Shown here: positions 1 through 64,000 of the stretch, piece after piece
Position numbering within the stretch: position 1 is the first letter of the stretch
Layout of the letters: each line of letters starts with the position of its first letter
Assembly: GCF_024347135.1 (NCBI RefSeq)
Contig: NZ_AP024908.1
Coordinates: 1-64,000, forward strand
DNA length: 64,000 nucleotides
DNA from: Vibrio spartinae
GTDB taxonomy: Bacteria; Pseudomonadota; Gammaproteobacteria; Enterobacterales; Vibrionaceae
Direction of reading: 5' to 3'
Notes under the pieces: model-generated
What the model saw: only the letters and a program-made list of their open reading frames with translations
The model's database searches: none
What the model was told of the DNA's origin: nothing
Translations under genes and position numbers: made by a program

Positions 1-6
1 TTGGCA

Positions 7-1224
7 ATGAAGAGAGAAAAAACCATAGATAATCTCTACCAACTCGCTGAACAAACCAAACAAGTTCAGGCGGACCGGATAGAAATCGTTCTTGAAGAAC
101 GTAAAGACGATCACTTTCCCCCAATGTCTAAGGCATTGATGGAAACGCGTTCCGGTCTCACACGCCGAAAGCTGGATGAAGCTATTGCAAAAATGGAAGC
201 TGAGGGGCATCAGTTTACGAAAAATAATGCCAATCATTATTCTATCTCTCTTGCCGAAGCGCATATGTTGATGGATGCGGCTGGCGTGTCTACTTTCCAT
301 CAACGTAAAAAGAACAATGATAATAAGCCTTGGATTATTAATGTTCAGAATCAAAAAGGTGGCACGGGAAAATCGATGACTGCGGTTCATCTGTCTGCCT
401 GTCTGGCTTTAAATCTGGATAAAAGATATCGTATTTGCTTAATCGATTTAGATCCTCAAGGATCATTACGTCTATTTTTGAATCCTCAGATTAGTACAGA
501 AGAAAATGAAAGTATTTTCTCTGCGGTGGATATCATGCTAGACAATGTGCCGGATGACACGACGGTGGACCGTTCTTTTCTGAATAAGAATGTACTGATG
601 TCCACTCAGTACCCGAACTTGAAAACCATTTCTGCTTTTCCTGAAGATGCGATGTTTAATGCTGAAGCATGGCAATATTTATCACAAAACCAGTCATTGG
701 ATATTGTCCGTCTCTTGAAAGAAAAGTTGATTGATAAAATTGCTGATGATTTTGATATTATTGTCATCGATACGGGGCCACATGTTGACCCTTTAGTCTG
801 GAATGCAATGTATGCGTCTAATGCGCTTTTGATACCATGCGCAGCGAAACGTCTGGATTGGGCATCAACCGTTAACTTCTTCCAGCATTTACCGACCGTT
901 TACGAAATGTTTCCGGAAGATTGGAAGGGACTTGAGTTTGTTCGTTTGGTACCGACGATGTTCGAGGATGATAATAAAAAGCAAGTTTCTGTTTTGACGG
1001 AGATGAATTATCTGCTCGGAGAGCAGGTTATGATGGCAACGATACCACGCAGTCGGGCATTCGAAACCTGCGCTGATACCTATAGCACGGTGTTTGATTT
1101 AACTTCCGGTGATTTTGAAGGCGGGAAGAAAACACTGGCGACAGCGCAAGATGCCGTTCAAAAAAGTGCATTAGAGCTTGAGAGAGTACTACATACACAT
1201 TGGCCATCGTTGAATCAGGGGTAA
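7..1224 (+). CDS. parA2: ParA2, chromosome II partition ATPase
   Basis: Deviant Walker ATPase that segregates the chromosome II origin region together with ParB2 bound at parS2. The protein has an N-terminal winged-helix-like part (about residues 1-105), then the Walker A motif KGGTGKS (about 117-123) and the hydrophobic strand ending in DTG (about 247-256). Sequence and length (405 aa) match Vibrio chromosome II ParA rather than chromosome I ParA, which is much shorter. I chose ATG at 7, giving the family start MKRE; the reading frame also opens with TTG at base 1, and nothing upstream is visible to test a longer start. parB2 follows after 6 bp, so the two genes form one operon. Confidence 0.93.
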   Translation: MKREKTIDNLYQLAEQTKQVQADRIEIVLEERKDDHFPPMSKALMETRSGLTRRKLDEAIAKMEAEGHQFTKNNANHYSISLAEAHMLMDAAGVSTFHQRKKNNDNKPWIINVQNQKGGTGKSMTAVHLSACLALNLDKRYRICLIDLDPQGSLRLFLNPQISTEENESIFSAVDIMLDNVPDDTTVDRSFLNKNVLMSTQYPNLKTISAFPEDAMFNAEAWQYLSQNQSLDIVRLLKEKLIDKIADDFDIIVIDTGPHVDPLVWNAMYASNALLIPCAAKRLDWASTVNFFQHLPTVYEMFPEDWKGLEFVRLVPTMFEDDNKKQVSVLTEMNYLLGEQVMMATIPRSRAFETCADTYSTVFDLTSGDFEGGKKTLATAQDAVQKSALELERVLHTHWPSLNQG

Positions 1225-1230
1225 GAGAAT

Positions 1231-2202
1231 ATGGCAATGAAAACATCAGAATTAAACGCGAAACTGTTTGGTAAGGCCGATAAGCGCCGGGCAACAACCC
1301 CGCAAGAGGCGCAAAACGCTGCAAAAGAAAAAGCACATGTCATCGAATTGGCTGTGGCTGGCAAAGATTTAGTCACCTTTGAATTACAGCGTATACCAGC
1401 AGACCGTATTGCGACCCAAACGACCGTTTTTGAGCGGAATGCCCGTGAACAGTCGTTTCTGAATGAACATGCATTGTCTGATATTTTGAGTACGCTGCAA
1501 GACCGGGGACAACAGTATCCAGCCGTTGGACGACGTTCAACCGACGGTATGATTGAAGTGCTCGATGGTAGCCGACGTCGTATGGCATGTATTCTGGCAA
1601 ATCAGGACTTCCTCGTTTATGTGGCGGGCGGAATTAATGAAGAACATGCCAAATTCTTGTCTGATGTGGCAAACGCGCATAAGCCGTTATCTCTCTACGA
1701 AAAAGGCAAAGAGATGCAGGCGAAACTGGATAGTGGCGAAGCTGAAGATCAAAAAGCCTTAGCAAAAATGTTCCAATGCAGTGAAGCGCTCGTGAGTGGT
1801 GCACTGAAGGCTGCCGATTTGCCTCTTGAGTTACTTCAAGCCTACCCCAATGTTGTTGAGCTTGGCCGCCCGACCATCGTAAAACTTCATAAGCAATATA
1901 GTGTTTTAGATGAGGAACAGCGGGAGCAGCTCTTAGATAAATGCCGTGCCGATGGTGAATTTGTCTGGCAAAAAAGTGAGGTTCAAGGTGTTGCTCGGTT
2001 GACCAAAGAAGTGACGGAAACACTGGAACAGTGGATGGCTTCACTTGCACCGAAACAGAAAGTTGCCTCGCATAAAATTGAATTAGTCAAAGGACGCGCG
2101 AGTTATTCTCGCAAAGGTAGCCAGTTAGTGCTGAATCTAAAGCGGGTTGATGATCAGCTTATGGATGAATTATTTGAATTTATTCAGAGTAAAATGAACT
2201 AA
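1231..2202 (+). CDS. parB2: ParB2, chromosome II centromere-binding protein
   Basis: Partner of ParA2. It binds parS2 sites and spreads on DNA to form the partition complex of the second chromosome. The ParB/Srx-type N-terminal domain carries the conserved stretch LDGSRRRMACIL (about residues 110-121). A helix-turn-helix region follows at about 174-195 (KALAKMFQCSEALVSGALK). The C-terminal part (about 270-323) is probably the dimerisation domain. The start ATG lies 6 bp after the parA2 stop, with a purine-rich GGGGTAAGAG upstream. Four exact matches to the known parS2 core lie in this same window, which supports the chromosome II assignment. Confidence 0.93.
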   Translation: MAMKTSELNAKLFGKADKRRATTPQEAQNAAKEKAHVIELAVAGKDLVTFELQRIPADRIATQTTVFERNAREQSFLNEHALSDILSTLQDRGQQYPAVGRRSTDGMIEVLDGSRRRMACILANQDFLVYVAGGINEEHAKFLSDVANAHKPLSLYEKGKEMQAKLDSGEAEDQKALAKMFQCSEALVSGALKAADLPLELLQAYPNVVELGRPTIVKLHKQYSVLDEEQREQLLDKCRADGEFVWQKSEVQGVARLTKEVTETLEQWMASLAPKQKVASHKIELVKGRASYSRKGSQLVLNLKRVDDQLMDELFEFIQSKMN

Positions 2203-2224
2203 CGTCTTGATTTCTTCTTGAAAT

Positions 2225-2256
2225 AAAAAAGCCCGGTGAATCACCGGGCTTTTTTG
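2225..2256 (+). terminator. Terminator after parAB2
   Basis: The perfect stem GCCCGGTG / CACCGGGC with a 3-nt loop is flanked by A6 and T6. It lies 23 bp after the parB2 stop and looks strong; the A and T runs would let it work in both directions. Confidence 0.9.
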
Positions 2257-2344
2257 AATCCTGAATTCCTCATGAGAAACACTTCCTTTTCCTCAGATGA
2301 TTTGTATGATGTGATACCAATATTCCTGTTTTTATGGCTTTGCG

Positions 2345-4378
2345 ATGATGTGTGCTTTTTCTGAGGTTCTTTCCCCATTATGCTCTTATTTGGAACAAAC
2401 GTTCTACCGTGCCGGTATTGTGCTGAAAGGAACGCCAAAGTGGACTGAAGCCCGACTGTTGCAATTAAAGGACTATTTTGGCAGTCGGCATATACAGCTT
2501 GGCGGTCATCCCAGAGAAGGATATGAATGGTTCGATATTAAGTCTGGCCGTCGCTTACTGGGTCAGGAATGTGGACTGTTATTGGTTGATTTATCGGTTG
2601 GATTCGATGCTGACAGTTTTAATGCCGCTCTTGGAACGCTGCAAGGTGGCGGAATTTTAGTGTTTGTTAATGTCCCTGAGTGGGCTGAAAATTTAAATCC
2701 GGCCCAACAATGGTTACGGCGTGCTCTGGATCAACTGATATTCGTGGATGAGTTACAGTCGTCTGTCGAAGTCGATTTTTCACCACGACCATCAATGCGA
2801 ATCGATCGATTTGAGCAACAGGACAAAGCCATTGAGTCAATTATTCATGTCGTCGAAGGGCATCGAAAACGTCCCTTCGTATTGACTGCTGATCGTGGTC
2901 GGGGAAAAAGCAGTGCATTGGGCATTGCTGCATCCGTTTTAATGACGCGTCGTCCATTTATTCAGATGATTGTTACGGCTCCTGCTTTCTCGTCGGTTGA
3001 CCCGATTTTTTGCCATCTTCAACGAATGCTTCCTGACGGACAGATACAGGGAAAGACATTTATTTATCAGCAAGCCAAACTCCAGTTCATTGCACCAGAT
3101 GAACTCATTTATGAGCGCCCGGGCTGTGATCTACTCTTGATTGATGAAGCCGCTGCGATACCTATATCGATGCTCACTTCTTTAACCCATCACTACCATC
3201 GTTTAGTTTTTTCGACCACTATTCATGGTTACGAAGGATGTGGCAGAGGATTTACGCTCAAATTTTTACCGTGGCTAAAACACCACAGGCCCGGTTTAAC
3301 GCATCAGAAATTATCAATGCCGATCCGCTGGGCTGAAGGTGATCCACTTGAAAAGTGGCAGTATCAGACATTTTTGCTTGATGCTGAGTTACCCGCGATA
3401 GAAGATATACAAGATGGTCCAGTTCAGTATCGTAACCTGACTCGTGACGAATTACTGAATGAGCCAGCGTTGTTCGCAAATCTCTTTTCTTTACTAACCA
3501 ATGCCCATTATCAAACGACACCGAATGATTTAATGGGCATTCTTTCTGATTCGAAGATCACAGTCTTTATTGCGCAGAGGGCATATCATCTTGTGGGATG
3601 CATTCTTGCAATACGGGAAGGACCGTTATCGCCAGATGCAGTTGCAAGAATTCAATGCGGTCAGCATCGTCCGAAAGGACATCTGGTGCCGACTTCTTTG
3701 GTGAACCAACTCGGGTTATCTGATGCGGCTGGGTTGTCTTGTTGCCGAGTGATGCGGATTGCGATCCATCCTGCCTGGCAAGGTCGAGGATATGGTTCTG
3801 CACTACTTTCCGCATGGACTCGTCAATGCTCGACTGACTATATCGCCACCAGCTTTGGTGCCACTTCAGCGCTCCTTCAGTTTTGGGAAAAAAATGGTTT
3901 TCATCCAGTGAAAATCGGTTCGCGTAGAGACCAGGCGAGTGGCTGTTACTCTATTGTGATGATTTACCGTAATTCGTATTCGTGGTTTGAGTCTGCGAGA
4001 AAACAATGGTCATACTATTTCCCACATGCCTTAAAAACAGAACTGACTCGGTTAGAGCCTGATGTTGTTCGGCAGTTGCTAAAGATGTGCGTCAATTTAC
4101 CGATAATAAATATACCTGTCACATTGATTCGAAATTATGTTCAGGGCGGCTCCAATTATGAGAGTGTCGCGGTATGGATATCTCTCTATATGTCAGCGCT
4201 GCCACCTGAACATATCGACATGATTGATGACTTGTTGATTGAGAAAGTATTACAGAATCAGGCGTGGTCAACGATAGTTACTCATTCTTCTGTCACTGGC
4301 AGGAAGCAGATTGAGCAGAGAATCCGAGACAACCTTTCATCTATCATTGCGAGTTTACAGTGTAAATTTGAGTTATAG
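2345..4378 (+). CDS. tmcA: tRNA(Met) cytidine acetyltransferase TmcA
   Basis: Makes N4-acetylcytidine at the wobble position (C34) of elongator tRNA-Met, using acetyl-CoA and ATP or GTP. At 677 aa it is close to E. coli TmcA. The domain order fits: an N-terminal TmcA domain (about 1-150), then a helicase-like ATPase with Walker A DRGRGKSS (about 183-190) and Walker B LLLIDEAAAIP (about 262-272). A GNAT acetyltransferase domain follows, with acetyl-CoA loop HPAWQGRGYGSA (about 474-485), and then a C-terminal tRNA-binding part. The start ATGATG at 2345 gives full family length; there is no convincing ribosome site, so the start is less certain than the rest. The last codons overlap a parS2 site. 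Confidence 0.92.
   Translation: MMCAFSEVLSPLCSYLEQTFYRAGIVLKGTPKWTEARLLQLKDYFGSRHIQLGGHPREGYEWFDIKSGRRLLGQECGLLLVDLSVGFDADSFNAALGTLQGGGILVFVNVPEWAENLNPAQQWLRRALDQLIFVDELQSSVEVDFSPRPSMRIDRFEQQDKAIESIIHVVEGHRKRPFVLTADRGRGKSSALGIAASVLMTRRPFIQMIVTAPAFSSVDPIFCHLQRMLPDGQIQGKTFIYQQAKLQFIAPDELIYERPGCDLLLIDEAAAIPISMLTSLTHHYHRLVFSTTIHGYEGCGRGFTLKFLPWLKHHRPGLTHQKLSMPIRWAEGDPLEKWQYQTFLLDAELPAIEDIQDGPVQYRNLTRDELLNEPALFANLFSLLTNAHYQTTPNDLMGILSDSKITVFIAQRAYHLVGCILAIREGPLSPDAVARIQCGQHRPKGHLVPTSLVNQLGLSDAAGLSCCRVMRIAIHPAWQGRGYGSALLSAWTRQCSTDYIATSFGATSALLQFWEKNGFHPVKIGSRRDQASGCYSIVMIYRNSYSWFESARKQWSYYFPHALKTELTRLEPDVVRQLLKMCVNLPIINIPVTLIRNYVQGGSNYESVAVWISLYMSALPPEHIDMIDDLLIEKVLQNQAWSTIVTHSSVTGRKQIEQRIRDNLSSIIASLQCKFEL
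4354..4366. other. parS2 site 1 (inside the 3' end of tmcA)
   Basis: TTTACAGTGTAAA is an exact match to the core of the published Vibrio chromosome II parS2 consensus NTTTACANTGTAAAN, which ParB2 binds. It lies within the last codons of tmcA, about 2.1 kb from parB2. The match is seen in the sequence; the binding is inferred. Confidence 0.8.
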
Positions 4379-4399
4379 TCAATCAATCAAATTTGCCTA

Positions 4400-4412
4400 T
4401 TTACACTGTAAA
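4400..4412. other. parS2 site 2 (intergenic)
   Basis: TTTACACTGTAAA is the same palindrome with the opposite central base, starting 46 bp from site 1. The pair sits between tmcA and the fapA-like gene and is the nearest parS2 cluster to parAB2 in the window. Confidence 0.82.
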
Positions 4413-4532
4413 TCTACTAAGTTGGTGACCCAGCACTGAATTTTCAATAGCGCTTATTTAGTTGCTGTCATGAGATGAGTAAAATATAAGCGAATAGAAT
4501 GGATTGCGAGTATGTACGATAAGGACGCATAG

Positions 4533-6212
4533 ATGTGGAAGAGAATTTTATCTATCACAGAAGATAAAAAGTCAGTCATCGCGAACCTGAAACCGATAGA
4601 CACGCTGAGTAAGAAATTATCGAAAAGCGGAATCATGGAAGCTTTAACAAATTTAGGTGCCTCTGCGTTCTATTTGGATCAGGAAGTATTGGAACGGTTT
4701 ATCAATGCTGCGAACGAAGGCAAAGGAGATGCTTATAAGGATACTGTCGTTGCGAAGCGTCTTCATGCACAAGTGAGGGTTGAGTTAGCAGAACAAGACA
4801 TGCTTGCGAGTATGGTGGTTACGGGCGCATATGGTGGTCGAGGATTGCTCGGTAGTGATTTAGTTCATGCACTTGCCCAGTCAAGAGTCACTAAAGGTAT
4901 CAATAAGGCAGCACTGAAAAAAGTTTTAATTGTCAGTAGAACGCTCTCCCCGGGAGAGGTATTTGTTCAGCCTATCGCACAAGGGAAAAATCCTGTCAAC
5001 GGAGTTGATACGAAATTTATTCCTTTAGTTGATGATGTGAAGAAACGTGTATTGGCGCCACAGCATAAAGAAAATTCGTCAAAATTCGACATGAGAAATT
5101 TGGGAGAGACCATTACGGTAGGAGAAGGTGATGAAGTGATGCGCCGGATTCCCGCCACAAAAGGGACGCCCGGTTATACGGTTCAAGGGACGAGTATTCC
5201 CGCAAAACCGGGGAATGACTCACCCATGAAAGAAGGCAAAGGCACCACTCTTTCTGCGAAAGATCCCAATATTTTAGTCTCGACGATTTCCGGAATGCCG
5301 TTGATCAAGGAACGAAGTATCGATGTTGATAATGCATTATGTATGCAAAATATCAATGTGGGGACGGGACATGTGAAATTTAAAGGAGCCTTGATTGTCG
5401 CTGGCAATATTGAATCCGGAATGATTGTCCGTGCGACCGGCTCTATCACTGTCGGTGGATTTATCGAATCTGCAGATGTTCAGGCCCAAGGCGATATTCT
5501 CGTCGGGAAAGGAATCATTGGTCATACGACAGCCGATGACGAAAAACGCACTTGCACAGTAAAATCTGGTGCGACAATTAGAGCCAATTATGCGCAGTAT
5601 TCTGAAATTCAGGCACATGATGATATTCATCTGAGCGTGCATAGCATTAGCAACAATATTCGTTGTGGGCAGGATCTGTATGTCATCGATGAAAAAGAGA
5701 AGCAAGGCACATTAAGTGGTGGCATGGCTAAAGTTGGCTGTAAACTCATCTGCGTCAATCTTGGGGTTGAGGGGGATACCGCAACGCGTGTTGAAGCGTT
5801 TGGCTGCTATGCGAGTTACAGAAAGCGTCTGGAGCAATACAAAGAACAATACAAACAGACACAGGCTAAAACAATGGACATTGTCCGTCGGGAATTAGAA
5901 TTTAATAAGCGACCTAAAGAGAAGCGAACAGAAGAAGGACGTGAAGAGATTGAGCGTCTGAAACAAGAAACGAGTGAGCAGATGGCTAAAGAAAAAGAGA
6001 TGCTCGCAGTGATGGAAGATGAATTTGAAGACAGGCTGAGAGAAAGTACCGTTGAAGTCAAAAGTAAAGTTTTCAGTCATGTGATTATTCAATTCGGCGA
6101 TGAGCGTATTGTGATCAAGCGATCTCATGGCCCTAGTCTTTTTAATTTCACCCAGTATGAAATTAAATGTCGTTCTTTATTAGATGAAAATGATGTTGTC
6201 TCTGAAATGTGA
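4533..6212 (+). CDS. FapA/DUF342 family protein
   Basis: A 559-aa member of the FapA (DUF342) family, whose cellular role is poorly defined; family proteins have been linked to cell-shape or polar and flagellar functions in Vibrio and Bacillus. About residues 120-430 form the Gly- and Val-rich repetitive part typical of a right-handed beta-helix. About 430-505 is a highly charged coiled coil rich in Glu, Lys and Arg. No signal peptide or membrane segment is seen, so it is probably cytoplasmic. ATG at 4533 has AAGGA about 9 bp upstream. It is a single gene convergent with the lapB-like gene. Confidence 0.8.
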   Translation: MWKRILSITEDKKSVIANLKPIDTLSKKLSKSGIMEALTNLGASAFYLDQEVLERFINAANEGKGDAYKDTVVAKRLHAQVRVELAEQDMLASMVVTGAYGGRGLLGSDLVHALAQSRVTKGINKAALKKVLIVSRTLSPGEVFVQPIAQGKNPVNGVDTKFIPLVDDVKKRVLAPQHKENSSKFDMRNLGETITVGEGDEVMRRIPATKGTPGYTVQGTSIPAKPGNDSPMKEGKGTTLSAKDPNILVSTISGMPLIKERSIDVDNALCMQNINVGTGHVKFKGALIVAGNIESGMIVRATGSITVGGFIESADVQAQGDILVGKGIIGHTTADDEKRTCTVKSGATIRANYAQYSEIQAHDDIHLSVHSISNNIRCGQDLYVIDEKEKQGTLSGGMAKVGCKLICVNLGVEGDTATRVEAFGCYASYRKRLEQYKEQYKQTQAKTMDIVRRELEFNKRPKEKRTEEGREEIERLKQETSEQMAKEKEMLAVMEDEFEDRLRESTVEVKSKVFSHVIIQFGDERIVIKRSHGPSLFNFTQYEIKCRSLLDENDVVSEM

Positions 6213-6237
6213 CTCCATATCGCGGCAACATCATTTT
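6187..6237. terminator. Bidirectional hairpin between convergent genes
   Basis: A perfect 12-bp inverted repeat AAAATGATGTTG / CAACATCATTTT has a 27-nt loop. The left arm lies in the last codons of the FapA-like gene and the right arm is just before the stop of the lapB-like gene. It probably terminates both transcripts. Confidence 0.6.
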
Positions 6238-6257
6238 ATTGTCTGCTGATGGGGGCG

Positions 6258-8369
6258 TTAAACAGCCCGGACGTTTCCCTGACGCAGATTGTTTAGCACT
6301 TCCTCTTTCGCACCATCAGCAATCACGTAACCTTTTTCCATCACGATAATACGATCGACAATATCCAGCATTGATGTTTTATGGGTGATGAGTATCAGTG
6401 TTTCGTTGGGGGTTAACTGCTTAAACTGATGCTTCACATGCATTTCTGAGCGGTTATCCATGGCACTGGTCGGTTCATCCATTAATAGTACCGGTGGACG
6501 ACCTAACAAGGCGCGAGCAATTGCAACTGCCTGTTTTTGCCCCCCGGAAAGTAATTGTCCGCCTTCTCCGACTTGCCGTTCCATTCCGGCAGCGTCCTGT
6601 TGAGTAAACATCGTCACACCGGCACGATTTGCTGCATCGAGAACATCTCGGTCATCAACTAATGGTCTTCCGAGTGTAATGTTTTCACGAATTGTCCCGA
6701 AAAATAGCAGGCTATCTTGTGGCGTACAGCCAATATTTCTACGAATATCAATGTGATGTAACTGAGAGATATTGGTGTCATCAATACGAAGGTGGCCTTC
6801 TGTGGGTTTATACAATCCCATGATCAAGCGTTCTAATGTGGTCTTTCCTGAGCCCACTCTACCGATAATTGCGACTTTTTCTCCGGGATTGATGGTGATA
6901 CTGACATCACGAATCGATGCTGTCGCCGAGCCTGGGTAGTGAAAAGTCACGTTGTCTAACTCGATTTTGCCTTTAAAGATGGGGCGATGAATATAGCGTT
7001 TCCCTTCCTCTTGTTCTTCAGGCATCGCCATAATACCTTCGATTAACGTGAAAGCTGATTTGGCCTGCGTATACCGTGTCGAGAGCAAAGAGAGCTGAAT
7101 CATGGGCGCGATTGCTCGGCTGCTGAGCATCGTGGCTGCAATCATCCCCCCCATGGTCAAGTCACCTTCAGAAATCAAATAAACACCGACAATGATCATC
7201 CCGATGTTGCTCACCTGCTGGACAAAACCCGCAGCATTTTGAATACCATTGGTTATTTTTCTGCTTTTAATGTTCCAATTCGCCATGTGTGCGACTGCTT
7301 CTTCCCAGCGATATTGGAATTGACTTTGTGCACCAAATAATTTGACGGTTTCTAAACCGGAAAGGCTTTCAATCAGGTTGGCATATTTTTGAGACGCAAG
7401 TCTTGAGCCTTCTTCGATTGCGACTTTGAGTTTGCCCTGAATCAGGTAGGAGTAACATGCCAAAATCACCACGCCAACAATCGGTACGATGACCAGTGGA
7501 CCTGACATTAACCAGATGAGAAATAGAAATAAGAAGGCAAACGGTAAATCAATCAGTGATGAAATTGTTGCAGATGTGAAAAACTCCCGGATCGACTCGA
7601 ATTCTTGGAGGTGTCTGGCAAATGCTCCGACAGAAGGGGGGCGGTTTTCCATACGGATGCCCAGCACCTTACTGTAGAGTTTTGAAGAGATCAGAATGTC
7701 TGATTTCTTTCCTGCGACATCAATGAAATAGCTTCTGAGCATTTTTAAGGTGATATCAAACAGAAAAATACAAACGATACCGCTGGAGAGCACCCAGAGT
7801 GTTTCAAATGCGAGGTTCGGCACGACTTTGTCATACACTAAGCGGGAAAACATCGGTGCAGCAATTGCGAAAGCATTGATCAGCAGTGATGCTATCAGTA
7901 CATCACGGTAAATTTTTTTCGATTGCCAAAGGGTACTCCAGAACCAGTGACCTTGATTTGTTTTTAAGACTTCCGGAGATCTTTCATCATAACTGAACTG
8001 CTTTTTGACCATAAAATAGCGGCCGATATAGCGTTCTTCCAGATCCTGAAGAGAATAGGAGATCGGTACCATTCCGGATGACTCGGTGATAACTTCAGCT
8101 TCTTGTTGCTCTTCATTAAGACTGAGTAATACGCATGACTCGCCCCCTTTAAGTAGGAGTACGACGGGGAATATCAGTCGAGGTATCTCGCTCAATTTTG
8201 CGCGGTTTTCTTTGGCAACCAGCCCTGCCCTTTCTGCTGCCCGGGGGAACAAAAATGGAGTGAGTCTCCCATCTGATAACGGTAATCCATTAACCAGCGC
8301 TTCCGGAGAGTTAGCTAAGCCATAATACCGGCTGATATAAATCAGCGAATTGAGTAATGTATCTTTCAT
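6258..8369 (-). CDS. lapB: LapB-like type I secretion ABC transporter
   Basis: Inner-membrane ATPase/permease that exports large RTX-type adhesins with a membrane fusion protein and an outer-membrane TolC-like channel. The 703-aa order is a C39-peptidase-like domain (about 1-130) without the catalytic Cys, a six-helix membrane domain (about 155-440) and an ABC domain (about 465-703). The ABC domain has Walker A GRVGSGKTT (about 503), signature LSGGQ (about 610), Walker B VLLMDEPTS (about 626) and H-loop ITHKTS (about 661). A degenerate C39 domain is typical of transporters whose substrates are not cleaved during export. It is last in the lapC-lapG-lapD-lapB run, 28 bp from lapD. Confidence 0.88.
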   Translation of the reverse strand: MKDTLLNSLIYISRYYGLANSPEALVNGLPLSDGRLTPFLFPRAAERAGLVAKENRAKLSEIPRLIFPVVLLLKGGESCVLLSLNEEQQEAEVITESSGMVPISYSLQDLEERYIGRYFMVKKQFSYDERSPEVLKTNQGHWFWSTLWQSKKIYRDVLIASLLINAFAIAAPMFSRLVYDKVVPNLAFETLWVLSSGIVCIFLFDITLKMLRSYFIDVAGKKSDILISSKLYSKVLGIRMENRPPSVGAFARHLQEFESIREFFTSATISSLIDLPFAFLFLFLIWLMSGPLVIVPIVGVVILACYSYLIQGKLKVAIEEGSRLASQKYANLIESLSGLETVKLFGAQSQFQYRWEEAVAHMANWNIKSRKITNGIQNAAGFVQQVSNIGMIIVGVYLISEGDLTMGGMIAATMLSSRAIAPMIQLSLLSTRYTQAKSAFTLIEGIMAMPEEQEEGKRYIHRPIFKGKIELDNVTFHYPGSATASIRDVSITINPGEKVAIIGRVGSGKTTLERLIMGLYKPTEGHLRIDDTNISQLHHIDIRRNIGCTPQDSLLFFGTIRENITLGRPLVDDRDVLDAANRAGVTMFTQQDAAGMERQVGEGGQLLSGGQKQAVAIARALLGRPPVLLMDEPTSAMDNRSEMHVKHQFKQLTPNETLILITHKTSMLDIVDRIIVMEKGYVIADGAKEEVLNNLRQGNVRAV

Positions 8370-8397
8370 TCAAGCTGACCTTTTCAATTATTTTCCA

Positions 8398-10311
8398 TCA
8401 CTTATCAACAATAAAGCCTTGGAATACATCAATAAAGTGTTCAGCCAGAAAGTCTAGCTGCTCTTGTGTTTCTATTCTTGACGCTACCGTTGTAATGTCT
8501 AGGTTATGCGCGGCTCTTGAAATCGACGCAAGTGTATAGGTCTGTTTCTCGTCTTTCAGATTATGTGTGAATACGTAATCCAATTTCACGTAATTCGGTC
8601 TGAATTCGTTGAGGTAATCCAGTGTCTGGAAATGTCGGCCATAATGATCGACACCAAAGTCCGCACCAGTCTCTCGGATGGCATGACAGAATAGTGCAGT
8701 ATAGTTGGCGTTTTCGATAAAACAGGCTTCCGGAATTTCAAAATGGAATCGTTTCGCGACCGATGGATTTTGTATCAGTAACTGAGAGATCCAGCGAATA
8801 AAGCTCGGATCCGAAATGCTGTTGCTAGAAATATTAATCGCCAGAATGTCGTTGCCGCTTTCATCCTGAGCTAATTTTTCGAACATCTGCTGAATCACAT
8901 ACTCATCGAAAATATGGCTGACGTTAAGCTGTTCCAGCGCAAACAGGTATTGTGGCGCACTGTATCGTTGACCATCTTTTTCGATTGAGGAAAACACCTC
9001 TTTATGTAATTCCTTACCATCCTTGTCACATGCAGTCTGAAATCGAAAGCGAACCAAATCATCTTTCATTGCTTGATCAACTAGCGTTTTCCACTGCTGT
9101 TTACCCATGACTAGGTGATTTTCATCACTGTTGATATAGCTGTATGGTTTTGTCCGCTCCGCTTTTGCAGACGCTAAAGCGTTATCCAGTAGCGACAATA
9201 TATTGGAAGTTGTGGTTTTCGATTTATTCAGCACCAACCCCAGATAAGCTTCCGGAGAGACAAGCCCCGTCGGATCCGGTGTTATGTTAGAGACGCAGTT
9301 CATTATATTTTCCGCAATGGCCTGAATTTCATCGTCCTCAGCATGAGGGAAAAGAAAGGCGAATTCACTATTTGATAAGCGTGCAAGAGTCGTTTTCGGA
9401 GCGTTAACCGACAGTTTGAGATGTTCTGCCAGTGTTTTTACTTGCGCGTCGCCGCTCTCATAACCCTCAACATCATAGCTTTCTTCGATAAACGTCGCCT
9501 GAAGTATCGCAACAGCACCGTATCCGCCTTCACTTAACCAGCTTTCCAACTGATTCATATAGTAAGAGCGATTGCCCAGTTTTGAGACGGTATCGAGATA
9601 AGCCCGGTCTCGCAGTTGTTGCGCTTCTTTGGCCTGAGCCATAAAAGCTTTTTCGATCTGAGAAGACATCCGGTTGATCCCGTCAACGACATGGACGAGG
9701 TCTTTCGTCATTGGCGGGGGCAACGGCTTACCAAACTGGCTGCGCGCGACCTGCTCCATTTTAATCACTATCGCATGAAGGGGGCGTAGAGAGTGTTTGA
9801 TCATCAGCGAAATTGCGATCAGCCCGAATAGGAAAATACAGCCGAAAACAATGCTCAGGCGAATGAGGGCATCCCATAATTGTCGATATGCTTCGCCCGG
9901 ATGGCTGACAATGTTCACTTTAGCGAGCTGCATCCAGCCACTGGTCACCACGCGGCTTCTATTGATTGGTTTAAACAAGCCAAGGTGAGTGAACCATGCA
10001 GGGACACCGTTTGGTGTAATGGGATACGTTCGCACAATCGCAGGGCGATCATCGAAAAAGGTTAATTTGACCAGTGAATACGTGCTGCCATCAAACAGTG
10101 CATTGATTACCGACTCGGCTGAAACCGTGTCTTTATCTTCCAAATACGGGGCCAGTGCCAGTCCTACGGTATTGATGGTGTTGCTGACTTCTGAACGTTG
10201 CTGTTGTTCAAGATTGCTGCGTGTCGTATTAAATTCAATAATAAATACAGAACTAATCAGCAAAATAAACAGCGCAATCATTCCCATAACGATTTGCTTG
10301 TAAAGAGTCAT
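8398..10311 (-). CDS. lapD: LapD-like c-di-GMP receptor
   Basis: Inner-membrane receptor that, when bound to c-di-GMP, sequesters the periplasmic protease LapG and so keeps the adhesin on the surface. It has a first membrane helix (about 8-28), a periplasmic LapD/MoxY domain (about 29-145), a second helix (about 150-172), HAMP (about 175-225), GGDEF (about 235-395) and EAL (about 400-637). Both output motifs are degenerate: SNSEF replaces GGDEF (about residue 308) and EVF replaces EAL (about 438). It should therefore bind but not make or break c-di-GMP, as known for LapD. Its start lies only 6 bp after the lapG stop, so the two are translationally close. Confidence 0.88.
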   Translation of the reverse strand: MTLYKQIVMGMIALFILLISSVFIIEFNTTRSNLEQQQRSEVSNTINTVGLALAPYLEDKDTVSAESVINALFDGSTYSLVKLTFFDDRPAIVRTYPITPNGVPAWFTHLGLFKPINRSRVVTSGWMQLAKVNIVSHPGEAYRQLWDALIRLSIVFGCIFLFGLIAISLMIKHSLRPLHAIVIKMEQVARSQFGKPLPPPMTKDLVHVVDGINRMSSQIEKAFMAQAKEAQQLRDRAYLDTVSKLGNRSYYMNQLESWLSEGGYGAVAILQATFIEESYDVEGYESGDAQVKTLAEHLKLSVNAPKTTLARLSNSEFAFLFPHAEDDEIQAIAENIMNCVSNITPDPTGLVSPEAYLGLVLNKSKTTTSNILSLLDNALASAKAERTKPYSYINSDENHLVMGKQQWKTLVDQAMKDDLVRFRFQTACDKDGKELHKEVFSSIEKDGQRYSAPQYLFALEQLNVSHIFDEYVIQQMFEKLAQDESGNDILAINISSNSISDPSFIRWISQLLIQNPSVAKRFHFEIPEACFIENANYTALFCHAIRETGADFGVDHYGRHFQTLDYLNEFRPNYVKLDYVFTHNLKDEKQTYTLASISRAAHNLDITTVASRIETQEQLDFLAEHFIDVFQGFIVDK

Positions 10312-10317
10312 ATTTCC

Positions 10318-10986
10318 CTACCCATCGTAGCTAACTATCGGTTTATTCAAAATGAGTTCCCGTTCCCGATCCCTTAAGTCATTCCACAGACTCAGACGAG
10401 ATGAGTCGCCCGCCAACTGACCGTTTTTCGATTTCATCAGCCATAGATTCCGACCATTGAAGCTGTAGATCGGCAATAAATCGGTTCTGCGCCTTGCTGG
10501 CTTGATTTGAGGTATCAAATTATCGAGGATGAGAGGCTCTGCATCTGGTGTTTTGTAATAGGCAAGTACCATGTGAAACTGATTGAGTTTAATGGCTTTA
10601 ACATAGACTAATCTTAGTTTGCTGTCCGGTACGCCAATTTCTCTGAGAGAAAAATATTTGGCAATTGTAAAATCTTCGCAATCTCCTGCATTCGCTCCCA
10701 GAAATTCCAGCGGCGTTGCCCAGTAATCTTGCTTACCCCATAGCTTGATATCGCTGACAAAGTAGAGTTGATTGAAAAAGGCATTCACTTTTTCCAGCTT
10801 TTTTTGTGTTGAAAGTGGTTTATATTCGGCCAAAGCATTCCGCCAGGCTTCGACTCGTTTACCAGCCCGCTCACCGTAAACTCGTGTTACGGCATTTACC
10901 CACTTCTGTTCCGTGGTATCAAGGGCCTGTAATGACGATACCGTCAGTAGTAATAGCATAAAGATGACTGTCAGCCAGCGTTTCAT
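10318..10986 (-). CDS. lapG: LapG-like periplasmic cysteine protease
   Basis: Transglutaminase-like cysteine proteinase (BTLCP family) that cuts the N-terminal anchor of LapA-type adhesins and releases them from the cell. The 222-aa protein begins with a signal peptide ending near SLQA. The catalytic triad is visible: Cys in GDCEDF (about 101), His in FHMVLAYY (about 139) and Asp in LILDN (about 154). It lies between lapC and lapD and would be held inactive by LapD. Family members are calcium dependent. Confidence 0.88.
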   Translation of the reverse strand: MKRWLTVIFMLLLLTVSSLQALDTTEQKWVNAVTRVYGERAGKRVEAWRNALAEYKPLSTQKKLEKVNAFFNQLYFVSDIKLWGKQDYWATPLEFLGANAGDCEDFTIAKYFSLREIGVPDSKLRLVYVKAIKLNQFHMVLAYYKTPDAEPLILDNLIPQIKPARRRTDLLPIYSFNGRNLWLMKSKNGQLAGDSSRLSLWNDLRDRERELILNKPIVSYDG

Positions 10987-11037
10987 AATGCCTCTATTTT
11001 TCTGATCGGATTACTCATGGGCAGATGTCGGGCTCCA

Positions 11038-12432
11038 TTATTCTTTCAGTGCGTTTTCCTGAGCACCAAGTATCGGCTGTAAAAGATACTCCATCACGGT
11101 TCTTTTCCCAGTGATGATATCGACTGATGCGGTCATTCCCGGGATTATGGGGAGGTCTCCATCATGATGCAATGTGGTGGAAAACGTCCTGACCCGAACG
11201 ATATAGAAACTGTTGCCCTCTTCATCCTGAGAGGTATCGGCACTGATATGTTCAAGCGTGCCTTCCAATCCACCATATTTACTAAAGTTATAGGCGCTAA
11301 ACTTGACGATAGCATGTAAATTCGGACGGAGGAAAGCAATGTCTTGGGGGGCAATTTTTGCTTCAACGAGTAATGTATCTTCTGACGGAACAATTTCAAC
11401 AATATCCATGCCCGGTTGAATCACGCCACCCACTGTATTGACATTGAGCGTTTTGACCGTACCGGTGACCGGAGAAACGACCACCGTCCGGTTGACCCGA
11501 TCTTCCAGCCCGACGGCTGACTCGGTGAGCGCTGATAATTTATCCTGAGCCTGATTTAACTTGTCCTGCTGCTCGGAACGGAAGGTTTGTGCGGTATCAA
11601 TACGGCTATACATCGCTTCTTTGAGCGCCGCTTTTGCCAGTGGTATTTTTAATTGACCAGATGTCATATCTCGGCGGATATCGTTCACTTGCCGTTGTAA
11701 TTTTAGGATCTCGATCTCTGGCACAACGCCTTCTTTTGCCAGCGGTTCAGTCATCTGTAGTTCTTTTTGAACATACTTATAGCTTTGCTCCAAATTCGCG
11801 ACTCTGGCTTGTAATTCAATCAGATCCTGATTTTTCTGTTTGATTTGTTGATCGACCACCGAAAGCTGGTTTCTCAAATTATCCAGTGACTGCGTGTACT
11901 GTGCTTTTTGTCGTGTCACTAATTTGGCTTTTTTTTCGGCCAATGCTTTAGGAAATTTCAAATGACTGTAGGTTACGACAACATTTTTCTGCCAGTTGGT
12001 TTCGTCGAATTTCTCATTAATTTTCACACTGTTGATCGATGTGGACAATTGGACGACGTTTGCTGTTAAGTTGGCAACTTCCTGCTCCCGCTCGCGGTAA
12101 TCGGATAAGAATTGGGTTTTATCAAGGAGTATCAGTTGTTGCCCTTTTTCGACGTGCTGGCCTTCTTTGACCAGAATTTGTTTGACCAGCCCGCCTTCTA
12201 AGTTTTGGATCACTTGAACTTGGGAGGAGGGGATGACTTTGCCATTTCCGACGGTTACTTTATCTATTTCAGCAAAAGATGCCCAGATGATTGCGATAAC
12301 AAAAAAAACAGCCATAACCCATAACATAATCCGAGCACTATCTGGGGTATTCAGTAGAAGTGCCGCCGTTTTATCGTCAACATATTCCAGTTCTTCTGAT
12401 GAAAGTTCGCTGTAGCTGTCTTTACGCATCAA
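11038..12432 (-). CDS. lapC: LapC-like HlyD membrane fusion protein
   Basis: Periplasmic adaptor linking the type I ABC transporter to the outer-membrane channel. The 464-aa protein has a short cytoplasmic N terminus, one membrane helix (about 35-57), a biotinyl-lipoyl half motif near VEKGQQLILLD, a long coiled coil (about 110-330), the second lipoyl half, and a C-terminal beta-barrel part with VRVRTF and PGMTASVDI motifs typical of HlyD. It is the first gene of the minus-strand run and is divergent from pdxH across 244 bp. No TolC/LapE channel gene is present in the window. Confidence 0.88.
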   Translation of the reverse strand: MMRKDSYSELSSEELEYVDDKTAALLLNTPDSARIMLWVMAVFFVIAIIWASFAEIDKVTVGNGKVIPSSQVQVIQNLEGGLVKQILVKEGQHVEKGQQLILLDKTQFLSDYREREQEVANLTANVVQLSTSINSVKINEKFDETNWQKNVVVTYSHLKFPKALAEKKAKLVTRQKAQYTQSLDNLRNQLSVVDQQIKQKNQDLIELQARVANLEQSYKYVQKELQMTEPLAKEGVVPEIEILKLQRQVNDIRRDMTSGQLKIPLAKAALKEAMYSRIDTAQTFRSEQQDKLNQAQDKLSALTESAVGLEDRVNRTVVVSPVTGTVKTLNVNTVGGVIQPGMDIVEIVPSEDTLLVEAKIAPQDIAFLRPNLHAIVKFSAYNFSKYGGLEGTLEHISADTSQDEEGNSFYIVRVRTFSTTLHHDGDLPIIPGMTASVDIITGKRTVMEYLLQPILGAQENALKE

Positions 12433-12676
12433 GACATCCTATTCGGTTCGGATTACTCTGTTGATTTTATTACTAGTCTGATGAAATGTTAAGAATCGGC
12501 ATCAGATAGATGCTGAAAATCGCTGAATTCCTCTATTTTCGCTAGAAACTGTACCATACCTTGACAAGATTGCTTGGTTTTTCTGGAAATTGTTGCCGTT
12601 TTGTCGCGGGGTTGATGTGATACTTGTCTTATCAATATGAAAGGCGCACAATCACGAAAAAAATGCAGGAGCACGC

Positions 12677-13327
12677 ATGGAACTCTCAGATATTCGTCGG
12701 GAATATATTCAAGGTGGCTTAAGAAGAAAAGATTTGATGTCAAATCCTTTTCATCAATTCGAGCATTGGCTACAACAGGCGATTAATGCCAATATTTCTG
12801 ATCCGACAGCCATGACTGTTGCGACAGTTGCTCCCGACGGTCAACCTTTTCAACGGATTGTGTTGCTGAAGGATTCTGGTGAACATGGCTTTATTTTCTA
12901 TACCAATCTGGGCAGTCGTAAAGCTCACCATATTGAACACAATAATCGCATTAGTCTCCATTTTCCGTGGCACATGCTAGAGCGTCAGGTGCATATCACC
13001 GGACGGGCTCAGAAACTTTCAGCGATGGAAAATTTTAAATACTTTTCCTCTCGTCCAAAAGATAGTCAATTGGCTGCCATTGCAAGTCATCAGAGTCAGC
13101 GAATCTCTGCTCGGGGCATCCTGGAAGGGAAGTTTCTGGAGTTAAAACAAAAATTTGTAAAAGGAGAGATTCCTGTCCCCAGTTTTTGGGGGGGGTATCG
13201 GGTGATTCCTGAAAGTTTCGAATTTTGGCAGGGTGGGGAACATCGTTTACACGATCGATTCCTTTATGCACAACAGGAAGCATGTCAAGGTGACGGACAG
13301 TGGGAGATTAACCGATTGGCTCCTTAA
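12677..13327 (+). CDS. pdxH: Pyridoxamine/pyridoxine 5'-phosphate oxidase
   Basis: FMN enzyme that oxidises pyridoxine or pyridoxamine 5'-phosphate to pyridoxal 5'-phosphate with O2. The 216-aa length and features match PdxH: start [18 protein letters not shown] and [12 protein letters not shown] around the FMN and substrate site, and the conserved C terminus GEHRLHDRF...WEINRLAP. A purine-rich stretch with GGAG precedes the ATG. It stands alone, divergent from lapC, with a shared terminator downstream. Confidence 0.95.
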
Positions 13328-13375
13328 GCCGTTGCATTTGTTATCGCCCTCATCGGCAATCGGATGACGGCAGAA

Positions 13376-13409
13376 CCAAAAAAGGGAAGCCATGGCTTCC
13401 CTTTTTTGG
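13376..13409. terminator. Bidirectional terminator
   Basis: Perfect palindrome with core GGGAAGCCATGGCTTCCC, flanked by A6 and T6. It lies between the convergent pdxH and SUMF1/PEGA genes and should stop transcription from both. Confidence 0.9.
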
Positions 13410-13421
13410 TTGATCAGTGAA

Positions 13422-15254
13422 TTACTCTTTAATTTCTCTTACAACCCGAAAGCCGATGTAATTCGCGGCTGTTGATGGCTCAGAGAAGAGTTGGCTATAG
13501 ACCACGGCATTGAGTGGCGAGAAACTCCAAGCACCGCCTTTGAGGAGACCTTGAGGCGCGCTGGTCCATTCCCAGACGTTGCCGATAACGTCATACAGCC
13601 CGAGAGGGTTCGCTGGGAATGATTTGACCGGAGATGTACTTTTGTTTGCCCAGAAAGAGCCACTCCACCCGGTATTGGCTAAACCAGTCGCAAAATCATC
13701 GCCCCACCAGTAGTCGGTTTGCGTGCCAGCCCGAGCTGCAATTTCCCATTCATCTTCCGTTGGGAGTCGGTATTTAAACCCTGTTTGTTTTGAAAGCCAG
13801 TTTGTAAATGCTTTCGCATCATTTTGGCTGACGCAAACAACAGGCGATTGCGAGGATTGTTTAAACCCGGGGTTACGCCAGTAATGACCAGACTGTGGGG
13901 TCATTTGGTTATTGATCATCGCCACACACGTTTTCATCAGTTCTGCATCTGAACGGTAATTGGTCTGCGTGACAAACACTTTGAACAGTCCAACAGTGAT
14001 GGGGGTCGATGAAATTGCGAAAGCATGATCAAGGAACACTTGAGTCGATGCATGTTCCCCGATGAAGAATTTCCCTGGCGTTATCGTGACCAACTCGGGG
14101 CCTGAGAGGCTTTGTGATAATCCATCCGCAAATGCATAGCCAGTTTTCAACTGATTATGCTCTTCTTTCAAAACAGCCCGAAGTTGGCTGTCTGACTTCA
14201 AATTAATCTCTGTTTGATATGGAATATAACCTGTTTTTTCGATCCGGATCTGATGAACACCTTCCGATAGCGTTAATGTCAGTGGTGTATGACCATAGCG
14301 AACATCATCAATAATTACCTGATCGTCATACAGATTGGAACGAAGTATCAGATTAAACCAAGCAACTTCCTGCTGAATTGGTTGTTGATCGTCAATGATA
14401 CAGTACTGGGCATCAATATCTAAAAGTTGGCAAGGCGCTGCATTGTCCGGCTTCGCTCCTAACCGTGCTTCAACAATGGTTTGATAACGGCTGGCATCAG
14501 AGAAACCTGATTGAACCGTTTGATGCTGAAGGACATGAATATTCAGGGATGCCTTTGAAGCATGTTTTATTGCAGTTGGAGATTCGCTAACACTGTTTAT
14601 TAAAGACGTCTGGAACTGTTTGACCGCTTTTTGCAGAGCCAATTTTATGGTTTGCTGTTCACATGCGGCAATGGTCATTGATGGGTGACAACGGTTGGTA
14701 AAGCTGACTTTTTCCACCCCTTCTTTTAACAGTTCGATCCTCAACCGTTTTGCCCGAGCTTTCAACTTATTTCGCTGGAGATCGGCAATGTTCTTTTTGA
14801 GTAGAGAAACCTTGGTTTCCTGATCTTTGAGTGACCCTTTCTGTTCTTCCAGTTGGTTATCCATATCAAACAAACTCTTCTGATTTTGCTTGTATTTTGA
14901 CCATGCATTCTGGTAGGTCGACTGATAAGAGCTGATATCCAGTTTGGGATCCGAGATCATCTTTTGATAGGCATTTTCCAAATCTTTTTTGGTTCGGTTC
15001 AGCTTGGCTGAAAGTTCCTTATCTTGCTGACGAAGTCTGCTGAGCTCGGTTTGTTGGTTTGCGACGGTCTGTTGTTTTTCTTGCAAAACGTTCTGGGCTT
15101 TTTCCAGATCTGTATTTTTACTGAAAAGTGCATCGTCAATTTGGTTGACTAAAGGTGCGGCTTTTTCTGGCAATGTCGCATCTTCAGCAAAAGCGCTGAA
15201 TGATACGAAACCAAGCAGGAGGGTTGATAATAGAGCAGTTATTCCTTGTCGCAT
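13422..15254 (-). CDS. Secreted coiled-coil/PEGA/SUMF1-domain protein
   Basis: The role is not known. From ATG at 15254 the 610-aa product has a clear signal peptide ending near SAFA; the frame extends 23 codons further without a ribosome site, so I prefer the shorter start. Order: signal peptide, coiled coil (about 25-180), a segment with paired cysteines, a PEGA beta domain (about 300-365), and a formylglycine-generating-enzyme-like (SUMF1) domain (about 385-605) with RLPTEDEWEIAARAG and GNVWEWTS. The region equivalent to the FGE active-site cysteines (after LLKGGAW) has none, so sulfatase activation is unlikely. The first part is paralogous to the next gene upstream (stop to start gap about 157 bp). 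Confidence 0.75.
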   Translation of the reverse strand: MRQGITALLSTLLLGFVSFSAFAEDATLPEKAAPLVNQIDDALFSKNTDLEKAQNVLQEKQQTVANQQTELSRLRQQDKELSAKLNRTKKDLENAYQKMISDPKLDISSYQSTYQNAWSKYKQNQKSLFDMDNQLEEQKGSLKDQETKVSLLKKNIADLQRNKLKARAKRLRIELLKEGVEKVSFTNRCHPSMTIAACEQQTIKLALQKAVKQFQTSLINSVSESPTAIKHASKASLNIHVLQHQTVQSGFSDASRYQTIVEARLGAKPDNAAPCQLLDIDAQYCIIDDQQPIQQEVAWFNLILRSNLYDDQVIIDDVRYGHTPLTLTLSEGVHQIRIEKTGYIPYQTEINLKSDSQLRAVLKEEHNQLKTGYAFADGLSQSLSGPELVTITPGKFFIGEHASTQVFLDHAFAISSTPITVGLFKVFVTQTNYRSDAELMKTCVAMINNQMTPQSGHYWRNPGFKQSSQSPVVCVSQNDAKAFTNWLSKQTGFKYRLPTEDEWEIAARAGTQTDYWWGDDFATGLANTGWSGSFWANKSTSPVKSFPANPLGLYDVIGNVWEWTSAPQGLLKGGAWSFSPLNAVVYSQLFSEPSTAANYIGFRVVREIKE

Positions 15255-15411
15255 GCTTTTGTACTTCAATGTTGGATCGTCAAGTCGTCTGATCGATTGT
15301 AAACGAAAACGCCATTCGTCCATAAGTCATATATCAATAACTTACAGACAAAATGGCGTCGTAACCATATCTTTGTGAATCGTACCAAAAAAATAATTCA
15401 CAAATTGGCAT

Positions 15412-16518
15412 CTAGCTTTGCTTATTCGGACGAAGTTTGACCCATACCGTATCACTACTATTGACTGTAATGACCTGATTATATGTCTCATACCCGTCTT
15501 TGGACACTGTAAACTGATGGCGGCCATGTGGTAGAACGATCTCTACCGGGGTACTACCATAACTGACACCGTCAATGGTCACAGAATCCTGATATTGGTC
15601 AGAGCGGACGGTTATGTTTGCCCACTGCTTTTCCTTTTTTGGTGTATAGTTTTTCTGTCCTTGCAGACAGTATCGCGTCGATACAGCCAACAGTTTACAT
15701 CCGGCAGTTGCTCCTGGCCGAGCCTGAAGTTGCGCTTGAATTTTGGTGTAGTAGTCATTGTTACCCTGAAAACCGCTCGACAAAATCTGGCTATCCTGAA
15801 TGGATACATTCAGATCGACATTTTTAAGATTTTGCTTGGCGATGACAGACTCTGTCAGATTATCGAGTAGTTTATCCTGAAAGGCAGAGACCGCTTTCTG
15901 TTTGGTTAGATAAACACCTTGATTCGCACATTCACCCAACGTCATCGTCGTAGAACATGTTGTTTTATAGTTCGCTTCAATCGTGTTGCTATCCATCAAC
16001 TCAGCATTAATGCGTTTGACCCGAGCTTCAACCCGAGACTCTTTCAGGTTATCGAGCTCGCTTTTCAGGCGGGCTTGCTTCTGTTTGAGCTGGGAGACAC
16101 GCATTTCACTTTCAGTAATCGTCTGTTCATGATCCAGTCGAGATGCTTGATTTTGCTTTAACTCATTCCAGACTTCCTGATACTTCTTCTGAAAAGTCGC
16201 TAAATCGATGTCCGGATCTTCGAGAAGTTGGCTATATTGTTTGTCCAGATCTGATTTGGCACGATTTCTTTTCGTTTCCAGCTTACTGCCTTCGCGTTTC
16301 AAACGGTCTTGATCATTTTTCAACTGCTGGAGTTTTGTGATTTCAGTATCGTACTTGGATGAAATAGATTTTATCTCATCTTGTTTTGTATCTATTTTTG
16401 CATCAATCGTCGCAACAGGGTCAGTCTGTGCGACATTTGCTTCATCAGCATATGCGAATGCTGGTCCCAAAAGAGGGATAAGCGCCAATACGAGCGCTGG
16501 GATGTGACGTAGTATCAT
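15412..16518 (-). CDS. Secreted coiled-coil/PEGA-domain protein
   Basis: The role is unknown. The 368-aa exported protein has a signal peptide ending near AFAYA, a long coiled coil (about 25-190), a Cys-containing segment (TCSTTMTLGEC, about 195-205), and a C-terminal PEGA domain with YGSTPVEIVLPHGRHQFTV (about 320-340). It matches the first 370 residues of its downstream neighbour in architecture and in many positions, e.g. both have TM[TS]-type sequence between two cysteines and YG.TP in the PEGA domain. ATG at 16518 is preceded by AGGGA; an in-frame TTG at 16533 is a weaker alternative. The two genes are probably co-transcribed. Confidence 0.72.
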   Translation of the reverse strand: MILRHIPALVLALIPLLGPAFAYADEANVAQTDPVATIDAKIDTKQDEIKSISSKYDTEITKLQQLKNDQDRLKREGSKLETKRNRAKSDLDKQYSQLLEDPDIDLATFQKKYQEVWNELKQNQASRLDHEQTITESEMRVSQLKQKQARLKSELDNLKESRVEARVKRINAELMDSNTIEANYKTTCSTTMTLGECANQGVYLTKQKAVSAFQDKLLDNLTESVIAKQNLKNVDLNVSIQDSQILSSGFQGNNDYYTKIQAQLQARPGATAGCKLLAVSTRYCLQGQKNYTPKKEKQWANITVRSDQYQDSVTIDGVSYGSTPVEIVLPHGRHQFTVSKDGYETYNQVITVNSSDTVWVKLRPNKQS

Positions 16519-17053
16519 AGGTCCCTGCAACAATTTTTAACGTTTAGCCACAGTAACTCTGTGGAGAAGACAATGACTCGACAACTAGAAAAATAATGAA
16601 GTAGCTGTCTCATAATTCTTACTCTATTGGAAGCATAAATAACACAAAATCTAACTTAGGTCGCTGATTTTGTATATTTTAAATATGCTACTTCCATTTT
16701 GAGCCGAATGAGAAAATATGCAAGTATTTCACCTCAATCTCTGCTCTGGTTTTGCGTTTGAACAAACATTCTCCGTAATTTATGTGCACTTGATCATTGT
16801 TCCGGTTTTTGCTCAAACGTTCAGCGTCATACTCTTTCGAGATTTATCAACATGCTTAATATACATGAACGGCAATTATTTTCACGGAATTAGTTACAGA
16901 TTTGGATCCATCACTTCTGATAATCATCTATATGCTTATTTGTGTCATTGTGTTTGAAAAAATAGCTGTTCTAAGGTAGAAATCTACTATTCATATGATT
17001 GACACTATATTGCGCATCGCAATTGTCGTACCGGATTTTGAGGAGGATGTGGG
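16519..17053. other. Intergenic region, divergent promoters
   Basis: 535 bp between the PEGA gene and the AraC gene with no convincing coding sequence. Two imperfect direct repeats are visible, CAAACATTCTCCGTAAT near 16760 and CAAACGTTCAGCGTCAT near 16814, possible regulator sites. The last 14 bp hold the strong ribosome site AGGAGG of the AraC gene. Confidence 0.45.
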
Positions 17054-17869
17054 ATGTCTATGCAAAAAAAAACTTCCCTACTTGTGTCCGATCAAGTTCC
17101 GACACCGAGACCGGCGGAAGTGATGACGTTGCCGTCGGGGATGGATTGTCATGCTCATTTTTATACACAAATTGTCGTGTGCCTCAATGGCATGACGGAG
17201 TTTGAAATCAGCGGATATGGTAATCGAGTCGGCCCGGGGCAGGGGTGTATTGTCCACGCGGGAGCCAACCATGCTTTCGGTGGGATTGTTGAAAGCGCTG
17301 ATATCATGGTTCTCAATTTACCGTTTCCTGCCACAGAAACACCACTGATGATGCAACAACTCAATGATCTGTCGAGTTCGGGGTGTTATTTCTGTCTTGA
17401 TGAACCATTTAAAAATCTGATTCGAATTCTGGGGCAGGAGATTGCCACAGCTCCGGAGGATTATCTCTTGAGTCAAGCTTGCCATGATACGCTGGTCTCG
17501 ATCTTACCTCGTCATATCACTGGTTATGTTCCGCACGCTAAAGAATCTCGCTTTGATATGGATATCATCGATCATTATATCGACCGAAATATAGGCCGAC
17601 CGATCACGGTTGCCCAACTTGCCGGCAGTGTTTTTCTCGGAGAAAGTCAGTTCCACTCACATTTTAAAGCAACGACCGGCGTCACACCGTATCAGTATGT
17701 ACTGAATAAGCGGGTTCAAATGGCAAAACGGCTCATTCAACAGGGCGGATATACTTTGGGTCAAGTTGCGGATATCACCGGTTTCTCTGGTCAGAGTTCT
17801 TTCTCTCATGCATTTATTCGACTCGTGGGTCTTTCCCCTTCTGCTTACAAGAAACGTTATCAAAAATAA
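17054..17869 (+). CDS. AraC-family regulator, putative proline-utilisation activator
   Basis: 271 aa with an N-terminal cupin-like sensing domain (about 10-150) and a C-terminal AraC double helix-turn-helix (about 175-271) containing VAQLAGSVFLGESQFHSHF and GFSGQSSFSHAF. Position just upstream of putA and in the same direction suggests it controls proline use. In V. vulnificus a regulator named PutR activates putAP together with CRP, and this may be its counterpart, but that is inference from context. The start ATG has AGGAGG 7 bp upstream. About 300 bp separate it from putA. Confidence 0.75.
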   Translation: MSMQKKTSLLVSDQVPTPRPAEVMTLPSGMDCHAHFYTQIVVCLNGMTEFEISGYGNRVGPGQGCIVHAGANHAFGGIVESADIMVLNLPFPATETPLMMQQLNDLSSSGCYFCLDEPFKNLIRILGQEIATAPEDYLLSQACHDTLVSILPRHITGYVPHAKESRFDMDIIDHYIDRNIGRPITVAQLAGSVFLGESQFHSHFKATTGVTPYQYVLNKRVQMAKRLIQQGGYTLGQVADITGFSGQSSFSHAFIRLVGLSPSAYKKRYQK

Positions 17870-18093
17870 GACGTTGTTCCCAAATCGAACCTATCATTGT
17901 TGCTTCTTGCTCATTTATTTCTCACGCCATTGTTTATATGAACGGATCCGTTCGTGTCTGTTTTTTACCGCTCTCAAAGTGTTTATTTCTCTGGTTATTC
18001 GCTAAAAAAACATGTCGATAGATTAGCTTAATTGATGTGATTGTGTTTTTAATTTGTTAAATATCGGAGCTTTCCACAAAAAAAACGGAGTTT

Positions 18094-18122
18094 TTGACAA
18101 GTAATCCTCAGATGCTCAGAAT
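18094..18122 (+). promoter_or_regulatory. Putative putA promoter
   Basis: TTGACA, 17 bp, then CAGAAT, placing a start near 18129, about 47 bp before the putA ATG. The rest of the 306-bp gap after the AraC gene is AT-rich and has a single TGTGA half-site (near 18037) that could belong to a CRP site. No other structure is seen there. Confidence 0.45.
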
Positions 18123-18175
18123 ACACTGCTAGCTATTGTAAAAGGCCCATTCGGGATCACGTTAAGGGAAAACGC

Positions 18176-21100
18176 ATGTTTACTGCAAATGATGTGTTGA
18201 AGTCGGAGTTTGTTGAGCAGCCACTGAATAAACTTTGGGCACTTATCTCGCCACTATATATGGCTGATGAGTCACAATGGCTACAGGAATTGTTACCGCT
18301 GGCAACACCGACTGATCAAGAAAAACAAGAAATTACAGAAAAGACGACTCAGTTGATTCAGTCGATCAGAGCCGATAAGAAGTCAGTGCAAATGATTGAC
18401 GCGCTGCTTCTGGAATATAGTCTGGATACGCAGGAAGGTATTTTGCTGATGTGCATTGCAGAGGCGCTGATGCGTATCCCTGATGCTGAAACAGCCGATG
18501 CCTTTATTAAAGATCGACTGAGTGTTGCTGACTGGCATTCTCATTTGAAGAACTCAGACTCGGTTTTCGTCAATGCTTCGACATGGGGATTGATGATTAC
18601 TGGCAAAGTGCTGGAGTTATCAGATATTCAGAGTACCAGCCCGATGCAGGCATTAAACCGGTTAGTCAACCGTTTCTCTGAGCCTGTCATTCGTCAAGCG
18701 ATGCATCAAGCCATGAAAGTCATGGGGCGCCAGTTTGTTTTGGGTCAGTCGATCGATGAAGCGCAGAAAAATGGCCAGTCAATGCGTGATAAAGGATATA
18801 CATATTCTTTCGATATGCTTGGGGAAGCTGCGCTGACCAGTGCGGATGCAAATAAATATTGTCAGGATTATCTGTCAGCCATTGAGTCGGTTGGTAAAGC
18901 TTCAGAAGCGGGAACGCTTCAGTCATCGCATTCTGTCTCGATCAAACTGTCTGCATTGCACCCTCGTTATGAAGTCGCGAATCAGGAACGGGTTATGACC
19001 GAGCTGCTGGAGGCTCTGGTGGTGCTTGTTAAACGGGCGAGAGAGTTTGATATCGGTATCTCGATCGATGCGGAAGAGGCTGACCGGCTGGAGTTGTCTC
19101 TGATACTGTTTGAGAAATTGTACCGCCACGATGTTAACCGCGGCTGGGGCAAGTTGGGAATGGTGGTTCAGGCTTATTCAAAACGCGCGTTACCGGCACT
19201 CACTTGGCTGACTGGTTTAGCAAAAGATCAAGGGGATTTAATTCCGGTACGGTTGGTTAAAGGTGCTTATTGGGATAGTGAGATTAAGTGGTCGCAGCAA
19301 AAAGGGTACACCGGTTATCCGGTCTTTACCCGCAAAGAAGCATCAGATGTCTCTTACCTAGCCTGTGCTCGCTTTTTGTTATCGGAGCATGTTCGAGGTG
19401 CCTTATTTCCTCAGTTTGCCAGTCATAACGCTCAGACAGTGACCGCCGTTGCTGTGATGGCAACACACCATGATTATGAATTCCAGCGGTTACATGGCAT
19501 GGGTGACGCACTGTTTAATCAGGTAATGACGACTTATCGCCCCGCAATCAGAATTTATGCGCCGGTGGGCAATCACAAGGATTTATTGCCTTATCTGGTG
19601 CGGCGTTTGTTAGAAAATGGTGCCAATAGTTCTTTCGTTCATCGGCTGGTCGATGCCCGTTGTCCGATCGATTTACTGAATCGCCATCCTGTGGAGGCAC
19701 TACAGGCGTTTGAAACGTTGCATAATGCTGCGATTCCGTTACCGCTGGATATCTATCCCGACCGTCGCAATTCCTACGGTGTCAACATTGATATTGAAAG
19801 TGAAGCTGCTCCTTTTGAGCACAAAGTCTCTGAGCATTTACATCAGCAATGGCACGCGGCACCGATTATTCATGGCGAAGACCAATACGAAAGCATGATC
19901 AAGGAGAAAGCTGCGTTGACGCCGGTCACTGCACCTTATGATCATCGCATCGAAGTCGGAAACGTGATCATGGCAAATGAGCAGCAGATTACGACAGCGA
20001 TTGAGATCGCACAGCAATCGTTTCCTCAATGGCGCGACACTGAGCTTGCTGTTCGGTCTGCGTATTTGACACATTTTGCTGATCTGTTGGAATCACACTT
20101 GCCAGAGTTTGTTGCATTGTGTCATCAAGAAGCGGGTAAAACCATCCATGACAGTGTTGATGAAGTCCGGGAGGCAGTCGATTTCTGTCGTTATTATGCC
20201 ACTCAGATCATGCAACTCACGCCAACATCGCATCTCGGTTTCAATGGTGCTGAACGGCATACGCAGTATCTGGGACGTGGTGTTTTTGTCTGTATCAGCC
20301 CATGGAATTTCCCATTAGCGATCTTCGTTGGACAAGTGGTCGCGGCTTTGGCAGCAGGGAATACGGTGATTGCCAAACCCGCGGAACAGACGTCCCTCAT
20401 TGCATTTCGTGCGATTCAACTGTTGTTGGAAACGGGGATTCCTGCCGGTGTGATCCATTTGTTGCCGTGCAATGGTAAAGACAGTGGTCACTTACTTACC
20501 TCTCATCCGTTAATTGCCGGTGTTGCTTTTACCGGTTCAACAGGAACAGCACAACGAATCAACCAAACATTAGCAGCAAGACCATGTGACCCGGTTCCTT
20601 TAATCGCCGAAACTGGTGGGCAAAATGCCATGATTGTTGATAGTACGGCATTGCCTGAACAGGTTGTGAGGGATGTTTTGCGTTCAGCATTCGCGTCAGC
20701 CGGACAACGTTGCTCAGCATTACGTGTGTTATTCATCCAAGAGGATGTCGCGGATCGGGTGGTGACATTGATTGAAGGGGCAATGCAGGAGCTTTCCGTC
20801 GGTGATCCCAAACTGCATCGTACTGATGTAGGGCCGGTGATCGATAAAGCAGCACAGAGCCGGTTATTCACGCATATTGAAAATATGAAACAGACTCAAA
20901 CGCTCATTGCTGAACTGACCTTGGATGATGAATGTGCGCATGGCATGTTTGTCCCACCGGCGGCATTTGAAATTAGTGGGATTGAATGTCTGAAAGAAGA
21001 ACATTTTGGTCCGGTATTACATATCGTTCGTTATCGGGCAAAAGATTTGCCACACATTGTTGAACAGATCAATCAGACTGGTTTCGGTTTGACCTTAGGG

Positions 21101-21352
21101 ATTCATAGCCGGAATGAAACAACGTACCGGTGGATTGAAGCGCATGCCCGGGTCGGAAACTGTTATATCAACCGTGATCAGGTTGGTGCTGTTGTGGGCG
21201 TTCAGCCGTTTGGAGGGCAAGGATTGTCAGGGACAGGGCCAAAAGCTGGCGGGCCTCATTATCTCTACCGGTTTACCCGCCCTTTTTATCGTGACACAGC
21301 GGTAAAACATAGTGAAACAGCGGTAAAACAAGGAGCGGACCATGGTGAGTAA
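18176..21352 (+). CDS. putA: Bifunctional proline dehydrogenase/P5C dehydrogenase PutA
   Basis: Oxidises proline to glutamate in two steps: FAD proline dehydrogenase, then NAD-dependent glutamate-semialdehyde dehydrogenase. The 1058-aa protein is shorter than E. coli PutA and lacks an N-terminal ribbon-helix-helix DNA-binding domain, so it should not repress its own operon. The PRODH barrel spans about 60-540 (VRLVKGAYWD, RIYAPVGNH) and the aldehyde dehydrogenase domain about 570-1040 (catalytic Glu in ETGGQN, about 812; catalytic Cys in GQRCSALR, about 845; VGAVVGVQPFGG near the end). It overlaps the next gene by 11 bp. Confidence 0.95.
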   Translation: MFTANDVLKSEFVEQPLNKLWALISPLYMADESQWLQELLPLATPTDQEKQEITEKTTQLIQSIRADKKSVQMIDALLLEYSLDTQEGILLMCIAEALMRIPDAETADAFIKDRLSVADWHSHLKNSDSVFVNASTWGLMITGKVLELSDIQSTSPMQALNRLVNRFSEPVIRQAMHQAMKVMGRQFVLGQSIDEAQKNGQSMRDKGYTYSFDMLGEAALTSADANKYCQDYLSAIESVGKASEAGTLQSSHSVSIKLSALHPRYEVANQERVMTELLEALVVLVKRAREFDIGISIDAEEADRLELSLILFEKLYRHDVNRGWGKLGMVVQAYSKRALPALTWLTGLAKDQGDLIPVRLVKGAYWDSEIKWSQQKGYTGYPVFTRKEASDVSYLACARFLLSEHVRGALFPQFASHNAQTVTAVAVMATHHDYEFQRLHGMGDALFNQVMTTYRPAIRIYAPVGNHKDLLPYLVRRLLENGANSSFVHRLVDARCPIDLLNRHPVEALQAFETLHNAAIPLPLDIYPDRRNSYGVNIDIESEAAPFEHKVSEHLHQQWHAAPIIHGEDQYESMIKEKAALTPVTAPYDHRIEVGNVIMANEQQITTAIEIAQQSFPQWRDTELAVRSAYLTHFADLLESHLPEFVALCHQEAGKTIHDSVDEVREAVDFCRYYATQIMQLTPTSHLGFNGAERHTQYLGRGVFVCISPWNFPLAIFVGQVVAALAAGNTVIAKPAEQTSLIAFRAIQLLLETGIPAGVIHLLPCNGKDSGHLLTSHPLIAGVAFTGSTGTAQRINQTLAARPCDPVPLIAETGGQNAMIVDSTALPEQVVRDVLRSAFASAGQRCSALRVLFIQEDVADRVVTLIEGAMQELSVGDPKLHRTDVGPVIDKAAQSRLFTHIENMKQTQTLIAELTLDDECAHGMFVPPAAFEISGIECLKEEHFGPVLHIVRYRAKDLPHIVEQINQTGFGLTLGIHSRNETTYRWIEAHARVGNCYINRDQVGAVVGVQPFGGQGLSGTGPKAGGPHYLYRFTRPFYRDTAVKHSETAVKQGADHGE

Positions 21353-22040
21353 AACAACACATTTTTCTGATGCTGCTTTGGCATGGCAGCAATGGAACTT
21401 AACAGATTTTAGTTCTAAAAGTGAGCATTTACTTCGTCTTGCTCAAGCTTTGGAACTCGATGCGGCTGACTTTGCTCAGGTCATTACTTATCACCTCAAT
21501 AGTGCGAGAACTCGGATTGCAGAGGGACAGCTTTTAGTTGGTCCGACAGGGGAAACAAACGAACTCTATAGTTCTGGACGCGGGGTTGTCGTGCTCCTTC
21601 ACAAACGAAGCGGTGTCAATGCTTCACTGGCTGTGGTTGCTCAGTTAGCAGCCGCTTTAATTGCTGGAAACAGTATTTTACTTTGTTCTGATGATACGCC
21701 GCTGAATTCACGTTTGGCGTCAGCATTGGAAAACAGTTGTTTTCCCGTTCATCTGGTACAAATCGTGGCGGTTGAGGCATTTAATCAGATCATGACGTGT
21801 GACGTGCGTCAGGTCGGAATGATTTGTGAGCCGCAAGATGCCCGACAGGTAAATCAAGAACTGTCTAAGCGCCCGGGCGTGATTATTAGTCCGGTTATCG
21901 AAACGGATTTGGATCAGCTCCCGATGGCACATGATGCAGCACTAGTGTTACGTTTCATCACGGAACGGACACGCACTATAAATATAACAGCGATAGGGGG
22001 AAATGCTTCTTTATTAGAAATGGGAAGCTCGAACCACTAA
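21342..22040 (+). CDS. Half-length aldehyde-dehydrogenase-like protein of the put operon
   Basis: 232 aa, about half the length of an aldehyde dehydrogenase. It resembles the nucleotide-binding half (GPTGETNELYSSGRGVV, then AALIAGNSILLCSDD) but has neither the catalytic Cys nor the Glu motif, so dehydrogenase activity is unlikely. It starts inside the end of putA (11-bp overlap), with AGGAGC upstream, and putP follows 88 bp later, so it belongs to the proline operon. Similar short proteins are often labelled 1-pyrroline-5-carboxylate dehydrogenase; I think that label overstates it. A structural or regulatory partner of PutA is possible but unproven. The frame is intact, so it does not look like a decayed gene. 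Confidence 0.7.
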   Translation: MVSKTTHFSDAALAWQQWNLTDFSSKSEHLLRLAQALELDAADFAQVITYHLNSARTRIAEGQLLVGPTGETNELYSSGRGVVVLLHKRSGVNASLAVVAQLAAALIAGNSILLCSDDTPLNSRLASALENSCFPVHLVQIVAVEAFNQIMTCDVRQVGMICEPQDARQVNQELSKRPGVIISPVIETDLDQLPMAHDAALVLRFITERTRTINITAIGGNASLLEMGSSNH

Positions 22041-22128
22041 AACCTGCTTTCCGACGTCTGTTGGTCTTCGGGCTGACAGACGTTCGGTGAGAAACAGGGA
22101 AGGCGATCAATATAGAGAGGAATGAATT

Positions 22129-23619
22129 ATGGAAAATAGCTTTGCTATTACAACGACCTTTATCGTGTACCTCATTATGATGTTAGCGATAGGGATTTAT
22201 GCATACTTACGAACGAAAAACTCAACCGACTACTTTCTCGGTGGGCGTTCTCTGGGGCCTTGGCCTGCAGCCTTGTCAGCCGGTGCATCCGATATGAGTG
22301 GCTGGTTGCTGCTGGGGCTGCCCGGTTACGCATATGCCGCAGGACTAGAATCTATATGGCTTGCCGGTGGCTTGCTGGCCGGAAACTGGCTCAACTGGTT
22401 TATCGCATCAAAACGTCTCCGTACTTACAGTATTACCACCGATGCTATTACAATTCCGGAATTTTTATCTCGCCGTTTTAATGATCGGTCGAAGCTGATT
22501 CAAACAATTTCTGCATTTTTTGTTTTGTTGTTTTTCCTCTTTTACACAAGTTCAGGCTTAGTGGCTGGTGGGAAACTGTTTGAGACAGTCTTTGGTCTTG
22601 ATTATACCACTGCGGTAATTATCGGCACGATATGTGTGGTTTCGTACACGCTGTTTGGTGGATTCCTTGCTGTCGCATGGACCGACTTAGTTCAGGGCCT
22701 GTTAATGGCGGCAGCCTTGCTGATTGTACCGATGGCCATGATGCAAGATGGTTTTTCTGTGTTGGGCGATAACTTAACAAAGATTAATCCAGAGTTACTG
22801 ACCATTTGGCGTGGTATGGATGGTCAACCACTAACCGCAATTGCTATTATTTCTCTGGCGGCTTGGGGCCTCGGATATTTTGGTCAGCCACATATTCTGG
22901 CGCGTTTTCAGGCGACGCGTTCCAATAAAGATTTGCGCACGGCGCGCCGAATTGCAATCGGCTGGTCTGCACTAGCGATGTTTGGGGCAGTGATGGTTGG
23001 GCTTGTTGGTTTGGTTTATACCACCAACCACCCAACGCTGACCTTAGAAGATGGCGAAAAGATCTTCATGCTATTGGTCAATGCTGCTTTCCATCCGGTG
23101 ATTGCCGGCATTCTGTTAGCTGCAATTCTCGCTGCAATTATGAGTACAGCCGATTCTCAGTTGCTAGTGTGTTCATCAGCATTGGCAGAAGATTTCTATA
23201 AACAAGTCATCAAGAAAGATGCAACGTCTGAAGAAATTGTCCGGGTTGGTCGTCTCTCTGTTATGGCGATTTCTATTCTCGCCTTGGTACTGGCGATGAC
23301 ACCGGATAGCTCGGTGCTGGGATTGGTTTCTTATGCATGGGCCGGATTTGGCGCTGCATTCGGACCTGCACTGGTGATCAGTTTATTCTGGTCTCGTATG
23401 AACCGTAATGGTGCTTTAGCGGGTATCATTGTGGGTGGCGTGACGATAGTGGCTTGGAAGCAATTAACTGGTGGCATTTTTGATGTCTATGAAATTGTAC
23501 CGGGGATTATTTTCTCTACACTGGCAATTGTCGTTGTCACACTACTCAGTCGTGAGCCGGAACAAACGGTTCAAGCACAACATCAGACATTCTTGAAACA
23601 GCTTAAAGAGCTCGATTAA
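22129..23619 (+). CDS. putP: Sodium/proline symporter PutP
   Basis: Imports proline with Na+ for breakdown by PutA. The 496-aa sodium:solute symporter family protein has about 13 membrane helices. PutP landmarks are visible: NSTDYFLGGRSLGPWPAALSAG split across the first loop, GWLLLGLPGYAYA, and the sodium-site region SAILAAIMSTADSQLL-like sequence (about residues 331-346). The ATG has GAGAGGA upstream. It is last in the put operon and is followed by a clear terminator. Confidence 0.95.
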   Translation: MENSFAITTTFIVYLIMMLAIGIYAYLRTKNSTDYFLGGRSLGPWPAALSAGASDMSGWLLLGLPGYAYAAGLESIWLAGGLLAGNWLNWFIASKRLRTYSITTDAITIPEFLSRRFNDRSKLIQTISAFFVLLFFLFYTSSGLVAGGKLFETVFGLDYTTAVIIGTICVVSYTLFGGFLAVAWTDLVQGLLMAAALLIVPMAMMQDGFSVLGDNLTKINPELLTIWRGMDGQPLTAIAIISLAAWGLGYFGQPHILARFQATRSNKDLRTARRIAIGWSALAMFGAVMVGLVGLVYTTNHPTLTLEDGEKIFMLLVNAAFHPVIAGILLAAILAAIMSTADSQLLVCSSALAEDFYKQVIKKDATSEEIVRVGRLSVMAISILALVLAMTPDSSVLGLVSYAWAGFGAAFGPALVISLFWSRMNRNGALAGIIVGGVTIVAWKQLTGGIFDVYEIVPGIIFSTLAIVVVTLLSREPEQTVQAQHQTFLKQLKELD

Positions 23620-23638
23620 AGATAAAAATAATATGAGG

Positions 23639-23663
23639 AACCCCTCTTTTTGAGGGGTTTTTT
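23639..23663 (+). terminator. Terminator after putP
   Basis: Stem AACCCCTC / GAGGGGTT with a T5 loop, followed by a T tract, 20 bp after the putP stop. Confidence 0.88.
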
Positions 23664-23854
23664 GTGCCACCAGAATAATGAGCTAAGCAATTGATAAATG
23701 GTTGCGGATCTGAACGAAATAGAGGTTTTTGGGAATAATTAATAAATTTTAGTGACTCGTGCCACAATTTTAATGTTGACCTTTGAGAGGATGTTTCTAT
23801 ATGGATAATTATGCTTATTATTAGCAATAAGTAATTTACTTGATGAGGTTTATC

Positions 23855-24097
23855 ATGTCTGAAGCATATTGTCCCGTGTGTCGTAAAGTGACTCCACATA
23901 AATCAATTATGCGACGTTGTCAGACTGAACGTTGTGCTCGATGGAAAGAGATCCAGCTATTCATTTCCTTACTGATGCGTGGTAACCATTATTATAAAAT
24001 GGAAAGGCAACACTTTTGCCGGGTATGTAACCACCAGAATGTCAGACCTGTACTCGCCCTCCCGAACAATCCCCAGAATGAGCCCCGAGTTTCTTAG
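23855..24097 (+). CDS. Small zinc-ribbon-like protein
   Basis: About 80 aa with three cysteine pairs: CPVC near the N terminus, CQTERC in the middle and CRVC later, consistent with zinc binding. It is rich in Arg and Lys. The function is unknown. The frame opens at 23840, but ATG at 23855 has GAGG 7 bp upstream and begins the conserved-looking MSEAYCPVC, so I chose it. It stands alone between putP and the mtl operon, with a parS2 site just downstream. Confidence 0.6.
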   Translation: MSEAYCPVCRKVTPHKSIMRRCQTERCARWKEIQLFISLLMRGNHYYKMERQHFCRVCNHQNVRPVLALPNNPQNEPRVS

Positions 24098-24139
24098 TCT
24101 ATAGGGTGAATCGCTTAGGCTAAAACTCTCCTCTGACGC

Positions 24140-24152
24140 TTTACAGTGTAAA
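24140..24152. other. parS2 site 3
   Basis: TTTACAGTGTAAA, an exact parS2 core, intergenic between the small zinc-ribbon gene and the mtlR end, about 22 kb from parB2. Confidence 0.8.
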
Positions 24153-24307
24153 TCAGAGCCATCACATATATGGTTCACGGTTTGTTTTGGTTTGATAAAC
24201 TTTATGCCTTGATAAACCTTATTCTTTCACAAACTGTTCTTTCACCGACTTTAGAAGACTCCCCCATATAATGATTTGAAGAGCCTCTCATTTTAGATGA
24301 TGGGACA

Positions 24308-24353
24308 TTAAAAATATGTCGTAGCACGACATTTTCCCGCTTGGCGTGCTACG
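24308..24353 (-). terminator. Terminator of the mtl operon
   Basis: Perfect 9-bp stem CGTAGCACG / CGTGCTACG. Read on the minus strand it is followed by a T-rich stretch. It overlaps the mtlR stop codon region. Confidence 0.65.
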
Positions 24354-24888
24354 TAGTAAAAGGGCTTTCAACATTGAGCAGATTACATATCTCAACAATA
24401 GCGAGCGACAGACTTGATTTAATCACTTGTTGTTGGCGGTCCAACTGTAATTGATAAAGTTTTGCATCGATTTCTTCATCATCGATTTGCACTGGTGTTA
24501 ATTGAAATATTCCCATTTTTTTGAAAGCGCTAATTTTGTGAATCGAATCCAATATCTTTGGATCTGTAAAATGATATTCGGCCCCATCTTTGTTCAACTG
24601 ATTTCTGAGGCGGATCATCGTCTCGATATCATGATAGACGTCATCCTGTATCACACCTAATCCAAACAGCAGTTTGATTCGGACACTTAAATCGCCAAGC
24701 GGACCCGAAGACTCCAGGAGTGGATTAATCACTGATTTGACAGCGAGATAATCACTCCGGAAAATACGTTGTACTAGTGAATCGATAGATTTTTCAAAGA
24801 TATTGACAGCAGCGATGAAAAAACCTCTGACCGATGAGGCTGCATTCAACTGTTCAATAATGTCTGCTTCGTTAATTTTCTCTACCAT
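24349..24888 (-). CDS. mtlR: Mannitol operon repressor MtlR
   Basis: 179-aa MtlR-family protein (all-helical, no classical DNA-binding domain) that represses mannitol uptake genes in enterobacteria and Vibrio. Family features include the internal segment FFIAAVNIFEKSIDSLVQ and LLFGLGVI...LRNQLNKDG. It is the third gene of mtlA-mtlD-mtlR. No good ribosome site is seen before its ATG, and a GC-rich hairpin lies just upstream, so its expression may be lower than that of mtlD. Confidence 0.88.
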   Translation of the reverse strand: MVEKINEADIIEQLNAASSVRGFFIAAVNIFEKSIDSLVQRIFRSDYLAVKSVINPLLESSGPLGDLSVRIKLLFGLGVIQDDVYHDIETMIRLRNQLNKDGAEYHFTDPKILDSIHKISAFKKMGIFQLTPVQIDDEEIDAKLYQLQLDRQQQVIKSSLSLAIVEICNLLNVESPFTT

Positions 24889-24917
24889 AAAGAAAGCATC
24901 ATAGTTAAAAAGGAGGA

Positions 24918-24937
24918 GGGGGCAGGAGCAGGCCCCC
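24918..24937 (-). promoter_or_regulatory. GC-rich hairpin between mtlD and mtlR
   Basis: GGGGGC / GCCCCC with an 8-nt loop. On the minus strand it is followed by TCCTCCTTTTT. It could attenuate transcription into mtlR or protect the mtlAD message from decay. Only the structure is seen; the role is inferred. Confidence 0.4.
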
Positions 24938-24955
24938 AGCCTCGCTTATTATTTT

Positions 24956-26101
24956 TTAGAGGGTGTTATAGATAGCTTCGACTTGCTTAGCTTCTGTCCC
25001 GTATTCATCCAGATTGGCATAGTGAGCTAATGTTGCCAAAACACCATGCTGACTCAGATATGCCTGTAATTCGACGGCCTGAGGATCTGAAGCGTTCGTG
25101 TATTTTAATGCAGCCGCAACGCCTTTCAACAGCGCTGTATTTGCAATACCATACGCTATTGTACCACGTAATGGTTTGATTAAACGGTCATTTTCTCCGA
25201 GCTTACGGATCGGTTGACGGCCAACCCGTTCAACGTCATCGATTAAATACGGATTTGCAAATCGGGACAAAATTTTCTCGATATAAGCCGCATGGGCTTG
25301 ACGGTCAAACTGATAGCGTTGGATTAAAACTTCTCCACTTTCGGTCATTGCTTGTTTGACGTCAGCATAGATCGCTTCATCCTCAATGGCTTCTTTGACC
25401 GTCTGAAGACCCTTGAGACAGCCCAGATAAGCTGTAATACAGTGGCCAGTATTGAGCGTAAACAGTTTCCGCTCGATATAAGCCATCAGGTTATCGGTTT
25501 TTTCCATGCCCGGAATATCAGGAATATCACCGATGAATTGCAATTGATCAACAATCCATTCACTGAAACTTTCAACCGTGACATCCAGAATATTATCAGA
25601 TGCTTCTGCCGGTGGGACGATGCGGTCAACGGCTGAATCAACAAAGCCAATCAGAGTATCTGCTTGGTTATGATAGTCTGCCGCCAGATGCAAATAGACT
25701 TGTTCTTTTAGATGTGAAGAGCCCCGAATCATGTTTTCACAAGCGATGATATTCAAGGGGGTGGTATTGCCACTCTCTATACGTTTCTGGATACCTGTCG
25801 CGATCGTTTTAGCAATAATATCCAGAACGTTTGGTCCAACGGCTGTCGTGATTAAGTCAACCTGAGTCATGTGTTGATAAATCTCATCACTGGTTGAATG
25901 AACGGCCGTGACATCTTTCACCGTTTGCCACTGACATTCTGACCCGACAACTTTCACTTGATACTGCCCGTCTTGGCGCAGTTTCTGGACGACTTCCTGA
26001 TTGACGTCTGCAAAAATAACGTGGATTCCCGCATCCGCCAGAAGTTTGCCAATAAATCCTCGGCCGATGTTACCGGCACCAAAATGAATTGCCTTTTTCA
26101 T
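24956..26101 (-). CDS. mtlD: Mannitol-1-phosphate 5-dehydrogenase
   Basis: Oxidises mannitol 1-phosphate, delivered by MtlA, to fructose 6-phosphate with NAD+. The 381-aa protein has the N-terminal nucleotide-binding motif FGAGNIGRGFIG (about 7-18), the polyol dehydrogenase signature region ACENMIRG, and a C-terminal substrate domain with the conserved Lys in ERKLFTLNTGHC. It is second in the mtl operon, 72 bp after mtlA. Confidence 0.95.
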   Translation of the reverse strand: MKKAIHFGAGNIGRGFIGKLLADAGIHVIFADVNQEVVQKLRQDGQYQVKVVGSECQWQTVKDVTAVHSTSDEIYQHMTQVDLITTAVGPNVLDIIAKTIATGIQKRIESGNTTPLNIIACENMIRGSSHLKEQVYLHLAADYHNQADTLIGFVDSAVDRIVPPAEASDNILDVTVESFSEWIVDQLQFIGDIPDIPGMEKTDNLMAYIERKLFTLNTGHCITAYLGCLKGLQTVKEAIEDEAIYADVKQAMTESGEVLIQRYQFDRQAHAAYIEKILSRFANPYLIDDVERVGRQPIRKLGENDRLIKPLRGTIAYGIANTALLKGVAAALKYTNASDPQAVELQAYLSQHGVLATLAHYANLDEYGTEAKQVEAIYNTL

Positions 26102-26173
26102 AGACTGTTACCTACCAATTAAAAAACTCAGAAGAAAAAAGTAGAGATCGTGAACGACCTCTACTGGTGAACC

Positions 26174-28063
26174 TTATGCAGTGGGATTTCCCAACACGGC
26201 TAAAATGGCGTTCACGTCATCTGTTGACGTGAGTGTCGCGATCGCATCCGGGTCATCAAGCGCATTGGTGATCGTCGAAATGACCCCCATATGTTCATCG
26301 TTCTGTGCTGCAATACCGATGACCAGTTTGGCAATGCTGTCTTCGTCATCTGTAAATTGAACACCCTCTGGGTATTGGCAGATGACAATCCCGGTTTTCA
26401 GAACGTGATTCTTCGCTTCAATCGTACCGTGTGGCACTGCGATGGATTCACCCAGATACGTTGACACCATTTTTTCTCTTTCAAACATGGCATCGATATA
26501 GCTGGCGTCTGCATATCCGAGTGCGACGAGTTGTTCTCCCGCATAACGGATTGCTTCTTCTTTGTTACTTGCTTTGAGGTTTAAGTGAATGTTACGGGCT
26601 TCTATTTGGAATGCCGGTTGGGTCTCAGCGTCAGTGTTTCGGGGCGCGACAGATTGACCGGCATCAGACTTTTTTATCTCATTGACGAGATTGTTATACA
26701 TTTCATTATCCAGAAAGTTGGTTAAAGAAATGTGGCGTGCCGATGGCGCATGTTTGCGGGCCCGATCGGTTAAATCTTTATGCGTAATGACGATATCAAC
26801 ATCTTGGGGAAGATTATTAATTGCCAGATTAGTGACCTGAATATCCAATCCCGCTGCTTGTACTTTTTTACGCAGCATACTGGCACCCATCGCACTGGAT
26901 CCCATGCCCGCATCACACGCGACAATGATCTTTTTGACATCATCTGTGTATGCCTGAACGCTTGATGAGCCTTTGGATTCAGCTTTCATCCCTTGCACTT
27001 GCGCTGTTGCTTTCTCCAAAGAATCTTCATCATCGGTTTCTTGATTTCTTTGTGTTTTCATCAACAGTGACGCAACCGTAAATGAGACGGCAGTCGCAGC
27101 GGTGATTGAACAAAGCACTCCGATAAGTGAGCTCTTCGGCGTCATCAGTAATACGGCAAAAATCGAACCGGGTGATGCTGGTGATACTAAACCGGCACCA
27201 AATACAGTGAGTACAAAGACACCCGTCATCCCGCCGGCAATGGCAGCGAGAATCAAACGAGGATTCATCAGGATATATGGGAAGTAAATCTCGTGGATCC
27301 CGCCCAAAAAGTGAATGATGGTGGCGCCGCCGGCTGTTTGTTTGGCTGTCCCTTTACCAAACACGATATAGGCCAGAAGAATACCCAATCCAGGTCCCGG
27401 ATTCGCTTCAATCAGGAAGAAGATGGATTTACCGGTTTCACTGGCTTGTTGAATCCCCAGTGGAGAGAAAATACCGTGGTTGATGGCATTGTTCAGAAAT
27501 AGAATCTTAGCGGGTTCAACAAAAAGTGAAGTTAAAGGGAGTAGGTGTGCTTTCACTAAGACGTCTACGCCTGTTGCAAGAGCCGTTGAGAGAACTTTGA
27601 CGAATGGACCAATCAGGAAAAAAGCGATGATCGCGAAGATCATACCAATAATACCGGCCGAGAAGTTGTTGACCAGCATTTCGAAGCCGCTTTTGATTTT
27701 CCCATCGACTTTTTGGTCAAACGTTTTAATTGCCCATCCACCAATTGGACCCGCAATCATTGCGCCCATAAACATTGGGATATCAGCACCGACGATAACG
27801 CCCATTGTGGTGATAGCACCAACGACAGCACCGCGTTCACCCCCGACAAGTTTACCCCCGGTATAACCAATCAGCAGTGGTAATAAGTAGGTAATCATTG
27901 GGCCAACAAGAGCAGCCAATGTTTCATTGGGTGTCCATCCGGTTGGAATGAACAGCGCTGTAATAAATCCCCATGCGATAAATGCCCCGATGTTCGGCAT
28001 AACCATGTTGGACAAGAACCGGCCAAAATTTTGTATCTTGACCTTTGCATCTGGTGATATCAT
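26174..28063 (-). CDS. mtlA: Mannitol PTS permease EIICBA
   Basis: Imports mannitol and phosphorylates it to mannitol 1-phosphate. All three PTS units are fused in 629 aa: membrane EIIC (about 1-345), EIIB with active Cys in VACDAGMGSS (about 382) and EIIA with active His in AVPHGT (about 542). The IIC part has GGIHEIYFPYI, typical of the mannitol family. It is the first gene of the operon. Its leader on the opposite strand carries a probable MtlS-like RNA, and a CRP-type site lies about 285 bp upstream. Confidence 0.96.
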   Translation of the reverse strand: MISPDAKVKIQNFGRFLSNMVMPNIGAFIAWGFITALFIPTGWTPNETLAALVGPMITYLLPLLIGYTGGKLVGGERGAVVGAITTMGVIVGADIPMFMGAMIAGPIGGWAIKTFDQKVDGKIKSGFEMLVNNFSAGIIGMIFAIIAFFLIGPFVKVLSTALATGVDVLVKAHLLPLTSLFVEPAKILFLNNAINHGIFSPLGIQQASETGKSIFFLIEANPGPGLGILLAYIVFGKGTAKQTAGGATIIHFLGGIHEIYFPYILMNPRLILAAIAGGMTGVFVLTVFGAGLVSPASPGSIFAVLLMTPKSSLIGVLCSITAATAVSFTVASLLMKTQRNQETDDEDSLEKATAQVQGMKAESKGSSSVQAYTDDVKKIIVACDAGMGSSAMGASMLRKKVQAAGLDIQVTNLAINNLPQDVDIVITHKDLTDRARKHAPSARHISLTNFLDNEMYNNLVNEIKKSDAGQSVAPRNTDAETQPAFQIEARNIHLNLKASNKEEAIRYAGEQLVALGYADASYIDAMFEREKMVSTYLGESIAVPHGTIEAKNHVLKTGIVICQYPEGVQFTDDEDSIAKLVIGIAAQNDEHMGVISTITNALDDPDAIATLTSTDDVNAILAVLGNPTA

Positions 28064-28066
28064 ATG

Positions 28067-28188
28067 GATTCCCCGTTCGATGTATTATTTGATGTTGTTG
28101 TGTTGACGGCTCGGCAAAGCCGTGAGTTGAATCGTTCTAAATCAATCTAGCACACAATCTTTCAATTCAACTGAGAGCGGGTTTTTTG
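28067..28188 (+). ncRNA. mtlS: Candidate MtlS-like antisense RNA
   Basis: In V. cholerae a 120-nt RNA, MtlS, is made opposite the mtlA leader and blocks MtlA synthesis. Here the same place and strand holds a structure of that size. CCCGTTC (28072-28078) can pair with GAGCGGG (28175-28181), which is followed by T6. Inside are two hairpins, ACGGCT/AGCCGT (28106-28123) and AGTTGAAT/ATTCAACT (28125-28172). A possible promoter is TTGTAT (28031), 18 bp, TGATAT (28055). The structure is seen; identity rests on position and size. Ends are approximate. Confidence 0.55.
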
Positions 28189-28347
28189 TGACTAACATCA
28201 AGGAATGGCAGGGTCACAACTGTCTTTTTAGTGATTTAAATCTACTTTTAGGCCTGTAATTTTGTTACAAAGTATTAAGTTTAAATAAGTCAATTAATTT
28301 TTAATGCGTCATGTCTGTTTTTCGTGAATTTATTTTTTATATTTATG

Positions 28348-28361
28348 GTGATGGTTATCAC
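28348..28361. promoter_or_regulatory. CRP-type site upstream of mtlA
   Basis: GTGATGGTTATCAC fits the GTGA-N6-TCAC core of a CRP site exactly. It lies about 285 bp upstream of mtlA in an AT-rich gap and could mediate catabolite control of the mannitol operon. Confidence 0.5.
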
Positions 28362-28525
28362 GTTTTTGTTAGTTTTTATCTTCGAAAAAAATTCAAGTGT
28401 GACGTATAACTCATTGTGATATTTATTTTAATACGTGAAATAAATTGGTTGAAGAATCAGCGTAGTTTTTGTAAGAAATGTACATTTCTGTCACGGTTCG
28501 TCGCTGTTTGTATCGCGGTTTCATT

Positions 28526-28589
28526 GACGAAGAGTGCTATGGACGAAGAGTGCTATGGACGAAACGTGCTACGGACGAAAAGTATTGTG
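28526..28589. repeat. 16-bp tandem repeat, four copies
   Basis: Unit GACGAAGAGTGCTATG, two identical copies followed by two diverging ones. It lies in the gap between the mtlA upstream region and maoP and is not part of a credible gene. Confidence 0.85.
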
Positions 28590-28650
28590 GACAGAGAGAA
28601 GCAAAAGAGACCACCTCGCCGCAGCCGAGGGCTCGGAAAGACTGAATCAC

Positions 28651-28678
28651 AAAGAGCAGAGAGAGCACGCTGCTCTTT
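28651..28678 (-). terminator. Inverted repeat downstream of maoP
   Basis: Perfect 9-bp stem AAAGAGCAG / CTGCTCTTT with a 10-nt loop, about 60 bp past the maoP stop. The following T-run is short, so termination is plausible rather than certain. Confidence 0.4.
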
Positions 28679-28729
28679 GTATGACAGATGATGTTTGTAT
28701 GACAGATACTATATGTGTGACAGATAATA
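28676..28729. repeat. 18-bp tandem repeat, three copies
   Basis: Unit TTTGTATGACAGATGATG, then two variants sharing the TGACAGAT core. It directly abuts the inverted repeat and ends 8 bp from the maoP stop. Confidence 0.8.
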
Positions 28730-28736
28730 CTGGCAC

Positions 28737-29093
28737 TCAGCTTTCTATCTCGATATCTGAATCACCAACAAATTCGTCGAGCGCATCCGGTTTGTTACGA
28801 CCATTTAAGGTATGGAAGCGTTTTCGTCCACGAGCAAGACGCACATATTTCAACCAGACTCGCTCAAGTTTTGTTGTGGCTTTTTCTGGGTGGTCGAGCA
28901 CCAGAAGAAAGTGCCTTTCATCGGGATTCATCGGCTCAAGGCCCCCTGATTCCAACTGGGACATGGTCTCACCAAACTGAATGAGTAGCTCTTCTTCAGC
29001 CAGCGTAAAATCACCTGATTTAGCAAATCCCCGTGGGAATTTTTTGTTGTCGTAAAACCGCTTCTTTCCGTAGCGGAATTCAGTCTCAGACAT
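28737..29093 (-). CDS. maoP: DUF413 protein, MaoP
   Basis: 118-aa DUF413 family protein. In E. coli MaoP, together with the cis site maoS, organises the origin macrodomain. The family core is visible: FPRGFAKSGDFTLAEEELL and LVLDHPEKATTKLERVWLKY split around residues 20-85, with an acidic C terminus. It is divergent from hdfR across 171 bp, the same arrangement as in E. coli, which strengthens the call. Whether it acts on this chromosome is unknown. Confidence 0.85.
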   Translation of the reverse strand: MSETEFRYGKKRFYDNKKFPRGFAKSGDFTLAEEELLIQFGETMSQLESGGLEPMNPDERHFLLVLDHPEKATTKLERVWLKYVRLARGRKRFHTLNGRNKPDALDEFVGDSDIEIES

Positions 29094-29264
29094 ATCAACC
29101 TCGCATCAATTCAGCGTTACACTTTTTGTATTGAATTACGGCGAAAGTTAGGCGTAATCTAAGGAAAAGAAAAACAAAAATTTTTTATCGTCATCATTGC
29201 ATTTCATTATGTATATATCCTAAATAACTTTAAGATGCAGTTTCAGTGAGAATAAAGGGTTGCT

Positions 29265-30155
29265 ATGGACGTCAAAGTCTTTCGTACTTTTCTGGAATTG
29301 GCTCGGGTGCGCCACTTTGGCCGGGCAGCAGAAAATTTATATTTAACGCAGGCAGCAGTCAGTGCACGTATTAAGCAGCTTGAAAGTTATTTTGATACTC
29401 AGTTGTTTACCCGGGATCGCAATAATATCAAGTTGACCTCAGCCGGAGAGCGCCTGATTAGTTATGCAGAAGTCATGGTTGCGACCTTACAACAGGCGAA
29501 GTTCGAGCTGTCACTGGAAAGTGGTAAAGCTCTCCAGTTAACGATTGGCGGGACACCAAATATTTGGGATGCTTATTTACAACACTGTCTGGGTAAAGTG
29601 ACGGATACGTTTACCGGCTATGGGTTTATCGCGGAAGTCATGGGACGGGAGCAACTGAGCCGTGGATTGCTTGAGCGTACTCTGGATATGGCATTTGTAT
29701 TCGACCCGATTAAGGCCGAAGAGCTGCATTGTCGGAAAGTCACGGATCTGGCACTGCTCTTTGTTTCAACTCAGCCACAGTCAGTCGATGATGCTTTTCA
29801 GCATCACTATGTCTATGTGGACTGGGGGGCCCGGTTTGCTGCTGAACATGCGGAGCGGCATCCCGGTGTAACGACACCATTTCTACGGACGTCAACGGCC
29901 AGAATCGCACTCGATTTCATTCTTGAAAAGCAAGGAAGTGCTTACTTACCTGCATCGCTTGTGGAACCTTTTCTACGGACAGGTCAGCTACACTGTATTG
30001 ATGGGGGATCTGAATGGAAAAGACCGGTTTATCTCAGTTATCGTAAAAATAGCTCGTCGGTTGATGCGATCGGACAGGTTGAACTGTTGGTCAAAGATAT
30101 CGACCCGCTGACGGCTTTCTCATTGCAGCAAGCGGGCGATATCGGCAGGGATTAG
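29265..30155 (+). CDS. hdfR: LysR-family regulator HdfR
   Basis: 296-aa LysR-type regulator with an N-terminal helix-turn-helix (about 1-60: FLELARVRHFGRAAENLYLTQ split over 6-26, then AAVSARIKQLE) and a C-terminal effector domain. In E. coli HdfR represses flhDC. The assignment rests on sequence and on the divergent pairing with maoP. The ATG is preceded by AAAGGG. Confidence 0.82.
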   Translation: MDVKVFRTFLELARVRHFGRAAENLYLTQAAVSARIKQLESYFDTQLFTRDRNNIKLTSAGERLISYAEVMVATLQQAKFELSLESGKALQLTIGGTPNIWDAYLQHCLGKVTDTFTGYGFIAEVMGREQLSRGLLERTLDMAFVFDPIKAEELHCRKVTDLALLFVSTQPQSVDDAFQHHYVYVDWGARFAAEHAERHPGVTTPFLRTSTARIALDFILEKQGSAYLPASLVEPFLRTGQLHCIDGGSEWKRPVYLSYRKNSSSVDAIGQVELLVKDIDPLTAFSLQQAGDIGRD

Positions 30156-30166
30156 CGTCAAATCGG

Positions 30167-30610
30167 TTATGATTTGATCGTGCGCAGGATGGCTTGATCG
30201 AGGCTCGGTTTTCCGGCGCCGGAGACAATGAGTGAGACAGAAATTGCGAGGAGTGCAAGCGCATACTCATAACCATGATTAGACAGAAACAGACCGTTGT
30301 TGATGTGTACGGAAAAAATCGCGACCACCATCGTAAAAGCGGTGACACATGCAGCCGGTCTGGTCAGTAGCCCGAGTAACAGGAACATACCACCGAAGAA
30401 CTCTCCACTACCGGCTAGGCCTGCCATGAGCATACCGGGCTCAATACCGATGGAGGCCATCCATTTTCCTGTTCCTTCGAGACCATACCCACCAAACCAG
30501 CCAAAGAGCTTTTGCGCACCGTGAGCCATAAAAATGATGCCGACCGGAACACGAAGCATCAGTGGCGCATATTGCGCATTTGAACTTAGTAATTTACGTA
30601 AAAAATGCAT
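30167..30610 (-). CDS. DoxX family membrane protein
   Basis: 147 aa with four predicted membrane helices. DoxX-family features include the motif FMAHGAQKLFGWFGG (about 27-41), PGMLMAGLAGSGEFFGG and LLGLLTRPAA. The substrate and role are not known for most family members; some are linked to redox or thiol stress. It is convergent with hdfR, with a CAAATC/GATTTG hairpin in the 11-bp gap and the start of its 3' end. Confidence 0.82.
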   Translation of the reverse strand: MHFLRKLLSSNAQYAPLMLRVPVGIIFMAHGAQKLFGWFGGYGLEGTGKWMASIGIEPGMLMAGLAGSGEFFGGMFLLLGLLTRPAACVTAFTMVVAIFSVHINNGLFLSNHGYEYALALLAISVSLIVSGAGKPSLDQAILRTIKS

Positions 30611-30887
30611 ATCATTATTCCTTATATCAAAAAAATTGAATTTGTTATGAAGCTTGTAATCACTATTAAAAGATGAAATTATCTCTTGATAAATGTGTTA
30701 TTTTGAACGAACTTGTTTTAAAAAATTGAATAACAGAACGAAACTAACGATCATGATATGCAGGTCGAGATAATCAATGGCTATACTGTCTGTAACCGAA
30801 GTTCATATAAATCATGGATGATTTGTGAGGGAGTTGGTACGTTTTTTGTTCGGAAATAGCGTACTCTGGTAGGAGAGGAGGGTAGAT

Positions 30888-31280
30888 ATGTATCAATTCA
30901 AATATGCAGTGAAGTCGTATCTGGTCGTTCTATTGTCTTCCCTGTCGCTGTATGGATGTTTTCAGGAAGAGCTAGAGCATTGGGTGAATCAGGAAACTTA
31001 TGCATTTCAGGGAACTTATGAGAATCAGCACAACACCGATTTGATCGCTTTTCGTGAAGCCAAAGTGTCAATTCAGAGTAAAGGGAAATCGATGGTTGTT
31101 CCTTTTGAGGTTGATGACAACTTTATCTACATCCAGGTCAGGCAAAGTTCGAAAGAGAAAAGAGAAGACATTGTCATGCGTATTCATGGTGATGGTGAAG
31201 TACTGACATGCAGTGCCTGTGCGAAATATAATCTGAGTAATATCTGGGTACGGACTGTGCCTGAAACACCGGCGGAATAA
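30888..31280 (+). CDS. Small putative lipoprotein
   Basis: 130 aa with a lipoprotein signal: a hydrophobic stretch ending in SLYGC (Cys about 24). The mature part is probably periplasmic and has a CSAC motif (about 107-110), which could bind metal or form a disulfide. The function is not recognised. The ATG has GAGGAGGG upstream, a strong ribosome site. It stands alone. Confidence 0.68.
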   Translation: MYQFKYAVKSYLVVLLSSLSLYGCFQEELEHWVNQETYAFQGTYENQHNTDLIAFREAKVSIQSKGKSMVVPFEVDDNFIYIQVRQSSKEKREDIVMRIHGDGEVLTCSACAKYNLSNIWVRTVPETPAE

Positions 31281-31395
31281 CGCGTATCGTTGCGTTTTGT
31301 CTGTCGAAGGTACCGCTCGTTTCCCTTTTCGCTTATCTTTACTTTCCCTTGTCCTTACTTATGCGTGTGCAGTGTCACCATCATTCGATTCTCAT

Positions 31396-33045
31396 TCAGG
31401 AAAGCTTAAATGATGCGACCTGCTGAGTGAGTTTCTGAATGGATAAAGTGACTTCATCGATTGCATTATTCGCTTCAGATGCGTTCACCGTTACCTCTTT
31501 TGAGCTTTCACGCATTTGCTCCATATTATTATTGACTTGATTGACGACCGTGCTTTGTTCTTCAGTTGCGGCTGCAATTTGAACAGAAAAGTCAGTAATA
31601 CTGTTAACTCTTTCGATAATCAGATTCATATCTGCTCCCGCGGAATCGGTATAGCCGGATGTTTCAACGGCTTTTTCGGTACCGGATTTAATCGTCTCAA
31701 CTGCTTTGTTTACGCCAGCATTCAATTCTGAGAGCGTTGTTTGAATGCTTTGCGTGGACTCTTGCGTTTTTTGTGCTAAAGCGCGGACTTCATCGGCAAC
31801 CACCGCAAAACCTCTCCCGGAATCGCCTGCCCGAGCTGCTTCTATGGCGGCATTAAGCGCCAGTAAGTTCGTTTGTTCTGCGATACCCCGAATTACATCA
31901 ACAACAGAGTTAATACTCTGGCTATCCTGTTCTAATTTGCTGATGACACTGGCAGCTCCTTCCATTTCCTGAACGAGAGCGGTGATCTGGTGAATGGCAT
32001 TTTGAATCCCCTGATGGGAATTGGTGACATCCGTTCTGGCGTGATTGGATTCATCGGATGAGCGTTGAGATTGCTGGGCAACTTCAGAGATTGCCGTATT
32101 TAACTCAGAGATTGAGTGGGCAATATCATCGAGCGCCGTATTTTGATGCGCAGCACTTGTCCCGGTTTTAGATGTCAGGCTTTTTAGCTGATTGGCATGG
32201 TTACGGATCCCCGAGACCTCGTCTTCAATGGTCAGCAACATATTGTGCAGATAAATGATGAACTCATTGGTTGCTTTCGCCAGTTGTGAAAGCTCATTGT
32301 TACCAGAGTCCGGGAGCCTGAGTGTTAAATCACCGCCGGACTGACTCAGTTCTTGCATCTTGTCGGTCAATGCTTGTAACCGAGTTGAAATCAAGCGAGG
32401 AATATAGAATAAGAACCAAAGACCGATCACAACAGAAAAGAGACAGGTAACTGTCGTATAGCGCTCTTGCTGCGCCTCTAAATGGTTAATTTCTTTTGCG
32501 ACGGCTTGGCGACGAGACTCCAACTTCTCACCGAATTTGTCGTAGTATGAACGCAGGGTAGAGAACACTTGCTCCTGATCTTGGATGAGGATGCCATAAG
32601 CAGGTTGGTATTGATCATCATCCACCAAACGGATGATCTTTTCTGAGAGGCTTTTCCACTGGTTAAAGGTGTTAATGTAAGTTTGATGTTCCTGAGGAAT
32701 GAGTTTAATTCCGGCTTTTTCTCCGAGATCTCTCGATACTAGCATTCTGTCATAGGCTTGCCGTTGATTCTCATGATATCTGTTGAGTTGTTCTTTGCCG
32801 TCTTTCTGTTGTGAGGACAAATACATATAGTCTCGCAATGCAACGACTGACTGGTAGAGATCTCGATCTGCATTTAAAACCGTTGCTGTTGCCGGGGAGA
32901 GGTAATCTGTCAGCATATGGGTGTTCTGGGTCATCTGATCGTTCACTTTTAACCCGAGTGCCGCCACTGTTAAAATTGCTATCAATAAGAAAGCAATGGG
33001 TGTGAAAATCTGATACTTAATTTTCCAATCAGAAAAGTACCCCAT
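31396..33045 (-). CDS. Methyl-accepting chemotaxis protein
   Basis: 549-aa chemoreceptor. It has a first membrane helix (about 12-32), a helical periplasmic ligand domain (about 33-195, four-helix-bundle type), a second helix (about 197-215), HAMP (about 216-270) and the signalling domain (about 290-549). The signalling hairpin tip is conserved: [18 protein letters not shown] with [15 protein letters not shown]. The ligand is unknown. It has no CheB/CheR tail pentapeptide. Confidence 0.88.
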
Positions 33046-33249
33046 AATATTTCCCCTTCATTTGTTGATATAACTATCTTTAAGCGGTTGCTTCTATTGC
33101 ATTTTTAAGCATAGTCACTGTTAGCCTGAACGCTCACCTTTATTCACAGGCCATTCCGGGTGGATGAAATTTTCCGACCTATATCACAATCAACAGGGGG
33201 GAGGATTGTTTGTCTGAATGAGGGTCGGTATAAACACAGGATAGATTTT

Positions 33250-33330
33250 GTTATATCCTCTGTGCAGGAATAACCTGACGTATACGGAACGAATACCATG
33301 CAGGTGTTTCCAAGAGTGTCGGGTTTTTTT
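33250..33330 (+). promoter_or_regulatory. First antiterminator-like hairpin and terminator in the GH1 leader
   Basis: Hairpin GTTATATCCT / AGGAATAAC (33250-33274) overlaps by its last base(s) the left arm of a terminator CCTGAC / GTCGGG followed by T7 (33274-33330). The terminator loop contains nested pairs ACC/GGT and GGAAC/GTTTCC. The two structures compete, as in BglG-type leaders, but the sequence fits the antiterminator consensus poorly. It may be a second, diverged module preceding the clear one. Confidence 0.4.
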
Positions 33331-33344
33331 ATAACTAAAAACTA

Positions 33345-33423
33345 GGATTGTTACCGCGTTCGCGGGCAAAGCCTGAAAGATGCAACTGACCGTATGGTGG
33401 GGCTGTTCTTTCGGGTTTTTTTT
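33345..33423 (+). promoter_or_regulatory. BglG-type ribonucleic antiterminator and terminator
   Basis: The segment 33345-33374 reads GGATTGTTACCGCG, then TTCGCGGGCAAAGCCT, nearly the E. coli bgl RAT (GGATTGTTACTGC...GCAGGCAAAACCT), with the inner stem CCGC/GCGG intact. Its end overlaps a terminator CCTGAAAGA (33372) / TCTTTCGGG (33407) followed by T8. Binding of a dephospho/activated BglG-family protein would block the terminator and let transcription reach the GH1 gene 224 bp downstream. Confidence 0.85.
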
Positions 33424-33628
33424 GTTCTCAATTTTGTGGTGCTGAATTTTAAATCATGATTGGCGGTTGCTATAACCCTGTGGATGGCGATGACCGGAGC
33501 ATTTGTTGGGACTGGCTGGTTATTTGGGTGAATCGAGAGGAGCAGACCGTGCCGATCAATCGATGAATGAAGGGGCTACATCAGTTGCTGAATAAAGTTG
33601 CTGAATAATAGAGTTAACATCAGGATGA

Positions 33629-35053
<1,425 letters not shown>

Positions 35054-35170
35054 GGGGGTTAAACCCGCTGTAGACATGGTTGGTTCTGGTTGCTGAATAT
35101 CAGGGCAGAGGCGAATCCGTTGGGTGTGTCTTTAAACGGATAATCAACATTCAGCAAGCTACAAAATACC

Positions 35171-35203
35171 GGATTGAGCGTCATCAGACCTCAATCCTTT
35201 TTT
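35171..35203 (+). terminator. Terminator after the GH1 gene
   Basis: Perfect 8-bp stem GGATTGAG / CTCAATCC with an 11-nt loop, followed by T6. It lies about 118 bp past the GH1 stop. Confidence 0.85.
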
Positions 35204-35208
35204 GTGAC

Positions 35209-35221
35209 TTTACAGTGTAAA
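35209..35221. other. parS2 site 4
   Basis: TTTACAGTGTAAA, an exact parS2 core, between the GH1 terminator and the DUF2955 gene, about 33 kb from parB2. Confidence 0.8.
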
Positions 35222-35273
35222 ACCGGGTATATCTGGATATGCGATGTTGAGTAAGGGCTGTGCTTGTTTCGAT

Positions 35274-36308
35274 TCAGTGCCCGTATTTGGTCGCTTCCAT
35301 GGTATTCAAGAGGCGATGGATCAGATAAGTGGCAATCAATGTGGCAACGATGGCAAATAAGATACTACTAATCCGGTATAACGCATTAAATGTTAAGTCA
35401 CTGGTCGGGGTCAGGTACTGACCGAATAAAATCCCTAGCGTGGTTAATCCGCCGAATCCAACCCCGGATCCGTTTGCTTCTTTCATGTGCAGATAGCCAA
35501 ATAACATCGTTCCGATCCACAGCAATGGGATAACCAAGATTAACTGGTTCGAGCGATCATATAACAGGATTTGACAGCTCAGGCCAAAAACAACGCCCAA
35601 AATTGTCCCCATCGCCCTTTTTCTGGCATAGCCTAAAGCACCGTTCCAGTTCATCGGAAACAGGAGTAACAGGCTGGTGGACTGCGCTGACATCGAATCA
35701 CTGAGGTTGAAGGTCTGGAATACAAGAAACGATAACGTCGCGACACCGGTTCCTAACAGCGTCTCATGGCGAAAACGATGAGAGCGCTTGGGTTCTGCCG
35801 GTGGTGGCGGCGGTTGTCTGGGGGCGACATCAGGAATGAGATAGTGCATGAGATATGCAATCCCAATCGCAAGGAAATTCGCGGCCATATTACAACTAAT
35901 CATGTCGTTAATATCGGTGGTTGAATAACTGGCGAAATGCAGCATGATACTTAGGTTCAACACACAGTTTGCACCGAACAGGAATAACGGTCCGCGAGCC
36001 ATACAGGCAAATTTGGAGAGAAACAGTAACAACGCAATGATTGTCATTATTCCCGGATGTCCGCCGAATAAACCTGCCAGCAAGCCGACTTCCAGAGTGC
36101 AGATCACTGCCGACGCAATCATTTGTCGGGCAATATGTCCGTTGAGTACCGGGATCATCCCCAGCAATAGCATCGGAACTACGGTAAAAAAGACCCCAAA
36201 GTTCCAGCCAAAGTATTTATTAAAAGCAAAACCAAGGGTCGCGCCAGTTGCAATCCGTAAACACTGCCGGAGATCGTTATCATTGAGAGGATGAGTCCAT
36301 AAGCGCAT
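35274..36308 (-). CDS. DUF2955/FUSC-like inner-membrane protein
   Basis: 344 aa with two blocks of membrane helices separated by a proline-rich loop (RQPPPPPAEPKR, about 173-184). It is a DUF2955 member related to the fusaric-acid-resistance/aromatic-acid efflux proteins. It follows an HlyD-like gene and a MarR gene, as in aromatic-acid or drug efflux operons, and probably forms the inner-membrane part of the pump. The substrate is unknown. The gap to the HlyD gene is 13 bp. Confidence 0.8.
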   Translation of the reverse strand: MRLWTHPLNDNDLRQCLRIATGATLGFAFNKYFGWNFGVFFTVVPMLLLGMIPVLNGHIARQMIASAVICTLEVGLLAGLFGGHPGIMTIIALLLFLSKFACMARGPLFLFGANCVLNLSIMLHFASYSTTDINDMISCNMAANFLAIGIAYLMHYLIPDVAPRQPPPPPAEPKRSHRFRHETLLGTGVATLSFLVFQTFNLSDSMSAQSTSLLLLFPMNWNGALGYARKRAMGTILGVVFGLSCQILLYDRSNQLILVIPLLWIGTMLFGYLHMKEANGSGVGFGGLTTLGILFGQYLTPTSDLTFNALYRISSILFAIVATLIATYLIHRLLNTMEATKYGH

Positions 36309-36321
36309 CTTGTTCTCCGGA

Positions 36322-37380
36322 TCAGTAAATGTAGTGTAATAAGCTCAGCGCATGAATTTGCATCTGTGCAAACCAAGCAAACACGGGTTGTCGGGGGATC
36401 AGTTGTACCGTGGCTCTGGCACCGGATGGCAGATTTTCTGGCAGTGGCTGATTGAGCGAGAGATGGAGTCGGATCCGCTGCGCATCTCTGACCCAACGAT
36501 TCGAACTTGTCGGAGAGGCAAGAGAGCCGTTGGCATCAAACTGACCACTACTGACACCGGCATCAATGGTACTTACCTTTGCGGTATAAAGGCGACCCGG
36601 ATCGCGATCAAAGGTAATCAGTGCCGGCGTATTATGGCTAAAATTGCGCAGACTCTTTTCTCTGAAATCTGCAATGATATCCAGTTTTTTATCGACCAGT
36701 GCAATCAATGGTGTGCCTTTATTGGCGTAACTTCCGACCATGAGTTGTAGGTTGGTGATAATGCCAGCATGTTCTGCTTTGACTTGGGTATAAGAGAGAT
36801 TCAGTGCAGCTTGCTGAAGGTGGTTCTGCGCCATCTTCACCGTGATATTCTCATGCGTTGTCGTGCCGCGACGAACCCGTAGCTCTTTCAGTCTGGCTTG
36901 TGCGGCCATCAGGTTTGCTTTTGCCGCAGTCGCATTACTCAATGCATCATCGCGTTGTTGCTGGGAAACACCATTACGAGCGAAGAGTTTATCCAGCCGT
37001 TTGGCTTCCCGGACTTTTTGGTTAAACACGATTTGATTGGCTTCGGCCCCTGCTTGTGCAGCCGCAATTGAAGCATCTAATTGTTGATTGTCCTGAATGG
37101 CTTTTTCCAAATCGAATTTTGCTTGTTCGACTGCAAGCTGATAGGGCGCCGGATCGATCTCAAACAAGAGGTCGCCTTGCTGAACCTGTTGATTATTATG
37201 GACATAAACTTGATTGATTTGTCCGCTGACTCTGGGGGCAATTTTAGTAATGACACGAGTTGCCATCGCCTGTGGTGTCAGTGGCATCACTGTGTCTGCC
37301 AGTAAAAAATAGGCAAAAAGAACGATGAAAAACACACTGGCGTATTTCACCCAGCGTGCAAATTTTTGATCAGGGGTCAT
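36322..37380 (-). CDS. HlyD/EmrA-type membrane fusion protein
   Basis: 352-aa periplasmic adaptor with one N-terminal membrane helix (about 14-32), lipoyl half motifs (VSGQINQVYVHNNQQVQQGD, about 50-69), a coiled coil (about 85-180) and a beta-barrel part. It probably pairs with the DUF2955 protein to export small molecules. It lies between the marR-like and DUF2955 genes in the same direction. Confidence 0.86.
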   Translation of the reverse strand: MTPDQKFARWVKYASVFFIVLFAYFLLADTVMPLTPQAMATRVITKIAPRVSGQINQVYVHNNQQVQQGDLLFEIDPAPYQLAVEQAKFDLEKAIQDNQQLDASIAAAQAGAEANQIVFNQKVREAKRLDKLFARNGVSQQQRDDALSNATAAKANLMAAQARLKELRVRRGTTTHENITVKMAQNHLQQAALNLSYTQVKAEHAGIITNLQLMVGSYANKGTPLIALVDKKLDIIADFREKSLRNFSHNTPALITFDRDPGRLYTAKVSTIDAGVSSGQFDANGSLASPTSSNRWVRDAQRIRLHLSLNQPLPENLPSGARATVQLIPRQPVFAWFAQMQIHALSLLHYIY

Positions 37381-37401
37381 CTTGTGAAACTTCCTTCGTT
37401 A

Positions 37402-37878
37402 TTATTCTGGCTGGTGCAGGTTTTCCTGAGCATTATGGGCAATTTTTTCTAATGTTTGACTCAGTTGGTTTAGCTCGGCTTCGTCAATATTGATGAGCAT
37501 ACAATGTCTGACGTGTAGCACTCTTTCTTCTATTTGTTTTAAAAGTTCTTTACCACTGTCCGTTAAATGGACAATTCGGGCGCGCTTGTCTTGTGGACAA
37601 CAGTGGCGCTCGATAAGGTTTTGCTCTTCAAGCAGCTTTAAGGTTCTCATCAATGAACCGAGTTCGATTTCAAGTGCATCAGCCAGTATTTTTTGGCTGA
37701 CACTGTCACCGAGACGTTGGAGCTTCCACAGGGCAACCCAACGACTTTGGGTTAATCCGAGTGGTGTAAGCGCCTGATTTGCGACGCTCTTCCACAAACG
37801 AGCCGCTCGGGCGAGTTGTTCGGCAAGCGATAAGTTCTTCAAAATAGTCAGATCATCGACCATGGTGGATTGTCTCAA
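37402..37878 (-). CDS. MarR-family regulator
   Basis: 158-aa winged-helix regulator of the MarR type. The recognition helix region is ISQKILADALEIELGSLMRT-like sequence (about 58-77) and the wing contains CCPQDKRARIVHLTDSGK (about 92-109). As first gene of the efflux operon, it probably represses the operon until a phenolic or similar ligand binds. The 5' gap to the esterase gene is about 535 bp and the two are divergent. Confidence 0.87.
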   Translation of the reverse strand: MRQSTMVDDLTILKNLSLAEQLARAARLWKSVANQALTPLGLTQSRWVALWKLQRLGDSVSQKILADALEIELGSLMRTLKLLEEQNLIERHCCPQDKRARIVHLTDSGKELLKQIEERVLHVRHCMLINIDEAELNQLSQTLEKIAHNAQENLHQPE

Positions 37879-38067
37879 TTACTAAGCGTGCTCAGCAATA
37901 TATAGTAGTTAGCAGGCTAAGTAAATATTTTTGACTTAGGTCACAGAAATTAATGTCAAATCTATTGGTAGACAATTGTACTTACTGGTGTTCTGTTATC
38001 GACTTCACAGGGTGAGCGGGAAACATTTGAGTTAGGGAGTGTATCTCATTAGATTAGTTTCATATTT

Positions 38068-38177
38068 GGATTGTTACTGTGGTTACTCAATAATCTGTGC
38101 TTGATGAGATTATGTGAGAATGATGCAGGCAAAACCTAGCTTTCCTGAAGCAATGCTTCGGGGGCTAGGTTTTTTTA
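38068..38177 (+). promoter_or_regulatory. Expanded BglG-type antiterminator and terminator before the esterase gene
   Basis: The two conserved halves of a bgl-type RAT are present, GGATTGTTACTG (38068-38079) and CAGGCAAAACCT (38126-38137), but the usual 4-6-nt loop is replaced by about 46 nt. That insert holds its own hairpin, CTCAATAATCT / AGATTATGTGAG. The right half overlaps a strong terminator AACCTAGC / GCTAGGTT (38133-38171), with nested CCTGAAGC / GCTTCGGG and a T tract. The carboxylesterase gene starts about 238 bp downstream. Confidence 0.72.
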
Positions 38178-38414
38178 TGGATATTCGGTTTTCATGGAAG
38201 CTTGGTTTTTATCAAGAAAGGTTTTCATCAAGACAGGTTTCTATGGGGATATGTTGCCAGTTGCGATGCCACGGTTTTGGTCCGAATTGAATCACAACAA
38301 GATTATTAACGTGTGATATGAACAGCACGTCATCTGAATTCGGTCAGTCTGATGGTTGAGTGTAGACACCGAGGATGAGTTGATATCCAATCGATGAAAC
38401 GGAGAATACTTCAA

Positions 38415-40010
38415 ATGAAAAAGAACCGCATTTATATGCTGGCACTCGCACTTGTGGGGTTGAGCTGTAATGTGTCTGCACATGAGAATACGATAGTGGA
38501 AATTAACGATGGCCTCATGCAAGGGGTTCACAATGGTTCGGTTATTTCTTACAAAGGAATCCCTTATGCGCAGCCTCCCGTCGGAGACTTACGCTGGCGA
38601 GCACCCCAACCCGTAACGGCTTGGGATGGTGTTTTACAAGCGAAAGATTATGGCAGTGACTGTATGCAAGTCCCTTTCCCGGGCGATGCAGCACCACTCA
38701 CTGGCACGCTGTCTGAAAATTGCCTGTTTTTGAACGTTTGGCAACCCGCAGAGCCAAACCGGACATTACGTCCTGTGATGGTATGGATCCACGGTGGTGG
38801 TTTTGTCAATGGTGGATCTTCCGCTGCAAATTATGACGGGACGTCTTTTGCTCAAAACGGAATTGTCATGGTCAGTATCAACTATCGTTTGGGACGTTTT
38901 GGCTTTTTTGCCCATCCGGCTTTGACAGCAGCAAATCAAGATCCGGCGCTGGGCAATTACGGACTGATGGATCAGATTGCGGCATTAAAATGGGTGCAAG
39001 ACAATATCGCTCATTTTGGCGGGGATCCAAATCAGGTCACGGTTGTTGGTGAATCTGCCGGAGGCTTGTCGATTCATGGACTTTTAACGTCACCACTGGC
39101 TGAAAACTTATTTGGGCGAGCGATTATTCAATCGGGAGCTGGTCGTCGTAATTTCAGCGACCGCTATCTGAGCCATGAGAATAAATTTGGTCAAACCTCT
39201 GCTGAAACCGCTGGATTGCTATTTGCACAGAAGTTTCATATTGAGGGGCAAGGGCAAGGTGCATTGGACGCTTTGCGGTCGCTACCCACTGAAGATGTTG
39301 TCGGTGATTTGAGCATGATGAATATGGATAGTGAGACATACACCGGCCCGATGATTGATGGCACATTGATCACTGATCATCCTCAGAATATATACAACGC
39401 TGGGCGAGGGCTGTCTGTACCACTCCTGTTGGGGGCGACAACCTCAGAAATTCCCGTTTCATCTCCCTTTACCGAATGGCCTGAAACCATAGATCAAGCA
39501 TTGTCTATTTTCGGTCCGGTGAGGGCTAAAATTGCGAAGTATGCCTATGGTGTCACCCCAGATACTCCTGTCACGAAGCTGGTTCTGGATATCATCCGAG
39601 ATACGGGGATGGTTGAGCCTGCTCGCTTTGTGATGAAAGCTGCTGAGTTGCAGGGGCAATCCGTTTATGGTTATCGCTTTGGTTATATCGCTGACGTCTT
39701 GAAACCAACCTCGGAAGGGGCGGACCATGCCAGTGATATTGTTTACGCATTCAATACCTTGCACGCTCAATATCATGATGCAGTGACTGACGCTGATCAG
39801 GCAATGGCTGAGATGATGCATCAGTATTGGGTTAACTTTATTCGCAATGGCAATCCGAATGGTCCTGATGTGCCGCATTGGTCTCATTACCGGAGTTGGG
39901 CGGACAATCTGATGATGTTCTCCAATGAGGGCGCAGACCAATCCGGTATGGTTTTTGACCCTTGGAAAGTTCGCCTGATGTTGATTGAGTCAATCCAGCC
40001 ATCGTTGTAA
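38415..40010 (+). CDS. Secreted type-B carboxylesterase
   Basis: 531-aa alpha/beta hydrolase of the carboxylesterase/lipase type B family. A signal peptide ends near NVSAHE. The oxyanion region is HGGGF (about 127-131), the nucleophile Ser is in GESAGG (about 213) and a His fits in GADHASD (about 437). It hydrolyses carboxylic esters, probably in the periplasm or outside; the substrate is unknown. The frame starts earlier at 38394, but ATG at 38415 has GGAGA upstream and gives a proper signal peptide. The bgl-type leader suggests co-regulation with aryl- or acyl-glucoside use. Confidence 0.85.
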   Translation: MKKNRIYMLALALVGLSCNVSAHENTIVEINDGLMQGVHNGSVISYKGIPYAQPPVGDLRWRAPQPVTAWDGVLQAKDYGSDCMQVPFPGDAAPLTGTLSENCLFLNVWQPAEPNRTLRPVMVWIHGGGFVNGGSSAANYDGTSFAQNGIVMVSINYRLGRFGFFAHPALTAANQDPALGNYGLMDQIAALKWVQDNIAHFGGDPNQVTVVGESAGGLSIHGLLTSPLAENLFGRAIIQSGAGRRNFSDRYLSHENKFGQTSAETAGLLFAQKFHIEGQGQGALDALRSLPTEDVVGDLSMMNMDSETYTGPMIDGTLITDHPQNIYNAGRGLSVPLLLGATTSEIPVSSPFTEWPETIDQALSIFGPVRAKIAKYAYGVTPDTPVTKLVLDIIRDTGMVEPARFVMKAAELQGQSVYGYRFGYIADVLKPTSEGADHASDIVYAFNTLHAQYHDAVTDADQAMAEMMHQYWVNFIRNGNPNGPDVPHWSHYRSWADNLMMFSNEGADQSGMVFDPWKVRLMLIESIQPSL

Positions 40011-40048
40011 TACGCACCGGTTGTGATCTTAACCAATCTTAAGTAACG

Positions 40049-40076
40049 AAAAAGCGCACCTTTTGGTGCGCTTTTT
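40049..40076. terminator. Bidirectional terminator
   Basis: Stem AAAAAGCGCACC / GGTGCGCTTTTT with a T4 loop, between the esterase gene and the convergent chemoreceptor gene. Confidence 0.9.
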
Positions 40077-40096
40077 GTTCAACAAACGATAGGCGG

Positions 40097-40140
40097 TTTA
40101 AACAATCGGGGTTTAAACAACAGGGGCTTAAACGATAGCG
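40097..40140. repeat. 15-bp tandem repeat, three copies
   Basis: TTTAAACAATCGGGG, TTTAAACAACAGGGG and a shorter CTTAAACGATAGCG lie between the terminator and the chemoreceptor stop. Confidence 0.65.
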
Positions 40141-40162
40141 TTTTATGGTTTATACCTTATCA

Positions 40163-42079
40163 TTAAAGTTTAAAACGCCCGACAATGTTGATGAGGTTAT
40201 GGTTGATATCATTGATGCCTTCCATGCCTGACAGAGACTGCTGTCCATTCTGATTCAATTCATTGACGATATCATTCAGCGCGGACATATTGCGACTAAT
40301 CTCATGAGTGACACTGCTTTGTTCTTCTGCCGCAGTGGCAATTTGAGAACTTAAATCATTAATTTTGTAAATGAATTCGGTCATTTTTTCCAGACTGACT
40401 GCCACATTTTCAGAGCCGGTTGAGGTCTCCAGACAACGTTCTCTGGTATGCGCCATCGAATCGACAATGGTTTCTGTTCCCTTGAGCAGGTGAGACAGTG
40501 CCTCTTCTATTTCTTCTGTGCTTTTCTTGGTTCTGCTGGCCAGATTTCTGACTTCATCCGCAACAACGGCAAACCCACGCCCCTGTTCTCCGGCGCGTGC
40601 TGCTTCGATAGCGGCATTGAGTGCCAGTAGATTGGTTTGTTCTGCAATACTACCGATCACGGTCAGAATGGAATGGATACTCTGGGTCTCATTATTCATA
40701 TTTTGAATGTGAGTTGAAGAGTTCTCCACATCATTCATTAATTCAGAGACAGTATGTTGAGACTGAGTCATGATTTGGCTTGATTCAGTGCTGGTTTCAT
40801 TTGCCTGTTGAGTCAAATTGGCCGTATTAGCAGCATCTGATGCCATCGATTCGGCCGTTGCATTCATCTCTTCAATTGCAGTGACCACTTGTTCCGTTTC
40901 TATGACGTGATTTTTTAGGATCGCAGAGTTGTGTTCCGAAAGTTGCTTCATGTCTCCGATATTGGTTTGAAGCAGACCGGATGCGCTTTGGATTTCCTGC
41001 ATCATTTCCTGCAAGCTACCAATGAACTGATTAATTCCCCCGGCAATTTGTCCCAGATCATCATTGGAATTAACATCCAAACGTTGGGTCAGATCACCAT
41101 CACCACGAGAGAGACCGGCAATCATATTTTTCAGAGAAATAATGGGACGATATAAGACCTGAATAACAAAGAAGGCAATGATCACACTCACGATAGTGGC
41201 AATGATAGTTGTCGTAATGGCAGTCCGTTTGGCCGAGATCAGTCCTTTAAATGCAATCGTTCTATTGAGACCGATCATGAAATACCAGTTTTTATTGGCA
41301 ACCTTAATCCGATGCGTAAACAAAATTTTATCTTGGCCGTTCAGTATATAATCTTGCATGGTCTGCTCTTGCTGGACGGCTTTGGTAACGACGTCTTTGA
41401 ACCAATCGAAATCCGTGCCTTTGTCTCCGGGTTTTATGCTATCAGAAGACGAAGCCAGCACGGTCGTATCTTGATTCAAAATTACAGCGACGGAACCTTC
41501 AATGTCGTTTGAGTCTTTAACCAACTGACTCAAAAAGGCAAGCTTCATATCAACACCGATCATCCCATCTTTAATTTTCTGAACGATACTGACCCAGTAA
41601 ACATCAGGATTAGATTCATCAGGATAGGGTTCTGTCATTGACGGATTGACCGCATTCCGACCATCTTTATAGTAGCTCATGGTGCGGATATCTCCGCTGT
41701 ACTTATGATCGGGCCAGGCTTCACTGGCCTGATTCCAATACGCATCGCCGGTCGCTTCAAACCCGATGAATGAGCTGCCGGTATTGAGTGTGGTCGCAAA
41801 AATTTTGGCTTGATTGATATAGTCTTGGGGAGACTGGCCAGGGAGAGAGGTATCTTTATACATTTCACCGATACCTTTTATGCCTTGCACTTTCTCGCTG
41901 ATGAACTGGGCGACCAAATCGGCTTTATTCGCCGCGTAATCTTTTCCGGATGCCGTGATCAATTGAGAAATTGCCTCAGCCTGTTTGATATAAGATATAT
42001 AGCTGGAAATGGATACAGAGGCACCAACGAGTAACATCACTGAAATCAGTAATACTTGTTTAAGTCCGTATTTTTTCAT
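40163..42079 (-). CDS. Methyl-accepting chemotaxis protein with Cache domain
   Basis: 638-aa chemoreceptor: membrane helix (about 10-30), a large periplasmic domain of the double Cache type (about 35-275), a second helix (about 283-305), HAMP (about 306-360) and the signalling domain (about 370-638). The tip is [18 protein letters not shown] with [15 protein letters not shown]. The Cache domain suggests direct sensing of amino acids or small organic acids; the ligand cannot be read from sequence. It is a single gene. Confidence 0.9.
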
Positions 42080-42177
42080 ATTGAATCCTTCCGGATAATT
42101 GGTCTCATAAACTTTTTCGGCATGGTTTATTCAAAGTTTAGTATTCTTTTTGATAATAAAGTAATTTGTATTGATAT

Positions 42178-42205
42178 AAACCTGAAGAATTTTTTCTTCA
42201 GGTTT
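42178..42205 (-). terminator. Hairpin after ribB
   Basis: Perfect 12-bp stem AAACCTGAAGAA / TTCTTCAGGTTT with a T4 loop, 25 bp past the ribB stop. The T-run on the ribB side is weak (TTTATAT), but the position suits a terminator. Confidence 0.6.
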
Positions 42206-42229
42206 AATTATTGTGCGGAATGGATTTGA

Positions 42230-42886
42230 TTAGGCAGATTTCAGATGTTTCTGAAGCAGGTAGGTTGCGATGTCTTCAATGGTCAGCACCGGTAAATCAT
42301 GTTGATGACTAAAACGGATAATCTCCGGTGTTTGTGCCATCGTGCCATCTTCATTGGTCACTTCACATAAAATGCCCGCGGGTTGTAGTCCTGCCAGTTT
42401 CATCAGCTCAACCGTCCCTTCGGTATGACCCCGGCGGACTAACACGCCACCATCCCGGGCTCGCAGTGGGAACACATGCCCGGGGCGGGCCAAATCATCG
42501 CCTTTTGTTTCCGGGTGAACGGCTGTTTTGATCGTTGTCACCCGATCTGCGGCAGAAACGCCGGTGGTTACGCCGACTTTCGCTTCAATACTCACGGTAA
42601 ATGCTGTTTGGTTCTGACTGTTGTTTATTTGAACCATTGGCGGCAATTCCAGACGATCTGCATCTTTTTCTGTTAAGCACAGACAAACAATCCCACTGCA
42701 TTCACGGATCATGAGTGCCATTTGTGATGGGGTCAGATGTTCTGCTGAATAAATAAGATCGCCTTCATTTTCCCGGTCTTCATCGTCAAGCAGTAAGACG
42801 CCTTTTCCTTCTCTTAATGCTTGCAATGCGGTTTCGACGCGATGTATCGGGTCACCGAATTCGGCGAGTAAATTTAACTGATTCAT
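42230..42886 (-). CDS. ribB: 3,4-dihydroxy-2-butanone 4-phosphate synthase
   Basis: Makes the four-carbon precursor of riboflavin from ribulose 5-phosphate. The 218-aa stand-alone RibB has the acidic active-site loop [11 protein letters not shown] (about 35-45) and the conserved [17 protein letters not shown] (about 150-166). It is monocistronic. An FMN riboswitch in its leader shows control by flavin level. Confidence 0.95.
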
Positions 42887-43008
42887 GGTTACCTCTATGT
42901 CGTTGTTCTACCAGAATCAGGGCAAATATGAGGGATGATAAATCACAGACACAACTTCCCCACTGCGGGAAGCCCGGTACAGGAAAGCGTTGTGACTATA
43001 CTTAATTC

Positions 43009-43148
43009 TCTCTCATCCGGACTATAACCGTCGGCTCTGGCTTGGGACCAGATCTGCTTGACCCTGATATAGATACATATCAGGCGCTCGTGGGCTCGTC
43101 AGACTTATTTCTGACCTACCACCGGTGGGGAATTCCGCCCCGCCCTGA
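43009..43148 (-). promoter_or_regulatory. FMN riboswitch (RFN element)
   Basis: On the minus strand it begins AGGGCGGGGCGGAATTCCCC, then ACCGGTGGTA, and ends in GCCGACGGTTATAGTCCGGA, followed by TGAGAGAG. These are the invariant blocks of the RFN aptamer. It lies 123 nt upstream of ribB. The spacer holds a CTTTCC / GGGGAAG-type hairpin that may be the expression platform; without a clear T-run, control may be at translation. Confidence 0.95.
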
Positions 43149-43335
43149 GAATATTAAACATACCGTACAGAAAATGAATGAATAGATTCAACCAATACGG
43201 CGCTCATATCATAAACTTGCCTAAGGTAAAAAAGAAGTGTCTTTTGACCGATGTAAACACGAGTGTGATTTCATGTCGTGTTTGTGTCCGGAGAAGTGGA
43301 TGCAAATTGAGTCGGTGATCACATGGGGAGCAAGC

Positions 43336-44274
43336 TCACCGTTCAACCGTGGCGGTGTATGACGGATGACGGTCACACGGTTTGTCCCAGTAGGGCAGTT
43401 CACCATAGTACCCACTGATAAAGTCGATGAAGTGACGAATTTTGCTGGCCAGAAACTGACGGTTTGGATAAACCGCATATAATCCCATCATCTGGAGAGG
43501 GAACTGTTCGAGGACGACCAATTCACCCCGAGCCACGGCATTGTAAGTCAGGAACGTCGGTTGAATCGCAATTCCCTGATGCCGAATCGCTGCGTTGATC
43601 AGAATATCGCCATTATTGCTGACCAGCTGCGTATTTTGTTCACTAAATGGTGAATGCTCGCCCCATGATTCAGTCAGTTCTCTGCCTTCTGAGTAGCTAT
43701 AGCGAAGATAGCGGTGCTGAGTCAGATCCTCTGCGGTTTTCGGCTCGCCATACTCTGCCAGATATTGGGGGGAAGCACAGGTGACCATGCGGATCGGTGC
43801 AATTTTCCGCCCGATCAGCGACGAATTTTTCAGGTGGCCGATGCGCAGAGCGATATCAACATTGGCTTCCAGTAAATCGACTTTTTGATCGGTCAGAAAA
43901 AGCTGAACTTTGACTGACGGATAGCGTGACTGAAACGCTGCAATCGGTGCAGAAAGATGGTGAATACCGAAAGACATCGGTGCGCTGATATTGAGTGTTC
44001 CCGTCACCTGATTTTGCAGGTCGGTCAGGGAATTTTCCATTTCTTCAATATCCAGCAGCACTTGCTGACATCGTTGCAGATAGATGTGACCGGCTTCTGT
44101 TAGATTTATTTTGCGTGTTGTACGGGTCAGTAAGCGGGTTTTCAGATCGGATTCTAATTGAGAGACGTACTTACTGATGAGTTGGGGAGATAAGTTCATC
44201 CGGTCAGCGGCTTTATGAAAACTGCCTTCAGTTACGACGGAAGTAAACGCCTTCATCATCAGAAGTTTATTCAT
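43336..44274 (-). CDS. LysR-family regulator
   Basis: 312-aa LysR-type regulator: helix-turn-helix (about 1-60, with GSFHKAADRMNLSPQLISKY at about 17-36) and a substrate-binding domain. It resembles the subgroup that regulates a divergent gene encoding an enzyme for aromatic or quinone compounds. It is divergent from the dioxygenase gene across about 200 bp that contain two near-identical direct repeats, likely its operators. Confidence 0.85.
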   Translation of the reverse strand: MNKLLMMKAFTSVVTEGSFHKAADRMNLSPQLISKYVSQLESDLKTRLLTRTTRKINLTEAGHIYLQRCQQVLLDIEEMENSLTDLQNQVTGTLNISAPMSFGIHHLSAPIAAFQSRYPSVKVQLFLTDQKVDLLEANVDIALRIGHLKNSSLIGRKIAPIRMVTCASPQYLAEYGEPKTAEDLTQHRYLRYSYSEGRELTESWGEHSPFSEQNTQLVSNNGDILINAAIRHQGIAIQPTFLTYNAVARGELVVLEQFPLQMMGLYAVYPNRQFLASKIRHFIDFISGYYGELPYWDKPCDRHPSYTATVER

Positions 44275-44313
44275 AATATGGTATCGCGAATGGTTGGATG
44301 GCTTGTTTTTACC

Positions 44314-44433
44314 ATAAATCGGTTGGTAAGTATATCTGGGGAAAGCTGGGACGCTGCTTGGTCAATTCACAACAATACGTTGTTAATCATTCAATAGATA
44401 AGGGTTTTATCATAAATCAGTTGATCGGTATAT
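44314..44433. promoter_or_regulatory. Pair of direct repeats in the LysR/dioxygenase promoter region
   Basis: ATAAATCGGTTGGTAAGTATAT (split as ATAAATC..TTG....GTATAT) at 44314-44335 recurs as ATAAATC..TTG....GTATAT at 44412-44433. The copies are 98 bp apart. Such spaced half-sites in a divergent gap fit binding by the adjacent LysR protein. Confidence 0.5.
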
Positions 44434-44473
44434 TGAAGGTATCTGATGAAGTGACGGGTTAAGAGAGGTTGTG

Positions 44474-45274
44474 ATGAATAATGTACTGATGCCGACACTG
44501 TTTGTGTCTCACGGTTCTCCAATGATGATCGTGGAGCAATCTGAGACAACCGAATTTTTTACACAAATGGGTCAAACAATTCCACAGCCTGAGGCGATTA
44601 TCATATTCTCAGCACATTTCGATATCGCGGGTCCGGTGATGATTACCAGTGGCCAAACATTGGGGACGATCCATGACTTTTACGGTTTCCCTCAATCTCT
44701 TTACGAGGTTGAATATCCCGCCCACGGTGCACCTCAGTTAGCGCAAAAGGCCGGTGAACTGTTACAGAAAAGTGGTTTTTCAATCGCGCTCGATCAGACG
44801 CAAGGCTTGGATCATGGGGCATGGGTTCCGCTGCAATATATGTTTCCGCACCGGGATATTCCGGTGATCAGTGTTTCGATTAATAGTCAGGCAAGTGCTC
44901 AGATCCACTATGAATTAGGGCAAGCCTTATCTCCGTTGCGACGGGAAGGGGTGCTCTTCATCGGTTCCGGCGGGATCAGTCACAACCTGAGAGCGGTATT
45001 TTCTCAAGCGTCCGATCCGGAAAGTATTCACAAAATGCAACTGTTCACAGATTGGATCGCTGAGAAAATAGAGCATCGGGATGTTGAGGCGATTAATCAT
45101 TATTTACAAACGGCACCGCATGCGCTTTTCAATCATCCGACACCGGATCATTTTTTACCGCTTCCCTGTATTCTGGGTACCAGTGATGCCGCTGAAAATG
45201 GCAAAGTGTTGCATCGTTCGGTGGATATGGGGTTACTGGCGTTGGATGCATACGGGTTTGGCCTGACGGCGTAG
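44474..45274 (+). CDS. ygiD: LigB-type extradiol dioxygenase (YgiD/DODA-like)
   Basis: 266-aa class III extradiol ring-cleavage dioxygenase, of the 4,5-DOPA dioxygenase type. Conserved features: SHGSPMM near the N terminus with the metal His, HDFYGFP, LDHGAWVPL (about 114-122) and GSGGISHNL (about 167-175). It would cleave catechol-type rings using a metal (Zn or Fe) and O2; the natural substrate is uncertain. ATG at 44474 is preceded by AGAGAGG; GTG at 44471 is an alternative. It is probably activated by the divergent LysR gene. Confidence 0.86.
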   Translation: MNNVLMPTLFVSHGSPMMIVEQSETTEFFTQMGQTIPQPEAIIIFSAHFDIAGPVMITSGQTLGTIHDFYGFPQSLYEVEYPAHGAPQLAQKAGELLQKSGFSIALDQTQGLDHGAWVPLQYMFPHRDIPVISVSINSQASAQIHYELGQALSPLRREGVLFIGSGGISHNLRAVFSQASDPESIHKMQLFTDWIAEKIEHRDVEAINHYLQTAPHALFNHPTPDHFLPLPCILGTSDAAENGKVLHRSVDMGLLALDAYGFGLTA

Positions 45275-45310
45275 AAAATAAGGTGTCCATCTTATCGGGT
45301 GAAGATCATT

Positions 45311-46189
45311 TTATCCCAATCTTAGTGCATCTTTTGCGAGGATAAACCCGCCGATAATTGCGGCCTCATTTTTCAGTTGAGGTCTGACAATATAATGATC
45401 AATGTCGGGGATCTGAATATAGTGATTTAACTGTTGATTCACCGAAGTTTTGACCATTTCCAATATATGCTCCTGTTGCATGACTCCGCCACCCAGTATA
45501 ATTTTTGCCGGAGATAAAATCAGACTATATGTGACAATTGCTTGCGCCAAGTAATAAGCCTCAATTTCCCAGAGTGGATCATCTTTGCCAATTTGGTTCG
45601 GCGGCTGATGGGCTCGTTCAGCCAGAGCCGGCCCGGATGCCAGACCTTCTAAACAATCCGTGTGATAAGGACATATGCCGGCGAACGTATCCGATGGAAA
45701 ACGTTTGACGGCGATATGCCCCAGCTCCGGATGATGATACCCATTAAATATCTGCCGATCCACAACGACGCCCCCACCGATTCCGGTGCCGACTGTGATA
45801 TAGATACAGCTTTGTTCGCCAACCGCAGCACCGCGTTTTAACTCTCCCAAAGCCGCGACATTGACATCCGTATTCAGGGCGATCGGGATGCGATATTGTG
45901 CTTGTAATGCACCAAGGATATTAAAACCTTTCCATGCTAGCTTAGGTGTAGATTCAATATATCCGTAAGTCGGGGATGATAAATTCAGATCGATGGGACC
46001 AAAACATCCGACCCCCATAGCGGCAAGCGAATATGACGAGAAAAAGTCAGCGATTGCCCCCAGTGTCTGACTCGGATCTGTGGTTGGTACGCTGATTTTA
46101 TCAATCAGATTCAGATCTTGGTCAGCAACTGCTGCAATACATTTCGTTCCACCAGCTTCTATTGCACCTAACATGAATGTATCTAACAT
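45311..46189 (-). CDS. ROK-family fructokinase-like sugar kinase
   Basis: 292-aa ROK kinase. N-terminal ATP-binding motif GAIEAGGTKC (about 8-17); the zinc-binding segment GHIAVKR...CPYHTDCLEGLASGPAL (about 155-185) carries the ROK His and Cys ligands. It is closest in type to bacterial fructokinases of the ROK family. As last gene of the PTS/aldolase operon it may add a second phosphate to the imported sugar phosphate or act on a free ketose. GAGG precedes the ATG at 46189. Confidence 0.85.
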   Translation of the reverse strand: MLDTFMLGAIEAGGTKCIAAVADQDLNLIDKISVPTTDPSQTLGAIADFFSSYSLAAMGVGCFGPIDLNLSSPTYGYIESTPKLAWKGFNILGALQAQYRIPIALNTDVNVAALGELKRGAAVGEQSCIYITVGTGIGGGVVVDRQIFNGYHHPELGHIAVKRFPSDTFAGICPYHTDCLEGLASGPALAERAHQPPNQIGKDDPLWEIEAYYLAQAIVTYSLILSPAKIILGGGVMQQEHILEMVKTSVNQQLNHYIQIPDIDHYIVRPQLKNEAAIIGGFILAKDALRLG

Positions 46190-46255
46190 AACAGCCTCAT
46201 TTAATTATCATCAATAAAATACAGCAATAAAACACGGCAATAATACGCCCGTGCA

Positions 46256-46271
46256 ATATCACGCGTGATAT
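46256..46271. promoter_or_regulatory. 16-bp perfect palindrome
   Basis: ATATCACGCGTGATAT in the 153-bp gap between the first aldolase gene and the kinase gene. It could be an operator for separate control of the kinase or part of a processing hairpin. Nearby AT-rich stretches contain short repeats of the form GCAATAAAAC. Confidence 0.4.
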
Positions 46272-46342
46272 AACATATGAATCAGCATATTAAGCCGTGC
46301 TTTATTTTAAATAAAAATTAGAAGTTGCGTTGAACTCAGTAA

Positions 46343-47209
46343 TTATTGAAGATAAAGCTCAACTTTATTTATCGAATTAAATAATTTCATTTTTGTCCGA
46401 ATAACTTCTTTTGCCGCATCGATACAATCAGGATAAATAACATTTGGATCCCACCAAGTATTTTCTGAAAGAATCTCTCTACATTTATCAAAATAAGCCG
46501 CTTTCATATCACTTGAAATATTCACTTTCTGAATGCCGATTTCAATCGCACTGGCAATCTCTTCATCGGGATTTGCTGAACCACCGTGTAATACGAGAGG
46601 AATATCAACCCGGTTTGCAATATCTGCCAAAATATCCAGTTTCAGTTTGGGTTCCATATCTTTCGGATAAATACCATGTGCGGTTCCGATGGCAACGGCC
46701 AGCGTATCGACACCGGTTCGGGTGACGAAGTCTTCTGCTTCGGCGGGATCGGTATATATGACTTTGCTCACACCGCCTTCCACTGAGGTTCCTGTAGATC
46801 CGATGGTGCCTAACTCCGCCTCAACAGAGACCCCGATGGAATGTGCAGCTTCAACCACTTTTTTAGTTAACGTCACGTTATCTTCGTAAGGGAGCAGCGA
46901 ACCGTCGATCATCACCGAAGTAAACCCACAGCTGATCGCCCGCATCACATCATCAAACGAACCACCGTGATCTAAGTGAATGACAAAGGGAACCGGACTA
47001 TTTGACGTTCTCTTCGCGACATAGGCAAAAAAATCATCGGTCAAAAATGACAATTCCGTAGGATGGATAGAAATAATTGCCGGGGCCTGACAAGCTTCAG
47101 CTTCTTCAACCACTGCACGTACAAAACTACTGTCTGCCACATTGAAAGCACCGATGGCGAATTTATTTTTCTTGGCAACTGATAATAAATAATTCATTGA
47201 AACTAACAT
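46343..47209 (-). CDS. Class II ketose-bisphosphate aldolase, copy A
   Basis: 288-aa class II aldolase of the GatY/KbaY/FbaA family that splits a ketose bisphosphate into dihydroxyacetone phosphate and an aldehyde. Metal and catalytic residues are present: HLDHG (about 80-84), AELGTIG (about 137-143), GTAHGIYP (about 181) and LHGGS (about 210). It follows another aldolase copy by 25 bp. The pair are distinct paralogs rather than a recent duplicate. Confidence 0.87.
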   Translation of the reverse strand: MLVSMNYLLSVAKKNKFAIGAFNVADSSFVRAVVEEAEACQAPAIISIHPTELSFLTDDFFAYVAKRTSNSPVPFVIHLDHGGSFDDVMRAISCGFTSVMIDGSLLPYEDNVTLTKKVVEAAHSIGVSVEAELGTIGSTGTSVEGGVSKVIYTDPAEAEDFVTRTGVDTLAVAIGTAHGIYPKDMEPKLKLDILADIANRVDIPLVLHGGSANPDEEIASAIEIGIQKVNISSDMKAAYFDKCREILSENTWWDPNVIYPDCIDAAKEVIRTKMKLFNSINKVELYLQ

Positions 47210-47234
47210 AGATAAATTCCTTATAAATTCAACT

Positions 47235-48110
47235 TTAATGATGTAAATAATTACTCAGCAAGGATTTCCCTTCGGATCCAGAAATAGAAATGTAATACTT
47301 AATTATTTCTTTACTCTGTTCTTCAGCTTGTCGAATAACTTCCCAGTAATTTTTATTTGGATTCTCATGGAGCTGCTCTTGAATACTATTCACATTGGCT
47401 TTCATAAAATCGCTCCCAACATTAATTTTATTAATGCCCAATGCGACTGATTGTTTGATATTGTCAGCACCCACGCCGGATCCCCCATGTAAAACTAAAG
47501 GCGCATGTGTTGCTTGCTTAATTTTTGTCAGAATATCGAAATTCAATTCTGGCACTACGCCTTGCGGATAGTGGCCATGTGAAGAACCATATGAGACCGC
47601 CAAAGCGTCAATCCCGGTTTCATCAATAAATTTTTTCGCTTGGTCAGGATTGGTAAACATGGCTTCATTGGTGTAATCCCCCGACATTGTCAGGCCAATA
47701 TTTCCCAGCTCACCTTCGACACTGGCATCATATATTTTGGCAAAATCCACGATTTCTTTGGTGTAGCGGATATTTTCATCAAATGAATACTTGGATGCAT
47801 CGACCATCACGCTCGAAAAACCGTCAACCATACATTTTTTGATTAAGCCAATATCTTCTCCGTGATCCAAATTTAAAGCGACATCGACATTGGCCCGACG
47901 TGCCAGTTCAATCACCAGCGGTGTGATCAATTTGCTGTCACAGTGATGACATAGGTGTTCCTGAACAATATCGATAATCATCGGTGCACGCAGTTCCTGC
48001 GCAGCTGATATCACACTCCTGACGGTTTCCAGGTTGAAGCAGTTTATTGCCATAACAGCGTAATTCTGCTGATTCGCCTGAGATAGCATCTTTTTCATAG
48101 AGACATACAT
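47235..48110 (-). CDS. Class II ketose-bisphosphate aldolase, copy B
   Basis: 291-aa paralog of copy A. The catalytic Asp and metal His are kept (NLDHGED, about 80-86), though the first His of the HxDH motif is Asn here. GELGNIG, SSHGHYP and LHGGSG are also present. The difference at the active-site strand hints at a different substrate or a partner role. The gene lies 17 bp from the EIIC gene and is clearly co-transcribed. Confidence 0.86.
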   Translation of the reverse strand: MYVSMKKMLSQANQQNYAVMAINCFNLETVRSVISAAQELRAPMIIDIVQEHLCHHCDSKLITPLVIELARRANVDVALNLDHGEDIGLIKKCMVDGFSSVMVDASKYSFDENIRYTKEIVDFAKIYDASVEGELGNIGLTMSGDYTNEAMFTNPDQAKKFIDETGIDALAVSYGSSHGHYPQGVVPELNFDILTKIKQATHAPLVLHGGSGVGADNIKQSVALGINKINVGSDFMKANVNSIQEQLHENPNKNYWEVIRQAEEQSKEIIKYYISISGSEGKSLLSNYLHH

Positions 48111-48127
48111 GTGATTTAACCCTCTAT

Positions 48128-49213
48128 TTATTGAGAAATTTTGATCGATGAGAGATCGAGTTCTTCTTCATCCTCATCTTCTGTCGCTGAGTCGTCTTCC
48201 TTCGGTTTTTTCTTCAGGATGACAAGCAGTAATGCGGTAATGAGTGAGCCGGCCAGCAAAGCGATACAAAATGAGAGAGGGTGGTTCATGGCCGGTACAA
48301 TAAACATACCGCCGGACGGTACCGGAGAGCCGATTCCTAGATACATCGATATACCACCGCCAATCGCAGCACCCACGGTACATGAGAAAATTACCCGGAT
48401 TGGATCGACGGCCGCGATAGGAATGACGCCTTCGGTGATCATGCAAATCCCCATCGGGAATGCGATTTTGATATTGTTTTTCTCAGAAGTGGAGTAGATT
48501 TGTTTACCAATGAGTTTGGATATGAGTAAAGAGATCGTGACCCCGAAAGGCGGCACCATCGACGCTAATATTTTGATCGCTTCCGGCTCTTTAATCCCCT
48601 CTAGTAATAGTCCGTCGGCAAACAGAGAAGCCACTTTATTGACTGGACCGCCAAAATCAAAGGCCGCCATGCCACCCATAATCATACCAAAGACAAACCG
48701 GGTTCCGCCCTGCATACTCATCAGGAAAGTGGTTAACACATGGGTTGCCCAGACAATGGGAACGCCAATGACGAAATACATCAGGATGCCAATACAAACG
48801 GTGGAGACCAACGGGATGATCATCATCGGCATCAAGCCTTGGGCCCAGCTCGGGACTTTGATTCTGTCTTTTAAAAATAAGATAAAGAATCCGACCACAT
48901 AGCCGCCTAACATCCCGCCAAGGAATCCGGCGCCAATTGAATTGGCAATCAGCCCCATCATCAATCCGGGGGCTATCCCCGGCCGATCAGCAATCGAATA
49001 GGCGATTGCCGCAGAGATTACCGGGGCCAGTAATCCCATTCCGAGGACTCCCAGAGAGACCAGTGCATCGGGAATATTATAGGCAGCTTTATAGTCATGA
49101 ATGACGTTACCTCCGGTTAAATTGCCTATTGCAATCAATAGACCGGCAGTGACAACTAAAGGCAACATGTAGGATATAGCAGTTAATGCATGCTTTTTAA
49201 GTTCAAGTTTCAT
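48128..49213 (-). CDS. Fructose-family PTS permease EIIC
   Basis: 361-aa membrane permease of the fructose/mannitol-type PTS. About nine hydrophobic segments are visible; family motifs include GGMLGGYVVGFF and FDFGGPVNKVA (about 190-200), and ITEGVIPIAAVDP (about 258-270). It ends in an unusual highly acidic tail (EDDSATEDEDEEELDLSS). It works with the separate EIIB and EIIA encoded just upstream in the operon. The substrate is a ketose or polyol not defined by sequence. Confidence 0.9.
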   Translation of the reverse strand: MKLELKKHALTAISYMLPLVVTAGLLIAIGNLTGGNVIHDYKAAYNIPDALVSLGVLGMGLLAPVISAAIAYSIADRPGIAPGLMMGLIANSIGAGFLGGMLGGYVVGFFILFLKDRIKVPSWAQGLMPMMIIPLVSTVCIGILMYFVIGVPIVWATHVLTTFLMSMQGGTRFVFGMIMGGMAAFDFGGPVNKVASLFADGLLLEGIKEPEAIKILASMVPPFGVTISLLISKLIGKQIYSTSEKNNIKIAFPMGICMITEGVIPIAAVDPIRVIFSCTVGAAIGGGISMYLGIGSPVPSGGMFIVPAMNHPLSFCIALLAGSLITALLLVILKKKPKEDDSATEDEDEEELDLSSIKISQ

Positions 49214-49235
49214 CGTTTAACTCTCTATAATAAAG

Positions 49236-49553
49236 TTATACTTTAGGAATCATATCTTCCTGTAATTTATTGATTAACGCCTTAGGAGATTTAATTAATA
49301 ATTGCGTTGGTACTTCAACGATACGTTTTCCCGCAAATCTCTCTTTTCCTGATACTTTTATATCAGCGGCAATAATAACAACGTCCGCTTCGGCAATATT
49401 TTCTTTTCTTAATTCATTTTCTACACCGATGGTTCCCTGAGTTTCTACGTAAATACTATGTCCTAAAGATTGTGCAGCTTTTATCAGTTTTTCTTTAGCG
49501 ATATAGGTGTGGGCGATTCCAGAGGTGCAGGCTGTAATAGCGACTATGTTCAT
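49236..49553 (-). CDS. Fructose-family PTS EIIB
   Basis: 105-aa cytoplasmic phosphocarrier. The active Cys is residue 9 in ITACTSGIAHTYIA. It passes phosphate from EIIA to the sugar entering through EIIC. It lies 22 bp before the EIIC gene and 4 bp after the EIIA gene. Confidence 0.9.
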   Translation of the reverse strand: MNIVAITACTSGIAHTYIAKEKLIKAAQSLGHSIYVETQGTIGVENELRKENIAEADVVIIAADIKVSGKERFAGKRIVEVPTQLLIKSPKALINKLQEDMIPKV

Positions 49554-49557
49554 AGTT

Positions 49558-50019
49558 TTAGTCCTCTTCTATGTTTCCAAATAAACTGAATAGTTCTTCT
49601 TTTGATTTGATGTTTAAAAGTTGATCTAATAAATCATCATCTGCTAAAAGCTCAGATACATGAGCTAATAATTTTATATGTACGGTAGATTTATCTATCA
49701 TTCTGACGGCAAATAAAATAATGAAGCGAACGGGAAGATCATCTAAAGATTCCCATGCGATATCATGAGGTGTTTTCCCAATGGCAATCGATGTCTTAAT
49801 CACTGAATCTGATTTTCCATGAGGAATCGCAATGTAAGATCCCAACCCAGTTTCACCTTCATGCTCTCTTAAATAAACATCCTTTAAAAAAGCATCAACA
49901 TCTGAAATACAACCATTGTCGTAAAGCATATGACAAAGTTCATTTAATACTTCATCTTTCGTCTTTGCCTGAAGATTTAAATTAATTAGTTTTTCATTCA
50001 ATACGTTTCTGATATTCAT
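49558..50019 (-). CDS. Fructose-family PTS EIIA
   Basis: 153-aa phosphocarrier of the PTS-EIIA type 2 (fructose/mannitol) family. The active His is in YIAIPHGKSD (about 65). It accepts phosphate from HPr and hands it to EIIB. It is the second gene of the operon, after the PRD regulator, which it may also phosphorylate. Confidence 0.9.
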   Translation of the reverse strand: MNIRNVLNEKLINLNLQAKTKDEVLNELCHMLYDNGCISDVDAFLKDVYLREHEGETGLGSYIAIPHGKSDSVIKTSIAIGKTPHDIAWESLDDLPVRFIILFAVRMIDKSTVHIKLLAHVSELLADDDLLDQLLNIKSKEELFSLFGNIEED

Positions 50020-50054
50020 TTCAGCTTACCATTTCAATTGATTAAAGATTCTAT

Positions 50055-51563
50055 TCATAATATAGATTGTTCATCCACTTCTAGTGTTTTAGTTATTTTT
50101 AATATATTATCGATGTCTTTTTCATTAATAAAAGCACTGACGTGAACATAAGGTATCTTATAGTCAAAACTCTCTATATTAATCGTTGTTAGTATTAAAT
50201 CCACATTTTCTATATCTTGGACATTTTTTATCTTTGAAAACGGAATGATGTCGATAATTTTCCATTTTGGGAAAGATTTTAACACCCGACCCTTTAAAAG
50301 ATGAGATGTCCCGATGCCTGTGGAACAAACAATAACAATATTCAAAGATTGCAAATGTTGCTCATAGTAATATTGAAAATACAAAGTGAGGTAACCGATT
50401 TCATCATAACTAATGTTTTTATATTTATTAAATTCGGTTGAGTTGTTAATGATTTTGGTTAGAGAGTTAAATAAAAGATCACACTCACTTCTAATCTCGT
50501 TCAACAGCGGGTTGTGGATATTGATGTGATGTTTTAACCGCATGATCAACAATCTTACATGTGGCATGAGATTTCGCCGTAGTTCATTGTTATCAAAGAA
50601 TTTAGCCGAACATTCATCGACCATGTTGACGATGAGAAAATCAGTAAAATTCACACACTCCATTTCTTCATTGGAACTGTCGAATTTATTTCTATTACAG
50701 TTTTCAGAAAATCTTGATGAGTAAATAAGGTAATATAGATTATCTTCTTCATAATCATTTAATATACTCATGGTATATGATGATATTCTTTTGGTTAATT
50801 CGCTCGCTATTTTTCTGATAGCTGAGTTTTTTGTTCTCTCTTTATTTGGGTAATTTACCCGACCTAAATATTGTCCCGTTTTAATTCTTTTTATCGTTAC
50901 AATTATATAAATTAGTATATTAATGTAATAGGGCTCTTCTAATGAGATGTCTTCTGACATGATATATTTTAAAATATTTTTAGTGAAAATAATTTCTTCA
51001 TATAGAAAATAATTCTGAAGTAAAATAAGATCATAACTATAGTCATTATTGGTAATAATGTTAATGATAAAGTTTTTCAGTAATTCCCTTATTTTTGCTT
51101 CGTCACCATGAATAAAGGTTCCCTGACTTGTTTTTATGAGTTTAACATTGGTATCATTGATTATCTCTTCTATATGCTCAAGATCATGGGCGATAGAAGA
51201 TGCACTGATCATATATAATTCTGATAATCTGGCAATTGATGTTTTTTCTGGAGAGCTCAATAATAAATAAATGAGTATTTTTTCTCTCCGCTCACTGGTG
51301 GACATTGCATGTTTTTTATAGGCATTATTATTTGAGTTAGAGAACTTGCTAATATATTCTTCGTAATTTATTTTAAATCCTTTACCAATATGGTTAATGA
51401 TGATGTCCATGTACTTAGATTGACTTTCTTTAATGCTTTTTATTTCGCGATATATTGTCTTCTCAGATACATTCAATTTTATAGAGAGTTCTTTTGCGGT
51501 AATGAAATTATCCTCTTGAACTAGATGGTCAAGAATATTTTTTTGTCTTTTAGATAAAATCAT
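50055..51563 (-). CDS. PRD-containing PTS-controlled transcription activator
   Basis: 502 aa from ATG at 51563, which is preceded by a strong GGGAGGGGGG; the frame runs 32 codons further but without a ribosome site. Order: N-terminal winged helix-turn-helix (about 1-60, QKNILDHL..ELSIKLNVSEKTIYREI), a second HTH-like part (about 80-150), PRD regions (about 170-395), and an EIIB-like domain with Cys in VCSTGIGTSHLL (about 411). No C-terminal EIIA domain is present, unlike longer MtlR/LicR proteins. It probably activates the downstream PTS/aldolase operon when not phosphorylated at its inhibitory site. It binds DNA, not RNA, and has no CAT domain. Confidence 0.83.
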   Translation of the reverse strand: MILSKRQKNILDHLVQEDNFITAKELSIKLNVSEKTIYREIKSIKESQSKYMDIIINHIGKGFKINYEEYISKFSNSNNNAYKKHAMSTSERREKILIYLLLSSPEKTSIARLSELYMISASSIAHDLEHIEEIINDTNVKLIKTSQGTFIHGDEAKIRELLKNFIINIITNNDYSYDLILLQNYFLYEEIIFTKNILKYIMSEDISLEEPYYINILIYIIVTIKRIKTGQYLGRVNYPNKERTKNSAIRKIASELTKRISSYTMSILNDYEEDNLYYLIYSSRFSENCNRNKFDSSNEEMECVNFTDFLIVNMVDECSAKFFDNNELRRNLMPHVRLLIMRLKHHINIHNPLLNEIRSECDLLFNSLTKIINNSTEFNKYKNISYDEIGYLTLYFQYYYEQHLQSLNIVIVCSTGIGTSHLLKGRVLKSFPKWKIIDIIPFSKIKNVQDIENVDLILTTINIESFDYKIPYVHVSAFINEKDIDNILKITKTLEVDEQSIL

Positions 51564-52694
51564 ATAACCCCCCTCCCTGTAGCATTTTTTAGTTCCTATC
51601 TGCAACACTTCTATAATAGCAACATGAATCACATATAATGAATAACATAATCTGTCCATTTTTAATGGACACGATTAAAGTTAAAAGTTTGATCTGGATC
51701 TTATTTAATGTTCATTGTAAAAAGTGCAATTAAACAGCCTACCTTAATTATGGTTCAGTTTTTGTGTTCTATGACGACTACTAGGAAATTTTGAAAGAAT
51801 ACCCATAAAGTTGCATGAGCAATTAGATAATTGAATACAACAAATAACATCCTCAAGGGACACTGGATGATATGACACTATGAGACTATTTCATGAAATA
51901 TGAAAAACTCGGAAAATTTAACCAATGGATATAATTAATTAACCCATGAGCCATCGTTTTTTGGATGGGTGTTGAATATAAATTTGGGAGGCGATATTGG
52001 TTGACCAGAAAGTGCTCATATTCGGCTAGAAGAACTGCAAAGTCTCGTCCTTCAAGTCGCTTCTGAGCTGGAACTTTTGAGTTGGGGCAGGGTAAAGCCA
52101 AATCATGACTTCAATGGGGTGAGCGAAGCGACCGTGTGAAAACCGGGCAGTTGTGTTGCCCTTATCAAGTCGCTGCCAGAAAAGATCATTGCATCTCAAA
52201 CCGCAACATCATCACTTTTGACTGACGGTTAAAATACCGCAATTTTGTACAAATCATGCCCATGTCAAAGAATGTCATGTTGGTATTCATTTATTCTGGC
52301 GGTTCTCTGCTATTTATTCAGTGCTATGTACGGTGTTCCGATGCTTATTCTTAATCAGTCGATCTTATCCGAGAAGAGTCTGGATTGCGGTCGTGTTGAT
52401 GAATCATGCGTGCGCAGATTAAGACAGCACAATGGGGGCATGTCTGCCTGATAATGATGCCGGACTGATATTTTTATGCGTATTTTTAAGTCATTTTGTA
52501 TGGCTATCAAGTGATATGTTTCTTGATTGTTAAAAGGCAACCCTGAATTGTATTTCTCTGAAATTAACTCTAGAAGCAAGTTATTGATGTCAGTTTTAAT
52601 GGCTGTCGTTATATCGAAAACCAAAGTGGACATTCAAGTGAATGAGTTGAGGTTTACATAAAGTGATATTGACCTAATTAATTAGACTGATATC
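51564..52694. other. Long non-coding or degraded stretch
   Basis: About 1.1 kb with no gene I can support. The first 100 bp hold the PTS operon promoter region. Only short open frames exist: 71 codons (minus, 51886-52101), 68 codons (plus, 52245-52451, with a hydrophobic start YSFILAVLCYLFSAMYG) and 92 codons (minus, 52355-52633). The 68-codon frame could be a small cassette-encoded membrane protein, since an attC-like site follows, but there is no ribosome site. The region may hold remains of lost cassettes. Confidence 0.4.
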
Positions 52695-52813
52695 TAACAA
52701 AAGCTTCAAACCGACAGCCAACGCTTGATACTTTTGGTTTGTGGTTATTTTAGTGTTTACGGTGCAATGCCGCGGTTTGTTTTATGCTTTGTCTGCGGTT
52801 TAAGCTGGCGTTA
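52695..52813 (+). mobile_element. Integron attC-like recombination site
   Basis: A 119-bp imperfect palindrome. The left end TAACAAAAGCTTCAAACCG pairs with the right end CGGTTTAAGCTGGCGTTA, keeping the terminal TAAC/GTTA core boxes. The interior contains CCAACGC and GTTTACGGTGCAATGC, characteristic of Vibrio superintegron repeats (about 120-130 bp). A 9-bp tandem array begins exactly at its right end. Confidence 0.75.
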
Positions 52814-52900
52814 TTGGCGTTATTGGCGTTATTGGCGTTATTGGCGTTATTGGCGTTATTGGCGTTATTGGCGTTATTGGCGTTATTGGCGTTATTGGCG
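52806..52900. repeat. 9-bp tandem array, ten full copies
   Basis: TTATTGGCG repeated ten times without variation (52811-52900), preceded by a partial unit TGGCG. It starts inside the right core box of the attC-like site and seems to be an expansion of its GGCGTTATT end. It is translatable in several frames as simple three-residue repeats, but no gene is supported. Confidence 0.95.
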
Positions 52901-53069
52901 GCATTGTTCAAGGTGGAATGAAATAGAGATGTTTTGTAAGTATTCGGCCTTGTAATCTTTATTTTGTGGAAAGACTGAAAAATGCGTGACTGGCTCAATT
53001 GGTTGTGTCGTTGTGTTGAATGATTAGTTTAAATGGACCATTTATTTTTTAAATGTTAAAGGATAAGTT

Positions 53070-54494
53070 ATGAAAAATGTTACAAAAGGATTATGTCTTT
53101 TTGTTCTAATCGGATTCGCTTGCGAATCACCGATATATGCTGCTTCAAGTAAGCTGGACAGGGCTATTAAATCCTATGAGAAGAAAGTGGTACGGGCTGA
53201 GCAAAAGGACTGTAATACTAATCTTGGAAAGCCAATCGGAACCATCAGTAAGCGTTGTGCAAGGTCAATGAAAAAACTGGACAAGGTCTTCGATAGATAT
53301 TCCGATGAAATTAAATCCGACGCCAAGATTAGCAGCTTACGGGAAAGACAGGAAAAATTGCGAGGATTGCTTGATGGGATGGCGCATCAGGCCATCGTTG
53401 AGAAAGCTGCTCGAAATTATCGCAATAAAATTTCACTCATGGAAAGAAAATCCTGTCCCAAAAAGGAGAGCTATGGCTCTCGGGACGCATATGTCTGTCT
53501 GGAGGATGTGGAAAAAGCGGATAAGATCAAGGCAAGAATTCCTGCCGAGTTGTTGGATGAGCCAGTCATCAAAGACCTGATTGCGCGTCATGATGCCTTG
53601 AAGAAAATGCCGGAGTATATGGATAACATCTATGCCGATAAAAATGCGAAGTTTATGGAAAATGTTAGTCTGGTCGGTGATTTTGACAATACCGTCCACG
53701 ATATCTCTTATTGGAATCAATTAGTCGTCGGAAAAGCGAACAAGCCGGCTGACATCGGTTATGTCAAGGGGTTGAAGAAGGATTTGCCTCGAATCAAACA
53801 ATTAGCCGTGGATTGTAAAGGTAAATACGCGGAAATGGTTAAGAAGAACACCGGCAGAGACAGACAGGCAGAATGTGAATTGGCCGAAAATGCGGATAAA
53901 TATTATGCACAATTGGCCGCTGTTTCATACCAGCGTCATCTTCAACAGGAAATCAAAAACATTAACGCCGTTATCGCCCGCTTGACCGATGACGGCTATA
54001 TAGAATGGTCTGACTACAAGAAGTTTGTGTTGGATGGCAAAGACTATGTTCGCGAGTTGGAACAGAATATAGCTGAAAGCCATAAATTAGCTGGACTTGC
54101 AGAGCCCTCCTACGCTGAGCTGGAAGCTGGCATAGCCAAGATTCCGGAGACGATCAAGGTAGTTGCAACGTCTAAAAACAAAAACCGCTGGGCCGATGAA
54201 AAGACTGTATCCGTTTCGGATGCCATTGAAAAAAGGACAACTCAGGTTGTGAAAAAAATGGGGTATGAATTGGTTAAAGTCGGCCGTCAGGACGGGCCCT
54301 GGACCTTAGTTAAGAATGGATTGGGAATACCCCTGTACAAGAGCACAAAGGGGTGGGTCATGATGAAATATTCAAAAGACTCATTCTGCCGCATGCAACA
54401 TGCCTCGTTTACCCGGACATATGACGGCACCGGTTATGCCGATGCTTCAGGTGTTAGCATTATTCCGGCAATTGTCCCCGTCCCGTGTGACTAG
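53070..54494 (+). CDS. Secreted protein of unknown function, paralog A
   Basis: I do not recognise this 474-aa protein. It has a signal peptide ending near PIYAA, then a long Lys- and Glu-rich, mostly helical body (about 30-390) with several cysteines spaced apart (NCN..C type near 50-65, KSCPKK near 130, one near 250). A compact C-terminal domain follows (about 385-474) with VKNGLGIPLYKS (about 414) and DGTGYADAS (about 451), ending in PCD. That domain matches the end of the 416-aa protein encoded 330 bp downstream. AAAGGATAA precedes the ATG. The gene lies just after an attC-like site and the 9-bp array. Confidence 0.7.
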   Translation: MKNVTKGLCLFVLIGFACESPIYAASSKLDRAIKSYEKKVVRAEQKDCNTNLGKPIGTISKRCARSMKKLDKVFDRYSDEIKSDAKISSLRERQEKLRGLLDGMAHQAIVEKAARNYRNKISLMERKSCPKKESYGSRDAYVCLEDVEKADKIKARIPAELLDEPVIKDLIARHDALKKMPEYMDNIYADKNAKFMENVSLVGDFDNTVHDISYWNQLVVGKANKPADIGYVKGLKKDLPRIKQLAVDCKGKYAEMVKKNTGRDRQAECELAENADKYYAQLAAVSYQRHLQQEIKNINAVIARLTDDGYIEWSDYKKFVLDGKDYVRELEQNIAESHKLAGLAEPSYAELEAGIAKIPETIKVVATSKNKNRWADEKTVSVSDAIEKRTTQVVKKMGYELVKVGRQDGPWTLVKNGLGIPLYKSTKGWVMMKYSKDSFCRMQHASFTRTYDGTGYADASGVSIIPAIVPVPCD

Positions 54495-54540
54495 TCTCCT
54501 CTTGTCCCTTATTTTTAAAGTAAGGATGGGGAGTTAAACA

Positions 54541-54585
54541 GGCCCGATACCAGATCAGGATAGTTTGGTGTCGGGCCAGTTTTTT
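54541..54585 (+). terminator. Terminator after paralog A
   Basis: 12-bp stem GGCCCGATACCA / TGGTGTCGGGCC (one G-U pair) followed by T6, about 47 bp past the stop. It shows that paralogs A and B are separate transcription units. Confidence 0.88.
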
Positions 54586-54820
54586 CAATCCTCTTCGGCT
54601 GTTTGGGTTATTGTGTAGGCTGTAAATTAAAGTATTATTTACGATTATAACTGAACCCATAGCATGAGACTCCCAGATAGGTATTGGCAATGCAGTTAGC
54701 CAGTATTTTTCTAATAGAGGGCATCACTTCTGTGGTGTTTGAAGGGGTCACAAAAAGATGTCACAAGATGTCTACGATTGTGAGAAAAGGACTGGTCTTT
54801 TTTAATATGAGTTATCGTCA

Positions 54821-56071
54821 ATGTTACTAGTTAATCGCTTTAAAGTAAGAATTCTCGTGGCATTGTGCCTGAGTTTTTTTCTTTTCCATTCACCGCTTCC
54901 GGCTGCGAAAGACTTAACCCCTGAATCACAGCTAAAGCATGATATTAAGTATCATAAATTCACACAAAAACAGATGCATAAAATCCGGCAATTCCTCAAT
55001 GCGGAGTCATATAAGAGTGTGGAGCGCAGTGTCAAGCAAGCTAAAATTTTTTATGCAAAAATCTCAGATGGGTATAAGGCCGTACCTGAAGGCCGTACCT
55101 TGAAAGATGAGTATGAAAAATTAATTCAGGAAGCTGAAAGTACGGTTGCAGGTAAACAAAATCCATCAATAGACAAGAAAATACTTAGGCTAGAAAAAGT
55201 CAATTTCTACAACCAAATACCTCAAATTGACAAACTTATAACATTATTGACTATCGGTAAGAAGAAAACGGCAAAAGAGTCTATTCTTTCTTACCACGAT
55301 CTTGATTTTATTAAAGAGAACATTCCTGATTTACTCGCGTATGAGGATGAATTTCGCAAATCTTTTCCGGTTCTTATTGAAAAATTTCCAGAGTACGGCG
55401 TCCATGGTTCATACATGACCATTACTATCAATATGGTTTTAGATTCTTTTAAAAATGCCAGGGTATACCAGGCTAGCTTGTTAGAAAGAACCTGTAATGC
55501 AGCCGCGCAAAAGCAGGTTGAAAAAATGGTTAAGGTAAAAGACCTATTTATGGAAAAGCGCATTATTGCAGAATCCTGGCTCGATGTTTTCTACTCTAAT
55601 AATACCGATGCATTTATCAACAAGCTTATCAAAAGAGATTCTTATTGTGTCAATAATGGACATCCACTTGATAAAAAGGTAACTGCTAGATTAGGCGCAA
55701 TAAAATCCGATATCATCAAGCAGTTAGAGTCAAATCCACGTAAATGGACGTTTGCTGAATACCCACAACAAACCGCTAGAATGAGAGATTTAGCTAAAAA
55801 ATATGCCAAAAAAGTGGGGGGGAAACTCGAAAGGTACGGCGCTGAAAATGATGCGACCTTGTTTAAAAATTCTGGTGGCTTCCCGCTTTATAAAAGTTAT
55901 TCTGGTGTCATGGTTATCCATATGAAGAATGAGCCGTTTAGCAGAGGCTATTTTACCAATTTTAAAAACCCATTTGATGGTACGGGATACTCTGGTATTT
56001 CTGAGATGTTAAAAGTCAGTCCATATGTCGCTGTATTTAACCCGAATTCCGCAGTTGAACGCTCGTATTAG
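54821..56071 (+). CDS. Secreted protein of unknown function, paralog B
   Basis: 416 aa, not recognised. Signal peptide ending near PLPAA, then a Lys-rich helical body (about 30-310) and a C-terminal domain (about 315-416) with VGGKLERYG, FKNSGGFPLYKS (about 348) and DGTGYSGIS (about 387). The same order (W near the start, then K..G..L...G, KN..G.PLYKS, a Met-rich strand, DGTGY) occurs in paralog A, while the bodies differ strongly. It is more AT-rich than the core genes to its left. No good ribosome site is seen at 54821, so the start is less certain. Confidence 0.68.
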   Translation: MLLVNRFKVRILVALCLSFFLFHSPLPAAKDLTPESQLKHDIKYHKFTQKQMHKIRQFLNAESYKSVERSVKQAKIFYAKISDGYKAVPEGRTLKDEYEKLIQEAESTVAGKQNPSIDKKILRLEKVNFYNQIPQIDKLITLLTIGKKKTAKESILSYHDLDFIKENIPDLLAYEDEFRKSFPVLIEKFPEYGVHGSYMTITINMVLDSFKNARVYQASLLERTCNAAAQKQVEKMVKVKDLFMEKRIIAESWLDVFYSNNTDAFINKLIKRDSYCVNNGHPLDKKVTARLGAIKSDIIKQLESNPRKWTFAEYPQQTARMRDLAKKYAKKVGGKLERYGAENDATLFKNSGGFPLYKSYSGVMVIHMKNEPFSRGYFTNFKNPFDGTGYSGISEMLKVSPYVAVFNPNSAVERSY

Positions 56072-56217
56072 AGGGTAACCTGCTGTTGCGTAGTATCATA
56101 TATAAAGACACCCAATGATTCAGTAATGACTTCAGTTAAGTAAAAGTGAGCTTCGGATGCTGAAGAGTATCTTGTTCGGCAGTTATGCCAAAGGCGATTT
56201 CAATTATGGAGTACAGA

Positions 56218-56925
56218 ATGAAAACAATCGGAATGTTAGGTGGGATGAGTTGGGAATCAACCGCCAGCTATTATAAGGCAATCAATGAGGGGGTTAAGTC
56301 TGAACTTGGTGGTCTACATTCTGCAAAAATTTGTTTATATAGCGTCAATTTCGATGAAATTGAAAAGCTACAACATGAAGGCAAGTGGAATGAAACGGCA
56401 TTGATTTTATCGAATGCAGCAAAGTCAGTTGAAGCTGGTGGTGCTGATTTTTTAATGATTTGCACCAATACAATGCATAAAGTTGTTCCAGAAATTGAGG
56501 CTGAAATTTCTATCCCAATTCTTCATATTGCCGATGCAACTGCCAATAAATTGGTTGCTGACGGTGTTAAAAAAGTTGGGTTACTTGGTACTCGCTTCAC
56601 AATGGAACAGGATTTCTATAAAAGTCGTTTAGTTGATAAATTTGGGATTGATGTCATTGTTCCTAATCCCCACGATCAGACCGTTGTTCACGACATCATT
56701 TATGACCAATTGTGTCGGGGGATGATTTGCACTGAATCGAGAGAACAGTATTTGAATATTGTAAACAGTTTACATCAGCAGGGTGCCGAGGCTGTGATAC
56801 TTGGTTGTACTGAAATCGCGCTGCTTATTCAACAAGGACATACACAAGTACCATTGTATGATACGACTGAAATTCATGCTGCACGGGCCGTTCAATTAGC
56901 AATATCGAATGATATGGTAATATAA
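56218..56925 (+). CDS. Aspartate/glutamate racemase family protein
   Basis: 235-aa PLP-independent racemase. Both active-site cysteines are visible, CTNTMHK (about 82) and LGCTEIAL (about 195), as is the start MKTIGMLGGMSWEST. Likely aspartate racemase (YgeA/RacX type), making D-aspartate or a related D-amino acid. The frame opens at 56185, but ATG at 56218 has GGAG 6 bp upstream and starts the family sequence. It is flanked by attC-like stretches, so it may be a former integron cassette. Confidence 0.86.
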   Translation: MKTIGMLGGMSWESTASYYKAINEGVKSELGGLHSAKICLYSVNFDEIEKLQHEGKWNETALILSNAAKSVEAGGADFLMICTNTMHKVVPEIEAEISIPILHIADATANKLVADGVKKVGLLGTRFTMEQDFYKSRLVDKFGIDVIVPNPHDQTVVHDIIYDQLCRGMICTESREQYLNIVNSLHQQGAEAVILGCTEIALLIQQGHTQVPLYDTTEIHAARAVQLAISNDMVI

Positions 56926-57014
56926 ATCAAGGTGATGCGTTATACTCAGAGGTTTTGGTCGCGTGTTTGGTATGCTTTGCTGGTTCAGTGTGGTACACCT
57001 TATTGCAGGCGTTA
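56926..57014 (+). mobile_element. Possible attC-like site after the racemase gene
   Basis: The right end TTGCAGGCGTTATAA (GTTA at 57011-57014) has the form of an attC right core, and ATGCTTTG inside also occurs in the clear attC at 52.7 kb. The left end (ATCAAGGTGATGCG) pairs only in part. It is degenerate if real. Confidence 0.35.
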
Positions 57015-57033
57015 TAATAACAAGGAAAGTTGA

Positions 57034-57978
57034 ATGAAAATAACGGTATTGGATGACTATCAGGACGTGGTCAAAACTCTGGATTGTTTTGAATTACTGT
57101 CAGCGCACGATGTCACGATCCTCAATGAAACCCTCCCGGAGGCAGAGTTAGTCACCAAGCTGATAGATACTGATGTTCTCGTGTTAATCCGAGAGCGCAC
57201 CGTCATCACTGAGTCACTACTTTCTCAGTTGCCACGCCTACAGGTTATTAGTCAAACGGGTAAAGTCAGCAATCATATTGATGTTCGCTTGTGTGAGAAA
57301 CACGGTGTGAAAGTACTAGAAGGTCGCGGCTCTCCAATCGCGCCTTCAGAGTTGTGTTGGGCTTTGCTCATGGCAGCAAGTCGTCATATTCCAGCATATG
57401 TTTCTAACCTTCAAAATAACCAATGGCAGGACTCAGGTGTCCTTGGCTTAGGTCGCACTTTAAAGGGGTTAAAACTCGGTATTTGGGGTTACGGAAAGAT
57501 AGGACAACGAATAGCTCAATATGCAAAAGCGTTTGAAATGACAGTTGTCGTTTGGGGGAGTATTCAATCTAGAAATTTAGCCCTCGAGCATGGTTTTGAA
57601 GCTGCGGCGTCAAAACAAGCGTTCTTCTCTACCTCAGATATAGTGTCACTGCATTTACGGCTAAATAAAGCAACCAGAGCATGTGTTTCTGCCGAGGACC
57701 TCCGTCTCATGAAACCAGATTCTTTATTTATCAATACCAGCCGTTCAGAACTTGTCGCAACTTCGGCACTTTATCATGAGCTGGTCTCCGTACCAACGAA
57801 GCGAGCAGCCATCGACGTGTTTGATCATGAGCCAGCATCTGTAAGCAACGAACCCTTGCTTTCATTACCCAACGTAACGGCAACACCTCATCTTGGATAC
57901 GTTGAACAAAATAGTTATGAGTTGTACTTCAAAATAGCATTTGAGAATATTTTAGCTTTTGAGCCGGGTGCAGTATAA
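57034..57978 (+). CDS. D-2-hydroxyacid dehydrogenase family protein
   Basis: 314-aa NAD-dependent D-isomer-specific 2-hydroxyacid dehydrogenase, similar to phosphoglycerate dehydrogenases. Nucleotide-binding GIWGYGKIGQRIA (about 150-162). The catalytic triad fits: Arg in NTSRSELV (about 235), Glu in DHEPAS (about 264) and His in TPHLGY (about 288). The substrate is not certain; SerA activity is only one option, as the protein lacks an ACT domain. AAGGAAAG precedes the ATG. Confidence 0.86.
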   Translation: MKITVLDDYQDVVKTLDCFELLSAHDVTILNETLPEAELVTKLIDTDVLVLIRERTVITESLLSQLPRLQVISQTGKVSNHIDVRLCEKHGVKVLEGRGSPIAPSELCWALLMAASRHIPAYVSNLQNNQWQDSGVLGLGRTLKGLKLGIWGYGKIGQRIAQYAKAFEMTVVVWGSIQSRNLALEHGFEAAASKQAFFSTSDIVSLHLRLNKATRACVSAEDLRLMKPDSLFINTSRSELVATSALYHELVSVPTKRAAIDVFDHEPASVSNEPLLSLPNVTATPHLGYVEQNSYELYFKIAFENILAFEPGAV

Positions 57979-58059
57979 ATCGTTGCATCGCTATGGTGGG
58001 TCTCACCTTAAATTAGGATTATGTTGCTATTCGAATTCATCGTATAAAAGGGAAGAGAA

Positions 58060-58551
58060 ATGGTTGTGCTCAGAGAGATGAGACAAGAAGAATATCCGGC
58101 ATTCTGTCAGTATTTTATTGATGACTATAGTCAGGAAATCGCTACGAATTACGGTCATTCAATGGCGTTGGCAATTGAGCTAGCGGAAAAAGATTTGAAT
58201 CGTTGTTTTCCAAATGGTCTGAAAGACACAGAGCATTCACTGCTATGTATTGATGCGGAAATTGAAGGGGAACAACATTTAGTCGGTTATCTATGGCATT
58301 CCGTTAATCACAACGACAGTTCAACGTTTATCTATGATTTCTTTATCGCGCCAGAGCATCGAAGCCGAGGTTTCGGCCGGCAAGCCATATCAGCGTTAGA
58401 AAAACAGCTTCAATCAGCAGGCATAAATCAAATAAAGTTAAGAGTCGCGTATCATAATGAACGAGCATTAAAGTTGTATAAAGAGGTCGGTTTTGCCGTA
58501 ACAGGTTTCAATATGTCGAAGACAATATTGAAACGGGAGACGAGTCATTAA
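58060..58551 (+). CDS. GNAT family acetyltransferase
   Basis: 163-aa GCN5-related N-acetyltransferase. The acetyl-CoA loop is PEHRSRGFGRQA (about 109-120) and the C-terminal motif is NERALKLYKEVGF (about 143-155). The substrate is unknown. GGAAGAG lies upstream of the ATG. It is a single gene in the cassette-like region. Confidence 0.85.
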   Translation: MVVLREMRQEEYPAFCQYFIDDYSQEIATNYGHSMALAIELAEKDLNRCFPNGLKDTEHSLLCIDAEIEGEQHLVGYLWHSVNHNDSSTFIYDFFIAPEHRSRGFGRQAISALEKQLQSAGINQIKLRVAYHNERALKLYKEVGFAVTGFNMSKTILKRETSH

Positions 58552-58658
58552 TCAGCATCAAACTGGACGAAAAATCATAGAGTAGTGGCTTTTCTTAACC
58601 AAAAAGAAAGCTGTTATTGAAAGTAATATAACCACTATAAATTTAGATGAGACATCCG

Positions 58659-59930
58659 ATGAAACTCGAATCAATTGCTCTGCATGAAGGCTATAAATCC
58701 GAAGCGACCACGAAAGCCGCAGCTGTACCCATTTATCAAACCACATCGTATACCTTTGATGATACTCAGCATGGCGCAGATCTGTTTAATTTAGCTGTAC
58801 CGGGTAATATTTATACTCGGATTATGAACCCAACGACCGATGTGTTGGAAAAACGTGTGGCAGCGATGGAAGGCGGCATTGCGGCGCTCGCGGTGTCATC
58901 AGGTATGGCGGCCATTACCTATGCGATTCAGTGTATTACGCAAATGGGTGACAATATTGTAAGTACCAGCCAATTGTATGGCGGTACGTATAATTTGTTT
59001 GCGCACTCGCTGCCACGCCAAGGTGTGGACGTGCGTATGGTGTCGCATGATGATTTTGCGGGGTTTGAAAACGCAATCGACGAAAATACCAAAGCGGTAT
59101 TTTGTGAATCGATTGGTAATCCAGCCGGCAATATTGTAGATATTGCACGTTTGGCGGAGATTGCACACAAACACGGTGTCCCTTTGATTGTCGATAATAC
59201 GGTCGCCACGCCTTATTTGTGTCGCCCGTTTGATCTGGGTGCCGACATCGTTGTGCACTCACTCACGAAATATATTGGCGGCCACGGTACAACGATTGGC
59301 GGGATTATTGTTGATTCTGGCCAGTTTGATTGGGTTGCCAATAAAAAACGTTTTCCGATTCTTAATGAGCCAGACCCTTCCTACCACGATGTGGTTTACA
59401 CTGAAGCCCTTGGGGCTGCCGCGTATATAGCGCGTTGTCGAGTGGTGCCACTGCGCAATACCGGCTCTGCCATTTCACCGGTGAATGCGTTTCAAATTTT
59501 ACAAGGTTTGGAGACGTTGGGTTTGCGGATGGATCGCCATTGTGAAAACGCTCAGCGCCTTGCGGAATATTTACAGCAACACCCGAAAGTCGAGTGGGTA
59601 AACTACGCTGCCTTACCGGATAGCCCGTATTATGCAACCTGCCAAAAAATTACGAAGGGCAAAGCCTCGGGTATTTTGAGTTTTGGCATCACCGGGGGAA
59701 TTGATGCCTGTGCCAAGTTTATCGATTCGCTCGATATGATTTTACGCTTGGTCAATATTGGCGATGCGAAATCACTGGCATGTCATCCTGCTTCGACTAC
59801 GCACCGTCAGCTGAATGAAGAAGAGCTGAAAAAAGCCGGTGTGAGTGCCGACTTGGTGCGTATTTCGGTGGGTATTGAGCATATCGACGATATTATTGCC
59901 GATGTATCGCAAGCGTTGGATAAAGCCTAA
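58659..59930 (+). CDS. O-acetylhomoserine sulfhydrylase / aminocarboxypropyltransferase
   Basis: 423-aa PLP enzyme of the Cys/Met metabolism family that joins O-acetylhomoserine with sulfide (or methanethiol) to make homocysteine (or methionine). YTRIMNPTTDVLEKRVAAME (about 50-69) and the PLP Lys in HSLTKYIGGHG (about 206-216) are visible. The frame starts at 58647, but ATG at 58659 gives the family start MKLESIALH. The ribosome site is weak. No other methionine genes are adjacent. Confidence 0.88.
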   Translation: MKLESIALHEGYKSEATTKAAAVPIYQTTSYTFDDTQHGADLFNLAVPGNIYTRIMNPTTDVLEKRVAAMEGGIAALAVSSGMAAITYAIQCITQMGDNIVSTSQLYGGTYNLFAHSLPRQGVDVRMVSHDDFAGFENAIDENTKAVFCESIGNPAGNIVDIARLAEIAHKHGVPLIVDNTVATPYLCRPFDLGADIVVHSLTKYIGGHGTTIGGIIVDSGQFDWVANKKRFPILNEPDPSYHDVVYTEALGAAAYIARCRVVPLRNTGSAISPVNAFQILQGLETLGLRMDRHCENAQRLAEYLQQHPKVEWVNYAALPDSPYYATCQKITKGKASGILSFGITGGIDACAKFIDSLDMILRLVNIGDAKSLACHPASTTHRQLNEEELKKAGVSADLVRISVGIEHIDDIIADVSQALDKA

Positions 59931-60139
59931 AGAGTGATTCGAAGGCCTGCATTGAATTTAGGATGACAATCCTCTTTCTGATGCAGGCATCCATGCCCGG
60001 AATGGTTTACTTGGTTTTGAATTGAGTGAAACACTTTAAAAGCTAACTTGATCGCGTGTATAGATTAGACAGCACTCATGCAGTGATTTCTGTCTTACCA
60101 TTCTATTATATTCACTAATCATTTATGTAAGAAAAATAT

Positions 60140-60463
60140 ATGATAATCCCTCGTATGAAAGAAAATATAACATGGTCAAAAACGCCATTTTCTGGTGTTG
60201 AATTTTTTTGGCTATCTGAGAAAACTGAAAATGGTAGAACGGCAATACTCAAATTTGAGGAGCATGCAGAGTTACCGTTGCATCATCATCCCGGCTGGGA
60301 ACAAATATATGTTCTTGACGGTCGTCTACAAATAAACTCAGAAATTTATGCAGCAAATGATTTTGTTCTTATCGGTGCAAGGACCGATCATTCGGTATTG
60401 GCTTTAGAGCCGAGTAAATATATGACTATTTCACAAATGGAAGGCGTAACAGTTGTTGAGTAA
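60140..60463 (+). CDS. Small cupin protein
   Basis: 107-aa single-domain cupin of the ChrR/anti-ECFsigma-like type. Metal-binding motif LPLHHHPGWEQIYVLDG (about 49-65) with His and Glu ligands; the second motif contains DHSVLALE (about 88). The function is unknown; it may bind a metal or a small ligand. An attC-like site follows 37 bp after the stop, so this is the best candidate for an intact cassette gene here. Confidence 0.78.
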   Translation: MIIPRMKENITWSKTPFSGVEFFWLSEKTENGRTAILKFEEHAELPLHHHPGWEQIYVLDGRLQINSEIYAANDFVLIGARTDHSVLALEPSKYMTISQMEGVTVVE

Positions 60464-60500
60464 CAGGTGTTGAGTAACGGTTAGTTAACAAACGGTTAGT

Positions 60501-60575
60501 TAACAAACGGCTTGGTGTTGACGGCGCATTGTGGTTAGTTGGTCATTGCGTTGGCAGATGCTTAACCGGGCGTTA
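60501..60575 (+). mobile_element. Integron attC-like recombination site
   Basis: 75 bp with left end TAACAAACGGCTT pairing with right end TTAACCGGGCGTTA, keeping TAAC/GTTA core boxes; interior contains TTGCGTTGG. Just upstream the left core is duplicated (TTAGTTAACAAACGG occurs twice, at about 60481 and 60497). It is shorter than the site at 52.7 kb. Confidence 0.65.
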
Positions 60576-60622
60576 TATTTTTATCGAGTCGTGAATGCTC
60601 TCAAATAACAGGGAATTTAAAT

Positions 60623-61273
60623 ATGGATTGGGCACTCTTCAGTATATTTGTAACAGTCGCTATTGCGCATTTTCTGGCATTATTAAGTCCGGGGCCTGAT
60701 TTCGTACTTGTTGTAAAAAGCGCTATAAAAAATGGTTCTAAAAAATCGATTGGGGTTGCAGCCGGTATAGCAAGTGCGAATGCATTATATATTGCTCTTT
60801 GCTTAATTGGTGTCGGTTCACTGTTGGCAAGCTCTGTAATCATCATGATCGCACTGAAAGTTGCAGGTGGTATTTTTCTTGTTTATCTAGCGATTATGGC
60901 TTTAAGAGCCAAGAAAAGTGACTATCAGGATCTGGAACTGTCTGACAGCCAGAGCCAGCAATCAGAGACTACTTTTGTAAAGGAATTCATTACAGGGTTT
61001 ATGTCTGGCATTTTGAACCCTAAAAACCTTTTGTTTTACTTAAGCCTATTTACTGTCGTCTTAACTAATGATGTAAATTTTGGTTTTAAAGTGGGACTTG
61101 GTCTTTGGATGACATCAGTTGTTTTTGTATGGGATTTGTCTGTTATTTATGTACTATCAAGGGACAAGATGCGTCGCAAATTTTCAAAGCTAGCTTATTA
61201 TATAGATAAATGTACTGGCGCTATTTTAGGCCTGATTGGTTTCACAATAGTAAAATCAGCTTTAACCAAATAG
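60623..61273 (+). CDS. LysE/RhtB family amino-acid exporter
   Basis: 216-aa membrane protein with about six helices that exports amino acids or related compounds. Family motif near the N terminus: LLSPGPDFVLVVKSAIKNG (about 22-40), then GVAAGIASANALYI. GFMSGILNPKNLLFYLSLF (about 130-148) is also typical. The substrate cannot be told. It lies just after an attC-like site. Confidence 0.87.
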   Translation: MDWALFSIFVTVAIAHFLALLSPGPDFVLVVKSAIKNGSKKSIGVAAGIASANALYIALCLIGVGSLLASSVIIMIALKVAGGIFLVYLAIMALRAKKSDYQDLELSDSQSQQSETTFVKEFITGFMSGILNPKNLLFYLSLFTVVLTNDVNFGFKVGLGLWMTSVVFVWDLSVIYVLSRDKMRRKFSKLAYYIDKCTGAILGLIGFTIVKSALTK

Positions 61274-61954
61274 TTCGAGCGCAACAAAAATATAACAAGT
61301 TAATCAACTAGCAACAAGGTTGTGGACTTGCAACGTCTGCGGTTAACCCACTTTGTAACTTAGCGTTCAATTCAGGCTTAGTTGAAAACGTAGTCGCTCG
61401 TATTTTCTCAACAAATGTAGCCTTACTCCATGCTGTAAAAGCAAATAATTTCATTTTTGCTGGTACTGTCGTTGGGCGATAACGAAGAGCTGGGGAAAAG
61501 AGTGCTAAATAAAACATCCTGTGACTTACATCGATTTTTTCAACTAAAAGAGCGGCTTATTTTTTAAATTCAATCGTATGATTTTTATGTGGTTTATTTA
61601 TTGTGATCAATACCTCAATTATTATTGTGTATTTACTTATTCGTGTGTTTGGAATTAGTGGCGGGGGTCAAAGATAATAAAAAACATAACCGATAAACAA
61701 ATTATGAATATTGCGCTCTCAAAGCTAAATACTACATTTTAGACTAGCGTCAAAACGTCGGCTGTTATTTGACAAAACAGTCAAGATAACCACTCTAAAA
61801 TTTTTCAATTAAGCGACGTAATTGACTAGAGATTATTATTTTTCAATCTGATAACGAATCGAGTGACCTTATTTTAATTAAGTCCCTTAATCGAGAAAGA
61901 TCACAACATCTAATCCGAGCTAATAGGATGTTTACTTTATAAAAGGAAAACACA
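61274..61954. other. Long gap before the GH43 gene
   Basis: About 680 bp. The first part holds TATAACAAGTTAATCAACTAG (near 61293, split TATAACAAG/TTAATCAACTAG) and GTTGGGCGATAAC near 61464, resembling a broken attC, with a 69-codon minus-strand frame (61308-61517) between them that I do not trust as a gene. The rest (61520-61940) is AT-rich upstream sequence of the GH43 gene, ending in ribosome site AAGGA at 61943. Confidence 0.4.
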
Positions 61955-64000
61955 ATGAATATAAAGTGTCTCTCTAAGAACATGTATGCCAAGGCATCGG
62001 CAGCCATTGTTCTTGGAGTACTTGCAAGCAGTGTTACTGTACCTGAAACTGCGCTTGCAGCGAACCCTATTGTATCACATGTTTATACGGCTGATCCTGC
62101 CGCCCGTGTTTTTAATGGGCGGGTCTATGTAGTGACCACGCACGATCAAGATACTCAAACAGGTTATAACGAATTGGTCGATTATTATTTATTTTCTTCC
62201 GATGACATGGTGAACTGGCAAGATCACGGCATTATTTGGAATTCTAAAACGAATACAAACTGGGCCAATTTGGCTTACGCCCCTGATTTTATAGAGCGTA
62301 ATGGGAAATATTATTTATATTTTCCTGATGGTGGCGGTTCAATTGGTGTGGCTGTTGCTGATAACCCAGAAGGTCCTTATGTCGATCCACTCGGTCATCC
62401 TTTGGTAGATGGCAGTACACCAAATGGCAGTGTGCAGTGGATCTTTGATCCCAGCGTGTTTATTGATGATGATGGTCAAGCCTATTTGTATTTTGGTGGC
62501 GGTGGTGAGGGGAATGCCCGTGTGATCAAATTAAATGATGACATGATTAGCACCAGTGGCAGTGCCATATCCCTCAATGTCCCCAACTTCTTTGAAGCGC
62601 TTTATATGCATAAGCATAACGGCACTTATTACTTATCATATTCTTCCGATACCAGTTCGGGCATGAAAATTAATTATATGACCAGTAATAATCCGACTAC
62701 AGGATTTTCCTACCGAGGTACGGTTTTGCCCAATCCATGGGAAAATAACTTCAATAACAATCATGCTTCAATTATTGACTATAAAGGTAAAAGTTACATT
62801 TTTTATCATAATCGGGTTGTGGCTAACGAACGTGGCGCGAGTACTTTTCAGCGTTCAGTCAATGTTGACCTTTTAGAGTACAACGCTGACGGTACCATAA
62901 AACAAGTGAATGCCGGGCGCGCTGGTGCACCACAACTGAAAACGGTCAATGCATTTAATATCAATCAGGCTGAGATGTTTGATGAAGAAAATGGCATAGA
63001 AACTGAGAACGCGTCTGATGGTACCTTGAATATCATGATGGGTACGGGTGATTGGATAAAAGTATCTGGTGTTAACTTTGGCAACGGTGCTCAAGAGTTA
63101 AAACTACGCGCAGCCACAGACACTGGCTCAAGTTTAGACGTTATTTTGGATCGCCTTAATAACTCTCCCGTCGCCACAATTGATATCAATGACACCGGTG
63201 GTTGGCAAACATGGCAAACCCAATTAACGGCATTAAACACCACGATAAGCGGTGTGCATGATGTCTATTTGCGCGCGAATGGGTGGCATAACTTAAACTG
63301 GTATCAGTTTACCGGCAGCGGTGGCAATGCCGGAAGTAGCTCATTAGCGGTCGAATTAGAGTCTTTATCAGGACAAAATCGCTTTAGTCCACTGAGTGTT
63401 AAATCAGATGGTGGCGCTTCCAATGGGAAATACATTGAATGGCCAAACAACGGCAGTCATCAAGTATTAAGTAGTCCTTCTAATTCTGCCAGCGGACAGG
63501 TGGCAATAAAATTCAACGTTTCTCAAACCACGAATGTCGGTTTTAATATGCTGGCGTCATTGGCTGGTGGTTACGATGATTCATTTTATTATCAGTTAGA
63601 TTCGGGTAATTGGATCACGCAAAATAACACCACCACAAATGGCTGGGGTAAAATCACGCTTCAGACTTTCAATAACGTTGCTGCCGGTGATCACACACTC
63701 AGGATTTTACGACGCGAAGATGGTGCTAAATTAGATAAAGTCACACTCAATGCTGCAAGCGGTAATATTCGTTTACTTGCTGATGATAACAGTGGCGATG
63801 ATGGCGATTATCAAGTACCCAGTAATAACTTTGCTGACAATGGTGGTGCAGAAGGCAGCTTAATGAATTGGTCTAAAACGGCCGGCTCTATCCGTTTAAG
63901 CAATACACAAAGTCACAGTGGCTCATCAAGTGTACTCATTACTGGACGCACTGCAAATTGGCACGGTATTACCTTTAACGTAGGCTCCTTAACCAATGGG
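61955..64000 (+). CDS. Secreted GH43 glycosidase with carbohydrate-binding modules (partial)
   Basis: The frame stays open to the window edge, so the 682 codons seen are only the N-terminal part. Signal peptide ends near ETALAA (about 35). The GH43 five-blade domain (about 38-330) has the general base Asp in TADPAARVF (about 46), FDPSVFIDDDG (about 163) and the acid Glu in FFEALYMHK (about 213). A CBM6-like module follows (about 350-450, GTGDWIKVSGVNFG), then a second beta module (about 462-600) and the start of a CBM4/9-like module (from about 612). It probably releases xylose or arabinose from plant xylan or arabinan. AAGGA lies 8 bp before ATG. Confidence 0.88.
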   Translation, partial: MNIKCLSKNMYAKASAAIVLGVLASSVTVPETALAANPIVSHVYTADPAARVFNGRVYVVTTHDQDTQTGYNELVDYYLFSSDDMVNWQDHGIIWNSKTNTNWANLAYAPDFIERNGKYYLYFPDGGGSIGVAVADNPEGPYVDPLGHPLVDGSTPNGSVQWIFDPSVFIDDDGQAYLYFGGGGEGNARVIKLNDDMISTSGSAISLNVPNFFEALYMHKHNGTYYLSYSSDTSSGMKINYMTSNNPTTGFSYRGTVLPNPWENNFNNNHASIIDYKGKSYIFYHNRVVANERGASTFQRSVNVDLLEYNADGTIKQVNAGRAGAPQLKTVNAFNINQAEMFDEENGIETENASDGTLNIMMGTGDWIKVSGVNFGNGAQELKLRAATDTGSSLDVILDRLNNSPVATIDINDTGGWQTWQTQLTALNTTISGVHDVYLRANGWHNLNWYQFTGSGGNAGSSSLAVELESLSGQNRFSPLSVKSDGGASNGKYIEWPNNGSHQVLSSPSNSASGQVAIKFNVSQTTNVGFNMLASLAGGYDDSFYYQLDSGNWITQNNTTTNGWGKITLQTFNNVAAGDHTLRILRREDGAKLDKVTLNAASGNIRLLADDNSGDDGDYQVPSNNFADNGGAEGSLMNWSKTAGSIRLSNTQSHSGSSSVLITGRTANWHGITFNVGSLTNG

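Follow-up and report, generated by a model that had tools for sequence, protein, structure and literature searches.

The leader of an exported carboxylesterase gene, taken here as a member of the beta-glucoside regulon, very probably carries an ordinary BglG-dependent antiterminator (RAT) in which a self-folding arm stands in place of the apical loop. The window analysed (64,000 nt) opens the second contig in the 5.19-Mb genome of Vibrio spartinae (G000). Judged by its sequence, the element is a real, conserved and probably functional RAT with an enlarged apical arm. It lies among the following features.

33345..33373, + strand: canonical RAT of 29 nt, with its own terminator behind
33647..35053, + strand: GH1 6-phospho-beta-glucosidase behind the canonical RAT (PF00232; NF007356 626.5 bits, cut-off 623)
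35274-37878, - strand: MarR-type regulator, HlyD-type and DUF2955/FUSC-type membrane genes, between the GH1 and esterase genes
37930..37945, no strand assigned: putative CRP-like palindrome (TTTGA-N6-TCACA) in the stretch that separates the RAT from the divergent marR-like gene
38027..38055, + strand: candidate sigma-70 promoter (by eye), TTGAGT-17-TAGATT, with 12 nt between its end and the RAT
38068..38083, + strand: RAT 5' half GGATTGTTACTG with four further invariant bases, identical in 6/6 genomes
38080..38125, + strand: inserted apical arm of 46 nt in place of the usual 4-12 nt (46 nt in 5/6 genomes, 47 nt in 1/6)
38086..38096, + strand: 5' strand of the arm helix, CTCAATAATCT (11 pairs; 61/66 cells paired over six genomes)
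38107..38118, + strand: 3' strand of the arm helix, AGATTATGTGAG, with one bulged G
38122..38136, + strand: RAT 3' half with three further invariant bases ahead, GATGCAGGCAAAACC, identical in 6/6 genomes
38131..38176, + strand: intrinsic terminator AAAACCTAGC...GCTAGGTTTTTTT, which takes in the last six bases of the RAT
38415..40010, + strand: exported carboxylesterase (PF00135), signal peptide and start judged by eye

The enlarged RAT and its terminator

Both halves of the RAT are intact, GGATTGTTACTG at 38068-38079 and CAGGCAAAACCT at 38126-38137, each being the sole zero-mismatch match in the 64-kb window, and a spacer of 46 nt separates them. The conserved patterns of the halves, GGATTGTTACYG and CRGGCAAARCC, are both matched exactly. 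RATs are typically about 29-31 nt long, a property outside the binding core, and the whole element (38068-38136, 69 nt) exceeds this length. Folded as a 70-mer, it forms two asymmetric internal loops below and the inserted hairpin above (-15.2 kcal/mol), and this fold and the exact matches agree with the original prediction of intact bgl RAT halves split by about 46 nt with a hairpin of their own. The 70-mer fold is not significant by itself (z -1.32), because 21 of 200 shuffles fold equally well; when RAT and terminator are folded together z is -4.12 and none of 200 shuffles is as good.

The strong terminator that had been predicted to overlap the RAT does begin within the 3' half, at 38131, and the two structures are mutually exclusive, as is characteristic of RATs. 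A pattern scan of 37000-39500 gave only one terminator-like site and shuffles averaged 2.9, so that the scan alone proves nothing. A GGTTTTT terminator able to pair with the RAT end was present in all 30 of the Vibrio RAT leaders checked, from 41 found. The candidate sigma-70 promoter at 38027..38055 is missing from the promoter scan output; by eye, its TTGAGT is invariant and its second element reads TA[GA]ATT in 6/6 aligned leaders, and the CRP-like half-sites are likewise unchanged in all six around a variable spacer.

The predicted terminated leader transcript is about 115 nt long and ends in the strong terminator. In the predicted growing transcript of the window the arm is formed from about 38122 onward, whether or not the terminator is present. 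The CUGU/GCAG stem next to it is formed at most transcript lengths and is partly lost once, at 38164; the lower part of the RAT, by contrast, yields to the terminator. In the other subclade the fold of the full leader retains the arm under a different closing stem. In these models the arm thus resembles a closed cap over the RAT. Pairing of the RAT 5' half with AATAATCT, transient during transcription of the window, was set aside because this sequence is missing from the other subclade. By eye, the GGT/GAT junction does not match the pattern of a k-turn, and a k-turn there was rejected. Derivation of the arm from a genomic repeat was also rejected, as a DNA search with the leader returned itself and three short matches (E 0.09-0.56).

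Conservation and covariation of the arm

The esterase was searched for in a sample of 196 genomes of the genus, 84 of which had some match at E 0.001. In six genomes, including that of the window, the esterase is at least 86% identical, and all six have the enlarged RAT at the same place. The reversed control pattern had no match in 227 genus genomes, and this, together with retention in 6/6 close relatives, shows that the element is not due to chance. By exact pattern an enlarged RAT was found in only seven of 329 genomes of the family, the six and G142.

The six genomes form two subclades and therefore amount to few independent observations. Across both, the extended RAT halves (31 positions) are identical. 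Identity between the subclades is 38% in the arm, 86% in the terminator and 41% in the leader 3' of the terminator; the arm has thus diverged as far as this last part of the leader. Its length has nevertheless stayed at 46-47 nt, and the helix is retained despite the sequence change: 61 of the 66 cells hold standard pairs, and sliding one strand by 1-3 positions lowers the number to 22-40. At five pairs both sides have changed at least once, in four cases between the subclades and, for P9, also within one. For the pairing count the register was chosen by hand, following the fold of each subclade; from the raw MAFFT alignment RNAalifold gave only two pairs with both-sided changes and a weak covariation term (-0.94). 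Comparison of relatives for compensatory changes, which had been proposed with the original prediction, thus came out in its favour, with the element kept in 6/6 and both-sided changes in the arm that are clearer in the hand register than in RNAalifold.

Arm shuffles for each of the six sequences gave z from -2.69 to +0.09, with -1.39 (p 0.10) for the window and 0.09 for G155. A hairpin with two internal loops between the halves is predicted in 6/6 RAT stretches folded alone. It is absent from the minimum-energy fold of longer leaders with the terminator, as expected without protein. In the longer leaders of G084, G131 and G195 the arm is kept and closed by a TTGCAT/ATGCAG stem rather than by the RAT core, and in G155 the minimum-energy fold loses the arm helix.

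Other RATs and the BglG-type proteins

The canonical RAT at 33345..33373, in the same window, was absent from the original prediction. A third RAT of the same type stands before a beta-glucoside EIIBC gene on contig 1. With the spacer limited to 30 nt a pattern search finds two RATs in the genome, and a wider, looser pattern finds three, the enlarged one included; RAT searches that require a short loop thus miss the enlarged class. Two more divergent RATs were found by reading, in the leaders of the bglG gene at 946 kb of contig 1 (C1:946 kb) and of a PTS operon on C2.

Two CAT-PRD proteins are encoded in the genome, both above the NCBIfam LicT cut-off. The gene for the first (C1:946 kb) adjoins a beta-glucoside EIIBCA gene, and that for the second adjoins another EIIBCA gene and another GH1 gene. 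The C1:946-kb protein matches the LicT CAT domain of 1L1C, which we take to be an RNA complex, with E 8.9e-15, and is 88% identical to its G131 orthologue over the CAT stretch compared. Its own leader has a diverged RAT (GGATTGCGAATGC...), which folds like a RAT in the window genome, and the variant form GGATTGC[GT]AATGC...GCATGCAAAACC occurs in the bglG leader of all six genomes (L001, L151, L152, L153, L156, L157). Because this leader RAT has diverged, reading of the TTAC-type core by the C1:946-kb protein is an assumption.

At least one CAT domain was found in each of nine chosen genomes (9/9). G131 has four exact RATs, one enlarged, and G142 has canonical and enlarged RATs, each genome with a single CAT protein (PF03123). 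If the RATs work, the same protein would read both kinds, and from these sequences a single CAT protein probably does so in G131 and G142.

The esterase and its neighbourhood

The esterase reading frame opens at 38394, and the ATG at 38415, after CGGAG, is the likelier start. The protein matches PF00135 with 375.3 bits (cut-off 27) and a GESAGG motif was read in its sequence; with the signal peptide recognised by eye, this bears out the original assignment of the gene behind the RAT to a secreted carboxylesterase. Homologues of 51-52% identity are found after a RAT, a GH1 gene and a porin gene in G098 and G102, and after a RAT and a GH1 gene in G142, in all three within a cluster with bglG. 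The G102 porin matches LamB and the G098 porin is 90% identical to it. The esterase matches of G098 and G102 in the genome search contain one TAA, yet the frames are open for 529 aa. The presence of these homologues inside bgl clusters places the esterase in the beta-glucoside regulon.

The order of the MarR-type, HlyD-type and DUF2955/FUSC-type genes matches that of similar frames in G131, and the genes at 35274-37878 may perhaps serve the export of phenolic acids. As a guess from the neighbourhood, the locus could be a set for acylated phenolic glucosides, with glucoside transport and hydrolysis, ester cleavage and phenolic acid export.

Enlarged arms in other bacteria

RATs were counted with an exact pattern for both halves and a purine required inside the arm; variant RATs were left uncounted because both halves had to match exactly. 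Of the 41 RATs counted in the genus, 34 have an arm of 4-11 nt. In a sample across the order (89 RATs, the three of the window genome being left out) 78 arms are of 5-12 nt and 11 are of at least 15 nt. The earlier statement that known RATs have a small loop therefore applies to most but not all of them, and the enlarged arm is not unique, since arms of at least 13 nt recur in Enterobacterales, Bacillota and spirochaetes.

Genome contigs were scanned for arms of 13-73 nt, which disposed of the idea that the arm is unique to the esterase locus. The scan returned 69 stretches, and six were dropped by eye: L037, L067 and L090 as tandem short RATs, L053 and L095 for lack of a T run, and L064 for lack of GGTTTT after the match. 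This left 63 stretches with 65 sites. A T run follows within 110 nt at all 65, with an exact GGTTTT at 50 (by pattern only), and arms of at least 25 nt occur at 18, all in Pseudomonadota or Bacillota. The kept sites and five further Vibrio loci gave 60 distinct arms; 57 of these fold better than their own shuffle mean (mean z -1.77; 21 at p <=0.05), and as many are related they are not independent trials. Arm length elsewhere ranges from 13 to 66 nt and no common sequence was noticed by eye. The genes downstream, judged by sequence except for one Gilliamella GH3 gene that was profiled, are mostly bglG-, EII-, GH1- or GH3-like:

Serratia: arms of 43-58 nt, before bglG-like genes
Gilliamella: arms of 18-32 nt, before GH3 genes
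Pectobacterium, Brenneria and others: arms of 14-21 nt, before EII genes
Erwinia: arms of 19-20 nt, before a gene for an exported protein, likely a porin by sequence
Clostridium (two RATs): arms of 66 nt, before EII genes
Saccharibacillus: arm of 30 nt, before a bglG-like gene
Spirochaetes (three records): arms of 17-22 nt

These enlarged RATs share with that of the esterase the intact halves, a T run behind and arms on average more self-complementary than shuffles. They differ from it in arm length and sequence and in having bgl-type genes downstream rather than an esterase. A link of enlarged arms with exported proteins was rejected, as Serratia, Pectobacterium and others have bglG- or EII-like genes behind them, and exported enzymes in Vibrio also stand behind arms of 4-9 nt.

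The leaders of homologous exported GH3 genes have an arm of 6 nt in G098 and G141 (L109 and L131) and of 40 nt in G142 (L119:1501-1563), which points to replacement at one site. The G142 GH3 piece is 77% identical to that of G098 over 168 aa, and its frame is open for just 195 codons before an opposite-strand reading frame begins, presumably an IS200-type transposase. Natural pairs such as these leaders show where the RNA tolerates an insertion, which is relevant to the use of RATs as genetic parts.

Comparison with known systems

With the RATs of BglG, LicT and SacY the esterase leader shares both halves, the hairpin with two internal loops, the overlapping terminator and the presence of CAT-PRD proteins in the genome. 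It differs from them in having a 46-nt self-folding arm instead of a short loop; PMC12628678 gives N6 or N7 loops for two bgl RATs of C. acetobutylicum. The Rfam family RF03530 (bglG-cis-reg) also combines a RAT-like segment with a terminator in the leader, but its match to the window reaches only 22.9 bits, far below the gathering score of 80, and the RAT 5' half is unused. At the gathering score RF03530 had no match in 18 loci with RATs or the variant RAT, and no Rfam RAT family matched the window or those 18 loci. A genome search for RATs was reportedly made by Gordon et al. in 2015. Among the PMC titles and abstract starts listed, a collection that most subscription papers fall outside, none dealt with RATs with enlarged arms.

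In B. subtilis, sacB and licS encode exported enzymes behind RATs. The esterase leader has in common with these genes and with hylA of E. faecalis that a secreted enzyme is under antitermination control, and differs in the class of the enzyme. PMC9981650 places hylA behind a NagY-controlled RAT, and with this precedent a secreted enzyme in that position is no oddity in itself, a point on which the original prediction needs correction. Broad RAT regulons are also known: according to PMC12502629, the NagY regulon has 26 targets, 23 of them with a putative RAT.

Proposed mechanism and alternatives

From the core, its overlap with the terminator, the conservation, the arm pairing, the recurrence elsewhere and the CAT proteins, all read from sequence, we infer binding of a BglG-type protein, the direction of control, the inducer and the choice of protein as follows. 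In the presence of a PTS beta-glucoside a BglG-type protein would be active as a dimer, most likely the C1:946-kb one next to the beta-glucoside EIIBCA. The dimer would bind the internal loops of the RAT core and hold the core, the AAAACC segment could then not start the terminator, and the esterase would be transcribed; when PTS beta-glucosides are absent, transcription would stop near 38176. Known antiterminator proteins contact their RNA at the internal loops rather than at the apical loop, as in the LicT-RNA structure. The self-folding 46-nt arm would keep the halves together and leave the protein-binding core untouched, so that the RAT would tolerate it. Canonical antitermination explains everything except the arm.

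Alternatively, the arm might act as a further control element, recognised by RNase III, by another RNA-binding protein or by an sRNA, which would give the esterase leader two inputs. Its steady length and the retention of its helix while the sequence changes speak for such a role, and PMC12502629 reports that RNase III cuts the stem common to antiterminator and terminator in E. faecalis nagY, so that RAT hairpins can be processed. However, an arm mostly unconserved between subclades argues against a sequence-specific partner, the arms of other lineages differ widely in length (13 to 66 nt) and have no common sequence noticed by eye, and the helix is just some 11 pairs with a bulge or mismatch; we consider a second element unlikely. 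A broader proposal holds that the RAT apical loop is an open insertion site where self-folding arms have been installed repeatedly in three phyla, and that the arm of the Vibrio esterase leader has in addition been kept because its structure brings a further input to antitermination, through processing, folding kinetics or another ligand. Taken as a whole it appears improbable.

A length so far beyond the usual range would also suit a RAT relic in which the insertion has abolished BglG binding and left the terminator constitutive or leaky. This is very unlikely, given that all 31 core positions agree across the six genomes although the intervening arm is down to 38% identity, and that enlarged arms precede intact bgl-type genes elsewhere. 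The predicted transcript of about 115 nt with its strong terminator could, lastly, be mainly a stable small RNA acting in trans, with the RAT halves incidental, but the conserved bases are those of the RAT and the arm, which would bear a potential seed, is the part that changes, so this explanation is extremely doubtful. An ordinary RAT with a tolerated arm is the reading we prefer.

Other RAT-led genes in related vibrios

The esterase thus ties an exported enzyme to antitermination leaders in vibrios. Related vibrios have such leaders, with a canonical RAT and a terminator that overlaps it, before genes for exported sulfatases, an anaerobic sulfatase maturase, a dCache sensor and a rhamnosidase as well. 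L106, L112 and L126 have a RAT-led anaerobic sulfatase maturase (TIGR03942 468.8 bits, cut-off 349.45), L113, L127 and L122 exported sulfatases, L118, L125 and L128 a dCache sensor protein that is probably a chemoreceptor, and L124 the N-terminus of an alpha-L-rhamnosidase. L106, L113, L118, L122 and L124 were profiled and the remaining sulfatase, maturase and sensor loci were judged by sequence. By title and abstract, the PMC matches listed for BglG, sulfatase and Vibrio included no paper on the subject. In two vibrios (L116, L120) a RAT leads an exported protein of 379 aa, which in L116 has no Pfam or NCBIfam match. The window also contains an ordinary FMN riboswitch (43001-43156, - strand, 104.7 bits), and the gene behind it (42230-42886) resembles ribB by sequence.
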